Source: Siphonodentalium dalli
Taxonomy: Eukaryota; Mollusca; Scaphopoda; Gadilida; Siphonodentaliidae
NCBI GenBank assembly: GCA_032622095.1
Contig: CP136063.1
Location: 144,169,950-144,233,949 of the forward strand
DNA length: 64,000 nt
Direction of reading: 5' to 3'
The notes beneath the pieces are model-generated. The model searched no databases. It was not told where the DNA came from and saw nothing but the letters and a program-made list of their open reading frames with translations. A program made the translations under genes and the position numbers. Within the stretch, counting starts at the first letter, position 1. Every line of letters begins with the position of its first letter. Positions 1 through 64,000 of this stretch are shown piece after piece.

Positions 1-669
1 CATCAACCACAACTTGCAAGTGATTGCAGGACATGCTGGTGTAATATATACCATTTTCCATATTTTGGTGGACATATTGGCAGCCATTTTGAGCCAAAGT
101 AAGAATTTTGGTTCCAGTGATTTGGAATATTCATAGGTAATGATATGCCTCACTTACATTACAAAGTTCTGTTCATTTCTTGTTGAAATATGACTAGAAT
201 CCCAATTGTGATTTTTTGTGAAATTTTATACCGCATTCTGTAAAATCGAATTTTTGAGGGATCGGAAGGAGTTAGGACCCCAATAATTGCATATTTAATT
301 GCTTCAAAAATCAGTTAATATACAAAACACAAAATAAAGTTATATTACTCAACCAGTTCCAAACAGCATGAATTGATCAAGAAGATATTTGTGAACAAAT
401 GTCATATTTTCAACTTCCGGTGGCCATTTTGGCGGCCATCTTGGATGGTGAGTTTAAATTTTGGCCTAAAAAAGTGTCATTATGTCTTAGCTTCACGAAA
501 ATATATATATTTGTATACATTTTATAGATTCCCCCCCTATAATTTGCATAAAACTGACTTAGGGTCTGGTCTGAAAAACGGCGGCCATGATGGACGCCAT
601 CTTGTCTGGAGTCTATAAGGCCACTTTTTTTTCTTGTTAACATTGCTTAAAAGTTGAAGGACATAATAA
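1..669. other. AT-rich non-coding, degenerate repeats
   Basis: No gene seen. Degenerate motifs of the kind GCCATTTTGGCGGCCATCTT recur near 90, 420 and 585, spaced irregularly. Similar motifs recur near 10060 and 14620-14740, so this is probably an old dispersed repeat family. Short open frames here look accidental. Confidence 0.4.
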
Positions 670-672
670 GGA

Positions 673-1779
673 ACATTTCTTACTATCGAAGACCCCACCA
701 TGGCCGCAAAACTAATCAACGATGACCTCGAAACTCTCATGTGTTGGGCATCAGAATGGCTTGTAAAATTCAATCCCCTGAAAACGGAATCTCTCTTAAT
801 CTCCAGGAAAGAAACACCAGTATATCATCCACATTTGACCATGGGAACCGCGACAATTGTTGAGGTTGACAGCCATAAACATCTGGGACTTACTTTCGAC
901 AACATGGGCTCTTGGGGTATCCACATCAGATCTATGCTTGACAAAGCATGGAGTCGAGTAAATCTAGTACGTAAACACAGATACAAGCTAAGCAGAGTAA
1001 CGCTTGAAAAAATACATTATACATTTATCCGACCAATACTGGAATATGCCTCCCCTGTTTGGGATAACTGCCCTGATTATCTTAGTGATGACATTGAAAA
1101 GGTTCAGTATGAAATGGCCCGAATAGTAGCAGGTGCAACCATCAGTACGAGTAACGCGTGCCTTTTGTCAGAGACTGGCTGGGAACTCCTCTCTTCACGC
1201 CGTAGAAAACACAAGCTATGCCAATTTTTTAAAATGATACGAGGAACTGCTCCATCAATTTTAAGAAATTATGTACGACCAATTCAGGCAAATAATTCCA
1301 GATATAACTTAAGATTTGAACATATAAGACTACCCTCGAATATTAATTATGACTATTATATGGATTCTTTCTTACCATCTGCAATTACCGAATGGAACAA
1401 ACTGTCAGAAACTACAAAGAGCAGCAGTACAATCGAAGACTTCAAAAAGGAACTGAACAGTGACAATATACGTCCACCTGCCTATTTTTATCATAGTAAA
1501 TGTCGTAAATCTCATATCCTCCATACCCGGTTAAGATTGAACTGCAGCCACCTAAGTGGTGACCTGACAGATAACCATGTAAAAATTTCCCCCTTCTGTC
1601 TATGCGGGGAATTTGAGACAACTTACCACTATCTCTTTGAATGTACATTTTATCAAGAGCCCAGAAGAGAACTATATGACTCCCTACCAAATGTTGCCTT
1701 ATCTAATGCGGGGGGTCAAGAGAGCTTAGTCTTCGCGAAAACAAACAAATATTTAATGCAGTACAGACATATATTATGA
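673..1779 (+). pseudogene. LINE reverse transcriptase C-terminal part, 5' truncated
   Basis: An open frame of about 368 codons matches the C-terminal part of a non-LTR retrotransposon reverse transcriptase of the CR1/Jockey type. It starts just after the catalytic FADD region would end (sequence around DPTMAAKLINDDL), continues through the thumb segment (HKHLGLTFD, IHYTFIRPILEYASPVWD), and ends with the C-terminal zinc-knuckle-like segment (CLCGEFETTYHYLFEC). Two adjacent TAA codons lie just upstream in the same frame, so the element is truncated there, as usual for LINE insertions copied from their 3' end. The endonuclease and the catalytic RT palm are absent. The frame itself is intact, so the insertion may be fairly young. 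The exact clade is uncertain. Confidence 0.85.
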
Positions 1780-1977
1780 GAACAAAAAGATTTCCATGAT
1801 CTGTATGGGTAACAAATTGCTTTGGATTCCGGCCGCGTTATGCGGCAGCACGATGTTCTCCATTATGTATGTAGTACTAAATGTCTTCCGATAACGATTA
1901 TTTTGTAAGTTACTTTACTTGTCACTATCCTGTATATACGTGAAATGATTCTGTAAAGGATAATGTTCGAAGCAGAG

Positions 1978-2035
1978 GGAATTCGGTAAAAGAATAGACG
2001 AGGGCTTGCCCGAGTCTATTCTTTACCGAATTCCC
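1978..2035. repeat. Perfect hairpin, 22-bp arms, 14-nt loop
   Basis: Arms at 1978-1999 and 2014-2035 are exact reverse complements. The loop reads GAGGGCTTGCCCGA and can itself pair. It lies about 200 bp after the stop of the LINE frame and may belong to that element's 3' UTR or to a separate hairpin insertion. A similar design occurs at 49544-49643. Confidence 0.8.
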
Positions 2036-2039
2036 GACG

Positions 2040-4596
2040 CTGAGAATATTATCTGACTTAAACCCCACTCATTGAATTGTCATTGGAGCCAGCTATCCAT
2101 TTTGTCTGACCCACGTACATCTCTGCCTTGATTACCTGAGTACACGCCCACAGTTCAGCACGGACAGTTTGTGATGTCCGTGTTGTCCACGCCGATAGGC
2201 AACATATTTCAATTATTATTTAATTCGAATTAGGACTCGCCAGTTGAGGGACGTTTCTTCCGAAGTTTGTCGTTGCGCCATGGATTCGGACAGTGTATGT
2301 GAGCAATATATTACTATCCAATTGTGTTTGTTTATTTTTTGTTCTTGATTTAAAGATGCCTCATCTAATTCGACATCAAATACATTAACATTCCATAATA
2401 ATTTTATCAGGAAATAAAACATGAAAAATAATGGTAATGATGTAAAAACGCTCTTTATAAAATGTGATTTTTCGAATATTCTGGCGCCAACAACACGATA
2501 CTTGGTAAAACTGTCTCATTATTAATAAGTCGAAAGTACACAAGAAGCTTGCATAAATGGGTTTACTGATTCTTTCTCATAGTTGTCTTGTGTAGAATAC
2601 GCATGAAAAGAAGTGTTATAGTGTGCAATCGTATGGGGTATTTTGAATTTCCAATTATTATCAGAAAGAAACCTACATGATGTACTCGCTTGAATTTTAA
2701 GTATCATCCTATGGTTTATACACAGGGGTGTGGCTAGACGTGACTCAGGACAACATGACAATTTAATTTGGCACACCAACCCCCTTCATGTTTCAAACTG
2801 AAAGGTATCATAACATTTCCAGTTATTGGACAATTCTTACATGACATGGGCCACCCCCGTTGTTAGCAATTTCCCATCGTATATGAATGATTTCCAAATA
2901 TTCACTCACCACGATGACCTTACATGTACCTTTAAGTATCACCCACAGAAGTTAACAAATGGTTAGTGCGCAAATGTATAACATGTATTATCTTTTCTTC
3001 GAAACGGCATACAATCGCGTAAATAGTGATTATAAATCGTTCCAATATATAGTTGATTAGTCACCAACGACGTGGCTAGAGGGCTCCTGTGATTTTCCGC
3101 TGCATCCCGCCCCTTTTAACCAGACCGAGCTCGCAAATTCGCAATGTCGTGTAATTTCATTTGCTTCCCACCCCGTGGTTTGGAATTTCCTAACTGTACC
3201 AATTGTGGGGAGGAATCATGAAACAATTTGAAATATGAGCCTAAAATCTGTAAAATCCTAGCATCTATAAAAAAAAGTCTAACTCCATGAAAACTCAGGC
3301 CTCGATTTGTTTTGTTTTGTTTTTAAATTCAGTTAATAATGGAATGTGGTATGCCAACATTAAACATGGGATTTTCGCATTGAGTAAATGTGCACACAAT
3401 TTTTTTTTCAAACACCAAAACCTCGTTTTAACTGGATCGCTGATGTTCAACAACGACACTTTCCATGCATTTTGCATACTTATGTGAACAGTACTGTAAC
3501 ATTGATAGTCATTTTTATCGCCAAAGATTGCTTGAATCTCGGTTCTGTTGACCATTTACCAAAGAGATTGTATCGATTGTAAAACGACTCGTGCTTCAAG
3601 AAAAGTTAAAAAGAAAAGTTAAAAAAACAACGCATGATCACATTATCCATGTCTTATCGACAATCAACACAAGAACAAAACCAATCCATTGTTCAGCATT
3701 TTCTCTTGGTGATAATGATTTTACAGACCAATGCGAACGCCTTACGTACCTGTAATGTCCACCCTAAAATCTTCAAGTTCGGCACAAATGTTAGATCATG
3801 CCATGAATCTTTACTCTGGCTATATACCGCCGTATATATCATTTTCCATATGTTCAAACCCTGTGAACCTTTTCTATTATCTTCTGATGTGGTTGAATAT
3901 TGAACAAACCACGCAGGGAATATATTTCTGTGTTAATACTTGTTTCTTGAAAATAAATTCCCAGCTCGAGGTTGCAAGATTTGTGTAGCTTTGTGAGCCA
4001 ACATCAATGAAATTCCAAGCGACGCATAGTGCAATCGATTAATTCAAGTCTCCAAACCATGCAAACTCGAGTGGGCCCTTTGCTATAAAATACAATTTTA
4101 TTACGAACAGGTATAACCGAGCATTATATTAACTGCATTTTTTTTCAATGTTATAAAACTTCCCTGTCAGAGCAACAGAAAGTTACCATGTTTTGAACTA
4201 TAGTGGAGTATGAAATTTGGCGAATCCAGAGTAGATATGCATGACATGATCTATACACATGGATATACGCTATTCTGTTCAATTTGATACTGGAAATGTT
4301 ATTTTTTTCTGTGCTTCACCATTGTATTAAAAATAGCCATGTGAGCACTTTTTCGTCCAATAAGTAACGTATAGTTAAAATGTGTGTTAAACGGTTTTGT
4401 GTTTATTTGACCGACTTAGGGACGTATTTAGATGTTATATATATGTGTTTTAGCCTGTCTGTGGATTTTTCTAAATAGTTAGTCCAAATAGCTGTTGGTG
4501 TTTTTGTATCAAAGTTTGAAGAAATTTTATTTTATTTTTTGGCAATATAAAATCAAAATCGCTAAATATTTGTCAGTTTTAATTTGCTCAGACAAA
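2040..4596. other. No gene recognised
   Basis: AT-rich sequence with only short open frames on both strands. I saw no conserved motif, RNA gene or terminal repeats. Confidence 0.5.
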
Positions 4597-4600
4597 TTAA

Positions 4601-5065
4601 AGGTATTCAGTCCGATTAAGCCCCCCCCCCCCCAAATTACTATTTCTTTGACTTCAGGGGTAAAAAAAAAATTTTTATTCGAGTCAAGGAACCCATCCAT
4701 CAAAGCTCAGAGTGATTAGATATCGATTTTTGAAGTTTACAATTTTCTCAAGATGCGTACTAATAATTGCCCCTAAGTTTGTAATTTTCTCGAGATGTGT
4801 ACTAATAATTTTCACAGAAACACTTATTCAAACAGGCGAAGCTGGATAACTCTAAAATCAAGTGTATTAATAACACAATTATGACTGAGACCATCCTTTT
4901 GACGGTGTGTTTCTGGGCCAGAAAAGTAGAAATAACAAAACTTCAAAAAACAATCTGATCACTATGAGCGTTGATAGGTAGGTTTACTCGTCTCCAATCA
5001 ATTATTTTTTATCCCCGAAGCCAAAGAAATAGTAATTTATGAGGGCCTGATCGGATTGAGTACCT
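4601..5065. mobile_element. TTAA-flanked MITE, family 1 (AGGTACTCAATCCGA ends)
   Basis: Terminal inverted repeats begin AGGTATTCAGTCCGATTAAG on the left and, read from the right, AGGTACTCAATCCGATCAG. Subterminal segments are also inverted (around AATTACTATTTCTTTG). Both ends are bordered by TTAA (4597-4600 and 5066-5069), the target duplication of piggyBac- and Kolobok-type transposases. No transposase is encoded. A poly-C run at 4620 and a short internal duplication are present. A second copy lies at 35453-35802 and a diverged one at 36419-36762. Confidence 0.8.
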
Positions 5066-5175
5066 TTAAGTGTTCCGATATTTAATGCAGCTTGCCGACA
5101 GGCTCTTGACTCAACATACATGATTGGGGGAGGAGCCACTCTATGACGTCCCTCAGTCGATATAATCCCTCGCGT

Positions 5176-5250
5176 ATTCGTAAAAAATAATGCCCACGGG
5201 CATTCTTAAAAAATAATGCCCACGGGCATTCTTAAAAAAGAATGACTGTT
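5176..5250. repeat. 26-bp tandem repeat with palindromic core
   Basis: Two nearly exact units and a decayed third, starting at 5176, 5202 and 5228. Each contains the palindrome TGCCCACGGGCA after an A-rich stretch. Confidence 0.75.
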
Positions 5251-5476
5251 GGCGTTAAAATAATGCTCATGCGATCAAAACGCTTGAGCGTTCTGCCAGA
5301 TAAGAGCCGTGTCCGGACAAAGGGATAACACGCCGGTGGGTTTTAAACATGAAGAATGCAGCAATATTCACAGTGAACCCCATTGAAATAGGAATTGGCC
5401 ATTGCGATTGACCCCCTCCCATGGAGCCTGACGCATGCATATTACTACGAGCATAATTTTCATCACGCAGCAACTA

Positions 5477-5826
5477 AATTATTGAAAACTCTGTCCCCTC
5501 TACTTTCTCACTCTCCCTCTCATTCTCTCTCTCTCTGCCTCCTGCTATCCCTAACACTATCTTCCCGCTGTGTCCATCCCAAATTAAACTTAGTTACTTC
5601 TCCTTTTAAAAATATTATTTCTATTATTTCCCGTCTGATCGATACCCCTCCCTCACTTATTGGGGAAGGGGCATGTCGCCAAAGAGGAGAAGACTTCATA
5701 TAAGCCCTCGGGCTTGTTGTCTGATCCTCATTTCCATACATTATCTCTTATATGTTGTATATTTATGTCATTTGTGTATTATGTGTATTATGTTTGGATT
5801 TGGAAATAAAAATATGTTTACACTAA
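5477..5826 (+). repeat. LINE 3' UTR-like repeat, copy 1
   Basis: This segment aligns along its length with 8474-8843. Both carry a CT-rich tract, a CCCGTCYGAYC segment, a short stem-loop (AAGCCC-TC-GGGCTT at about 5705) followed by TTGTTGT, and an end of the form GGAAATAAAAATATGTTTACACT containing a polyadenylation signal. The layout suggests the 3' end of a non-LTR element on the plus strand. No coding part is attached, and family assignment is an inference. Confidence 0.55.
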
Positions 5827-6119
5827 GGAACAAAATCAGTGGGGTGAAGTTAAGTCCCAGGGGGGGGTGCAAGGGTACCCCTATTAGCTCCCGGACTATA
5901 TGTTTAGATTGGAGTGGGTCGCGCCATTATGCGCGAAACAGTTGTGGGCTGTGGGTGTATGTGGTGTTTACGTCTACTTTCTTTGTGCTTTAACGTTTAT
6001 ATCATGGGCTAGTATTAGGCCTGTTGTTAAGTTTGTTTTGTAGCATTTATTGATGTTAGATTAGATTATTTGAACAATTTGGTTTGTGTTTGTTCTGTGT
6101 TGAGGTAGCGCATTTTGTG
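5827..6119. other. No gene recognised
   Basis: GT-rich unique sequence between a LINE 3' end and an ORF1 relic. It may be more of the same minus-strand LINE ORF1 relic, but I could not follow a frame. Confidence 0.35.
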
Positions 6120-6480
6120 AGATTCATAAAGGCATGAGTATAGTGTATTCGCTAGCCTTAGTGCGTCTGTGGTTTCTGCTGGATTTTTGGCGATTGTGGA
6201 GTAGGAGAGTTTCCTATTTTCGGGCCCACGAACCGCGTTTAAGAATGTTGGACATCCTTTGTATGTGGTTTAATGGTTGCCATTACAGTTTGTACATTTA
6301 ACCTCGGTTTCATTTACTGTGCAATCACGATGTGCGTGCTGTCCCGCACACCGCTTGCAAATTTCGGTGCCTCTGCATGGGATTCTTCATTTATATTTTG
6401 GTCTAATCTCAAAATGATCAATTACGGGAGGTTCCACCATTTCTTAATGGGTAACCAATCAAGTGTCAACATGTTGTTGT
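6120..6480 (-). pseudogene. LINE ORF1 (gag-like) zinc-knuckle relic
   Basis: Read on the minus strand, the sequence encodes two CCHC-type zinc knuckles in tandem. The first reads CKRCAGQHAHRDC at about 6360-6320; the second, CTNCNGNH followed by GC, is broken by an in-frame stop. Paired knuckles of this spacing are typical of ORF1 nucleic-acid-binding proteins of Jockey/CR1-type retrotransposons. Preceding residues (about 6480-6365) fit the usual upstream domain but need a frameshift. It is decayed, and too broken to have shown up as one long open frame. Confidence 0.65.
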
Positions 6481-6654
6481 CATGGTGATGATCTGCATTT
6501 TCAGTCAGGCGCTTGCTACGGTTATGTTATATCAGTATTATCTATGGTGAGTCAGCCACGGTCAGTTTCGCTGCTTCCACACTCTCCCTTATAAATGCGC
6601 ACTGACACAGTAACCACACAGCGGTCATATAACATCTACATGCAATTGTGTAAT

Positions 6655-7750
6655 AATGAATGCCGGCTGATACGGACCCTGTCTCTTACGGACCCTGGCT
6701 CATACGGACCCTGGCTCATACGGACCTCCGGCTGATACGGACCCTGGCTTATACGGACCCCCGGATTATACGGACCTGGCTCGTACGGACCTCAATTAAA
6801 ATATACAATTTAATTTTTTATGTTTTATGTTTATTTAAATAAATTAAAATAATGACAACATACATACAGAGATAACATGATATGATGATAACAAAAATGG
6901 AACAAAGTTACATCAGACGAACATTATTTAAACTGGGGCGTACAGCTTGTCGGCTTGTTTCAGTAGTTTGCTGGCAGTTATCCTCATCGACGAGTATTCT
7001 CTGCACAATGTCATTAATTTATCGGTCGTCTCCCTCGTTTTTCTCTCCTGTCGACTACGCATCTTCCGATGCACGGCGACATGGTATCTCCACATACATC
7101 ACAGTTAGACGTGGAATTATGCCAGTCAACAATAAATCAGTTGAATATATACCAGTTGTGTTTTTACTAACATGTTTTCATAGCAAATCAAACTCAGTGG
7201 ATTCATCCTGATCACCATTCACTGACCATTCACCATCGCATGTCTGTTTAAAAAACAATATAAAGGGATCACACACGAGTGTTGATATAACGGACAATGA
7301 ATCAGTTGAAACAAGTTGTGTTTTTACTAACATGTTTTCGTATCACTTCAAACTCAGTGGATTCATCCTGATTACCATGCACTGACCATTTATCACCACG
7401 TGTCTGTTTATACAACGACATAAAGGGATCACACACGCGTGTTTACACAACGGCGAAGAGATTAATTAACACGATTCAATGAATGCTTTTTCAAGTCAGA
7501 ACATCACCTAAATTCTCAATTAATACAGATATATATATGTGTGAAAAGGCAATCATAATTATATATTAAATTCATAAATATAAGTTTGAAAATCACCGAA
7601 AATTGAGGTCCGTACGAACGAGCCAGGTCCGTATAAGCCGGGGGTCCGTATAAGCCAGGGTCCGTATCAGCCGGTGGTCCGTAAAAGCCAGGGTCCGTAA
7701 GAGCCAGGGTCCGTAAGAGCCATGGTCCGTATAAGCCGCATGCCGTAATA
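6655..7750. mobile_element. Foldback element with arms of about 15-bp subrepeats
   Basis: The left arm (about 6661-6792) is a chain of roughly nine variants of TACGGACCCTGGCTCA. The right arm (about 7606-7738) is the same chain in reverse complement. Outermost sequences are also related (TAATAATGAATGCCGGC on the left and, inverted, TAATTATTACGGCATGCGGC on the right). The AT-rich centre has an internal direct duplication at about 7137-7300 and 7310-7455 (both include TTTTTACTAACATGTTTTC and AAAGGGATCACACACG). This is the architecture of foldback DNA transposons. No coding capacity was recognised, and a target duplication is not certain (possibly TAAT). Confidence 0.7.
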
Positions 7751-7778
7751 ATTATCCCTGGCTCGTTCTGGGGTGTAC

Positions 7779-8090
7779 TGATTGATCGATTGATTGATTA
7801 GGGTTTTAATGTCGCTTTCAACAACTGAGGCCATATCACTACATATGCCAGTTTAGTGGTGCAGAAAATCCACACACTTACGCTAATCTAACAGTAATTT
7901 CAATGGCTGATCAACTAGTCTACTATCTGCAACAAACCACCGGCCATCGGCGAGTAACTGGCAACTCCATCAGATAACGATTTCGAATTACAAAGTCCAC
8001 GATGGAAACATGTGGATTTGAACCCTTATCGCCAGCGCTGGAGGGCGCGGCGGCTTGGAGTTGTACCCTTACCGACTGAGCCACCGATGC
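7779..8090 (-). mobile_element. tRNA-derived SINE
   Basis: Read on the minus strand, the head is tRNA-like. An internal promoter A box (TGGCTCAGTCGGTAAGGGT) lies near 8082-8064 and a B box (GGTTCAAATCC) at 8024-8014, about 40 nt apart. A non-tRNA body of about 230 bp follows, and the element ends in a short AATC repeat (7779-7800), a common SINE/LINE tail. It cannot be a functional tRNA because the acceptor stem and the 3' half do not fold properly. It probably depends on a LINE sharing the AATC tail, such as the one at 62453-63065. Confidence 0.8.
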
Positions 8091-8473
8091 CCCCCCCCCC
8101 CCCCACAGGGTGTATTGATCGTGTCGATAAAGGGAGTATTGACACTTTAGCATGAGCTATAATTAACCCGATTTTGATTCATTCTATGAGAGCTAAGAAT
8201 ATGCATGTACAATGCGTGGGGGTGCCACTGAATGAAATGTCAACCATGCTCCTATATAAGGGCCTAACAGTATCCAGAACAACATAATTTGGGTGAAGGA
8301 GAAGATCACTCGATATTTTCGACCATCCCGGGGGCTTCGCGCCCAAATACTCTCTTTGCTTCTGGCTACAGAATAACACAAATGTGTAAATGTGTTCGAA
8401 TGATACTGGACGACGCATCGAGGGAGGGTTGGATATGCCGGAGCATCATTACTAATACGCAATAAATCAACTC

Positions 8474-8843
8474 AACTATTGAAAACTACCCCCTCTCCCA
8501 GCATCTCATCCCTTTTATATCTCTATCTCTCTCGCTCTCTCTTTCTCTCTCTCTCGTCCTCTCTACCTCTTTCTCGTTCACAATTTCTCTCCCTGCTTCT
8601 AACGACATCATCATTACTATAATTATGATATTTTCATTCCTTCCCGTCCGACCCCCTCTCTACACTTAATGAAGAGCGGGCGCGAAACAAAAGGGGAGCA
8701 AACTTAATAAAAGCCCTTGGGCTTGTTGTTTAATCCCCTTTCCAATCAATCGAATATATATCATTCTATTCTCCTGTAAAATGTCTGTTAAATGTTTATA
8801 TATGTTATTATTTTGATTGGAATAAAATATGTTTACACTATAT
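8474..8843 (+). repeat. LINE 3' UTR-like repeat, copy 2
   Basis: Diverged copy of 5477-5826 with the same order of parts: CT-rich tract, CCCGTCCGACC, a stem-loop AAGCCC-TT-GGGCTT near 8713, and a final GGAATAAAATATGTTTACACT-like end with a polyadenylation signal. No coding region is attached. Confidence 0.55.
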
Positions 8844-9274
8844 GCCGGCGAAACTACAGCATTCACATTCGCCAGCAGGGTTTAATTCATTGATGTATAG
8901 AGGCCACGGTATCTTCGACCCTCGTTGGTCGCCGTAGCGACACGCAAGATCAAAGGTATTAAATCGCATTGAACAAATGAGTTTGTCGCTTCAGTCTTTC
9001 TTAAAACGAGCTACGACCACATATCCCCTGGCTGGTGAGTCTCCACGGTATAAACCACATCGGCAATATAAAAATGTTATATACGAAAATAAATTATATG
9101 TTCAAGCTCACTGAAGCAAGTATAAACATAAATCGGGCCTGCTTCTTTAGAGACGTTGAACAGATATAGATGTACCGCGCGTGCATGACTTTTATAAATA
9201 TGTTATCGCTTCGTTATGCAATGTACTGTCTTGATATTACGTTTAGCTTCGTTATGCAATGTACTTGATCTTAC

Positions 9275-9555
9275 ATTTAGCTCCTTGGCTTCCTCTCCCA
9301 ATATAAGACATGTCGCTTTCATGACATCGTGGATTATTGGGTCCGGTTTTGCGTAACTTCTTATCTCTGTAATAGTTGATTGCTTCATATTGAGAACATT
9401 ATTTGACAAGCCTGTGCGATCTTCTAATTTTTGCAGCAATTTTCGTGCCTTCACTAACTTCTCACTGAGCTCGTCTGCAAAATCTGATTTCTCTGCTGCC
9501 TCTATGGCGTCCACAATGACAGACTTGTTCTTTCGAAGCATACCATCTTTGAGAC
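9275..9555 (-). CDS. KY-like gene, exon with dynein-stalk-like coiled coil
   Basis: The acceptor (pyrimidine-rich, TTCCCAG) precedes 9555 and the donor AAT|GTAAGA follows 9275. The exon enters in phase 1, which completes the single G left by the exon at 21734, and leaves in phase 0. It encodes about 93 residues, mostly charged helix (SDFADELSEKLVKARKLLQK), then EIRSYAKPDPIIHDVMKATC and LILGEEAKEL. The last part follows the pattern of the dynein stalk segment (helix, short turn with prolines, VM.A.C.LLG), which is known from C-termini of invertebrate KY-like proteins. A short direct duplication (GCTTCGTTATGCAATGTACT) sits just past the donor in the intron. No further exon was recognised to the left. 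Confidence 0.85.
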
Positions 9556-12500
9556 CTGGGAAGGTAGAATAAACAAACACATGCCGCAATCATTTGCCAA
9601 ATATACTTATACTATGTTACTTTTCTCCAGACACCAAGGAAATTGGTAGTCTGGAGATAAAATCGAGATCCCGATCCCGTAACTGTATATTGTATCAACA
9701 CGGTCCTGATAAATTTAATTTAGGCCTTATGTATCTTCCTGTATCTTACAGCAAATACATAGCGGCCTAACTTACCTTATTATGACTGTTGTGAGAGTTA
9801 GACCGGGGAGAACTTGATATTAAAGCTTTTTTTTTATCTCATTCGAAGCATGAGTGTGTCCTGTATAACTTATCCAAAATCCACTTTGGGAAAACATTTC
9901 TAGAGCTCTTTGGAAAATTTGTCGTTCCTTATGGAATATAACTTCAATGGCATTTAACTACAAGTTATAACGATGGTAGAAACATGCAACAATAACAATT
10001 GTTATTATTATTGTCATGACGGACATTTGTCATTTGTTGTACTATTCGATTGTCAAAATTCAAAATGGCGGACATAATGGTGCAATTTTCGCTAAATTTA
10101 ACCAGATCATTGCCATTTATTACAAAACTATTGATTTAAACGACCATTAGTACCAACGTATACCATGTTACATCAATATATGATAATTGTGAGCCATATC
10201 GCGAGCATTTGTCCCTTCAATGTCTCTCAAATTCGAAATAGAATTGTACTAAATTTGGAAGAAGAAAAGTCAAATATTATTTTAATAACCATAAAATGAA
10301 ATAATTTCATTGATTTGAAACTCGTCTCATATCTAATATAATTTAAAGCTAATAGTTATATATGTCATCAAATGAGTATCCAAATTTTTAACACTGTTTC
10401 AAACGTTGAGATACAATGGTTCCGATGTACTAATTTCTTAGTTCCGTTTCTGAATAATGAGCAACCCCTAGTATACTGAAGTAAGTCCGTACTCAGTATG
10501 GACGTATATAGCACAGAGCGTGACATTTTACGACCGTACTGATTACTGACGTATAGCAGCCACGAGATTAATGGTACACTAGTAACAAACCAACCGGTGA
10601 GTGAGTCAGAGTGACCCAGGTCCATAGAACTGGCGTCCCAAATCATCCAAATAGTGTCCCAAGCCACAAAATAAGTATCACAATCAACACAAACTAGTGC
10701 CCAAAACCATCAAAGTTGTGTCCGAACCCGCACAATGAGTGTCTCAAGCCATCCGACGATTGCCATATGTGACACATAGAGTGTCCCAAATAATGTACGT
10801 GGCGTCCCAAGCCGCCCAAATTAGTGTCTAAACCAACCAATTGAGTATCCCAAACCATCCAATTGGTGACACAACCCAAGAAATGAGTGTCCATATATAT
10901 AAACCATGTAATGAGTATCCCTAGTCACACGGCAATTGCATCAAGCTACCAGGAGTGTCTCAAACAACACCAGAATGCACCACACCATCTTAATAACTGT
11001 CCATTAAAATATCAAGAAATCCGGCGAGTGTCCCATGGTTTTGCAAACTCATTGGATGATCTGGAAAACTAATTTGATAGTCTGACATACTCGATTGACG
11101 GGTTTGTTCACTATTTTGGATGTATTGAGATGACATCAGTAGGTGGTTCGTGACACCAGTTGGATGGATCGGGAACTCACTGGATGGTTGTGATACTTTT
11201 TATGGCTTTTGCACGCGTTGGACACCAATTGTGTGGTTTTGGACCTCGCTATGGATTTTGGTTTTGGACCTCGCTATGGATTTGTGATATTAGTTTTGGT
11301 GGATTACGACACTCATTTGTCGATTAGATCATTGATTTGGACACTAGTTGAATGAATTGTTGGGTGGTTTGAGGATACATGTTGTATGACAGAGGAGACT
11401 CCCCGGACGGCTTGTGACCCATATTGGATGTTTATTTGACACTCTTTGTGTGGCTTCTGATACGCGCAAGGTGGCATGGGACACTCATTAGATGCTTTGA
11501 CACACTCGCTTGGTGCTCGTTGTATGGTTTGGCGCACTCATTGGACGGTTAGGGACACTCATTTCGGTAGATGTGACACCTGTTGCGTGGTTTGGGACAC
11601 TACATATGTGGTTGGAACACCAGTTGTATAGTTTGGGGCACTACCGATGTGGATTGAAACATTCGTTGTTTGGATAATATGGTGTATCTGTGGGTTGGGA
11701 CACCAATTGCATATGGATTGGGGCACTACTTGGGTGGTTTGTGAAACTCGTTGGGTGGATTGGGAGTAGTATTGGCGGCCACTCTGACCCACCCCCTCGC
11801 TCGTCGACACTCTAGCCCACGGGCTAGAGTGGCCGACAGCGAGGGGGTGAGCCAGAGAGGCCGCCCAGGGTCGGCTCGTCGGTCCAAAATTTCTGGGTCG
11901 AGGGGGTGGGCCAGAACAAATCCAAACCCCTCGCTCGGGACCAGAGTGGCCCGCCCAGGGTCGGTCCAGATGTTGTGCTAGATTCCAAAGAGTAAGGTGA
12001 GCGCTTCGAAGGGTTTTGACAAAAAAGAAACACACCTGATTTGACGTTCGGGAAAATTGGTAGAAAAACTCAATGACGTCGTCAACAACGAGGCCCGCGC
12101 ATCCCATATATTTGATCCTCGAAGATGTTAACGTTATTACATGCGTAAATTGTAACGTTAGCGTTATGGATCCAGTAAAGGAATTTCTCAAGACTATTGA
12201 TGTGCAGTACGACCATGTTCCTGCAACAACGCAAATGCCGACTCCACTGTATGCAGGCAATGTGACATCACGGGTAGAACAGCAACAGGTACCAATGGTG
12301 TATCCGCGAACGGATCAACAACCAGTGTATACACCGCCATTGAAAACATAACAAATGACTCAACCTGTTATATACCAAGTTATCAACAGTTCACAATGGG
12401 AAGAACAGACAAAATTGTTACGGAATATTTGTCAGGAAATGAAGGATTTGCGAAAGCAGTTAACAAAAAAACCGGCTGAATGTACAATTAACTTGAAACC

Positions 12501-15490
12501 TCACACGATTGACACACCAATTGAGGTATATGGTTTCCAGAAAGAACCTATGAAGCGATCAACATTTGGATCACTCGGGAAAGATTTAACAGTAATGAAG
12601 AAACAAAAGAAATGATTTTTATATTATTTTAAACGGCTATTTTCAAGGCCACTTAAAATTCACGAAAGATACGCTCTGTATTATTATGCTATATGATGAT
12701 CGTATTATAGATATGAAGGGTGGTAGTGGGTTTTTTTTATTGTTAGGGAAGTATTCTTTGATAAATTATGTGAACATTCTCTCCAAGTTCATGATGAATG
12801 ATTTTGGTTTGGAGAAATTATGAGAACATTCTCTCCAAGTTCAGGAAGAATGAACAAATCGTACAGTAGCAATAGTAGAGCGTATCTTTTTAAAAATTTG
12901 TGAGGTCATGAAAAGGGCCGTTTTTGGATGGTTTCAAAAGAAACCGCAGGATGAGTTTGGGTTTGAATACAGCTGAAAGTGGTTTTGGGAACGTCGCAAC
13001 CAAATGGCACAATTGCACGGCTAGCCTGTCTGTATCCCCCAGAGCGGTAAGAATTCGTAAACTCTATGCCCTGAGAAGATTATGATAGACCGCTGCAGTG
13101 ATGTAGCCGCGAGTCGCACCATCAATCGTGACGTCCCCACGTTTTCACCGGCGGTGTATACACTGGTTGTTGATCCGTTCCAGTGGAGTCGACATTTGCG
13201 TTGTTGCAGGAACATGGTCGTACTGCACATCAATAGTCTTGAGAAATTCCGTTACTGGATCCATGTTTCAAAATAACGCTAACGTTACAATTTACGCATG
13301 TAATAACGTTAACATCTTCGAGGATCAAATATATGGGATGCGCGGGCCTCGTTGACGACGTCATGCGTTTTTCTGCCAATTTTCCCCGAACGTCAAATCA
13401 GGTGTGTTTCTTTTTTGTCAAAAACATCATATTTCTATGAATAAAACACCGATTTGACTCCGGAAAATTTTATCTGTACCATTTTACCATTATCTCATAA
13501 CATATTTCACTAAAAGGTAACTTCTACGAGTATATTTTACAACACTAGCGTCTTCGAATTTATTCGAAGACTTTCGCTTTTGTTAAAAATGCACTGGTAA
13601 AGTAGCACAATTTACCAATGCATCTATTTTTGCTCGGTATTATTCTAAGTTCAGTGTGTACAGCGAAGGGGGACGCCCTTCGCTTACCACACTGCCATTA
13701 GAATCCGAGAAAAAATCGATACATTAGTAGATTGTGCTCTTTTCTGTCAAAACCCTTCGAAGCGCTCACCTTACTCTTTGGAATCTAGCACAACCTCTGG
13801 TCCCACCCCCTCGCTCGGGCCCACTCTGGCCCATGGGCCAAAGTGGCTGCCCCGGGTAAACAAACTTGCTGGGGGCGGCCACTCTATGGTGGCCAGAGTG
13901 GCCCCAAGCGAGGGGTTGGGATTTTTCTGGCCCACCGCCTCGCTCGGGGCCACTCTGGCCCATGGGCCAGAGTGGCCGACCCAGAAATTTTGGACCGACG
14001 AGCCCGACCCTGGGCGGCCTCTCTGGCCCACCCCCTCGCTGTCGGCCACTCTGGCTTATGGGCCAGAGTGTCGACGAGCAAGGGGTGGGCCAGAGTGGCT
14101 GCCAATACTACTACTATTGGGACACCACGTCGATGGTCTAGGACAACATTTGGATTTGGTGGTTCCGTCGTATTGATTGGGACACTCATATATTGGTGTC
14201 TGGATACTATATGAATGGTTTGTAACTCTGTATATGGTTTGGTACCGGTACACTCGTTATGTGTCTTGGGATACTCATTTGATGTGTTCTGAATCTAGTT
14301 GTCGGCTTTGAAAGGTAAACGTTGGCATATATATGCATAATGCTATAAATGTATTCGATATGTGAAGATTTAGTAAAATAAAATTAATAAAACACTTCAA
14401 TTATTGACTTTCGATTGCAATTTACGCCGTCATTTTGAAGACTTTTGAGACACCGAATTGTCAAATACTCGGGATATGACTTAGTATTATCGGATTAGGA
14501 TTGCAAATAATAAATGATGGTGCAACGTACTAGCTACTAACGCCTATTACTTTCGTATAAATGGAAACGATCTGGTGAATTTTAGCGTAAAATGATAATG
14601 TTTACTACTTCTGGTTGCATTTTGTGCGCCATTTTGGAATTACGTTTTTATTGCAGGTTACTGCCACGTGTATATCTTTAGACAACATTGAACTGAGTGG
14701 GAGTTTGCTCCCGGAAATGGCGACCATCTTGACCGCCATATTACCTGGGACATACACTGCCACCTTGTTACGTCGAAATAGTTTGAGCGTTCGAATATAA
14801 AAGTGAATCATGTTTAATCGTTTACCGACCTGGATCCCTGAAAAAATGTTTTCAGCGTTTTACCCAAAAATAACGACTTCCCCTCCCTGAAAGGCATGGG
14901 TATATTAGATATGATTTAGTATCGATGAATAGTTCTGTATACCGCTATTTTGATCAACTTTGCCCACTAGATATATTTAAAATGATTATGACGATGGTCC
15001 TGAAATTTGTGCAGGTGTATGTAATCTGATCTGGATGTTCTTTGCATTGAGATCTGATTATTGCATGAACACCTACTTGTCTTACGGTTTTTGGCTACCT
15101 CTGGTAATAACTGTGATAATGTATTTACAGTCGTATCACAACTGTAAGCAATTAAACAATCATTCCGTGGACCGTGGTAAATTGCCCGGTGTGAATTATC
15201 ATTTTCATTTGTATTATTATTTCAACGCTTTTGTACTACTTTTCGCCATGTTTGCTATTTTATTGTTTATTCATTATGTATTCTCAGCAACCTGTCCTTA
15301 TATATGGATGTTCTTGCTAACAAATTCTATTCTATTCTATTCTATTGGATGTTATTGTGTGGTCATAGTGGTCATAGTAAGCTAATTCTGAATGGTGTTC
15401 GGCAACCACAGTTCGGAAATCGATCAAACATTCACGGCATTCCTATGTATTCTGCTAAATCTTCAATACTGGAGGCAATAAAGATATATG

Positions 15491-15560
<70 letters not shown>

Positions 15561-18500
15561 CATATATCATTATTGCCTCCAGTATTGAAGATTTAGCAGA
15601 AGACATAGGATACATGAATAACATATATACAATTAGCAATCAAGAAGACGTAATGAAAAGACAGGCAAGAGAACAATCGACCGAGGAAAAGGATATCATT
15701 CTAATTGTATGTACATGAACACGAGCTTACATAATTATGTCAGAGACCATATCTACAGACAACACACACCCTCTCGACCACACCCGTACGCAAACACAAT
15801 CTAACACATTACGCAGACACACACAATCGTACATACATACGCTAGGATGTACTGTCACAACAGCACTCCGTCAAGCTCATTCACATATGGCAAGAGCATA
15901 GCATTGCCTTTTTCCCCACATATGCTCTGATTAAGATTTTTTCATGAAAATATCTATATCGATCATATCGGATATCTAAGTAACGTATATCCATTTGTTT
16001 GGTTAACATTTGTCTATTTACACATCGCTTCAATTGCAAATTATATGCAGTTGGTTGACATCTATAGTCTCGCAGGAATGATTCCCGCAACATATTTATA
16101 AGTATATGCGAACTCTTATTCGGTTTCGATATGGTGACTCTAAAGTCATCTGACCTCCTGGGGTGCTATTCACCAAGCGAGACTATTTTATAAACCAGGT
16201 AGTTTATATGGTAGCGGCTGAACGCAAAGGTATCTTTGCTTTAGCGCAACGACACACGCTGTCGATGGTGTGATTGATCCAATCTATCAGATTTGTCACC
16301 TATCAATTGACGCCGTCTTGCGACTAATTCATGAACACTCACCGGCCACAATCGGCATGTATAGCGGTATAATTTTTGGGTATAATTGTGTGGAGACTCA
16401 TGCTTGCGTTTATATATCTGCAGAATGAGTTTCAATGATATTAGTGAGTTTTTTAAATTAGCACAGTGTGAAAATGAAGAGCCAAGAAGATAACGTCTCA
16501 GAAGAATTTTTTTTGTGTTTTGGTTCTGTTTGGATATTTCCCTGCTATTTCCAAAGAAATTTCTTTCCATGCATCATTTTTCCGGCGCTGGTGAATGGTG
16601 CCGGTTTCTTTGTTCTTTAATATTTTGATTCTTCTCTCCACAATGCCCAAAAATGTGTTACGCTCGTCGGCAGTGGGGGGGGGGGGGGGGGGGTCTGGAA
16701 AACAATTACACATATAGGGCCCAAAAAGTTTTTTTCCGACCCCGAGGGGCCCACCACCCCATTTGTGCAAATTTGTTCCTCCAAATGTTAGGGACCCACC
16801 CCCTTTCTCATGTTTTTATCAAAATTTCAGAGTTTTTTAGCCGTTCTTCAATAACTGTGTTAACTGCCTTTCAATCCCATTACACTATCCTCTTTTGGTG
16901 CAAAGTGTGTAAAATTAAGACTAAAGCAATAACATCCTTAATCGGTAAAGCAAAGGTCAGAAAAACGAAAAATAAACTGTATTTCCAGGTGTTTCCCCGT
17001 GTTTCCAGTATCTAACAACAATAATAAAGCATTGTGTAGGTACACTGTACGTCACAAATTGCCATAGACCGCATTATAGCCTTAATATATCGAGCGTGTT
17101 AGTCTGACAGAGAACACTGGCCAGTGTAAATAGTGGTAAACAGGTCAGGGGTTCTACAATTATTTGTGCATGATCACAGAACTCTTTAGTCTTATTCACC
17201 GGGGTGGGTGAGGAGGGGAATTGTTTTGATTAGGTATAATACACATAGATATATGGTTATTATACCCCCGATATTAGTCGGCGGGTATATAGTTGACGTC
17301 TCGAGCCGTCCGTGTGTCCGTCCGTACAAACATTTTGCATCATAACTCAAGAGTCGGTTGTCATATTTTGATGCTCTATGACATGTGACGGACCAGAAAT
17401 GAGGAACGAATATGCATAATATCACGGATTGTGAGTACCAATGCCTACCAGAGTTATCCATAGGCCCTGTTTATGAAATTAAATCCGTAAAAAGTTTTTG
17501 CCATATAAGTTGAAGTGTGGGTTGTCGAATTTTGAAGTGGTTTGGTATGGTGATAGACCTGAATGATACGGGAAGGATGTGTGCAGATATTACTGCATAT
17601 CACAGGTTTTGCCTGTCGATGCATACCAGAGCTACCAACTTGGTTCCATCCGTAAACACATTTTGCATTATTATAACTCAACCATGTGTATGTATATTTG
17701 TGCACTAGAGTCTGCAGTTTAGTCTCAGTCAGATTATATTCTTGATTTTAGTTTGAACTTTGAAGACATTGAAGAATGTCATTTCTCAAAGCATCTGAAT
17801 GCGTCACATTATTTCAGGTCATCTATTTGTAAGCGATAACAGTATACAATTAGTATTGTAGTTTAGTCTTGTTGAGCAGTATTTGAGCTTCAAGATGAAG
17901 TTCGTAAATTCAAGGAGAATAGCGTCACCTTCAGTTGGGATTGTCTGAACAATAAACAGTAACGGCCATTCATCATAACCAATTCAGTTTTATATGGATA
18001 AGTGCTGCAAATTAACATTACTTGCAATCATTAAAAAGATGAGAAATAACCAGAAGGAATGAATTTGATTGCATGCCAGAACAAGACAGTATTTCAGACA
18101 TTAGAAATTTATGAGACACCCTTTTCAATTTCATGTTATGCAACAATCGGGTCAATGATATCTAGTCATCATTGAGTATTCACCATGTAGTATTTGTGAT
18201 ACAGTTTTATTTTATTTTATTACTTTTATTCGGGTAATACAACTGGGTAATACATTAATTTTTGTTACTAAATTACGGTTTTCCACTGAGAAGTGGGACG
18301 GGATCCTGTGAAATCCAGAATGTTGCTGAATCTGAGGCTAAATAGTCACTATAGCTGTCTATATAGCCATATGCCAACAAACATGATACTAACATGCTTA
18401 CAAACAACATTACATGGTCAGTACTTGTAAATTGTTTTTAAAAAACCCATTTTGGAAAAAAATGTACAAGCCCCTGGAACACCCACCCACCCCGGCCCTA

Positions 18501-21373
18501 TATACGGTTTTTTTTGTAGACCCCCTCATATCGTCGATGGTATATTTTGCCCCACGTCCTTTTCCTCGGTTGCTCATTGTTGAAATGTGTACAAACGTGT
18601 ACTGTTACACACAGCATGTTTATGTGACCGGTGGTCAATCTATGATTAAAGCCAATCACCTTGATTGGATAATCCTATATGGCGCAGCGATGTCTTCCCA
18701 TCGATATGTCCACCGACAGCTTCGCATTGAGCGTCGCCTCGTAAAACTACCTGGACTATATTATAAACCCAGCCGGTGAATAGCACCCCAGGGGTGCTAT
18801 TCACCGGCTGGGTTTATAATATAGTCCAGGTAGTTTTACGAGGCGACGCTCAATGCGAAGCTATCGGTGGACATATCGATGGGAAGACATCGCCGCGCGG
18901 TATAGGATTATCCGATCAAGGCGATTGGCGTCAATCATAGATTGACCATCGGTCACATAAACATGCTGCGTGTAACAGTACACGTTTGGTTCATTTCAAC
19001 AATGAGCAACCGAGGAAAATTACGTGGGGCAAAATATACCACCGACGACATGGGGGGTCTACAAACAAAATTCAGTATATAGGGCCGGGGTGGGTGGGTG
19101 GTTCAGAGGCCGAAACAATCGTGCTTGTAAATTTACAAGTACTGACCATGTAATGTTGTTTGTAAGCATGTTAATATCATTTTTGTTGGCATATGGCTAT
19201 ATAGACAGCTATAGTGACTAATATAGCCTCAGATTTAGCAACCTTCTGGATTTCACAGGATCCCGTCCTACTTCACAGTGGAAAACCGTAATTTAGTAAA
19301 AAAAAATATATATATTACCCAGTTGTATTACCCGAATAAAAGTAATAAAATAACAAAAAACTGTATCACAAATACTACATGGTGAATACTCAATGATGAC
19401 TAGATATCATTAACCCGATTGTTGCATAACATGAAATTGAAAAGTATATCTCATAAATTTCTAATGTCTGAAATACTGTCTTGTTCTGGCATGCAATCAA
19501 ATTAATTCCTTCTGGTTATTTCTCATCTTTAATGATTGCAAGTAATGTTAATTTGCAACACTTATCCAAATAAAACTGAATTGGTTATGATGAATGACCG
19601 TTACTGTTTATTGTTCAGACAATCCCAACTGAAGGCGACGCTATTCTCCTTGAATTTACGAACTTCATCTTGAAGCTTAAATACTGCTCAACAAGACTAA
19701 ACTAAAATACTAATTGTATACTGTTATCGCCTACAAATAGATGAATTGAAATAATGTGATGCATTCAGATGCTTTGAGAAATGACATTCTTCAATGTCTT
19801 CAAAGTCAAACTAAAATCAAGAATAACATCTGACTGAGACTATACTGCAGACTCTAGTGCACAAATATACATACAAATGGTTGAGTTATAATAATGCAAA
19901 ATGTGTTTACGGATGGAACCAGGTTGGTAGCTCTGGTATGCATCGACAGGCGAAACCTGTGATGTGCAGTAATATCTGCATACATCCTTCCCCTATCATT
20001 CAGGTCTATCACCATACCAAACCACTTAAAAAATTCGACAACCGACACTTCAACTTATAATGCAAAAACTTTGTACGGACTGAATTTCATAAACAGGGCC
20101 GATGGATAACTCTGGTAGGCATTGGTGCTCACAATCCGTGATATTATGCATATTCGTTCCCCATTTCTGGTCCGTCACATGTCATAGAGCACCAAAATAT
20201 GACAACCGACTCTTGAGTTATAACGCAAAATGTTTGTATGGACGGACGCATGGACGGCTCGAGACGTCAACTATATACCCGCCGACTAATATCGGGGGTA
20301 TAATAACCATATATCTATGTGTATACCTAACCAAAACAATTCCCCTCCTCACCACCCCGGTGGATAAGACTAAAGAGTTCTTTGATCATGCACAAATAAT
20401 TGTAGAACCCCTGACCTGTTTACCACTATTTACACTGGCCAGTGTTCTCTGTCAGACTAAACACGCGCGATATATTAAGGCTATTATGCGGTCTGGGGAA
20501 ATTTGTGACATACAGTGTACATACACAATGCTTTATTATTGTTGTTAGATACTGGAAAAACAGGAAACACCTGGAAATAAAGTTTATTTTTCGTTTTTCT
20601 GACCTGTGATTTACCGATTAAGCATGTTATTGCTTGAGTCTTAATTTTACACAGTTTGCACCAACAAAGGATAGTGGAATGGGATTGAAAGGCAGTTAAC
20701 ACAGTTATTGAAGAACGGCTGAAAAAAACTCTTGAAATTTGGATAAAAACATGAGAAAGGGGGTGGGTCCCTAACATTTGGAGGAAAAAATTTGCAGAAA
20801 TGGGGTGGTGGGTTCTTTGAAAATGGCAAGGAAATATCCAAACAGAACCAAAACACAAACAAAATTCTTCTGAGACGTTATCTTCTCGGCTCTTCATTTT
20901 CACACTGTGCTAATTAAAAAACCTCATTAATATCAATGAAACTCATTCTGCAGATGCATAAACGCCAGCATGAGTCTCCACACAATTATACCAAAAAATT
21001 ATACCGCTATACATGCCGATTGTGGCCGGTGGGTGTTCATGAATTAGTCGTGAGACGGCGTCAATTGACAAGTGACAAATCTGATAGATTGGATCAATCA
21101 CACCATCGACGGCGTGTGTCGTTTGCGCTAAAGCAAAGATACCTTTGCGTTCAGCCGCTACCAAATAAACTACCTGGTTTATAAAATAGTCTCGCTTGGT
21201 GAATAGCACCCCAGGTATCTTAACACCGTCACCGTTTGATGGACGGGTTTACCTGAGTGAAACTAATTACCTAAAATTAGCCTTCTACAGTTATATTGTA
21301 TTGTATATATATGTCACCAGATAATTTGTGTATATACATTGTATCATATTGTCTCCATATTTGGAGGAATAAA

Positions 21374-21467
<94 letters not shown>

Positions 21468-24400
21468 ATTGCATGATTTGCAGTTATGGGTTCTGTTCTG
21501 TTCATATAATCCGAGTATAGCTGCCCGTGTTTGGTTTTGTAGATTTAGACCAATGCTTATTAGAAGTGGACCACGTTTCGGATATTTGTTGCTTTGTTTG
21601 TTTGTTTGTTTGCTATATCATCGTTAATATGTGTAGGCCCGTATATATTAATTAATACACAAATAATATAAAATATAGAAAAAGTCCATATTCGTGTACG
21701 AATCCAGGGAACAAATAATTAATAGAAATTAACCTTTCAGAAGTGTGAAGTACTTGAGTCTAGATTCGGCAAAGGCCCGCTCCTTACTGTCGACGGCATC
21801 CTTGCCCTTGTACGTATCATACATATTCATCATGAATAGAACCTGGCTCTCGTCTCCGTGCTCCGTCGCCGCCTGTATCCACTTTCGAAGTTTCCTCTGT
21901 TTCGCCGTCTGGATACATATAACATGCATGTTCCGTTCATATAAATCATAACAAATCAGAATAAAGGAATAAGAAATTAACATGACAATGTGGTATATAC
22001 CTAAAAAAAACAACAGCTATGTAGGCCATTTAAATAAAAGGCGACCAAGTGAGCTGATGTATTTCTAAACCATGGCACACACTCACATTAAGACATTGAA
22101 CTCGGAAAGAAGCCACGCGTTCTAAATCGAATGTATTCCGTTCTGTTAACAAAGAGTTCCCACCTAAACAAATATATGTTTGGGGTACCAGACAAGAATT
22201 TCTGACCCAATCAGTTGGTATCAGACTCAAATTATTTTGGAATGATTCCATTCTAATTAGATCTTTTGTTGGTTTATATCGATTCAGTTTATTTTTAGAT
22301 TCCGCCCGTTCTATGAAAACTTGTCGAAACAACTTGTTAGAAACATTTACGTCTTTATTCTTCACTCTGAACCTCGATATCCCCTTCCATATCTCGTTTG
22401 TAGAATAGCACAAACACCAGTTACGTGTTTCATACCGGTTAAGAAATATTGTGGTTGGTTTTACTGGAGAAAGTGTATGATGTAAATATATAATTGCAAA
22501 GAATTGGGTTCTATTTTAATTGAAATGGTTGCAGTTCACCCCGCGAGCAAGCTGTCACTCGCGTGTGCGGGAAATGGCCCAGAACATATTCAGAGAGAAG
22601 ATTGTGCAGGTAACACTGTCTTGGGACTTCAGTGGACATTCGCGATGATACATATGTACTTATTCTAGTATTTAAAAAGGTCAAAGGCGCGTGTAAAGAT
22701 TCGAACCATCACAATAGCAAGGAAACCACACATGCATGTGCGCGAAATAGCGAGAATGCGGCAAACATGACATGTATATAGTTCTCGATATTATAACAAG
22801 AAATTCAATTAATTGAGGAAAAACACCCACTGTCCTGAGTGGTATTGATAAGCTATCAGGGGGGGGTCCAACAGCTTGAATGTGGGAATAACCCACCATT
22901 TATGGTAGGTATTCAACCAGGCAGCTTCTCAATTGATGACTGATGTACATATACAGTACACACAAATAGTAATAACAATTAACGTTATGATTTTGAAACT
23001 AACCCTGCTAGAATATTAACGGTAAGGTGATATTAACTACTACGAGCACTATTAATAATAATAGTACTATTCTATTATACTATATGTGGGCATGATGTAT
23101 GGAAATATTAAAGGACAAACCAATAGTTACAATACAATTATAGCTTTTTTTTTAATTAAGCGCAAGAAGAGCTAATTGTGCTTAAGCACAATAAGGGATG
23201 TTCCTTATTACGCTTATAAGCTCAATAAGGGAATCTCTATTGTGCTTAAATGCAATAAGGGAATATTCAAATTGCGCTGATAAAGCCCAATAATGAATCT
23301 CTTAATAAGGAATAAAATATTATATATAGTACATAAACTACTTATAATTCAGGTGGTGTAGTCCATCTCCATGGTACAATGGGTGGAACAAATATAGGAT
23401 TATTCTACTATTTGCAGAAGGGTGATCTAATGATAGAGATATTAATTGTATTTAAGTGCAATGGGAAGTAATTGCGGTTAAGCATAATAAGGAATGTCTT
23501 ATTGCATTCTCATTGGGCTTAAGCGCAATTAGAAATTCCTTAAGTTATTGCGGTTAATCGAAATTGTCTATTAAATGTCAATTTTGTTTCCCATAGAGAT
23601 CACCAATGATGTCTATGCGCAAGTGACCGACGCCAATCTTCTCTGTTGGGATTCCAATTGTTGGCTTATTAAAGATGCACCTATGCTGAAGATACAGTCG
23701 CGCTCAAAATGCGCTCCCGTACATGTAGGTCGGCTTTTGGCCCCAAGTGAATTAAAATGTCATTGAAATAATCGGTTTCTCCCCATAAACATCCATATAT
23801 TCAAAATACATGTTTTTGGAGCAGAATTAGGTAGTCCATATTGGACGCCATCATGGAATTTAATTTTTTTGGTTTAATTTTCAGACATATTTAGTAGTTA
23901 TGTGGATGGAGTTATCATTAACCCTTTGAACCCTGGCGCCCCACAGTGATCGACACCCTGACCCGGGGCTCCAAGTGGTATGTCCGCTTAAATTATATAG
24001 TTTCTAGTAGCATGGTGTTGATTATGTTCAAATAGCGACACCGGTCTGAAACTTTACAGGTTTGTCCCCCATGGATCAGCGATCATTATAAGATCGCGGG
24101 ACTTTAATGCCTCGCGGCAACTCCTTGGTAACGGTTACTAGGCAACTACCCGGAATTGACTGGAAAATGTAAATATAGCTTATAGCGTCGTAATTCAACC
24201 TCAGTGATTGCGTTTTTTGATGCAGGTACTACCCTAACGTGAAATTTGAGATATACCCGACCAGAATAGTGAACCAAATATCCCATTTAAGGGTAGCAAC
24301 GGTTGCTAAGCAAATACCACAACTGATCGAATGACATAATTGCACTAACCATTCAGTGGTATGTTTTGCCTTAATTTAGACAGCGTCTAGTCGCATGGTG

Positions 24401-27400
24401 TTGGTTATGTTGAAAGGGGACACCTACCTGAAACTGTGCAGGCATGATATATGCATGCACGGACCACTGATCATTGTAAGATCGGGAGACTTTGCCACCC
24501 GATCTCGCCTTAGAAACGGTTACTAGGCAACTACCCGAAATTTGCAGGATAAACGAATTCTAGCTTATAACGTTGTAATTATACATCAGCGAATTGCGTT
24601 TCGATGCAACCAATATCCTAATGTGAAATTAAGATATACCTGACCATGCGCGAGTAAGTCAACTTGATATGCGATAGACTTTTTGCTGCATGTGGCACAA
24701 CAGAGACTGATATTACAGAGACCAGAAACAACGTAATTTCCCGTAACATATCGTGGCCCCATTGTTCAAGTAAGCTGTCTAGATTGTGTCTACTATACTA
24801 ACATGTGAAACATGCAACAAAATGTCATATATAGCGCCACATTTAACTTAAACGCATTTTTTAAAATGAATTATAGTCTGCGCCCATGCGCATATTTTCC
24901 TAGCCATTTCTAGCGGGCAGCCAATCCATATGGACACCTTTGCCAGCGCTGACTTCAATAGGCCAATTTAAATATATATATTAGTGGGTATGTCGTGTAT
25001 AAGTACGTTATAAACCATTAATTTGTCATTGCGCTAGTCTGCGCATGCGCGAATAAATCAACTTCATATGCGATAGACCCTTCCCCATATGTAGCAGGAC
25101 ACTGGTTAATATACACGAGGGTAATTTAAACTGAAATTGTGTGTCTAAATTACGTCTGTTCTGTACACACACGGGGAACACGAAATTATATGCCGTAAAT
25201 ATAGCGGCATAGTTCGCTTATAATATCGTATGTTTTTGTAGATTATATGCTATGCGCATGCGCATATATTTCTACCCGATACTAGCGGTTAACCATTCCA
25301 TACGCACCATGGGCGCCGCTGACATATGTGGGGGCAATTTAAATATAAATCAGTGGGTCAGACGCTCGTTATACTATATATAAATTTGCTACCGAATCAT
25401 GTCGTCGCTGCACCGAAATATCGGTGTTACGGGATATAGTCACGGTTCGTTTGCACCTAAATATCGGTGTTACGGGTTCAAAGGGTTAACCTCACATCCT
25501 TATATTGGTTATGCGGATGGGGTTATCATTAAACCTCACATCCTTATATTGGTTATTTGGATGGGGTTATCATTAAACCTCACATCCTAGTATTGCAGGT
25601 TATGTAGATGGGAGTTATAATTAAACCTCGCATCATTGTATTGGTTATTTAGATGGAGTTATCATTATACCTCACATCCTTATATTGGTTATTTAGATGG
25701 TTATCATTATACCTCACATGAGTGTGTTGGGGATTTTGGACCTTGAGTTGGGACCTTTGGTTTTGGTGAGTTTGAAGCCTGTTTACATTTCAAAATGTTG
25801 TCAGTTTTGTATCGTCTGCAGCGGAACTCGGCATGTTGAAGCAAATGTTACAAGGCATTGCACCGTTATGATTTTGGCATTGTTGAACAGAGGAGAAATA
25901 CAGAATACAAATCAGTATCAAATGATAAAATGTATATGTAACGAGTCTATAATACAAATGAAAAAATTGGGGAGGGTGGGCGATACGGGGAGAAATATGG
26001 GTTGATACCGATATAGATTTGAAGAGCGATAATGACCAATGTTGATATATTATGCATCTCACCTCTATTGTTGCGACAAGGCTATAAAATAGGGCGGGGG
26101 GTCAGAAACTTAGTTATCTCTATATAGTGCCAGAATAGTTATTTATCGACTTCTATAGTGGTACAATGAAAATTAGAATCAAATTATAATATATGTATAT
26201 AACACAACTATACCGATGAAAAGAAAAATAATAATTTGGGCCGGGATTAGATGTTGGGTTGGTTATATGGAGTAAAAGGAGTACATACGATGAACTGCCA
26301 TAAACTAGTAGAGCTATAGTGATCAATGTTGCCATGTAATGCATCGCGACTGTACTGTTGCGACAATTGTATAAAATTGGGGGGGGGGGGGGGTCTGAAA
26401 TTATCTCTATCTCAAAATATGGCACCAGAATTATATAGAAAGGAATAGCAATTGATATACGTATACGGCATAGTACACGTAATACCATAGACATAAGTAT
26501 TGATCACATGATAAAAATATGTACATAACTCGACTATACCGATGAAAAAAATAATAAATTGTACCGGGATTAGAGTTGGGTTGGTTACATGTGGATAATT
26601 GGATATGCGGTTAATACTGATGAAACAGTATAATTAGTAGAGCGATAAAGACCAATGTTGACACTTAGTCAGCCTATATGCGGGGAAAATAGGGGTTGAT
26701 ACGATAGACCAAAATAAATTTGTCGAGTGATAGTGACCAATGTTGACTTATAAAGTAATGCGACTGTACTGTCGCGCAATTATCAGGTAGAAATTGTCAA
26801 ATATGTACCCTGGTGTCCAATATGGAGCACCTCAGAAAACATTCGCAGGGCCCTAAAATTTATTTAACACAGGATTTCCCATTCAAATCGATTTATGTCG
26901 ATAAAACTCTTATTTTTCAAAATTTTAAGCTGAGACTTGGTGTGTCTGTGTAAAAGTCTTATACATTCCTAAAATGACAGGATCCAGCACGTAATTATGT
27001 TTTAGATGGCAGAAAGAATTTTTTTTCGATGATAAATTTTATAATTTTTAATATAGCCTATTATAGGATTTGCCATTCAAAACGATTTATGTCAATAAAA
27101 CTCTTATTTTTAAAATTTTTAAGCTGAGACTTGGTATGTCTTCGTGGAATACTTATCTATTCCTAAAATGACAGGGTCCATCGCGTAATTATGTTTTAGA
27201 TGGAAGAAATGAATTTTTTTCGATGATAAATTTTAACATGGGATTGTCCCATTCAAATTGATTTATGTCGATAAAACTGTTATTTTTCAAAATTTTAAGC
27301 TGAAACTCGGTGTTTCTGAGTGGAATACTTATATATTCCTAAAACGGCAGGGTCCAGTACGTAATTATCTTTTAGATGGAAGAAATTGATTTGTTTCGAT

Positions 27401-28582
27401 GATAAAAATCCAGCGTAAACCAGCGTAAACAAATTTAACAATCATTTTCTCAAGTGTCGTTTTGGTAAAAATATTGCTCTCTCGACGGGGAGATCTGATC
27501 CGAACAATAGCTAAGATGTATTTAGATAGAACTGTTGAGAGAATTTGACAGATTATGGTGCATTTTGAGAGACAAGAGTGGAGAAAACGTTTGCTTCAAA
27601 CACGCGAATTCAGCCAATTACAGTTACAGACGAGCGCTGTCACTGTCAGAATCAGATTGACAACACATTGAACAAATGCAGGCTTTAAACTCACCTTTTT
27701 GGGAGGTAAATCCAATCAATTAGATTTGAATACAATCCTTCCTAAGCACATTCAAAGATATCCCGCAAGTTTTTAATATCTTAGGACACAGAAACAGTCA
27801 AAATGAATGAATTTAAATCAGCTTCCGAGACGAAGCGAGACATGTATGTGTACGATTTATTTTGAGGCGCCTTGTTTACGATGACGTCAATTGCGTTGCT
27901 TCCCAACCTTAACCCTTTCCACTCCCAACGACATTTCAATTGGTTGAAATTAAAAAGTTCTCAAGTTTCAGCTCAACCTGAATCTAGTTACTCAATTGGT
28001 AGAAATACTTTATCAGTAATTCTTAGTTTTATAAGTTATAACTCTAATTTTATTCACGATACGAGCTCAACATCATAATATGTCACTGTTTATGGCGGTG
28101 TTATCCAAACGTGTGCTTTGATAATGATTATAATTTTATTTTGCGATCAAACGTCAGTGCAGCACAGCAGAAACGCATAGGCACTAGTTCAATTCAGCAG
28201 AAACGCATGAGTCCTACGATTATAGACAACCACTGGACGCGCTTTGCGCGTCGGTCAGTGGGTGAAAAATAAATAATATATATATAATACTTCTGTAGCC
28301 GATAAAGGTCTGTATCCTAGCTGTATGATGATGGATTGTGAAATAACACCTTTAAGACCTTTGAAATTTATATACGAACAAGCTTTCGGCTTTCGCCTTT
28401 CTCAAGTTCACTCACAATGAATATAATACAACGTTACACAGTTACATATACAAGATACAACGTTATAGCAATGGCGCGTAATGTGACGTAATCACTGCTT
28501 ATATAAAAATGGCGCGCAATATAATATCTAGTAAGTTCTAACCATTTGGCCATAAAGTCAGCATCTTTATTGATGCCCAGAT

Positions 28583-28647
<65 letters not shown>

Positions 28648-31600
28648 TAGAAGGTGACCCGACTTCGTCCGGGCTTTGACCTTGAATTGACCATTTTGAA
28701 GGTCAAGGTCAGGTGGGGTCAAACACCAACACCCCAAAAATGGTGGAAATCGGCCCAGCGGATAACGGGAAATCGGCCCAGCAGATACCGAGATAACCTA
28801 TGCATCAAATTTCGTCCGTAAAAATCCGCCAGTTTAAACCGATTTGATTTCCACTCAAGTATATAAACGCGCCTCATATACACACGCTCATTAATTATCA
28901 AGTTTCAACGTAAAGATAAATTACCATCGGTGCCCGAGATATCGCCAAGACGTCTGAAACAGTTAAATGCATCGGCCGGTTAAGCGTTAACGTGATCTAA
29001 CGTTATGACCTCTAACGACGTCATAGAAGTTACGCATTGTTTTTATCCTGATGGAAGATAGTACCACTTCTTCTTGATAAGTGAGGCAGATAACTAAAAC
29101 GGATACATACGCATTATATATCGTTGGAAAGAGGAAACACGAAAGATTCTCACAGTGTCATTATTATGACTGGCATTTTATTATTCGCGCTGTTTCGAAT
29201 CGATTTGTAAGCACCCAACTCAAATGAAAGTCCCGTAACACAGCGTAAAAACAGATTTGACCTCGGCACGTGAAAAGTTGACCTCGGATCTGAAAATCAA
29301 CAGGCCCACGTTCGTTCCCGGGTCGAATTACGTGTCCGTACCAAGTTTGGTCGAAATCGGTCCAGCCGTGTTCGAGTCCATCGCGAACGCACACACACAC
29401 AGATCTTCCAAAATATATAATAGATATATATAAAGCCAAAATCAGTTATATTGGGTTACTCACGTCCTTTCCAAGGAATGGCTTGTCTGGTGGCACAAGG
29501 AGATAGTTACATATGTTCTCAAATTCATTATCCAGGGTATCTATATCAGAATCTCGCGTGTATATCTTCAGCGCGAACTCTTCGTCTTTGGGGACTGTCA
29601 CCTTGATTTCCACTTCATGTTTGTCAACGGTAACTTGGGTGAACCCTCTTAGTTGATCTGCACTGAACTCGTTATTAAACAACTGAGCTCTCACCTCCAA
29701 TAGAAGCTTCGATTTGAATTTGATTGTGAACTCTTTATTAACTCTGAATACGATTTTCCCATTTCTATGCGTCTGTGCCACATTACCCTGCCGTCTGAAT
29801 GGCCGTCCCGGACCCCAACCTATTCCGGGGCAGTCCGGTAAAGGTTCGTGACTGGAGGGCTCTGTGACTCTAACAATCATCTCACATGCAAGGATGTCTG
29901 GTTGGGCATCCTCATCGGCAAGAATCCACAACTTATATGTGCCAACTTCTGGAATACGTAATACGAATTCAACATCTTTCTTCACGTGGTTCATAAACAT
30001 ATATCGATTCAGTTTCTTTTTCGATTTCGTCCGTTCAATGAAGCCTTGTCGAAACAACTTGTAAGAAACATTTACGTCTCTATTCTTCACTCTGAACCTC
30101 GTTATTCCCCTTCCATATCTCGTTTGTAGAATAGCACAAACACCAGTTACGTGTTTCATACCGGTTAAGAAATATTGTGGTTGGTAATAAGGAAGGTTTA
30201 CAAATTCAGTTGAGGAAATAGCATTTGGCAATAATTGCCATTCGGGTTTATCAGGAAAGCAATCCGATATCAACCACTCTGAGTCAGTAAGGAAGTAATA
30301 ATCGTTTACATATTCAACGACTCGACCTCTCTTTCCTTGCTGTTTTTCGACCGTTCTCCTTCCGTCAGCCTCCAACAACGTCCAGTCTCCATCCACGTCC
30401 CCGTCTACAGCCAACAGCCCCCATAATGGGTGCACGAACCGCCAATCGCCGTCCACGAATGCTGCGTTCCAACGGCTCTTCACCTTAAAAACGTCTTCCT
30501 GGTCACCTACTTCATATACTGACGTTTTGGCGCAGCCATCGATAATCACACACGGGGTGCCTGTTTGTCTGTATAAAATACAATTGCAATGAAGCTATTA
30601 ATTATTCTAACTTACATCGTTAGAACAAATTAGCACACCTCGTTCAAACGACGAAATCTCCTAGTTTTCGGGAGAACAAAAAGACTCATGTTTCAGCTAT
30701 TAAACCAATTGGAATACTAAGACCACAATATTGGCCTTCAGTTGAAGACTTACTATAGTAAAGTTTAATTATTTACATAAATTTGTTTTGGCTCAATATT
30801 GTCCCAACTAATTTATGTTAAAAGTACTTACTACAGTATATATAACTTAGCTTAGTTATTTAAATCAATGTTTGTTCTCAAATCACCGGAAAAGTTAAGT
30901 ATATCTTTCTCAGAATAGCTAACATAATATAAATACAAATATTGATACCGCTTATTTCTTATTTCCATGCAGCTGCGAGAAACAGATGTTGCTGGTCACG
31001 TATAAGGAATCAGGGAGCTAAATGTGTTCTAGAGTCGGGGAGCGAGTACACCGTGGAATTCTAAAGGTGAAGGTAACTGAAGAATGACCTTCACTGATAC
31101 ATGCGACATGTTATTAAAGGATGACATCGCGTTTATTTGATTTGTACATAATATCTAAATAATTTAAACTGGTGAATTAATGGCGGCATGGATTTTTGTG
31201 AGATGGAAATTTATTTAACTAGCTGCTGTAGTTCTGGGTTTTTCCATATCAAATTTGGCTGTGGGATACCCCTGTCGTACCCTTGGGGATTTATTTTTAA
31301 AAAGTAAACACATGACCTATGTTTTATCTTGCAACACTGTCGCCTATGGGAAACCATTTAGTTCAGTGATTCCATAAGTACGGCTATGGGAAAAACAACA
31401 TCATACCTGCAACACTCGGCGAAGAACTCGGTGACATCGGCCTGCCCATCATTCATACGGTCGATGAATCCATAAGGAGAGTCTTCGTCATCCACACCAA
31501 CAACCTCCTCATTGAAATCTTGGAAACCCATCCAGACGAAAATGAATCTGATTCTCTCTATGTCGTTCTTACATGTCTCGTCGAGATATTCTTTCATACC

Positions 31601-32544
31601 AGCATAACTTGCGATAACATCGTCTGGGGCCTGTACGTACAACACAAATTAACAATTGAGAGAGACATTCACACTACAGTGGATCTGTGGTCATTATCAT
31701 ATACCAGGAATCAAAGTTGTCACCCAGATTTGACGTTAGCAAGCGATTATTTGTACATTTACCAATTAATCAGATCAAGCCCATCCATGAAGTCGTTTAT
31801 TAGAGGTTTTGATTTTCAGTTATCTCCTTTCGACGAGAGGCACTTTCACCACGTTTTACTTTTTTGCCGCGCCTGCAAACGGTCAAATGGCAACCTCTGA
31901 TATATAATTTTTCAGAAATTTGTTGCACAAAAGCAGTATATACTAAATAGCGCTCTTAATTGTGAGCGTATGCGTGATACGTGTAGTTCTCATCATTGCG
32001 TTGGCGGCTTTTGTATCGTTCCGTTATGGCTGTGTAAGCATGCTACGGATAGTTGTGATTTCCAAGAAATTTAGCTCAGTAAAACGGAGGAATTGTTGCA
32101 AACAATATCTACGTTAAAGACATGCACTACTTACTCCGTTAATATATTAACAATACCTTGACGCCCTGATTGTGAAGTAAGTTAACCAACACCATGTGGT
32201 CAGTATACTCCAATAGTTTTAGGGGGGCACAGGCGAGATTATAATACCATTAACTCGTCAAGAGTCAAATTAGATGAAAAATTAAATCCTAGCCTTATAC
32301 AAATGACTTACCTCTTTTGCAAACTCGTCAATGTGTGTGAAATCTAGATCCTCATATACATCAGCTTTCTTTGTTCTTGGAGGCGCTGGAGCTGGGTAGC
32401 CTTCAGGGAAGGTTTCTATTGGGTCGTACTGAAATACGTATCGTAATCGATAATCAGGTAAACCAAGTTTCCGGAATTCAATTGCTACCGCTTTTAGTAA
32501 AGCATTGTACAAAGCGGTCTTCATTAGAGATCGATACCATTCCT
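9275..32544 (-). CDS. KY/hillarin-like transglutaminase-fold protein gene (five exons visible, partial)
   Basis: Five minus-strand exons join into about 672 codons without a stop. Phases agree at all four junctions, and donors are strong (GTAAGT, GTATGA, GTGAGT, GTTAAT, GTAAGA). Order in the protein: a short N-terminal helix region, a transglutaminase-like core (about residues 67-250), KY-type segments (YFLTD, PEWQLLP, STEFVNLPYYQPQYF), beta-rich modules to about residue 520, a lysine-rich linker, and a coiled-coil segment resembling the dynein heavy-chain stalk (about residues 585-672). Relatives (vertebrate KY, leech and insect hillarin) are muscle or cytoskeletal proteins. The expected Cys, His and Asp of the catalytic triad are not visible, so enzyme activity is unlikely. 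The last exon ends in a donor site, so the 3' end lies left of the window. The gene spans more than 23 kb, mostly transposon-filled introns. Confidence 0.85.
9590..10585. other. Intron sequence, nothing recognised
   Basis: AT-rich intron of the KY-like gene. A motif near 10065 (CAAAATGGCGGACATAATGG) resembles the degenerate repeats at 1-669. No gene or clear element ends were seen. Confidence 0.4.
11765..14115. mobile_element. Polinton/Maverick-like non-autonomous element with long TIRs and 6-bp TSD
   Basis: The ends read AGTAGTATTGGCGGCCACTC on the left and, inverted, (AGT)3ATTGGCAGCCACTC on the right. ATTGGG stands immediately outside both ends (11759-11764 and 14116-14121), a 6-bp target duplication. 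Inverted similarity runs from 11765 to about 12343 on the left and from 14115 to about 13136 on the right. The right arm carries an extra ~310 bp (about 13430-13745) bounded by TTGACA-like repeats; the left arm carries an extra ~57 bp. The outer parts are GC-rich with many CACTCTGGCCCA palindromes. Long TIRs, AGT ends and a 6-bp duplication are hallmarks of Polintons, which are virus-like DNA transposons. No polymerase, integrase or capsid gene is present, so this would be a short derivative. The assignment rests on the ends alone. Confidence 0.7.
12166..12615 (+). pseudogene. Unrecognised reading frame in the Polinton-like element, one in-frame stop
   Basis: An ATG at 12166 opens a frame of 149 codons that ends at 12615 and is broken once, by TAA at 12349-12351. 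The first part is proline- and glutamine-rich (MDPVKEFLKTIDVQYDHVP). The second has a short amphipathic helix (WEEQTKLLRNICQEMKDLRK) and a lysine-rich end (KKQKK). The first half lies in the left TIR and is therefore present, damaged, in the right TIR; the second half lies in the unique centre. I do not recognise the protein. The basic tail and coil suggest a small DNA- or particle-binding protein, but that is only a guess. Confidence 0.4.
14330..15440. other. Intron sequence with degenerate repeats, no gene
   Basis: Intron of the KY-like gene. 14590-14760 carries the GCCATTTTGG / ATGGCGACCATCTTGACCGCC repeat motif seen at 1-669. A hydrophobic open frame at 15035-15385 lacks any recognisable family signature and reads as AT-rich chance sequence. 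Confidence 0.4.
15441..15610. repeat. Inverted repeat with (TA)n loop
   Basis: Arms at 15441-15480 and 15571-15610 are reverse complements with one mismatch in 40. The loop is about 90 bp of TA/TATG microsatellite. Each arm ends at the loop with GGAGGCAATA (continued as GGAGGCAATAAA on the left), which resembles the polyadenylation end of LINE copies also seen at 47670 and 21360. Confidence 0.85.
15611..16156. other. Intron sequence, nothing recognised
   Basis: Contains an ACACAC-rich stretch at 15760-15840 and otherwise unique AT-rich sequence without a recognised gene. Confidence 0.4.
16160..18785 (-). mobile_element. TIR DNA transposon copy A (left arm of 5-kb palindrome)
   Basis: The copy begins GGGGTGCTATTCACCAAGCG and ends, read inverted, GGGGTGCTATTCACCGGCTG, so it is a TIR element in its own right. 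Subterminal ACCAGGTAGTTT / AAAACTACCTGG motifs are also inverted. The whole 2.6 kb matches 18787-21213 in reverse complement. Compared with the other arm it keeps a ~190-bp segment (about 16555-16745) that encodes a Myb/SANT-like domain on the minus strand. A poly-G tract lies at about 16675-16692. Inside are two diverged ~190-bp units (17230-17700) sharing TTATAATGCAAAATGTGTTT. No transposase catalytic domain was recognised. Confidence 0.75.
16560..16680 (-). pseudogene. Myb/SANT-like DNA-binding domain fragment
   Basis: On the minus strand the frame reads ADERNTFLGIVERRIKILKN, then ETGTIHQRRKNDAWKEISLE, then IAGKYPNRTKTQ. It fits the Myb/SANT-like (NAIF1/zeste type) pattern: an acidic start before helix 1, a conserved AW in helix 2, and the RT.Q segment at the recognition helix. 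Such proteins are often encoded beside PIF/Harbinger-type transposases. The frame then runs into a different reading frame at the left side, and no intact gene can be assembled. The other arm of the palindrome has lost this part. Confidence 0.6.
18787..21213 (+). mobile_element. TIR DNA transposon copy B (right arm of 5-kb palindrome)
   Basis: Mirror copy of 16160-18785. A single A separates the inner ends, giving GCACCCC-A-GGGGTGC at 18780-18794. Its outer end reads GGTGAATAGCACCCC at about 21199-21213. Similarity to copy A is high along the arm but with many substitutions and small indels, plus loss of the ~190-bp Myb/SANT segment. A possible start codon context near 19001 (ATGAGCAACCGAGGAAAA) is shared with copy A, but the frames are broken. 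Confidence 0.75.
21296..21475 (+). repeat. LINE-like 3' tail followed by (CT)n microsatellite
   Basis: The segment ending TTTGGAGGAATAAACAT has a polyadenylation signal and is followed by about 95 bp of CT repeat with a C-run. Similar GGAGG(C)AATAAA ends occur at 15473 and 47670. The open frame through the CT tract is not a gene. Confidence 0.6.
21734..21908 (-). CDS. KY-like gene, lysine-rich linker exon
   Basis: The acceptor TATCCAG precedes 21908 and the donor AAAG|GTTAAT follows 21734. It enters in phase 0 and leaves in phase 1, matching both neighbouring exons. It encodes 58 codons with TAKQRKLRKWIQAATEHGDE and KERAFAESRLKYFTLLKG. This is a mostly helical, basic stretch that links the beta-rich modules to the stalk-like coil. 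It is flanked by a 12.2-kb intron on one side and a 7.6-kb intron on the other. Confidence 0.8.
22272..22458 (-). pseudogene. Duplicated fragment of the KY-like main exon
   Basis: This 187-bp segment is very similar to 30001-30186 inside the large KY-like exon. Shared residues include SRFRVKNKDVNVSNKLFRQ (ITRFRVKNRDVNVSYKLFRQ in the gene) and KLNRY. Similarity stops abruptly at both ends, no splice sites frame it, and the neighbouring sequence is unrelated. It sits in the intron downstream of the exon it copies, in the same orientation. It is a partial segmental copy rather than a retrocopy of spliced RNA or an alternative exon, though the latter cannot be ruled out by eye. Confidence 0.85.
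22459..23149. other. Intron sequence, nothing recognised
   Basis: Unique AT-rich intron sequence with a poly-G run at 22860. A tRNA B-box-like GATTCGAACC at 22697 lacks a matching A box. Confidence 0.4.
23150..23570. repeat. Cluster of degenerate AATAAG / CTTAAG palindromes
   Basis: About ten variants of ATTGYGCTTAAGCRCAATAAG occur in both directions. The best is ATTGTGCTTAAGCACAAT at 23176-23193. Spacing is irregular (about 30-60 bp). It is not a simple microsatellite and has no coding potential. Confidence 0.6.
23922..25485. mobile_element. piggyBac-like MITE A (CCCTTTGAACCC ends, TTAA TSD)
   Basis: The ends are CCCTTTGAACCC and its reverse complement, bordered by TTAA at 23918-23921 and 25486-25489. 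The interior has two pairs of diverged tandem units: 23972-24261 with 24358-24645, and about 24655-25020 with 25049-25390, with periods near 390 bp. There is no transposase. The element sits inside a 44-bp minisatellite: the left flank (GTGGATGGAGTTATCATTA) is a unit of the array that resumes at 25490. The same ends occur at 45177-45925. Confidence 0.8.
25490..25729. repeat. 44-bp minisatellite, about five copies
   Basis: The unit contains CTCACATCCTTATATTGG and GGATGGGGTTATCATTA, with copies of 42-48 bp. One further unit lies on the left side of MITE A (about 23893-23921), so the MITE inserted into the array. Confidence 0.8.
26020..26790. repeat. Diverged tandem units of about 300 bp
   Basis: Units starting near 26022, 26308 and 26640 share GATARTGACCAATGTTG, a GYGCGAC / TTGCGACAA segment, a poly-G stretch, and CTATACCGATGAAAA followed by CCGGGATTAG. 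The third copy is partial. No coding content. Confidence 0.6.
26870..27420. repeat. Three tandem units of about 175-195 bp
   Basis: Units start at about 26873, 27067 and 27240. Each contains CCCATTCAAA...GATTTATGTCGATAAAACT, TTTTAAGCTGAGACT, CCTAAAATGACAGG and TTTTAGATGG in the same order. Non-coding, probably satellite-like. Confidence 0.8.
27421..28560. other. Intron sequence, no gene recognised
   Basis: Unique sequence. 28350-28420 reads on the minus strand GAAAGGCGAAAGCCGAAAG, a motif common just past retroelement ends, but no frame could be tied to it. Confidence 0.35.
28647..29424 (-). mobile_element. Helitron-like (HINE-type) element, family 1, copy 3
   Basis: On the minus strand it begins TCTATTATATATTTTGGAAG at 29424 and ends at 28647 with a hairpin (CCCGGACGAAGTCGGG), 7 nt, then CTAG. 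A 5' TC, a subterminal 3' hairpin and a 3' CTRR are Helitron hallmarks. It lies against a long (TA)n tract. The middle contains TGACCTTGAA / GGTCAAGGTCA motifs like the other copies but with fewer repeats. It has no Rep/helicase gene. It lies in the KY-like intron just downstream of the large exon. Confidence 0.7.
29464..30568 (-). CDS. KY-like gene, main exon
   Basis: The acceptor TTTATACAG precedes 30568 and the donor GAC|GTGAGT follows 29464. Using this acceptor rather than the next AG (30561) keeps the phase with the preceding exon and gives RQTGTPCVIIDGCAK, the family's usual (K)AGIPC.V.SG.AK motif. The exon carries the second part of the transglutaminase-like core: SRWNAAFVDGDWRFVHPLWG, where family enzymes have His before AWN and Asp before P.W. 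Then come KY-type blocks (VEYVNDYYFLTDSEWLISDC, FPDKPEWQLLP, PQYFLTGMKH) and beta-rich modules with RFRVKNRDVNVSYKLFRQGF and CEMIVRV. It has 368 codons without a stop and carries most of the recognisable domains. Confidence 0.9.
30569..31406 (-). other. KY-like gene intron, nothing recognised
   Basis: An 838-bp GT-AG intron with no repeat ends or second gene seen. Confidence 0.6.
31407..31630 (-). CDS. KY-like gene, exon with first half of transglutaminase-like core
   Basis: The acceptor TACGTACAG precedes 31630 and the donor TGCAG|GTATGA follows 31407; it enters in phase 0 and leaves in phase 2. It encodes APDDVIASYAGMKEYLDET, then NDIERIRFIFVWMGFQDFNEE, then MNDGQADVTEFFAECC. The order (surface helix, D.E+.R.IF.W+ helix, helix before the C.C.. 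end) is that of the KY/transglutaminase-like domain. The nucleophile helix normally reads G.C.GYA...F..LC; here it reads GQADVTEFFAECC, so the cysteine is missing. Confidence 0.88.
32312..32544 (-). CDS. KY-like gene, most 5' exon seen
   Basis: The donor AAAGAG|GTAAGT follows 32312 in phase 0. The proposed acceptor is ATTGTCAG before 32544, which is weak in pyrimidines. Alternatively this is the first coding exon and translation starts at the in-frame ATG of MKTALYNALLKAVA (about 32524). It encodes LGLPDYRLRYVFQYDPIETF, a proline-rich linker (PEGYPAPAPPRTKK) and ends HIDEFAKE, the usual start of the transglutaminase-like domain in this family. No LIM domain is visible, unlike some hillarins. 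Confidence 0.75.
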
Positions 32545-33035
32545 CTGACAATATTTACATGCAGGTGTCTACAGTTTTCCTGCTGGTTAGGAATTCATTG
32601 GAGAAATTTTTTCACATCGCATTCAGGATACATCCACTCACGGCATAAGATTACCGCAACATGCACTCAGCTGGGTATATATATAAAGAACGACATGGGT
32701 GTTTAGCCGAAATAAGCACTCAGTTTCATCATAGAGAATGACGGGGATCTTTTTATCGAAGTGAAGCATTACGTTGGATTGTTTTTTATGACGCTTCGAA
32801 CTCTGTGGTTATGGGTCCGTGTACAAATTGGGTGAATGAGAGCTCCACAAAGGACAAACATGACCGTATATATACACGTTAGACCGATATGCAATCTGCT
32901 ATAATGTAGCATAAAAATTTAAATGATTATGAAATTTCTTGAATAAAGAAAAATTATGTCTCCTAGCTTTCACGATCGTCAGATATAATGTCATGGATAT
33001 ACACAGCAGCAAGTTTGAAAAGAATGAACATTTAA

Positions 33036-33250
33036 CCCTGTAATGATTGCACCTGCGCTGATGCAGCATTAAAAATGATGTACCAGTGCATTATCATATA
33101 TGCACTGGCTTACATGATCAAGTATATAAATATTGTTAGGCCAATGCATTCTATTATATATGCGAAGCTCCCTGTGGACGACTCGCATATAAGCGAATGC
33201 ATTGGTACAGGGTTTTCGTAAAATTTCAGGAAGTTCCAGTCATGAAAGGG
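33036..33250. mobile_element. Small TTAA-flanked MITE
   Basis: The ends CCCTGTAATGATTG and, inverted, CCCTTTCATGACTG are imperfect repeats, with TTAA outside both (33032-33035, 33251-33254). The interior has an inverted pair around CCAATGCATTC and GAATGCATTGG. Non-coding. Confidence 0.6.
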
Positions 33251-33584
33251 TTAAATAGTTTTTTAAATGTATGGCAAATTGGGTTATATTTTCAGAGTTT
33301 AATGTTCTTAAATATTGTATCATATAGTATAATCGCTTGTCGCAAATTGCAAAAATAAATATCAGACAGATTTTGAGAACAAAAATAGCGAGTTTGCGAT
33401 ACCCGTTCGACGGGAACGGGTACGGGTAGATTGGTGAACTTCGTCACGGGTAATTGACAACTTTCAACAAAGCACATTAAGCGGTCGCCAATTTTACCGG
33501 TATTGGTAAACACACAGACGGGTAGAAGGTGAGTACTCGACTGGTAATTTGCACTAACGATTTATTAACCATAACTACCTGCAA

Positions 33585-33594
33585 TATATAAAAA
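33585..33594 (+). promoter_or_regulatory. Possible TATA box of the Harbinger Myb/SANT gene
   Basis: TATATAAAAA is followed by a GC-rich CCCCGG and, about 25-30 nt on, a CATTCAG initiator-like sequence. It lies 440 bp upstream of the Myb/SANT start codon. A donor-like AAAG|GTATCA at about 33658 and an acceptor CACCTATAG directly before the ATG at 34028 suggest a 5' UTR intron. Prediction only. Confidence 0.35.
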
Positions 33595-34027
33595 CCCCGG
33601 TGGAGCATTCAGCCACACTTTCCATGTGGTCTTTCATCTGAACATTTTATTCATAAAGGTATCATTTGTGTTAATTATCATGTTCAAATTCTTGAAGCGG
33701 CTTCTAGCCGATTGGAAACTACGGAAGACCAAACTGGTCATGACATGTATCGTACGCATGATCTCGAAGGCCATATAATTATTCGTCACCGATGGTGAAT
33801 GCTGATTGAGTGATCGAATTAAATATATTCTTATCCCACAATCCCCACTTTACTTCTTAATTTAAAAGTGCACATATCGAATACGCATGCTGATGCATAT
33901 ACGTAAAGTGAAATGTATAAATTATATTAAATTTATGTTATGGTTTTGATCTAACTGTTTCATGCTTTTATTCTGGTTTATCTATCGAGTTTCACAATTC
34001 TTGTTCTATTTTCATGTACACCTATAG

Positions 34028-34239
34028 ATGACTGAGAAGAATAAGAACTTTCGCTTTTCTCGAAAATCGGACGCAGAGCTTATGACAGAGGTTGTAGCAG
34101 GTAATCCATATCGGCAGCCGAAGAATTGGGTAGATCTTGCGGAACATATGCCAGACGGTGTTACCGCAAGACGGTGCCGAGAGAGGGCTAAATTGCTGGT
34201 CAAACAATTTAAAAGCGACGACAGAGAATCATTGAAAAA
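34028..34239 (+). CDS. Harbinger Myb/SANT-like DNA-binding protein, exon 1
   Basis: Starts with ATG directly after an AG acceptor and encodes a Myb/SANT-like domain: FSRKSDAELMTEVVAGNPYR, then NWVDLAEHMPDGVTARRCRE, then RAKLLVKQFKSDDRESLKK. It keeps the W in helix 2 and the T.R.CRER recognition helix. The donor is AAA AA|GTAATT at 34240. Joined to either copy of exon 2 it gives DRESLKKSGTEEEY, which fits the family consensus. In this superfamily the protein binds the transposon ends and helps bring the transposase into the nucleus. Confidence 0.8.
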
Positions 34240-34451
34240 GTAATTTTAGCACGTTTTCATTTTTATTATGTATTGTCTCCCACTATATAAATTAACGGGA
34301 TTCAGTGGCGTGGCTGGTGACTCCCCAAAGGGGGTGTTTACCATGGAAATTTCCAACTCACAGCCATTCCAGTTAAAAAAAATATCTATTTAAGGAGGCA
34401 AATTGTCTATTTATGCTGTAAAAACAAAGATTTTCCTTTTAAATATGCTTA

Positions 34452-34825
34452 GGCGACACCAGTTTTTAAGTCTGGTTTAGGAACATGTGGGGAGAAAAAA
34501 TGTAGATGCAGGAGGGAAAAAAATAAAAATAACAAAAATTGTCCCCCCAATTTATATCAAGTAAATCGTGGAATTACATAAATTTTCCAACAATTGTTAA
34601 AAAGAATTTTTTTAATGAAATTCTGAACCAAACAAGACATTTCTTGTCATGAAATACGTGAAAAATATGGATCTGTAAATGATAAGCAGAACCGGATGCG
34701 ACAGCACATGAAAATCAGTACGCGTGTAAACATTTTTGGGAGAAAAAAGTTTTTTTTTTTTTTCATGAAATGGAAAACAAGTTGTAGGTGGTGTTCGTAA
34801 ACCAGACTTAAAAATTGGTGTCGCC
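34452..34825. mobile_element. Harbinger-type MITE inside the Harbinger intron
   Basis: The ends GGCGACACCAGTTTTTAAG and, inverted, GGCGACACCAATTTTTAAG continue as TCTGGTTTA on both sides, giving arms of about 34 bp. TTA flanks both ends (34449-34451, 34826-34828), the canonical TWA target. It is a second, unrelated Harbinger-type family nested in intron 1 of the Myb/SANT gene. Confidence 0.8.
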
Positions 34826-35250
34826 TTAGCGGCTGGAATATTGACCTATCAGAACAGTCTTTTCAACTAATTTTGCAGATATGGCATTCCAATTATTGAA
34901 CATTTGGATATCTTTGAGTCGGTGATGGGGGAGGGGTATTATTTTAGGTAGCGAATTCCCGCCAATACTTATATATTTTATATATGAGCAACCACAACAT
35001 ACCGCACATGACTGTAATGTTGTGTTTTGAAGCCATGTATTGATCGCAATGGGTTTAAGTGAGAGGGTCGGCCACTAATAGTTATATAGGCATCTCCAAG
35101 GATTATGATAATTTACTTAAATATTGGGGCTGTCAGGTTGCAAATTCCCAATACATGTAGTTGGAAAGCTTCAGCTACCAAATTATTTTCATCGTACCCT
35201 ACCTATATTGCTTAACTCTTCTCGTATGTTTGTATTCGTCTTTTTCAAAG

Positions 35251-35420
35251 ATCTGGGACAGAGGAAGAATACCCGACATTGGTACAGTTGCTACAGGAAG
35301 CGGTGGGTCTGCAGGCAGAATCGGAGGAAAATCCTGAAAACGAAGAAGCCACGGAAGCAACTGATGTGGCAGAACAAACTGGATCAGACATCAGAAGACG
35401 AGCGTTGGATCCCAAACGGT
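35251..35420 (+). CDS. Harbinger Myb/SANT protein, exon 2 (copy 1)
   Basis: Acceptor TTTTTCAAAG, then the frame SGTEEEYPTLVQLLQEAVGL and an acidic stretch (ESEENPENEEATEATD) ending RRRALDPKR. A possible donor is AACG|GTGGTC at about 35420. It is part of a 229-bp direct duplication (35181-35409 equals 35911-36139 with three differences). Which copy is used cannot be told from the sequence. Confidence 0.6.
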
Positions 35421-35452
35421 GGTCTGCAAATGGAATTTCGCGAATGAGTTGA

Positions 35453-35802
35453 AGGTACTCAATTCGATTAAGCACTCCTTAATTACTATTTATTTGGCTT
35501 CAGGGGTAAACAATATTTGATTTGAGTCGAGAAACCCACCCATCAAAGCTCAAAGTCATCAGATATTGATTTTTGAAGTTTGTTATTTCTCGAGATGTGT
35601 ACTTATTATTGCACCAGAAACACCTATTCAAACGGACGAGGATGGATAACTCTAAAGCCAAGTGGTAATAATAACTTCAAAAATTTATATCTGATCACTA
35701 TGAGCGTTGATGGGTAGGTTCCTATACTCGATTCAACTATTTTTTGTTACACCGAAGCCAAAGAAATAGTAATTTATGAGGGTCTGATCGGATTGAGTAC
35801 CT
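35453..35802. mobile_element. TTAA-flanked MITE, family 1, copy 2
   Basis: Ends AGGTACTCAATTCGATTAAG and, inverted, AGGTACTCAATCCGATCAG. The right border is TTAA (35803-35806); the left border is TTGA (35449-35452), one change from TTAA. It is about 115 bp shorter than the copy at 4601-5065 but shares its subterminal segments. It lies between the two copies of the duplicated exon 2. Confidence 0.75.
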
Positions 35803-35980
35803 TTAATTGATGGCACATTAAATTTATGCGCATCAACTTTATATTTCAGTTCTGGAAGTTTGCTTGCATGGGGTCAGCATAAATTATAACTTAAATACAG
35901 GCCTAATGCAAATTACTTTCATCGTACCCTACCTATATTGCTTAACTCTTCTCGTATGTTTGTATTCGTCTTTTTCAAAG

Positions 35981-36173
35981 ATCTGGGACAGAGGAAGAAT
36001 ACCCGACATTGGTACAGTTGCTACAGGAAGCGGTGGGTCTGCAGGCAGAATCGGAGGAAAATCCGGAAAACGAAGAAGCCAGGGAAGCAACTGATGTGGC
36101 AGAACAAACTGGATCAGACATCAGAAGACGAGCGTTGGAAGGGCGACACAACAACGATGAAGATATATATTAA
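35981..36173 (+). CDS. Harbinger Myb/SANT protein, exon 2 (copy 2)
   Basis: Same acceptor and frame as copy 1, but after RRRALE it continues GRHNNDEDIY and stops at TAA (36171-36173). If used without further splicing it would end the protein here; no GT donor lies between the end of the duplication and the stop. It may be a terminal-exon variant or a dead duplicate. Confidence 0.5.
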
Positions 36174-36418
36174 TTTATAGATTATAAATTAATTAATTTA
36201 ATTAATTTAATGTTCATATATTTGAAAAGCAGGAAACGCTCATTAATTTTTTTAAACCGTCAAATAATGTTTCCTCTTAGTCACTATGCCTAAGGCAAGT
36301 GTTAGTCGTTAGTGCCTCGCCGAAATAACTCCAAAAGCTTGTGACTAACCCTAAATTTGTCATATGGTCCATGTGTGTTTTTCCCAGTGTGCATTAGTAT
36401 CATAATCAATACATTGCA

Positions 36419-36762
36419 GAGTGTTAGATATCGATGTTTGAAGTTTGCTATTTCTATTGTTTTTGGGACAGAATCTGGCCGGTCAAACGGACGGTCTTGA
36501 AGATAAAGATGGATAACTCTAAAATCAATTATTACCACTTGATTTTAGAGTTATCAATCTGTATCTACAAGACCTTCCATTTGAACGGCAGCATTTGTCC
36601 CACAAACAATAGAAATCGCAAACTTCAAACATCGATATCTAATCACTCTGAATTTTGATGGGTTTGTTCCTCGACTCGAACCAAATATGTTTTACCCCCA
36701 CCCACCAAAGCCAAAAAAGGAAGAAATAGTTAATTAGGAGCGTGTGGTCGGATTTAGTACCT
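36419..36762. mobile_element. TTAA-family MITE, diverged copy 3
   Basis: Shares ATCGATGTTTGAAGTTTGC, GATGGATAACTCTAAAATCA and the right end GGTCGGATTTAGTACCT with the family-1 MITEs, followed by TTAA at 36763-36766. The centre is a palindrome around GGATAACTCTAAAATCA (36511-36558). The left end is not clear. It lies just before exon 3 of the Myb/SANT gene. Confidence 0.6.
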
Positions 36763-36786
36763 TTAATGTAGTTCTTTCAATTATAG

Positions 36787-37028
36787 ACACTGATGAGCCA
36801 GCCAGAAAAAAACGGCCAACAGCAATTGCATTCCTTATGCAGAAGGCTGATCGGGACAGAGAATTCAGGGACCGAGAGCTGAGGTCACAAGAGGAGCGCC
36901 TTCAACTTGAAAGGGAGCGTTTAGAGTTGGATCGAACGGAACGTCTCCAGCGGCTGGAACTCGAAAAAGAAGAGAAACGGTCGATGCTTGCATTAATGAA
37001 ATCTTTGATTGATAAGCAAAATAAATGA
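36787..37028 (+). CDS. Harbinger Myb/SANT protein, last exon (coiled coil)
   Basis: The acceptor TCAATTATAG precedes 36787. It encodes DTDEPARKKRPTAIAFLMQK followed by a heptad-like coil rich in E, R and L (DREFRDRELRSQEERLQLER) and ends SLIDKQNK-stop at 37028. C-terminal coils of this kind are usual in Harbinger-associated Myb/SANT proteins and probably mediate self-association. The junction with exon 2 could not be resolved: exon 2 copy 1 with the GTGGTC donor does not give an obvious in-phase join. It ends 57 bp from the stop of the convergent transposase gene. Confidence 0.7.
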
Positions 37029-37085
37029 GTAACTTCAAACTTCAACTGCGTATTGTTCTCAATCCCGCCATTTGACATGCAGTGG

Positions 37086-38150
37086 TCACGTTTCTCTGCC
37101 GACTCCCAGATAGAACTCGACTTCTGGAGGTTCACAGTCGAAAAATGTGCTGACTGTGCTCCCATATAGGCAAGTGCGGAAATTTGTCAGCAGGGTACCT
37201 ACTATGTAGTACTTTCCAACAGGTTGTAAATATAGTTTCAAATTCTTCTTAAAGTCGAGAAATGCAAATGTCTTCACAACTTTCCCGAAGCTCCATTCAA
37301 CTGAAACCCTGACTGCTGACATTTCTTTATTGAATTGTTTTTCTTCGTCACTCAGCCTACCCCTGAAAGGTGCCATGAGGTGTGGTCTCAATGGGTATGC
37401 CGGATCTTCATATAGAGCATAAATGTGATCATCGGTCCTTGTCATGCGCTGTTCAATTTTAGGCAGTAGTCCACTCAAACGCAACATACCCGCATCGTGG
37501 CGTCGTCCTTCCACTGGTCCATACAAGTTAGCAATACGTCCGTCCGGAGTTGTGACAGCTTGGAATTTCAGGCAGTGGAAACGCTTGTGGCCGCTAAAAA
37601 CAATCCTTTGGTTTTTTCTGGGCCGACAGATCGGTCTGGCGGTACCATCTATAAACCCCCAACAATTATTTAAAGGGATATCATGTCCGTTGATAGCATC
37701 CGTATATCTTTCCAAATGTTCCTGTTGCAGCCATGGTTAGTCCAGTTCTTCCAGTAAATGGTGATGTTCGGTATATATGTGGTCAATTGTCTCGTTAAAA
37801 ATTCTCGAAATTTCAGATATCGAACGTCCGAACATGTCGACCAAATCAGTCAAACGATTTGGATAAGTAAGTCTACGGAGAGTTATGCACAGCTCATCTA
37901 CCCCCGAGACGACGGTACCGTTGGTGCATATGAATTTTTCAGGGATGCGCATAGCTTTGACAAGCCTCTGTATGTCGTCCTTTAAGAATCGAAAATTCTT
38001 CGCACATTCCCCATCAGTAGCTTGATTAAAATCAAATCTTTTGGTTAAACTTGCTCTTGGACGATCTGCAGCCTCAGCGATAAGAAAAAGAATATCATCT
38101 GTATCAGCATATTCAGCGAAAAGCATCAAATCAATCGATGAATGCGACAT
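37086..38150 (-). pseudogene. PIF/Harbinger transposase (DDE_Tnp_4 type), one in-frame stop
   Basis: A minus-strand frame of about 355 codons is interrupted only by TAA at 37739-37737. The N-terminal part carries a helix-turn-helix region (ELCITLRRLTYPNRLTDLVD, MFGRSISEISRIFNETIDHI). The C-terminal part carries the catalytic DDE core: first Asp in CWGFIDGTARPICRP, then GHKRFHCLKFQAVTTPDG, second Asp in GPVEGRRHDAGMLR, and Glu in VRVSVEWSFGKVVK. All three catalytic positions are present. The transposase family cuts and pastes elements at TWA-like 3-bp targets. The single stop makes this copy inactive unless read through. No intron is evident. Confidence 0.9.
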
Positions 38151-39110
38151 CGCTGCGACCTCTCACTCTTCGACAGACTAATATTAATATGTGACCTACC
38201 GTTAACTGGTGAGGTGACCACCCTTGACGAGTGTTCACATCGCACCTGCAACCAAACAACCGATTATCCACAGGCTAATCCCGTGATAGATGCGAGTATA
38301 ACTCCACCGATGCGGTATGGCCAGAATCGTGTTGTATAATACCCACTAATTTCTCGTTTGGAAGGACATGGCGCATTTCAACAACAACAATGATAAATAT
38401 TGTAGTGGGAAAAATATAGGCCGATACAGAACGAAATATCTATATATAAACTTTAAGATCTTCGCATTCTTACCATAGTCACATGGGTTGTCAGCTGTCT
38501 TCTATGTTTCGCACATACATGAAGCAAACGCTCTTCATTCAAACCATATATAGCGAATAGACTACTATTAGTTTACAAGTTCAACTTTTCAACCTACCGC
38601 CGGGTTTAGACCCGGACAACAATCTCAATTTTTGGGATAAATTTCGGCATTCTTCGATCTTTTTAAAGATTCCAGCCAAATTTTCACTTAACGTGACAAA
38701 ATATTCCCCAACTAATATAGGGTGCAAATTTGGTCTTATATTTGACTGAAAGTTAATACAGGGCATTACTGGACCCTGAGTCTAAACTTTACGCTGAATC
38801 TCTATTGGAAACTTTAACTAACGCAATTGTATTAGAGCAAGCATAACCTATTTGCTCAGTCTAAAAAATTATTTGTGAAATCGAATTGTGAAAAATGTTA
38901 CCAAAATGAGTGACAGAAAGACAACCAACCCCTCCCATTGTCGCCTCGTCCCTGGTGAGTGCAACTGATTACACATGAGGCCCATCCTATCTATAACGGT
39001 AAGTATAACGACGACCAATAAAGCGAATTTCTCTATAATATAATTTATCAATTGTGTCGCAGTTGGCTGACCATACATTACCCGTCGATATGCTTAATTC
39101 TACCCGTAAA
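38151..39110. other. 5' flank of the Harbinger transposase, no further gene seen
   Basis: AT-rich sequence between the transposase start and the right TIR. The minus-strand promoter of the transposase should lie here, but I could not place it. Confidence 0.4.
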
Positions 39111-39202
39111 ACAGTTTGCGATTTCAAAACGTGTACCGGTACGGGTAGCTACCAGTACCCGTACCGGTACCCGTACCCGTTTGAAATCGCAAACTCGCTA
39201 AT

Positions 39203-39833
39203 ACTACCAATCACCACCATTTGTTTGAGACTGAATCGCGAAAATCCACAAAAGCAGTTATACGTTGAAAACGAGTACAAACGATCAAACGACTATCGCT
39301 GACAATTCTCTTTGTTTTATATAATTATACTGCTGCAAGTTGGCAAACGAAAGCGTGGACGCTCTTTTTTCCGAAACGATCATTGGAATGTGCTGGCCAA
39401 ATCAAAACGTGTTAAAAGTATTCCTTTTGAAAGTCAATATATAGATGACCATGAGAACCTCATATTAATGGACTCACTGGCCCTATTTGTTTTACAAGTA
39501 TAGAAAACGAACCAATTGATAGTAGTGTTATGAATGGTAGTTGTGTGGTAGTTGGGTGGTAGTTGTATTTTTTATATTACATATTTTATTGTATATAAAT
39601 TATATACATGTGGATTGGAACACATGTTTTGTTAACTTAGTGACGTCCCTCTCCCGCAAAAAGGTGTAACATAACATTTAAACAAGATGACAGGATGAAA
39701 TTTTTTATTTAAGCGGGGAAACATGTGAATATTTGTACAGAGTGTGCTATGAGTGTTTTTTTTGTCCAATTTATTACCTCAAGTTGTAGGTTGTGTATTA
39801 AAAGGCCACGCGTTTAAATTTTTTAAATGTGTT
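39203..39833. other. No recognised gene; small unrecognised frame
   Basis: A 63-codon plus-strand frame at 39312-39503 (GKRKRGRSFFRNDHWNVLAK) follows an AG and ends at a GTATAG-like donor. It could be an exon of an unrecognised element, but I cannot place it. A short run of GGTAGTTGTGT repeats follows at 39530-39565. Confidence 0.25.
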
Positions 39834-39837
39834 TTAA

Positions 39838-40480
39838 AGGGGTACTGTACACAAAGATAGGCGATTTTTGTATTTACTCCCATTGAAATAACTTTCAAGT
39901 TAGATTGTGTTCGTGTTAAATGAGTTTCGTATAAACCTAATTTAGCGAAAAAAATATTGATCTTGGAAACAAAAATATTACGATTTCAAACTACGCGCCA
40001 TGTTTTTGATCTTCACCGGAGAAGAAACAGGTCGCAGGAAGAACCGGAAGTTCATTGCTCACAGCTTCGATTAATGCATTCAATCTCTTCCATCGAACAA
40101 TCTCACTCCCTGTAAAATACTTGACGCTTTATGACTCTTGTTTCTTTCTCTTTTTTTCCGAATCGGTTATAACGGGCCTTCTTTTGCAGGTAACATGTTT
40201 TGTTTGCAACTCAATAATGTTCGTGAACGGCCGTCGATAAAAGACACGCAACATATGCGATTTCAAGAACGGTAACTCCTAATGGCATAATTCTCCATTT
40301 TATGACTCCAGCCATAAATGAATTTATATAAAATAATTCAATTTTACTTTTACGATAGCCTGTTAACCGGAACGTTTTCAGTAGACATCGTCGACTCAAA
40401 TTAGTTATTTTATAATATAATATTCATATTAGATCGCTATTGTCACCGGGAATTTATTGAAATTGGGGTACAGTACCCCT
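39838..40480. mobile_element. TTAA-flanked MITE, family 2 (AGGGGTACTGTAC ends), copy 1
   Basis: Ends AGGGGTACTGTACACAAAG and, inverted, AGGGGTACTGTACCCCAAT, each bordered by TTAA (39834-39837, 40481-40484). It is non-coding, and matches 58055-58646 over most of its right half (for example TTATGACTCCAGCCATAAAT). The transposase type is piggyBac or Kolobok by the TTAA target. Confidence 0.8.
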
Positions 40481-40484
40481 TTAA

Positions 40485-41137
40485 AGGTTGCCGTAAGAGG
40501 AGAAAAATAAATTATGTTACCCGAGTTTACAATGGTTCATACTAACCTTCCGATGACCTGTTCTTTCAACTGGATAGGGTTTTGGAGCTGGGGCGATTAT
40601 GTTTAGGTGTGTTTTGCAATCGGATATATTTTCCGAATCTATGACAAACGAAGGGTGTTGGGTTCAGGAAGAATGGTTTTCTATAATGTGCGGTTGTCCA
40701 GTGGTACGAGTAGAAAAAACAACTGTTGTATGTGGTAGTTGTATGGTAGTTGCATGTTATGTTGTATGTGGTAGTTGTATGGTAGTAGTAGTAGCTCCCG
40801 TACGATATTTATAGACAAATGCTAACAATAAAATATTCAAAAATGAGCATAACTATAATGTACAGGAGCAGCGTGGTCAAATGGGCCGTCTTCCTGCCGC
40901 CCTATATATAAATGGAATTCAAGTCATAAAACGACAACTTGAAATGGAATAATATTAAAACATTATGAAAATTACGGATGCTGTGTCCAAACGAATTGCG
41001 TTGTGTGCATAATGGTGGATGTACCCATGCACTGGGCTAATATTACTTTATCATTGGTGCAGAGTCTGACGGAAGTATGATGGACCAGCGCAATAGCCTG
41101 TTAAGGTTGCTTTTCATATGTTTCGTACTCATCTGAT
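40485..41137. other. No gene recognised; short GGTAGTTGTATG repeats
   Basis: 40720-40795 holds a short run of the same 11-bp motif that forms the large array at 44384-44942. Nothing else was recognised. Confidence 0.45.
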
Positions 41138-41800
41138 AATAATTTATTTATTTATTTATTGACCCCCACGTGTGGAGAGGGGCTTGCAATATTTACAAAT
41201 AAGACAAATTAAAATATGACATCATGCAGGGTTACATCTAATAAGAACTACATGCATAAACAATTGGAGAACAAAAATTAAAGAAAGAAAAAATAAATTG
41301 AAAATAAAACGCACACAATAAATAAATATATATAATAAAGCATAGTATATACAGTCCCAGTCATATCTCACACGCATGTGGTCGTAGTTATATACAGCAG
41401 AAGAACGTCTTGAACAGTTATGTGTGATTAATTTAGAGGGGAGAATGTAACTAAGTTCGTGATGGTGTCATAGCTTCCATGATGCATTAAAATATAGGCT
41501 GTGTACGAATGAGTCTACAAGCAATGAGCAGAAATGTGGCAGCATCCAGAAGTAATTCTTGCAGGCAATCCAATAATTTCTTGGTGAGTGTTTGAAGCGT
41601 ACTGTCAAGAAAGAGAGCAAACAAATTAATTTCATCAAGATTATGCAGCTTCATCGAAATGGCTATGCCATAACGTGTCAGTATTCCCTCCCAGAATTAG
41701 TTCCGGAGAAAAGGCAGAGGTAGTGACTGGCAAGTGAATAATATGTGTTGAATTTCGTTGTTATATCTTGATTTACGCAACCACCCCTGTCACCATGAAA
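41138..41800 (-). pseudogene. LINE 3' end with (AAATA)n-like tail
   Basis: On the minus strand the sequence ends TGTAAATATTGCAAGCCCC, a hairpin CACGTGGGGGTC, then AATAAATAAATAAATAAATT at about 41160-41140. This is the usual layout of a LINE 3' UTR and tail. Upstream (about 41800-41480) broken frames show HILFTCQSLPLPF and similar, which fits a decayed RT C-terminus. It may be the 3' end of the element whose 5' part lies at 42887-44383. Confidence 0.5.
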
Positions 41801-41885
41801 CATCAATACGTCCCTTTCATTTAGTCCGACAATTTCGACCAATTTTTCCGGCGATAGCGACAGGAATATACAACAAATATATATG

Positions 41886-42830
41886 ACAACCGTTTACGCA
41901 TTGTCATATATTGATGCAATGTGGTCATATATATATGCAAAAATTGAACACAATAGTGTGCCGACAGATTTATATCTGCATAACAATTTTTTGAACAAAT
42001 ATGACAATCTACAGACTTTACATACCTACTGTGTTCTATATTATCCAATACATCGTGTTATATTTTTGAACAAATAAATTAATGTCAACACACTATTTGA
42101 TGTATGTGACATATATATGTTATATTATTGAACAAATATATGCCACTACTCTCGTTTTATTGAACATATACATGACATCGACTTGTTTACGGGCACAGCA
42201 TGTTGGATGTTTTAAACATACATGTGGTATTTTACAATACCAATGTGCTACCTTTTACAACACAAAGGTGCATTTTACAATACCAATGTACATTTGTGTT
42301 CAATCTTATCACACAGTGTTGTAAACTTTGCATACACATGTGTGTATAACCGTTTACGCACTGTCATATATTTATGCAATGCGGTCATCTATATATGCAA
42401 AAATTGAATACAATGGTGTGTCGACAAGTTATATCTGCATAACAATTTATGCAGTTTTTGAACAAATATGACAGTCTACAGACTTTACATGCTCAATATA
42501 TTCTATATTATCCAATACATAGTGTTGTATATTTGAACAAAGTCAAAACACTATTTGATGTTGGTCACACATATATGTTATTGTTTTGAATAAATATATG
42601 TCACCACTCAATTATTATTGAAACTATATACGACATCGACTTGTACACGGGAACTGGGTGTTCGATGTTTTGAACATGCATGTGCTATTTTATAATGAAT
42701 ATGTGAGCAGTTTGAACTGCGTGTACTGTGTGTGATACCTGATAGCATTGGTGTTCGATCTTATCACACGGTGTTGTAAATATTGCATATATATGTGTAT
42801 ATAGTGTAATACATGGTTCGATGTGCATAG
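41886..42830. repeat. Two tandem units of about 460 bp
   Basis: The first unit begins near 41886 and the second near 42347, both with ACCGTTTACGCA.TGTCATAT. They share TATCTGCATAACAATTT, TCTACAGACTTTACATGC and CACTATTTGATGT in order. AT-rich, non-coding and diverged. Confidence 0.75.
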
Positions 42831-42886
42831 CACATTATGGTTTGCAACGACCAGAATATAGAACCCATACCCGGTATATAATATAG

Positions 42887-44383
42887 TTACAATAATAACA
42901 CTATACTCTGGCCCATGAAATCCCGTTTAGATCGTTTATATAAAACATATGAAGAATGATGTGAATCGAGTGGTCGTCCTTCAGCTGCCCAACATTCGTG
43001 TAATTTCTGATTTTCTGTTTTTAGTTTATCAAGCTCAGAATTCCAATAAGGTCGTAAGTGAGGGCGATACTTTATCTGGGGAACAGAATAATCTGCAGCT
43101 AAAATAATGGCAGCCACTAAGCGATCGTAAAACGTGCGCAGGTCCTGCTTCGTACATAGAACACTTTCGCATAACGTCGCACAATCATGGTCTAACACAA
43201 AACAGTATAGTTCCAAATTTGCACGTTCCCACGCATAACGTTTTCTAGTGGTATGCTGTTTACGAGTTTCACAGGAGATGGACAATGAACATACGACAGG
43301 GAGATTATTCGAAGTGTTGAGTGCATCGTCATTCAGAATCTCAGAAGAATTTACCATACGAGTGTGAGCCTTTGGTACAATAATATTGTCTATCAATGAA
43401 GGCTCGTTCACTGTATAGTATGGAAAGAAGGAAAAATCACAGCCTTTGCAGTTCTTCGAATTCGAAGCGGTGACTGACACAAGTTCAACGCGGTTAAGAA
43501 ACGAACATAATGTTTTAGCCCTTTCGCTTGTGATATATGTGTTGTGATGATCGTATGTTTTAGATATATGCACATTCACATCCCCCATTATTATAACAGG
43601 TCCATTGGGTACTAGCATAGCGTGAGCATTGTCCGAAGTTGTCTATGCATTCTTTGAAATATGAGTCATCATGGTTAGAACTCGGCATATATACGTGTAA
43701 CACAGAACGAAAAGAGTTTCTACCAATTATCATCTGAATTCCAACACTTCTGTCGTCGCTCGTTTCAATTTGAGTACAGTGGTTAATATACGTTTGTGTA
43801 TTAAAAGTGCCACGCCATCTCGATAGAAGCCTCCGCCATTCGAGGTGGAAATGAATCTCCCTGGCTTCGATAAACTCGAATAACTGTCTGACAGAATATT
43901 AAAAAGTTTTAGTTCATGATCACCTTGCCAGTGTTCCGAAACACCAACAACATCATATATGTTATTTTGGATAATATTTTATAAATATGAGCTGCTGCTG
44001 GCTAGACTAGTAGCGTTCCATGAAAACAACTTAAATTGATGTTTTCTTGCCATTAGAAGATGAAGAAGGGGCGTTGTTCAACCACCGTCTGCAATAGACA
44101 CACACTGGCCAAAATCCTTTGTCTAGAAGTGGAACACCCTGCTCCTTTGACACATTCAAACGGGCGTTTATCGTACCATGTGTAGAACTAGACATAAGTT
44201 TTATAAATGTTGGCACAATACTCTTTTCCACAAGGAATTGTTTAAGTTCATGTGGTGTCGAGGAAGGATCAATTCCACCAAGGTAGAAGCGTTCATTTTT
44301 CTCGCGTAATACTGCAACGAAGTTACTTGAGACTTCTGAATTTGGTCGGGACCGCGGAGGAACACCACTGAATCCACTTGCTT
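42887..44383 (-). pseudogene. LINE 5' part: ORF1 C-terminus and APE-type endonuclease
   Basis: Read on the minus strand from 44383, an open frame gives an ORF1 end with an RRM-like segment (NERFYLGGIDPSSTPHELKQ) and the C-terminal motif GFWPVCVYCRRW, stopping near 44031. The endonuclease follows: KLFSWNATSLAS, DVVGVSEHW, GGGFYRDGVALLI, then after a frameshift near 43620 VIIMGDVNVHI and SLIDNIIVPKAH, ending in the post-endonuclease linker. APE-type endonucleases nick the target DNA for target-primed reverse transcription. An in-frame stop near 43980 and the frameshift show it is dead. The RT itself is missing; the tandem units at 41886-42830 occupy its place. The 5' side abuts the 11-bp array. 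Confidence 0.8.
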
Positions 44384-44942
44384 GTAGTTGTGTGGTAGTT
44401 ACATGGTAGTTGTGTGGTAGTTACATGGTAGTTGTGTGGTAGTTATGGTACATGTAGTTGTAAGTTGTATGGTAGTTGTGTGGCAGTTGTGTGGTAGTTT
44501 TATAGTAGTTATATTGTAGTTGTATAGTAGTTGTATTGTAGTCGTGTGGCAGTTGTGTGGCAATTTTGTGATAGCTGTGTGGCAGGATTGTGGTAGTTGT
44601 GTGGTTGTTGTATGGCAATTGTATAGCAGCTGTGTGGTTGTTGTATGACATTTGTATGGTATTTGTATGGTAGTTGCACAGTAGTTGCTGTATGGTAGTT
44701 ATGTAGTAGTTGTATGACATTTGTATGACAGTTGTATGGTAGTTGTATGGTAGTTGTATAGTAGTTGTCTGTTAGTTTTATAGTAGTTGTATGACATTTG
44801 AATGGCAGTTGTGGTAGTTGTACTTGTATGGTAGTTGTATAGTAGTTGTATATTAGTTGTATAGTAGTTGTATGACAGTTGTATGGTAATTGTATGGCAG
44901 TCGTGTGGTATTTGTATAGTAGTTGTATGGTAGTTATATGGA
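44384..44942. repeat. 11-bp minisatellite (GTAGTTGTATG)n
   Basis: About 50 copies of an 11-bp unit with variants (GTGTGGTAGTT, GTATAGTAGTT, GTATGACAGTT). The period is not a multiple of 3, yet the low stop density gives long spurious frames (Thr/Tyr/Asn-rich on minus). Confidence 0.9.
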
Positions 44943-45176
44943 ATGCCACTTCAATTTTCTCTAAAATTCATCTTATTCAAAATTTCAGTTGCGAACACTA
45001 TGTCTGTTATGTGGCTTTATCTCAAGCATTCATACCAACTATCACTTTCGAGGAATTGACAGCAAATATCTGCACTATAACCCTCAAATTCAATTAATAA
45101 CTACCGAGTGCAATTCAGAGCGTTAATTCCTAATTCATTGTCTGGAATTGTAAATATAAAGAGAGAAGTAATTTAA

Positions 45177-45925
45177 CCCTTTGAACCCGAGAGACCGGAA
45201 TACCGGTCCAATCCTTATATTCCTATATCCCGGGAGACCGGAATACCGGTCCGGAAATCAGACGATATTTGACACGAAATTACAGCTCAATAAACGCACA
45301 TATCAGCTAGAGTTGTACTTCTACTTTGCACACACGTGTCACACGTTTACCCACGTGACTTTGATCGACAAACTGACGACAGAGGGTTTGTTTCTTTGCG
45401 CATGCGCAGAGGCCTATTTAGAGGAAAAAAACCCGCTTTTTATCGTCGGAAAAGGTGAAGTATTTCGTTAAAAATTTCGCGATAAAAACACAAATTAACT
45501 AGAATAGTGCTTCTATACTTTGCGCGAATGACTCACATGTTCATACCTTTGATTTTAGCAGCCAAATTGGAAACAGCGGGTCTGTTTCTTCGCGCAAGCA
45601 CACATGTGCATTTTGAGAAATGCCTTCTATTGTAGGCAAAATGTAAGAATTTCGTTATAAATATATAGCGCGGCCATAGGAAGCCGCAATATATATATAC
45701 ATGTATGTTGAACGTGGAATAGACTGTCTCGTTGAAATACATTGTGACATATTTCACCGCACACTTGTTAAGTTAGCATAGTAGATTGCCGTATAGTTGA
45801 GCGTGTATACATGTATATATACGTCCCAATTAAGAGCTTTATTAGTTACGTCGTCGGAACACTATATAACGTCAGGCGCCTCGGGTTGGGGTCATTTAAC
45901 GTTCAGGACGTCAGGGTTCAAAGGG
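45177..45925. mobile_element. piggyBac-like MITE B (CCCTTTGAACCC ends, TTAA TSD)
   Basis: Ends CCCTTTGAACCCGAG and, inverted, CCCTTTGAACCCTGA, bordered by TTAA (45173-45176, 45926-45929). The termini match MITE A at 23922-25485 although the interior differs. A GAGACCGGAATACCGGTCC palindromic unit occurs twice near the left end, and two diverged units with GTTTGTTTCTTTGCGC / CTGTTTCTTCGCGC lie inside. Confidence 0.8.
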
Positions 45926-45929
45926 TTAA

Positions 45930-46260
45930 AGGTCAAATGACGTACATGACGTTCGCCTCAACCATGAAACCGGAACTATAAAGTATAACGTTGCGGCTCT
46001 CGTTCTATCCTTCCGCGCTAACACTCGCGTCGTATCAACAAACCCATTATCACACTCGTATCGTCTTGCGTACGTCTGTACGTTAGTTTCTTCGTACAAG
46101 TTGTCACTGAGTTATGCCCCTTGGTTTCATACACAAAACTCTTACCAATATCTCTTACTCATATTGACTATTTTCAATACAAACACAGACCACGACAGAG
46201 CGAATGTAACCTTCTTCCACCTGATAGAGCTATGTTAGAGCTGAGCAATATATGAAATGG
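45930..46260. other. No gene recognised
   Basis: Unique sequence between MITE B and a GT microsatellite; no motif recognised. Confidence 0.4.
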
Positions 46261-46286
46261 AAAACAAGTTAACGTAGCAATTTCAT

Positions 46287-46369
46287 GTGTGTGTGCGTGC
46301 GTGCGTGCGTGCGTGCGTGTATGAGGGTGTGTGTGTGAGATGGTGTGTGTGTGGGAGGGTGTGTGTGTG

Positions 46370-46404
<35 letters not shown>

Positions 46405-46442
46405 GTGTGTGTGAGGGTGCATGTGTGTGTGTGTGTGTGGTT
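46287..46442. repeat. (GT)n / GTGAGGGT microsatellite
   Basis: About 155 bp of GT and GTGC repeats with GAGGGTGTGT variants. Histidine/threonine-rich frames across it are artefacts. Confidence 0.95.
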
Positions 46443-47040
46443 TGTTGTGTAAAAACATGTGGTTCTACTATTAAACCTGAAATCGACAGCGCGGCATAAT
46501 AAGCCTTTTTACTGGTTCGCGATTTTCAAGATGGCCGATGGTTCCATATGGTCCGATTCCTAGCTTTTTATCCAACCCACCGGTAAAAGCCGGTAAAAGG
46601 TCAAAGTTGAGAAGTAGCATCCATTTCGACCATTTGTAAACATTCGACAGCTGCATGAGTGCGAGAATTTTTTATCAACATTTTATGGCTTAATTTCATT
46701 TATTCTGAGTGCAACTACGTGTTTAAGAATTGTTTTGTGGCCATGTCATCTATAGAGTTAGGATCTGGTGACGATGCAGACATTCAGACGCCTTTTTTTG
46801 TCAACGAACTTCCCATAAGTTACTGATAAATAGCGAGTTCTTGCGTTAAAAAATTTACTCAAAAACATACGTGATACATCCAATCCATCTACTGTGCGAA
46901 ACCTATGTATCGTATGTATCCAGGGTGAGTGTTTAAATAGTTTTATGAAGTTCTCGCACCTGCGATACGATAACGACCTGTTGCCATTTTATTTTGGGAA
47001 TTCCCAGACTGGAGTCATATGCTGAACATAGATGCTACTT
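46443..47040. other. Possible 5' part of the MULE relic, not resolved
   Basis: Unique sequence upstream of the MULE transposase homology. It includes an AAGATGGCCGATGG motif and a GGTAAAAGCCGGTAAAAGG direct repeat. No FLYWCH zinc finger could be read. Confidence 0.3.
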
Positions 47041-47127
47041 GTTAACTTTGACCTCCGGAGACCAAATGGCGGATTCGCCGCGAGTAAGTGAAATCACTTA
47101 TTGTAAAACAGTTTCATCCATCTACCA

Positions 47128-47508
47128 AAACACATTGACTTCGCTTAGAACCGACGAAATCCTCATTATACCACTCTCGTGCCAAAACCACACCAACTCT
47201 TCCGAAAGCCCGTACCGAAATCAACTTTCCTGAGCAATATACTACGACTGACAACCATGGGAGAAAACTTCCTTCTTGTATCTGATGGTGGAAGCGATAA
47301 GATATTGATCTTGGCAACAGTCAGCAAACTTGGGTTCCCTGCCGATGCTGATCGGTTCTACGCCAATGGTACTTTCGAAAAATTTCCCGACGTTTTTCAG
47401 CAAATTTATTCAGTCCACGCGTTCGTCAACAGTATAATTGTTTCCACGATGTAGGTAATCCTGCCGAACAAGACGCAACAAACATACATGATATTCTTCG
47501 GTCTTCTC
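47128..47508 (+). pseudogene. MULE transposase relic, part 1
   Basis: The frame reads LRLTTMGENFLLVSDGGSDK, ILILATVSKLGFPADADRFY, ANGTFEKFPDVFQQIYSVHA and, after an in-frame TAG at 47452-47454, VILPNKTQQTYMIFFGLL. This is the MULE transposase domain of FLYWCH-associated proteins, in which W..DGTF..P..F.QLYT.H holds the first catalytic Asp. Here that Asp is Asn (ANGTF). The frame breaks at 47508, inside the first copy of a 10-bp target duplication, and resumes at 52226 in phase. It is thus a dead transposase split by an insertion. Confidence 0.85.
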
Positions 47509-47686
47509 GGTGTGACTAATTATTGCCCGGGACCGCCCGGGACCGCCCGGGACCACCTTAACTACCTTCAATATTCATGATCTTTTTCTAAGAAACCGTA
47601 TCACTATATATACTGTATTGTGCTGTCTTCTGTACATATTAGTGTAATATATTCAATATCTCCATAGAAGGAGGCAATAAAGAGAG

Positions 47687-47720
<34 letters not shown>

Positions 47721-47722
<2 letters not shown>

Positions 47723-48386
47723 TATGGAAGATCTGTGTGTCTGTGTGTCTGTGTGTCTGTCTGTTTCCAATGGACTCGAAAACGGCCGAGCCGATTTCGA
47801 TGAAACTTGCTATGTGGGGGTATTTTCGGCCGGGGAGTGACAAAGGCCTATTAATTTGCCCGTGCGAAGTGACCTTGACCTTGAAATCGGGTCATTTCAA
47901 GGTCAAATGCACGAATATCACGGGATTTTTATGAAACTTGGTATGTGGGGGTATTTTCGGCCGGGCAGTGCCATAGGCTTATTTATTTGCCTGTGCGACG
48001 TGACCTTGACCTTGAAATCGGGTCATTTCAATGTCAAACGCCCGAATATCACGGGATTTTTATGAAACTTGGTATGTGGGGGTACTTTCGTATGGGGAGT
48101 CTCATAAGCCTATTCATTTGCCTGTGCGACGTGACATTGACCTTGGAAACGGGTCAATTCAAGGTCAAATCGCGAATTTTGATGGGATTTTGACGAAATT
48201 TGATACGTGGGGTTACTTTTGCAAGGTCAAATCGGGTAAAACCGGATGGATTTCGACGGGCACGTTTGTCGGTTACTTTTGTCCGGGCAGTGTTTTGGAC
48301 TGGTCAAATCGTGACCCCAATTGACCTTGACCTTCAAAATGGACAATTCAAGGTCAAAGCCCGGACGAAGTCGGGTCACCTTCTAG
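47721..48386 (+). mobile_element. Helitron-like (HINE-type) element, family 1, copy 1
   Basis: Starts TCTATGGAAGATCTGTGTG next to a (TA)n tract and ends with the hairpin CCCGGACGAAGTCGGG, TCACCTT and CTAG (48383-48386), again next to TA repeats. The centre is about four tandem units of ~131 bp (starting near 47800, 47931, 48062 and 48192), each with GAAACTTGGTATGTGGGGGT and the GACCTTGACCTTGAAATCGG / TTTCAAGGTCAAA inverted motif. Central tandem repeats plus TC...CTAG ends are the DINE/HINE pattern. No Rep/helicase. Confidence 0.75.
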
Positions 48387-48397
48387 TATATATATAT

Positions 48398-49510
48398 GTC
48401 AGAGTTATGGAGGCACGGACTCAGTATGAGTGTTCATTACTTCACATTTGCGTGAACAAATTCTCATGTCTTATCGAAATGGCCATGTGTCGATCGGAAT
48501 GGTACATTGAGATGTTCCTCAAACCAAATCAAGCTTGAAAACCGGTCCCGATTTTCATCCATGCCGGGGTTCTAACTCGCGCCAACCTCGTCTAGCCCAT
48601 ACTGTGATGATCGTATCCACGACCAAACCACATCGGCTACGGGGACATCCTTAAAAGGAAGCCCTTTCACCGAAAGTTAGGAAGCGTGTCAGTCTGAACA
48701 TGGGTTCGAACCCACTGCCTTCGAAATTCTTGATCTGCCATTCTGGAAACATGACAATGCACTTTCTCCGAAATTGCATATGTGACCATACGATTACTGG
48801 TACTGGCGTATATATATATATATATGTCAGAGTTATGGAGGCACGGACTCAGTATGAGTGTTCATTGCTTCATATTTGCGTGAACAAATTCTCATTTCTT
48901 ATCGAAATGGCCATGTGTCGATTGGAATGGTACATTGAGATGTTCCTCAAACCAAATCAAGCTTGAAAACCGGTCCCGATTTTCATCCATGCCGGTGTTT
49001 GAACCCGCGCCAACCTCGTCTAGCCCAGACTGTGATGATCGTATCCACGACCTAACCACCCCGGCTACGGGGACATCCTTAAAAGGAAGCCCTTTCACCG
49101 AGAGTTAGGAAGCGTATCAGTCTGAACATGGGTTCGTACCCACTGCCTTCGAAATTCTTGATCTGCCATTCTGGAAACATGGCAATGCACTTCCTCCGAA
49201 ATTGCATCTGTGACCATACGATTACTGGTACTGGCGTATATATATATATATATATGTCAGAGTTATGGAGGCACGGACTCAGTAGGCCTATGAGTGTTCA
49301 TTGCTTCATATTTGCGTGAACAAATTCTCATTTCTTATCGAAATGGCCATGTTTCGATCGGAATGGTACATTGAGATGTTCCTCAAACCAAATCAAGCTT
49401 GAAAACCGATCCCGATGTTCATCCATGCCGGGGTTCGAACCCGCGCCAACCTCGTCTAGCCCAGACTGTGATGATCGTATCCACGACCTAACCACCTCGG
49501 CTACGGGGAC
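48398..49510 (-). repeat. Tandem triplication of a SINE-like unit (~429 bp)
   Basis: Units start at 48398, 48826 and 49256; the third stops at about 49510. Short TA tracts separate them. On the minus strand each unit holds a tRNA-like module: an A box in TAGCCGAGGTGGTTAGGTCG and a B box GGTTCGAACCC (best in unit 3 at about 49441-49431; unit 1 has decayed). Units 1 and 2 carry a second B-box-like GGGTTCGAACCC near 48708 and 49134. Frames through the units are not genes. Confidence 0.75.
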
Positions 49511-49543
49511 ACACACACATATATATATATATAATGGCTTGGA

Positions 49544-49643
49544 GTTGACTATGCCAAGATAGTGGTCATCGAGGAGGAATAGTCCACGAGCGCAGGCGAG
49601 TGGACTATTCCTCATCGAGGACCACTATTTTGGCATAGTCAAC
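49544..49643. repeat. Hairpin with 44-bp arms and 12-nt loop
   Basis: Arms 49544-49587 and 49600-49643 are reverse complements with very few mismatches. The loop reads GAGCGCAGGCGA. It is similar in design to the hairpin at 1978-2035. Confidence 0.8.
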
Positions 49644-50159
49644 GACAAGACATTCATTATTTATTATATTATATCGAACATTTGTGCCAATTCTCACACA
49701 ATTTATGAGTCTGATTTTGTCACATTTTTATTTACCTTGAATTTTGGAAATCGGTCTCAGATTTTTCAATTTACGGCAATATTTTGATGATGGCAGGGGA
49801 GCATAACTATGTTATTAGTTACATCTAACAGCATCTCTTCATGATTCATACATTCATTTTTATAAATACGTCATTAGCAAAGACATTTTGGCGAAATTTT
49901 AGAAGTTAACTTGTTTAACTTCGATTAACCGGAAAAGGAAATTATAAATAACGTCCACTGGCAGTGCAAAATTAGGACTGGCCGCTTGCCAACTAAACGG
50001 ACAAACTATTAAATACATTGGCTTGATATCATCGGACATTTGTAAGATCATTGCAATTCATCAATAAATCTAATGATATACCGATATTTCAACAAATATC
50101 GCACACGGTATAGTTTAAGATTGGTCGTATCTTCAGGCGGCAGCCCGATTTCGCGAAAT

Positions 50160-52140
50160 GAGTTTGTTACTATAAATAGAAAAAGAATAGTAGGCATGTA
50201 GGAATCCCACTGGGGTACTATCGTGAAATAGTATAGCGGTGTGCAGCCAATCAGAATGCGAGAAAGTCACGTGAGATATAATATTGGCTAAGAGAGCCCG
50301 GGTTCCTTCGTGTGGTTTCGGACAGTATATTTTAATGATGCGCGGTAGTGCAATATCATCTGAGTGTGATATCCAAATATTGACTCGCTCACGCGTCCAC
50401 GGCCGATGTTATTAACCCCTTAAAATCCGGTAAAATACCGAATTGACTACGAGCCCGAGAGAGCCCGGGTGTCTCCTTGAACATTTTGACACTATAGTTT
50501 GATGGGGGGGTTGGTAGTGGAATACTACGTGAATGTGAGATTGAACTACTGTCATGCCCGCGTACCCACGGCCGATGTTATTTACACCGCAAATGTCGAT
50601 ATTCGCTAAGATAGCCCGGGTGTCTTAGTTTAAACAAGTTTTATTTTAACCAATATAATGTACAAATTTCACGGTATGATGATGAAAGATATTGATGGTT
50701 ATAATGGGATTTGGCAGTAAGCATAGTGCTTATCTTAAGTCATCTCCTATACATATAAAATATTGAATGGTAACCGTTTCATACAGACAAACATAGAATG
50801 TACATTTCGATGTATATGAATGAATATAGCTCAATGAAATTACTGTTGTTATTGATAATTATAATGTGCCCCCCTTCCAATCGGAGCAGGTTTTTGCAGG
50901 GTACTTTGAGATCGATATTACACATAATGTCTTCGTGTGGTTTCGGACAGTATAGTTTGATGGTGCCTGGTAACTAGTGCAGTATCACCGGAGTGTGACG
51001 TCCAAATATTGACTCGCTGACGCGTCCACGGTAGATGTTATTAACCCCTCAAAATCCGGTAAAATGCCGCATTGATTGAACGAGTCCGGTTGTCTCCGTG
51101 AACATTTTTAGAGTACAATTCGACATTTTTTTTTATTGGAATATACGTGAGTAAGATCCCATGGTGCACTCAATCGTAGCCTATGGCATATCCAAAGAAG
51201 TCTGTATAGTCAGTATTGGTATTTGAAGGGTTAACAAAACTGGTTTCGATGGATGCAGTGTTTCAAGTTTCGCAGGTGATACTCGGGTAGTATCCCGCAG
51301 ATATCCGCTACCAAACGACGTCAATCTACACTGTCTGAATGACCACGAAGACGCCCGATCTCTCGTGGCCAATATCGAAATGTTCGGGGTTGATAAAACG
51401 TGCCGTGGACGAAGGAGAGAGTCAATATTTCATTCGTACCGGTTTTGAGGTATTAATAACACCCGCCATGAACGCACCCGTGTGTCAATAGTTTAAGATC
51501 ACTAGTATATCACTACTAAATAATATCAAAACATGCTGTCAAAATATCCATGGAGACCCCCGCGCTCTTCCAGGATCTCTCAACCAATACATGCATCAGA
51601 TTGGTTAAAACACCGTCCGTAGACGAGCGAGCCAGTCGACGTTTCTAAGTTGGCCTCCTGTAGTATGCCGCTACCATATACTGTCAAAATATAGCGCCCA
51701 CGGTCGCGGGGCATCCCGACTGTCTCGGCACTAATTAGCTAACTCGGCCAATGCGGTATCATACCTTTTTGAGGGGTTAATAACAATTAATAACCAGCGA
51801 GTCAATATTTGTAATTTACACTCAGGTAGTATTACACTGCCAACAAAACCCCATAAAATTATACTGTCAAATTGTTCAAGGAGACACCCGGGCTCTCCCG
51901 GGCTCTTTCAGTCAATACAATATTTTACCGGATTATTAGGGTTTAATAACATCGGCAGTGGACGCCAGACGCAGGGTATTGCAATACCAGCTTCATCAGA
52001 ATATACTGTCCGAAACCTCACGAAGACACCCGGGCTCTCTGCATTTGCGGGTTAATAACACGAGACGAGCGGGCGAATAAAATTGTCTAGGTGCCCGCAT
52101 GTAATAGGCCGCTACCTTATAACGTCAACTCGAGATGTAG
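50160..52140. repeat. Satellite-like ~200-bp blocks in both orientations
   Basis: Blocks at about 50290-50510 and 50930-51115 share TTCGTGTGGTTTCGGACAGT, CCAAATATTGACTCGCT, CGCGTCCACGG and TTATTAACCCCT...AAATCCGGTAAAAT. The same parts recur in reverse complement at about 51400-51480, 51740-51960 and 51980-52080. AGAGCCCGGGTGTCT motifs recur. Non-coding. Possibly the subterminal region of the surrounding 4.7-kb element. Confidence 0.65.
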
Positions 52141-52225
52141 CGTCCACTTGCCCATGGGGGCGCCCGGGCAGTCCCGGAAGGTCTCGGGTAGTCCCGGGCA
52201 ATAATTAGTCACACCCGGTCTTCTC

Positions 52226-52338
52226 AAGCAAAACTCTGCAGAATTTGGCATCAACCTATCGCCTACACATGTCACTACAGACCACGAAACTGCCATCGCG
52301 CTGCCATTTCTACCAATGGATAAGATTGGCGATGCGTG
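52226..52338 (+). pseudogene. MULE transposase relic, part 2
   Basis: In phase with part 1 after removal of the 4.7-kb element, the frame reads KQNSAEFGINLSPTHVTTDH, ETAIALPFLPMDKIGDA. TTDHETA matches the D.E.A motif with the second catalytic Asp of MULE transposases. The ALPFLP...V..AW segment usually lies about 50 residues further on, so an internal deletion is likely. It breaks at a second insertion flanked by CGATGCGTG. Confidence 0.8.
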
Positions 52339-52339
52339 A

Positions 52340-53578
52340 AGACCCTATAAAAGCGGCCCAGCTGGGCGATTTTGAAAAAATAGTATAAAAGCACATAATG
52401 GGCGGCCCAGCTTGGCGGTATTAGAGTAAACTACAAATTAAAGGATATGTTGGACGCAATAGTGATTGATTATTACTTTTGGACAACTATTACATTTATT
52501 TCTTTTAGAATATCCCGAAAACTTGTCATTAGAAAGCTTTAGGAGCAAATATAGCAGTCCGAAGCATCGACGGGTGACCGAAGTAATTTTTCGCTAATTT
52601 TCACTCAGTTTTCGCCCAATTTTCTCTAATTTCTAATTCTATACATCAATACAAAGATGTTTCCATGTTGTAACACAACAAGTGACCATTTTTAAACATT
52701 CACATTAAAGGGTTTTTATAAGAACATCTTTTAAAACGAGTTTTGAGACGATATTTATCGAATAACGTGGAACCGCCCAGCTGGGCACTTTCGATAAATA
52801 TTGTCTTCGCAGATTTTTGCAAATTTCTAGATTTTTACACCAATTCTGATGCGCTCTGGAATACAGACATAACACATGAAAAAATCATATTTTGTTGCAC
52901 ACACCAACGTGTTATTAAAATTTAAATCATTTGAAATGAGTATTTAGATGATTTTGATGAGTGTTCGTTGAATCGCGCTCACGAAATATTATGATCAAAG
53001 TTTTTTAACGATTTCTTCGTTTTCACAGCAGCTATATTGCATCCGTGTGTTCAAAAATAACAAATAACCACATATTTTTTGTAAACGCTGAGATTTTGTT
53101 CTTTTGGGTCATTTAGAACCAATCTTTAAACGATTTTCTAACTCCCACTGAACTGCCCAGCCCAGTCATGGACGTAACCGCCCAGCTCGGAGGTTCGTAA
53201 CCCTTTAATGTGTATGTTTAAAAATGGTCACTTGTTGTGTTACAACATGGAAACATCTTTGTATTGATGTATAGAATTAGAAATTAGAGAAAATTGGGCG
53301 AAAACTGAGTGAAAATTAGCGAAAATTTACTTCGGTCACCCCTCGATGCTTCGGACTGCTATATTCGCTCATATAGCTTTCTAATGACAAGTTTTCTTGG
53401 GATATTCGCAAAGAAATATATATGTCCAAAAGTAATAATCAATCACTATTGCGTCCAAAATATCCTTTAATTTGGAGTTTACTCTAATACCGCCCAGCTG
53501 GACCGCCCAGTAGGGGCTTTTATACTATTTTTTCAAAATCGCCCAGCTGGGCCGCCCGGCTGGGCTTGTATAGGGTCT
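52340..53578. mobile_element. Long-TIR foldback element inserted in the MULE relic (9-bp TSD)
   Basis: Ends AGACCCTATAAAAGCGGCCC and, inverted, AGACCCTATACAAGCCCAGC. The inverted arms run 52340-52713 and 53195-53578, about 375 bp each. CGATGCGTG flanks both sides (52330-52338, 53579-53587). CCCAGCTGGGC palindromes recur in the arms and centre. Long TIRs and a 9-bp duplication fit a MULE-type MITE. The 480-bp centre has no recognised gene. Confidence 0.85.
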
Positions 53579-53587
53579 CGATGCGTG

Positions 53588-53605
53588 GGAAAGGTCTAAG
53601 TAGTC
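53588..53605 (+). pseudogene. MULE transposase relic, part 3 (last codons)
   Basis: After the second insertion the frame continues from GDAW as ERSK and reaches a stop at about 53600. Together with parts 1 and 2 it accounts for one reading frame split by two insertions. Confidence 0.5.
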
Positions 53606-56600
53606 ATTAAGATACATGTACATACAATAATTGTCCTGATTGCAACGATGTGTAATAAGTAGTATAGTATTCGTGTAGCGATAACTGACATTGTATAATA
53701 AGAGAGAAGGATAAATGATACATGTTTATTATCTCCCCATCGCAGGAAACCCTATAGGTTACACACAACTAATTATTTTCCATAGGCGACAGTGTTAACT
53801 AAAAGTCCCGCCTGCCATGGGTTAAGCCTATTTGAACTTCAAGTGGTCAATTTTCCCTTAGAACGTCATCCGCTTCACCAGTCTGTTACAACAAATGCGC
53901 ACTTTTCGGTATTTTTTTCAAATAATAATCTTGCATTTCCACAACTACCCAATTTACTGCACAAAAATCAGCAGCATAAAAATACCCAGACCCCTCCCGT
54001 AACTTCTGGACACCACCAGACTCTTCCTGGACATCTAAACATACACGATCGCCATATTTACGTAGGCTATTATTTTCTGTTCCCGATTAGGGATATTTCT
54101 CTCAATGATAATCAACCAATCAGCAGCCAGATTTTTTTTTATGCTGACTCAGTCGAGTTTCCCTACACAAATTCAAGAAGCGTAACTCTATATAATTAGT
54201 TGCTTGTAACCATGAATGTATTATTCCAATGCCTTATTCGATTGCCTTATTCGAATGCCTTATTCGCTGCCTTATTCGACCCATTGGATAAACAATTATC
54301 ATGGTTCTCCGCTGGCCTCATCCACATATTCATATTCCACATGTTTGTACTTTATATATCACATCACAAACTGAGCGATGAACGGTGAACGACCAATGAA
54401 TTCTACTATTATTTATAAAAAAAAACAGACGTTTATATACCAATGTTTAGATATAACAAGACAAAACCTAGATAAAATCAAATTATTATTACATGTATAG
54501 TTATATTACTTTTCAACGGGGACGGCAGGTTGACAACCCTCTCGGTTATGCTGTCCCCGATAGCTCATTGAATGTTATAATATTACACTGTATAGATAAT
54601 TGTATATGTTATATGAATGAGTTATGAATAAATAATCATAGTCAAAGTCATAGAGGATTATTCAAGCCTTTAACCCAACCTACCGAAATCAATGTGTGAC
54701 TGCAAAACGTGTTGTGTGACTGGATGGCACCGGGGACCATTATCGAAATAAATAGGCCTCGGCCCGCTTATTATGTTATCCACGATCATATTCAGTTACA
54801 TGACAATAATGCACCCAACTGATTTGCTTTATTCTGTGCGCTCATACTTTTATCCATCACATCTTATAACGAGATTACATTATAATATATAGAAAACGAT
54901 TTTACTTATGTTAACACACATCCTAATGGCATTCGTGTTACCACCCCCATGGACAGTTGAAATGAGAACGAACGTACATGACGGGCAAATATAGATACAC
55001 ATATGATGTAACGAGCATATATAGCTCTAGACCATGGGGTGGTAATATTTACATTACGTTGGTTACGTAGACACCAGTCATACTGCCTATGCTTATTGAT
55101 GTCAAGTATATCTCCTGTTACCACAATGACTGTTGCCAGGTGTTGGTAACAATACAAAACAGTAAGCCCGTTTCGGCGTTAACCAGGAGATTTTACTGAT
55201 AGGGCCGTCACAATTAAACAGGACATGTGTGTTGCCTCTAAGATGTCAAAGTGGACAAAACTAAGAAGGGAAATATTTGACTGGTAATAATGTCAAAAAC
55301 AGTACTACAGTAATGACCTGCTCCAAATACACTCTCTTGCTTGGTTTATATTTCTGTTAATTACGTCAAAAAGCATCTTTTTAAATGAGCAGACGACAAG
55401 ATGTATGTTATTGTATAGGGTTTATGGAACTATAGAAGCCTATATATATACGCTTCCTTATTCAGATAAGTCAAGCATGATGCTTCTATGTTTCTCTCTT
55501 GGTAACAGCAGGGATACCGTTTTATGGGACAGTTTGTTTAGCCTAAAATTGCCAATGGCTTATAGTGAATATGACATATGTGTGCGTTGTGGTCACATGT
55601 TTTACACATGATGCAAATAGTCTAACGTGATGGCATTTTACAGTCATCTTTACCAAAATTTACGGTTTTCTTTTTCGGAAATTGAACAAGCATGATCATC
55701 ATTCAATTTGACACACAATGGTATTTTATTCTTAAAATTTTCAGGAAATTGGAAAGCAGTGACAAATGGATATACATTACGTTTTGATAAATAATATACA
55801 TTGTAACTTCGAGCTGATAATAGCATACCTTTTATGTAGCACTGATTTCACAAAATTGGACTCGAAACTCCATATTAGTGCTCACATACGGTTCGTAATA
55901 TACACAATGATCAATGATCTTACCTCTTTTTGGATCTTTTCGGGTTCCACTTTTTTCGCGAACTTAGCCGAGAAACCACAGCCCATTATATCGAACGAGA
56001 TTTACGGGAAAGACTACCATAGCCATGGAATTTAAGACATTTCTTCAGTGTGTCATTGTTAACAACAAAACATGCCATCTCCATGTGAATACATGTATGT
56101 AGACATAACAAAGCCGTGTCAGTAAGGATATGATAATATATTGTGTATATAGATGTAAGGTTACCAAGAAACAGATATACAATATGGCTCCGTTTTCCTA
56201 ATTTGCGTGCTTATGTTGAAGCCGGAGGCGAAATGCGTTCTGCGCATGTCTATTTTCTACCGTTAACTTGCAATACAAGAGATCATTATTTTTAATAATT
56301 GATTGGAGTACTTATCACGATGTCGACTCATCCTCGGCTCGCGTTTGATCGAAAAATACTTTATATGTGGTATTATACGAGGCCAAATTCTGTAAAGAGC
56401 TATTAACTCCAATGCCCTCTTGAGACGTCTACATACTCATGTGCGGTTGTCGATGCCGCCAGTAAATGGTGTAGTCAGACGGGTTATTCAGACGTGAGAC
56501 TTTCTCTACATTTGATAATAAAGTTAATACCGATGGCTTCCTTTTCATTCATCAACATGATATACATTTTTAGCTGATAATATAGTCATATGTGTGATAC

Positions 56601-58050
56601 GAAGTTATAGTGTCATACATTTACCTTGGAGTATACATAGCACTCAATATATAGAAGACCAGTGGTGCCTCAGTTGGTATGTGCATAGGCTATCGATGGC
56701 AATTTTGGCGCAGTTCCCGATATACACAAAGAGTAACAATAATTTATTCGGTATCAGTTGTTGTCTCTACTTGTAGTGGTGTGTGATTTCTCAACAATTA
56801 CTCCGCCCATAAAACTTGAAATTGTCGTGATATGGCACAGAGACTGAAACGCGGTAATGGATTTTCTCAAAATCTGCCAGGAATTTCTTTGTGAAATTTG
56901 GTACAAGCGATTATAGTGACACAATATTTAAGAACCATCGACCCATTGGATATTATAACTTCATTTACTTTACACTTTTTGGCATCAAAAATATTTTAAT
57001 GTTCACTGTTTGCAGGTAGCAAGAACTTCTATAAAATATGTATTTTTTTTAGTCAATGGTGCATGCTGTTCATATATCCATATCATATCTCAAGATCGTG
57101 AGATTTGGCGAATTTTTTTTATTCGGGAAATTTAATGATTATTTTAATTTAGAAAGGCAACCACCCATAAATATGTGTCCATATTTGAGAATGCCTGTAG
57201 GTAAATTAAAAACTGGGCTGAGATGAGTTGTGGGTCATGGGTTCCCAACCAAGTTAAGCTAAAGCTGACCACCATATATCTTAACACTGTGGCCTAATGC
57301 AAGTTGATTAATCTCTGCTTGAGTGGACCACCATGCATATCAACATTTGTTTTCATTGGGATGAATATGCTTTATTTTTCATTTGGTGCCGTTTGTGTCA
57401 GTAATTGAGAGCGGGGAACACTAACATTAATAAGAATGTTTCAGTCACCGATATCCTCCACCAAAGTTCTATATGGTCATCTCCATAATTTCTTTCTGAG
57501 CAATTTTTGGCGTTCACATTTCACAACCACAACACAATATAATGGTGACCTAATTAAAGTGATGTGAAACACTCCGGTAGGGTGTTCAAATAGAAATGGA
57601 GAATAATCTTGCTCAAAGTAGTTATTTTTTATGAATATTAATCAAAATTGACAACACACACACCTTCATTCTTATATATTAATTAAATGCAATGACTCTG
57701 GATGGCGAAATCGTTTGCGTTAGTTCGTCGCCGATTGTTGTGTCCCGAATTGAGGTGTAAATATTTACAATTGAGCGTATAATTCTGACGATGTTTTCTA
57801 TGGAGTGGTATGATCGATTTTTGAATTTTTCGGTGATGTTAGTAGAATGCTACATTCCCCAGGTTGGCATATAGCCTGAGAACTAACTTATAAGTTTATC
57901 GCACTCGAACAAGTCCATAACATGTCACTTGAACAATTATATCTTCTCACCGGTCATATGTATATGGAGACGGGAATCGGGGCATTCACATGGTGAGCTA
58001 GCAAAACAGGAACATGGAAGAAACCATTAAATGTATATTTATCATTCTAT
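53606..58050. other. Long stretch without a recognised gene
   Basis: Mostly unique AT-rich sequence. 54229-54282 has four copies of TGCCTTATTCGA. 54515-54640 looks like a LINE 3' end (GGGGACGGCA...TGCTGTCCCC stem, then ATGAATAAATAATCA). A 135-codon plus-strand frame at 53792-54199 has no recognisable family signature. No RNA gene or element ends were seen in 54660-58050. Confidence 0.4.
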
Positions 58051-58054
58051 TTAA

Positions 58055-58646
58055 AGGGATACTGTACCCAACATGTTGTTGTTGGTTTCTATAGTCTCCG
58101 AGTCGGAGAATAAGGTAACACTTTTTCCATTATTTGAAAGTCTGTTGAGTACGAAGTAGTGTTACGGATGGCAAATTTACCGGAATGAAAAATACAAATT
58201 GTCGTTGTCGAGTAATTTTTGTACAGTTTTCAACCAAATGAATCAAATTAAAGTTATATTATATGCATACTAGTCCCATATTCTCATTTAAGTTATTGTA
58301 TCGTCACTAGTCAGTGAGTAGCTTGAGTTTTCTCCCCATATCATCATAATGTTTAAACGATCGTGTGTGCAATCGGTTTAACAATCCAGTATCCCTCAAT
58401 TACTTTATTTGATTACTTCGTGTACACGGAAATTCGTAATTTAGTCGACGCCATTTTATGGCTCCAGTCATAAATTCAATTTATATCAAATTATTAACTT
58501 TTAAATTATTAAATTTTAAGATAGCCTATTAACCTGAGCGTTTACAGAATACATCTACGACTCAAATTACTTATGTTTCTATATATTATCGATATTAGAT
58601 CGTTGTTATCACCGGAAATTTTATGAAAATGGCGTACAGTACCCCT
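58055..58646. mobile_element. TTAA-flanked MITE, family 2, copy 2
   Basis: Ends AGGGATACTGTACCCAACA and, inverted, AGGGGTACTGTACGCCATT, bordered by TTAA (58051-58054, 58647-58650). It shares its right half with 39838-40480 (TTATGGCTCCAGTCATAAAT, AAGATAGCCTATTAACC). Confidence 0.8.
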
Positions 58647-58674
58647 TTAAGAGATATATATACATATACATATA

Positions 58675-59420
58675 CTAGAAGGTGACCCGACTTCGTCCGG
58701 GCTTTGACATTGAATTGTCCATTTTGACGGTCAAGGTAAAGTGGGGTCACGATTTGACCAGTCCAAACCACTGCCCGGACAAAAGTACCCGACAAATGTG
58801 CCCGTCGAAATCCATCCGGTTTTACCCGATTTGACCTTGAATTGATCATTTTGAAGGTCAAGGTCAGGTCGGGGTCACGATGTATAAAATTTCGCCGAAA
58901 TCCCATCAAAATTGGCGATTTGAACTTGAATTTACCCGATTTCAAGGTCAAGGTCACGTCGCACGGGCAAATGAATATGCTTATGAGACTCCCCATACGA
59001 AAGTACCCCCACATACCAAGTTTAATCGAAATCCCGTGATATGCGGGCGTTTGACCTTGAAATGACCAGATTTCAAGGTCAAGATCACGTCGCACGGGCA
59101 AATTAATAGGTTTATGGCACTCCCCGGCCGAAGGTACCTCCACATACCAAGTTTCATCGAAATCCCGTGATATTCGGGCGTTTGACCTTGAACTTACCCG
59201 ATTTCAAGGTCAAGGTCACGTCGCACGGACAAATTAATAGGCCCATGCCACCCCCGTCCGAAAATACGCCCACATACCAAGTTTCATCGAAATCGGCTCG
59301 ACCGTTTTCGAGTTTATCGCGAACACACACACACACACCCTCACAGCCTCACACTCACACACACCACACCACACACAGACACACACACACACAGACAGAT
59401 CTTCCAAAATATATAATATA
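58675..59420 (-). mobile_element. Helitron-like (HINE-type) element, family 1, copy 2
   Basis: On the minus strand the 3' end is the hairpin CCCGGACGAAGTCGGG, TCACCTT and CTAG (58678-58675). The 5' end is ATTATATATTTTGGAAGATC near 59420, with the terminal TC decayed. It contains about four central ~131-bp units with TGACCTTGAA / GGTCAAGGTCA. It lies 25 bp from the MITE at 58055-58646 and between TA tracts. Non-coding. Confidence 0.7.
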
Positions 59421-59740
59421 TATATATAAATATATATATATATGCAAAATGAGGGACCTTGAATCGTCAGAGAATGGCATGTTAGAATGGCACATAAAAG
59501 CTGATACAAATATGTTTAGCACTAATTTCCACCAAATTGGACCAGGAAGTTCTGCGTGCCATTAACAGCCAAGCTCGTCAGACACAGAACCTCAAGGTCA
59601 TACAGGCAATACCCCCGCGACTTTCACGTGGAGAATGACAACATCCACTGGACATCACAGACGGCGGCGAAAAACTACCACGGCTGGACTAACATCTTTA
59701 AAGGTAATTTAAACTAATCTCTCAGAAGGGCACCAGCCAT

Positions 59741-60107
59741 GTGGAAAGAGTCGGTCTCGGCACCGAGATAGTCAATCTTGTACCCGACCTTTCCCTGAGC
59801 GCTGGTGAGAAATCATTACTTAGGTATGGTCTAACCTTTGTTCCTACCCCACCCGATCTCAAAGAAACACCACATGTTGTTGAGACGGAGGATGGAATAT
59901 TGGTTTTACCAGACTCTATGTATGCCATGGAAATGAAGGGCGGTGCAGCAAGCATGCAATTTAGGGAAGTAACAGCTATGGCTGATTTCTTCGCAATTCG
60001 ACAGGTTTAAAAGATCAATTTAAAGAACCTTTGATGTGGACCCCTACTGATCGCCATCAGAGCTATCTAAAAGACACGGAGGACTTCCTCATTAAATTAC
60101 AGACATG
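59741..60107 (+). pseudogene. Penelope-like element N-terminal part
   Basis: The frame reads EIVNLVPDLSLSAGEKSLLR and YGLTFVPTPPDLKE, matching the Penelope N-terminal signature V.NLS...LS..E..LL.KGL.F.PTP. It then continues to a stop at 60008-60010. A frameshift leads to FKEPLMWTPTDRHQSYLKDT at about 60018-60080, the FxxPS.WTPP..R motif that precedes the RT domain, and ends in a stop near 60105. The RT motifs do not follow. Confidence 0.75.
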
Positions 60108-60147
60108 ACAATTGGAACTTATTCCCTATTCCTTATTCCTTATTTTC

Positions 60148-61606
60148 AAAAATGTCGCTTTCGACAGATTTGACGGCATGGGTGGGTGGTCCGCCCCAAA
60201 TACCACCTAGAAGCACCCCCCCCCCCCACCACCCATCACACCCGGGAGGTGCCACCCCGAGGGGGTTAAAATGGGGTATGGACCATTTTCGAGAACGGTA
60301 AGGATTTCGACCGATTTGACGGCATGGGTGGGTGGCCCGCCCCAAATACCACCTAGAAACACCCCGACCCCCCACCCATCACCCCGGGGGGTGCCACCCC
60401 GAGGGGGTGAAAATGGGGTATGGACCATTTTCGAGAACGGTAAGGATTTCGACCGATTTGACGGCATGGGTGGGTGGCCCGCCCCAAATACCACCTAGAA
60501 ACACCCCGACCCCCACCCATCACCCCGGGGGGTGCCACCCGAGGGGGTGAAAATGGGGTATGGACCATTTTCGAGAACGGTAAGGATTTCGACCGATTTG
60601 ACGGCATGGGTGGGTGGCCCGCCCCAAATACCACCTAGAAACACCCCGACCCCCACCCATCACCCCGGGGGGTGCCACCCCGAGGGGGTGAAAATGGGGT
60701 ATGGACCATTTTCGAGAACGGTAAGGATTTCGACCGATTTGACGGCATTGGTGGGTGGCCCGCCCCAAATACCACCTAGAAACACCCCGACCCCCACCCA
60801 TCACCCCGGGGGTGCCACCCCGTGGGGGTGAAAATGGGGTATGGACCATTTTCGAGAACGGTAAGGATTTCGACCGATTTGACGGCATGGGTGGGTGGCC
60901 CGCCCCAAATACCACCTAGAAACACCCCCGACCCCACCCATCACCCCCGGTGGTGCCACCCCGAGGGGGTGAAAATGGGGTATGGACCATTTTCGAGAAC
61001 GGTAAGGATTTCGACCGATTTGACGGCATGGGTGGGTGGCCCGCCCCAAATACACCTAGAAACACCCCGATCCCCCCCCCCCCACCATCACCCCCGGGGG
61101 TGCCACCCCGAGGGGGTGAAAATGGGATATGGACCATTTTAGAGAACGGTAAGGATTTCGACCGATTTGACGGCATGGGTGGGTGGCCCACCCCAAATAC
61201 CACCTAGAAACACCCCGACCCCCACCCATCACCCCCGGGGGTGCCACCCCGATTGGGTGAAAATGGGGTATGGACCATTTTCGAGAACGGTAAGGATTTC
61301 GACCGATTTTCGGCATGGGTGGGTGGCCCGCCCCAAATACCACCTAGAAACACCCCGACCCCCACCCATCACCCCCGGGGGGTGCCACCCAGAGGGGGTG
61401 AAAATGGGGTATGGACCATTTTCGAGAACGGTAAGGATTTCGACCGATTTGACGGCATGGGTGGGTGGCCCGCCCCAAATACCACCTAGAAACACCCCGA
61501 CTCCCCACCCATCACCCCGGGGGGTGCCACCCGAAGGGGTGAAAATGGGGTATGGACCATTTTCGAGAACGGTAAGGATTTCGACCGATTTGACGGCATG
61601 GCCCAC
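60148..61606. repeat. 141-bp GC-rich satellite, about ten copies
   Basis: Landmark GGATTTCGACCGATTTGACG recurs at about 60304, 60444, 60584, 60725, 60865, 61006, 61153, 61294, 61435 and 61576, with a period of 140-141 bp (one 147). Units are nearly identical, with poly-C length changes. Each contains a potential stem around CACCCCGGGGGGTG. The GC content is far above the surroundings. Because 141 is a multiple of 3, both strands give long repetitive frames that are artefacts. Confidence 0.95.
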
Positions 61607-61619
61607 CCATCGGTCTCAA

Positions 61620-62465
61620 ATCATTCGATACCACCGGAACTGCACGAACAGAAGCGACCTAAATCAAGCTTGTTCAGTGCTGTTCCAGACTTTACGACCG
61701 CGCGGCTACTCTGGTAGATTACTGCGCCAAATAAAGTCCGAAACTCTCAGAGAATTGGAATCGTTACGCCATGACCCAGCATCGACTGAGCCAACAAGGA
61801 TACGGCACAATCGGCCGGTGTTGGGTAATGGTTCAGCCTCATTTTGTCACAAAAAACGATGTTACATCAATACAATGGAATATCTCAATACTAGTAAAAC
61901 TTTAACCAGCGAACAAACACGCATATCGTATCAAATGCATAGCGAACTTAATTGTGATTCTAAAAATGTAATTTACTTAATCACATGCAAAAGATGCCGT
62001 ATACAATATGTTGGACAAACAAAAACCTCTGTCAAAGTTAGAATGTCTAATCATCTTTCCAGTGTTCGCAAAAAACTCGACATGCAAATTTCCGATCATT
62101 TCAACTCATCTAATCATGACATTAAATCCCATTTCAGCTTTCAGCCAATAGAACAGACACCATTTCTAGCCGACGAAGACCAAACCGATTCAATACGCCT
62201 AGAACGCGAAAATCATTGGATGGGCGTACTTAAAACATATCTTCCGTTCGGACTTAACATTGACTACAAAGGTGTTTCTCGAAATTTCTTGTGCTTTCCT
62301 CTGATCTACAATCGTAGAAATGTTGAAATCGCAAACATTTTCAGAAAAAACTTTGCATTATTAAACACTAAATTGACCGAGCCTCTCGACACACGGGTGA
62401 TTATTGCCTACAAGAAAAATCCCAGTTTGAGAGATATGCTCGTTCGATCTAGACTGATTGATTGA
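61620..62465 (+). CDS. Penelope-like GIY-YIG endonuclease domain
   Basis: An open frame ends at 62465 and is open upstream into the satellite. The Penelope-specific part begins near 61660 with CSVLFQTLRPRGYSGRLLRQ, and has the zinc-binding CDSKNVIYLITCKRC, then IQYVGQTKTSVKVRMSNHLS, ISDHFNSSNHDI, ERENHWMGVLKTYLPFGLN and the terminal RDMLVRSRL. VIYLI...QYVGQT corresponds to GIY...YIG, followed by the conserved R.R...H and E.HW. In Penelope elements this domain nicks target DNA. The domain looks intact, but without an RT upstream the element cannot move alone. Confidence 0.85.
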   Translation: MIRYHRNCTNRSDLNQACSVLFQTLRPRGYSGRLLRQIKSETLRELESLRHDPASTEPTRIRHNRPVLGNGSASFCHKKRCYINTMEYLNTSKTLTSEQTRISYQMHSELNCDSKNVIYLITCKRCRIQYVGQTKTSVKVRMSNHLSSVRKKLDMQISDHFNSSNHDIKSHFSFQPIEQTPFLADEDQTDSIRLERENHWMGVLKTYLPFGLNIDYKGVSRNFLCFPLIYNRRNVEIANIFRKNFALLNTKLTEPLDTRVIIAYKKNPSLRDMLVRSRLID

Positions 62466-63065
62466 TTGTTTATTTGCAAAGCCAACATTTAAGTTGGAAC
62501 ATAGCCAAAACATATATATACATATATACACAGAAACAGTTTATACAAACAATTTATACGTTAACAATTATCATTATCATATTTTCGTAACAAATCCACC
62601 ATAATACAATAACTGTACACAGCACTTATACATAAGATTCATTAACAATTACCTTGCATAAGTATGCAATTCCCAATTTATGGATGTGTCGCATTACACA
62701 CACACATATATATATATATACACATACAAACATACATGTATATATATTTCATCTGTGTATATAATATTATATTTAAGAAATCTTTTTCAATGCCAATTTA
62801 ATAAATATGCTCAGTCTTTTCAGAACGCTCATGTTTTCAAGAGAAAGTAGTCCATGGAATTTATTTCGGTTTGGTTTATCCCAATAATATTTTGGAATAT
62901 ATAATTCACGTAAGTTTTTTTAGCTCTTGGCATATGATCATAAAATGTTATTCATCACATGGGCTATTGCTGCACAAAACACAGTTTAAATCATTATTAT
63001 CAGACCTTGATTAACACGCAGTTCAATTAGCTTTTTAGCAATTTCAACATCATTATCCTTTGTTT
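62453..63065 (-). pseudogene. LINE 3' end with zinc-knuckle relic and (AATC)n tail
   Basis: On the minus strand, broken frames from 63065 read NDVEIAKKLIELRVNQ, CVLCSNSPCDEQHFMIICQE, YIPKYYWDKPNRNKFHGLLS and ENMSVLKRLSIFIKLALKK. This is the C-terminal region of a common LINE type in invertebrates (C..C...CDE.HF...C, then YIPKYYW.RPN..KF..LL). Several frameshifts and stops are present. A 3' UTR follows and ends CTTTGCAAATAAACAATCAA plus AATC repeats at 62453-62475, overlapping the stop codon of the Penelope frame, so the LINE tail inserted at that site. Confidence 0.7.
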
Positions 63066-63196
63066 GTGCTCAACACAATATTTTATGTCAATTTCCGACA
63101 CAACCTAACAAAATTTAGCTAGTTCCATAGAAATAATTACATAAGAAATCGGATAACCGACCTGTGCCAGTGCTCTCCACACTTTCCAAATATATA

Positions 63197-63836
63197 TCTC
63201 ATATATATTTTGAAGACCTCTGTTTGTTTGTCTGTTTCGTTTGTCTGTATGTTTGTTTGTCTGTCATTTATACAAATCTACGATTCTCGACCGATCGGGA
63301 CGAAACTTGGTACGTGTGGGTAGTTTGACCAGGCGGTCGACGTTGTCGTATTGGCGAGCCCGTGCGGCGCCCGCTTCGCGCATGCGCAGACGAGATTCCG
63401 GAAACTGGTGGTGCTATCGACTTGAAATTTGGTACGTGTGTGTAGTTTGACCAGGCGGTCGTCGTTGTCGTATTGGGAGCCCGTTCGACGCACGTGCAGC
63501 GCATGCGCAGACGAGATATCGGAAACGGATGGAGCTATCGACTTGAAATTTGCTATGTGAATGTATCTTGCCCCGGATACGAATTTTATCGGGTCGCCGA
63601 GCCCGTGCGACGCAAGCTTCGCGCATGTGCAGACCAGATTTCGGAAACGGGTGGAGCTATCGACTTGAAATTTGGTGTGTGAATGTATCTTGCCCCGGAT
63701 AGGAATTTTATCGGGTCGCCGAGCCCGTGCGACGCAAGCTTCGCGCATGCGCAGACCAGATCTCGGAAACGGGTGGAGCTATCGACTTGAAATTTTGTTT
63801 TTGAATAGCCCGGACAACGTCGGGTTCATCGGCTAG
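63197..63836 (+). mobile_element. Helitron-like element, family 2, complete copy
   Basis: Starts TCTCATATATATTTTGAAGA (63197) and ends with the hairpin CCCGGACAACGTCGGG, TTCATCGG and CTAG (63833-63836). The interior is about four tandem units of ~121 bp with GACTTGAAATTTGGTACGTG and CGCATGCGCAGAC. The terminal layout equals family 1 although the interior differs. Non-coding. Confidence 0.75.
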
Positions 63837-64000
63837 TCTCATATATATTTTGAAGACCTCTGTGTGTCTGTCTGTCTGTATGTATGTTTGTTTGTCTGTC
63901 ATTGATACAAATCTACGATTCTCGACCGATCGGGACGAAACTTGGTACGTGTGTGTAGTTTGACCAGGCGGTGGACGTTGTCGTATTGGCGAGCCCGTTC
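63837..64000 (+). mobile_element. Helitron-like element, family 2, second copy (cut by window end)
   Basis: Begins TCTCATATATATTTTGAAGA exactly after the CTAG of the previous copy, with no base between, and matches 63197-63360 closely up to the window end. This is a head-to-tail tandem pair. Confidence 0.8.

Follow-up and report, generated by a model that had tools for sequence, protein, structure and literature searches.

A short Polinton-like element with two left ends in the genome of Siphonodentalium dalli

Results

A two-left-ended element in the window

The 64,000-nucleotide stretch of Siphonodentalium dalli DNA analyzed here (the window) contains a 2,351-bp element (11765..14115, forward strand), which is almost certainly a derivative of a Polinton and is non-autonomous, as judged from its ends, its arms and its mapping to a full-length relative (E16) from the same genome. 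By sequence comparison, the element is composed of positions 1-1734 of E16 in forward orientation followed by positions ~940 to 1 in inverted orientation. Since the left terminus is retained and the opposite end is an inverted left end, both ends of the element are left ends and a right end is missing. This anatomy is what is new here.

Termini, arms and insertion site

The original prediction described AGT-repeat ends, inverted arms of 580-980 bp and an exact ATTGGG duplication, all of which were recovered in the present analysis. The element starts with AGTAGTATTGGC at position 11765 and ends with GCCAATACTACT followed by ACT at position 14115, with two AGT triplets at the left terminus and a third ACT triplet (14113..14115) at the right one. 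The left arm (11765..12347, forward strand) is 583 bp long and resembles the left end of E16, and the right arm (13141..14112, reverse strand) is 972 bp long and corresponds to the inverted left end (E16 ~940 to 1). Alignment of the two arms revealed several gaps, the largest of which is a stretch of ~329 bp exclusive to the right arm and absent from the left arm near 12013/12014, and the right arm lacks 58 bp of the left-end reading frame ORF1 present in the left arm. The longest ungapped blocks (88 and 84 nt) show 98% identity each, which is far above chance. The predicted GC richness of the terminal inverted repeats (TIRs) was confirmed for the outer 202 and 318 bp (66% GC) but not for the sequence between them (39.7%, with 39.5% in the window).

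The copies of ATTGGG are located at 11759..11764 and 14116..14121. Of 200,000 randomly drawn pairs of window positions, 63 shared a 6-mer, as did 181 of 135,682 pairs within the repetitive flanks. The element has invaded a host minisatellite with units of ~21 bp (11035..11764, forward strand), which resumes at ~14116-14301. Joining the flanks with a single ATTGGG produced the best fit to the neighbouring minisatellite unit (score 29), compared with 24 for both copies, 24 for one copy with an extra ACT and 19 for no copy; in the controls, the element-flank junctions scored 22 each and the best of 300 shuffles also 22.

Full-length relative and family assignment

The terminal-sequence search suggested in the original prediction identified E16, a 16,962-bp element of the same 2.23-Gb genome, which has the same ends as the window element, 495-bp TIRs homologous to those of the window element and an exact TACATC target site duplication (TSD). 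It is the one full-length relative traced to both ends. Pfam analysis of ten open stretches from E16 and its sister copy L012 yielded five matches above the cut-off. DNA_pol_B_2 was detected in a piece of E16 (7.2e-13) and in L012 (2.8e-13), and a second piece of E16 was just below the cut-off for this family (9e-6). The integrase of E16 matched rve (3.1e-10) and Chromo (7.5e-6), and its packaging ATPase Pox_A32 (3.4e-7), all above the cut-off. The polymerase of this family is presumably a protein-primed PolB (pPolB). The candidate protease of E16 matched Peptidase_C5 at 0.0051 (16.9 bits against a cut-off of 21.3), two open reading frames at plausible places for capsid proteins matched no Pfam family above the cut-off, and the ATPase piece of the relative had no match in IMG/VR.

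Thus, the window element has a 6-bp TSD and AGT-repeat TIRs within ~1.4 kb, as well as termini and internal sequence shared, through E16, with an element that has a PolB, an integrase and a packaging ATPase. Exact 6-bp TSDs were found for the window element (ATTGGG), E16 (TACATC) and the short copy L018 (CACGTT), and those of the short copy L028 agree in five of six letters. The exact terminus pattern occurs 280 times in the genome and its reversed control not once. The proposed Polinton affiliation is upheld by the homologous TIRs, pPolB, retroviral-type integrase and 6-bp TSD of E16, and among the elements examined there was neither a transposase of another type nor a duplication of another length, the two observations named beforehand as speaking against it.

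The window element contains short open reading frames only and maps solely to E16 1-1734 and the inverted left end. It encodes none of the core Polinton genes, as predicted, and in particular not the pPolB and integrase of an autonomous Polinton; a Polinton gene remnant is nevertheless present in the form of the start of ORF1 (12166..12351, forward strand), in which 61 codons are followed by a premature stop, with the frame reopening at 12355-12615. Mapping to E16 1531-1734 points to a probable remnant of a second, reverse-strand reading frame of the full-length element at approximately 12936..13139. A 149-aa ORF1 frame was found in ten of the 19 other copies read. No Pfam family scored above the cut-off in four stretches of the window element including ORF1, pieces of ORF1 had no significant relative in Pfam, PHROGs or the IMG/VR viral contigs (nor had the second piece among PDB sequences), and Rfam gave no match over the window at gathering thresholds. 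The dN/dS ratio of ORF1 was 0.59 (36 pairs from nine copies, leaving out L010, which is nearly identical to L009, and copies having no 149-aa frame), a weak sign of constraint to which we give no weight.

Junction, arm relatedness and other short copies

The right arm matches E16 845-44 in inverted orientation as one run and reaches ~940 bp of the left end, which is beyond the 495-bp TIR of E16 and into the start of the left-end ORF. Positions 496-845 of E16 are missing from its right end, apart from one 83-bp motif. This right end is typical of the family, as the 531 bases inside its TIR match 40 scored places at no less than 94% over nearly the whole query. At the junction (13139..13141), forward E16 ~1734 meets inverted E16 ~940; the two sides have no bases in common, and a single base is unassigned. 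The junction was spanned by the window copy alone among 40 scored places (507 candidates), which suggests that this copy arose individually.

Six other copies (up to 99.3%) are more similar to the right arm than the left arm is (97.8%), and the closest sequence to the left arm is, narrowly, the right arm (97.8% against 97.6%). In comparison with other copies, the two arms have no private substitutions in common. Given these distances and the lack of private substitutions, simple fold-back of a single molecule is not the one possible origin; derivation from a pair of parent copies, or an event long past, would fit too. The copy at C4:261463385, whose ORF1 deletion is of equal or almost equal length, was considered as a source of the right arm. 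Its deletion is shifted by ~3 bases, and of the copies compared it is the one least similar to either arm, which leaves common descent with the right arm unsupported.

Two further copies have two left ends with junctions different from that of the window element, namely L018 (3,005 bp) and L028 (6,308 bp). Derivation of both ends from one genome end, as in defective-interfering genomes, was thus observed in three copies with both ends seen, all of them recovered with a left-end query. None of 40 scored right-end copies had a neighbour within 20 kb, and hence no right-right form was seen, in a test of low power because only one left-left pair (L028) was recovered at 40 left places. Pairing of exact termini among the first 100 of the 280 gave 14 elements, with lengths of 9-32 kb; no paired element was shorter than 7 kb. 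The pattern used misses the left end of the window element, one of the ends of L028 and both of those of L018, and since all three known short copies escape this census, it adds little on short forms. A presumed tandem short copy at C6:142.73M was rejected, as the fetched stretch is a partial copy with no recognizable ends. Deletions, duplications and insertions are found in other copies too, for example in L011, L017, L023 and L024.

Discussion

The window element is almost certainly a Polinton derivative, non-autonomous and internally deleted; its two left ends probably arose via template switching or fold-back, and it may have been mobilised in trans. Most likely, a strand under synthesis would have turned back onto the left end by a template switch or by fold-back copying, a step that would remove ~15 kb and yield a symmetric molecule. 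As both termini are present, such a short molecule could be replicated and integrated in trans; the pPolB of the family would act as a helper enzyme in its replication, and the family integrase, likewise a putative helper, would join it to the chromosome, leaving the 6-bp ATTGGG duplication. That the element was already short before integration is an evenly balanced proposition.

A possible but somewhat less likely course of events is that a full-length Polinton inserted first and was then shortened in the chromosome by interrupted gap repair. After a break, the right TIR would anneal to the left TIR, copy inward into ORF1 and become joined to the remaining left part, and the ATTGGG duplication would date from the insertion of the full-length element. 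Such repair would preserve the TSD with no need for a mobile short form, and it agrees with a junction of a type that end joining can produce (a single unassigned base and none shared), with the uniqueness of this junction among the 40 scored places and with the rearrangements in other copies (for example, L011, L017, L023 and L024). However, it would require a left-arm-derived copied tract in all three both-ended short copies, and no left-right deletion of similar size was seen in 20 fetched loci, as far as their structures were settled.

The 914 candidates matching the left arm and ORF1 could suggest a MITE-like Polinton family in which the 2.35-kb form itself was amplified, but this is very improbable, as the junction is confined to the window copy (one of 40 scored places from 507 candidates), and 13 of 20 other cores resemble the full-length element over 4.6 kb or more, measured from the start of the core. 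The absence of elements under 7 kb among the 14 paired ones points in the same direction, in a census that does not register any of the three known short copies. Long, internally repetitive arms also occur in foldback elements, as described for Galileo (PMC3573991), yet a foldback element or MITE of another DNA transposon superfamily with a chance likeness to Polintons is refuted, to the point of being negligible, by E16, a full-length relative with the same ends, pieces of pPolB and rve integrase, and 6-bp TSDs.

Polintons are thought to be virus-like, but their particles have reportedly not been observed (PMC8097293). Linear protein-primed replication could leave by-products of this sort, short copies with a left end on each side. 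It is conceivable, albeit rather doubtful, that two-left-ended short Polintons are integrated defective-interfering-like genomes. Such linear molecules would originate outside the chromosome, when protein-primed replication switches templates, would be favoured by a left-end cis signal (for packaging or replication start) and would be captured by a helper integrase. If true, these copies would be genomic evidence for extrachromosomal replication of animal Polintons, in the form of linear genomes that are virus-like and have a polar left end. Polinton termini can also cap elements of 2-3 kb, which annotation might class as unknown or foldback.

Adenovirus defective genomes carry inverted left-end duplications. 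The window element resembles them as a short linear sequence from a protein-primed system that carries the left end on either side, and differs in being an integrated element, studied here at the sequence level. No packaging signal at the left end of Polintons is known to us. For adenovirus, the packaging domain has been located at the left end, and left-end DNA was found in incomplete particles (PMC5033970).

In the literature searched, which comprised papers open without subscription and did not extend to Repbase, no miniature Polinton or mini-Polinton, and no non-autonomous Polinton or Maverick, was found by those names. Galileo also has long, internally repetitive TIRs, but its transposase is of the P-element type and it is unrelated to the window element (PMC3573991). 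The fragmentary Mavericks of Mayetiola, with consensuses of 600-4,500 bp, are described in PMC8504770 as inactive, deletion-laden and containing a polymerase or integrase domain only; the window copy is likewise a short Maverick-derived sequence, but in contrast to these fragments it has both termini, TIRs and a TSD. Vertebrate Mavericks, as described in PMC8097293, have (AGT)2//(ACT)2 ends, 6-bp TSDs, TIRs of 46-1,447 bp and a length of 12,723-24,620 bp (mean 16,862). With these elements the window copy has in common the terminal triplets, the 6-bp TSD and TIRs of hundreds of bp, and E16 (16,962 bp) is of similar size, whereas the window copy stands apart from them, as there described, with its length of 2,351 bp, no core gene and two left ends.

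Termini, arms and target site duplication

The original prediction placed a 2.35-kb element with AGT-repeat ends at 11765-14115, and terminal sequences are found there: the left terminus, at 11765, reads AGTAGTATTGGC, and the right terminus, up to 14115, reads GCCAATACTACT with one extra ACT. The inverted arms, expected to span 580-980 bp, were recovered by a gapped alignment pairing 11765-12347 with 13141-14112. In this alignment, a stretch of ~329 bp occurs in the right arm only, the right arm lacks 58 bp of ORF, and the GC-rich part contains several smaller gaps; the longest ungapped block is up to 88 nt (98%). The description of the arms as GC-rich holds for the outer 202 and 318 bp (66% GC) and fails for the part between them, whose GC content of 39.7% is host-like.

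The exact ATTGGG duplication is present at both flanks. The surrounding DNA is a host minisatellite with units of ~21 bp, so that a chance 6-bp match is likelier here than elsewhere (181 of 135,682 pairs in the repetitive flanks share a 6-mer by chance versus 63 of 200,000 across the window at large). Stronger evidence for the duplication than the bare 6-mer match comes from an empty-site test, which backs it. Flanks joined with exactly one ATTGGG give GTTGGGTGGATTGGGACACCAC, identical to a nearby minisatellite unit at 19 of 22 positions (score 29). Scores are lower for a join that retains both ATTGGG copies (24), for one with a single copy and the extra ACT (24) and for one with none (19), and the best of 300 shuffled controls reached 22.

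Full-length Polinton relatives

The source assembly comprises 2.23 Gb in 9 contigs. A left-end query made up of the window element's initial 636 bases gave 914 candidate sites, of which 40 were scored (169 matches), and the 20 best other places were fetched (L009-L028, with two matching cores in L028). L009 and L010 represent one event, because their near-identity (99.9% across 7.8 kb) extends into the flanks. In 13 of 20 cores, similarity to the full-length copy E16 extends 4.6 kb or more beyond the core start, nearly to the end of the fetched DNA, whereas the window element has only its first 1.13 kb in common with E16 in the same comparison.

E16 (G000:C4:225903209-225920170, minus strand; 16,962 bp) was traced through to the opposite end, in separate stretches. 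It starts with AGTAGTATTGGC, ends with GCCAATACTACT, is flanked by TACATC on each side and has TIRs of 495 bp with 96.2% identity. Ten open stretches from E16 and its sister copy L012 were searched against Pfam, and five exceeded the cut-off, with matches to DNA_pol_B_2 (7.2e-13 in E16, 2.8e-13 in L012), rve (3.1e-10), Chromo (7.5e-6) and Pox_A32 (3.4e-7). One further DNA_pol_B_2 stretch fell just below the cut-off (9e-6), and a Peptidase_C5 match (0.0051) also lay below it. The matched genes are Polinton genes; three of the ten stretches had no Pfam family above the cut-off, and two of these, judged by position, likely encode structural proteins. With the same ends found on a long copy carrying DNA_pol_B_2, rve and a 6-bp target site duplication, the miniature-Polinton reading is supported, and the window element belongs to the Polinton family with its 6-bp duplication. 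Vertebrate Mavericks are reported to have (AGT)2//(ACT)2 ends, 6-bp duplications as in E16 and TIRs of 46-1,447 bp, a range including that of E16; their length averages 16,862 bp, against 16,962 bp for E16 (PMC8097293).

The window element has two left ends

Aligned to E16, bases 1-1375 of the window element correspond to E16 1-1734, less a piece absent from the left arm, and from base 1377 onward it is E16 in reverse. This inverted part opens with a 40-base block of the left-end ORF1 (E16 ~943-904 by position) and, after a 58-bp deletion, runs from E16 845 to 1. The junction (13139-13141) has zero shared bases and one unassigned base. The right end of E16 resembles its left end over the 495-bp TIR and one 83-bp motif only, and 40 scored places, from 341 candidates, match this right end at 94% or more, which makes it typical for the family. 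Because left-end-only sequence, including the reversed start of ORF1, is present in the window element's right arm and absent from this typical right end, the element carries a left end on each side.

In the window copy, ORF1 (start at 12166) has 61 codons before a premature stop, and the same frame reopens further on; when 19 copies are read from this start, 10 have a 149-aa frame. By eye, the product has a lysine-rich end and a likely coiled-coil middle. No significant relatives were found in Pfam, PHROGs, IMG/VR viral contigs or PDB sequences (the last with the second piece only).

Other short copies and inverted left-arm pieces

Two left ends, with differing junctions, are present in all three short copies with both ends visible (the window element, L018 and L028), a count that takes in such copies only and places the interrupted L011, L013, L019 and L023 outside it. 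L018 (3,005 bp, exact CACGTT duplications) consists of E16 up to 1175, inverted 15665-15127, 1163-2084, and a last inverted piece from 685 out to the left terminus. L028 (6,308 bp) is flanked by TTTGTT and TGTGTT, alike at 5 of 6 letters, and its second half is inverted E16 3320 to 1, gapped. The left-end query can find left-right deletions and cannot find right-right forms. Among 40 scored right-end copies (of 341 candidates), no two lie within 20 kb of each other and no right-right form was seen, a weak result, as a like left-end test on 40 places finds only L028. Three right-end copies (G000:C4:54395266, 54452029 and 54508151) lie on one strand at ~56-57 kb spacing, which suggests a large tandem duplication carrying a Polinton.

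An inverted left-arm piece (E16 ~685 to 160, sometimes shorter) follows forward sequence in 11 of 20 cores, including L018 and L028, and in nine of these 11 the element picks up again at E16 2088. These pieces suggest recurrent template switches to the left end, whether on free or on integrated DNA; in L018 such a switch seems to have had no return. The resumption site is a palindrome, whose motif also occurs ahead of ORF1 and close to the right end and may be a template-switch hot spot, being the place at which the inverted left-arm piece sits in many long copies. The motif (E16 2022-2173, locus L016) lies between two divergent ORFs, with matching places in L014, L021, L027 and L015, and may serve as a promoter shared by the divergent genes. 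At L024 (G000:C1:58216000-58224500), two same-direction left ends lie 2.5 kb apart, each with TTACGGA directly in front; behind the first come ~1.7 kb of partial Polinton sequence and then ~0.8 kb without E16 similarity.

Abundance and origin of the short form

Exact matches to a 27-base terminus pattern number 280 genome-wide (148 plus, 132 minus; reversed control, 0). From the first 100 termini listed, 14 elements of 8,965-31,613 bp can be assembled out of 15 convergent pairs spaced at most 40 kb apart, two of which have an end in common; no element falls below 7 kb, the pattern being blind to the three known short copies. Since it misses the left end of the window element, both ends of L018 and one of L028, the census could pair no known short copy. 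What it establishes is that most copies with intact ends are long, the rarity of older short copies lying outside its reach. An amplified miniature family of the 2.35-kb form is nevertheless very improbable. The case against it rests on the junction-spanning query (507 candidates, 40 places scored), which among the scored places matched in full at the window element only, with 38 places matching just the forward side and one just the inverted side; the blindness of the census raised our estimate for such a family very slightly.

Fold-back or template switching would have made the two-left-ended molecule, and pPolB and integrase would have acted in trans on the short element, which may have reached its short form before integration. 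Repair of a gap within a full-length copy that had already integrated is a serious competing explanation, to which we give somewhat less than an even chance, because the window junction is unique among the 40 scored places and the arms have no private substitutions in common. The arms are 97.8% identical in the compared region; six other copies resemble the right arm more closely (up to 99.3%) than does the left arm, whose own nearest relative is, by a hair, the right arm (97.8% versus 97.6%).

Other features of the window

A reverse-strand ORF at 29446-30549 with a KY-like immunoglobulin-like domain (Pfam, 1.3e-29) probably represents a host gene from the kyphoscoliosis peptidase group, and another at 37086-37715 with a DDE_Tnp_4 domain (4.3e-25) probably encodes a Harbinger-type transposase. 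At 60159-62465, about ten 141-bp units form a GC-rich array that extends over the beginning of an ORF containing a GIY-YIG domain (4.7e-8), perhaps a Penelope-like element beside a satellite. A 428-bp unit is repeated 2.6 times at 48387-49511 (95% matches).

Comparison with known systems

Polintons as such are already known, and inactive short sequences derived from Mavericks were described earlier (PMC8504770). In the literature searched, which was that outside subscription papers and Repbase, the terms miniature Polinton and non-autonomous Polinton or Maverick did not occur, and titles and abstract openings made no mention of two-left-ended Polintons. On a bold reading, by analogy, two-left-ended short Polintons could be captured defective-interfering-like genomes. 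Left-end duplications are found in adenoviruses and parallel these Polintons, the latter being known here from integrated sequence. The adenovirus packaging domain lies at the left end (PMC5033970).
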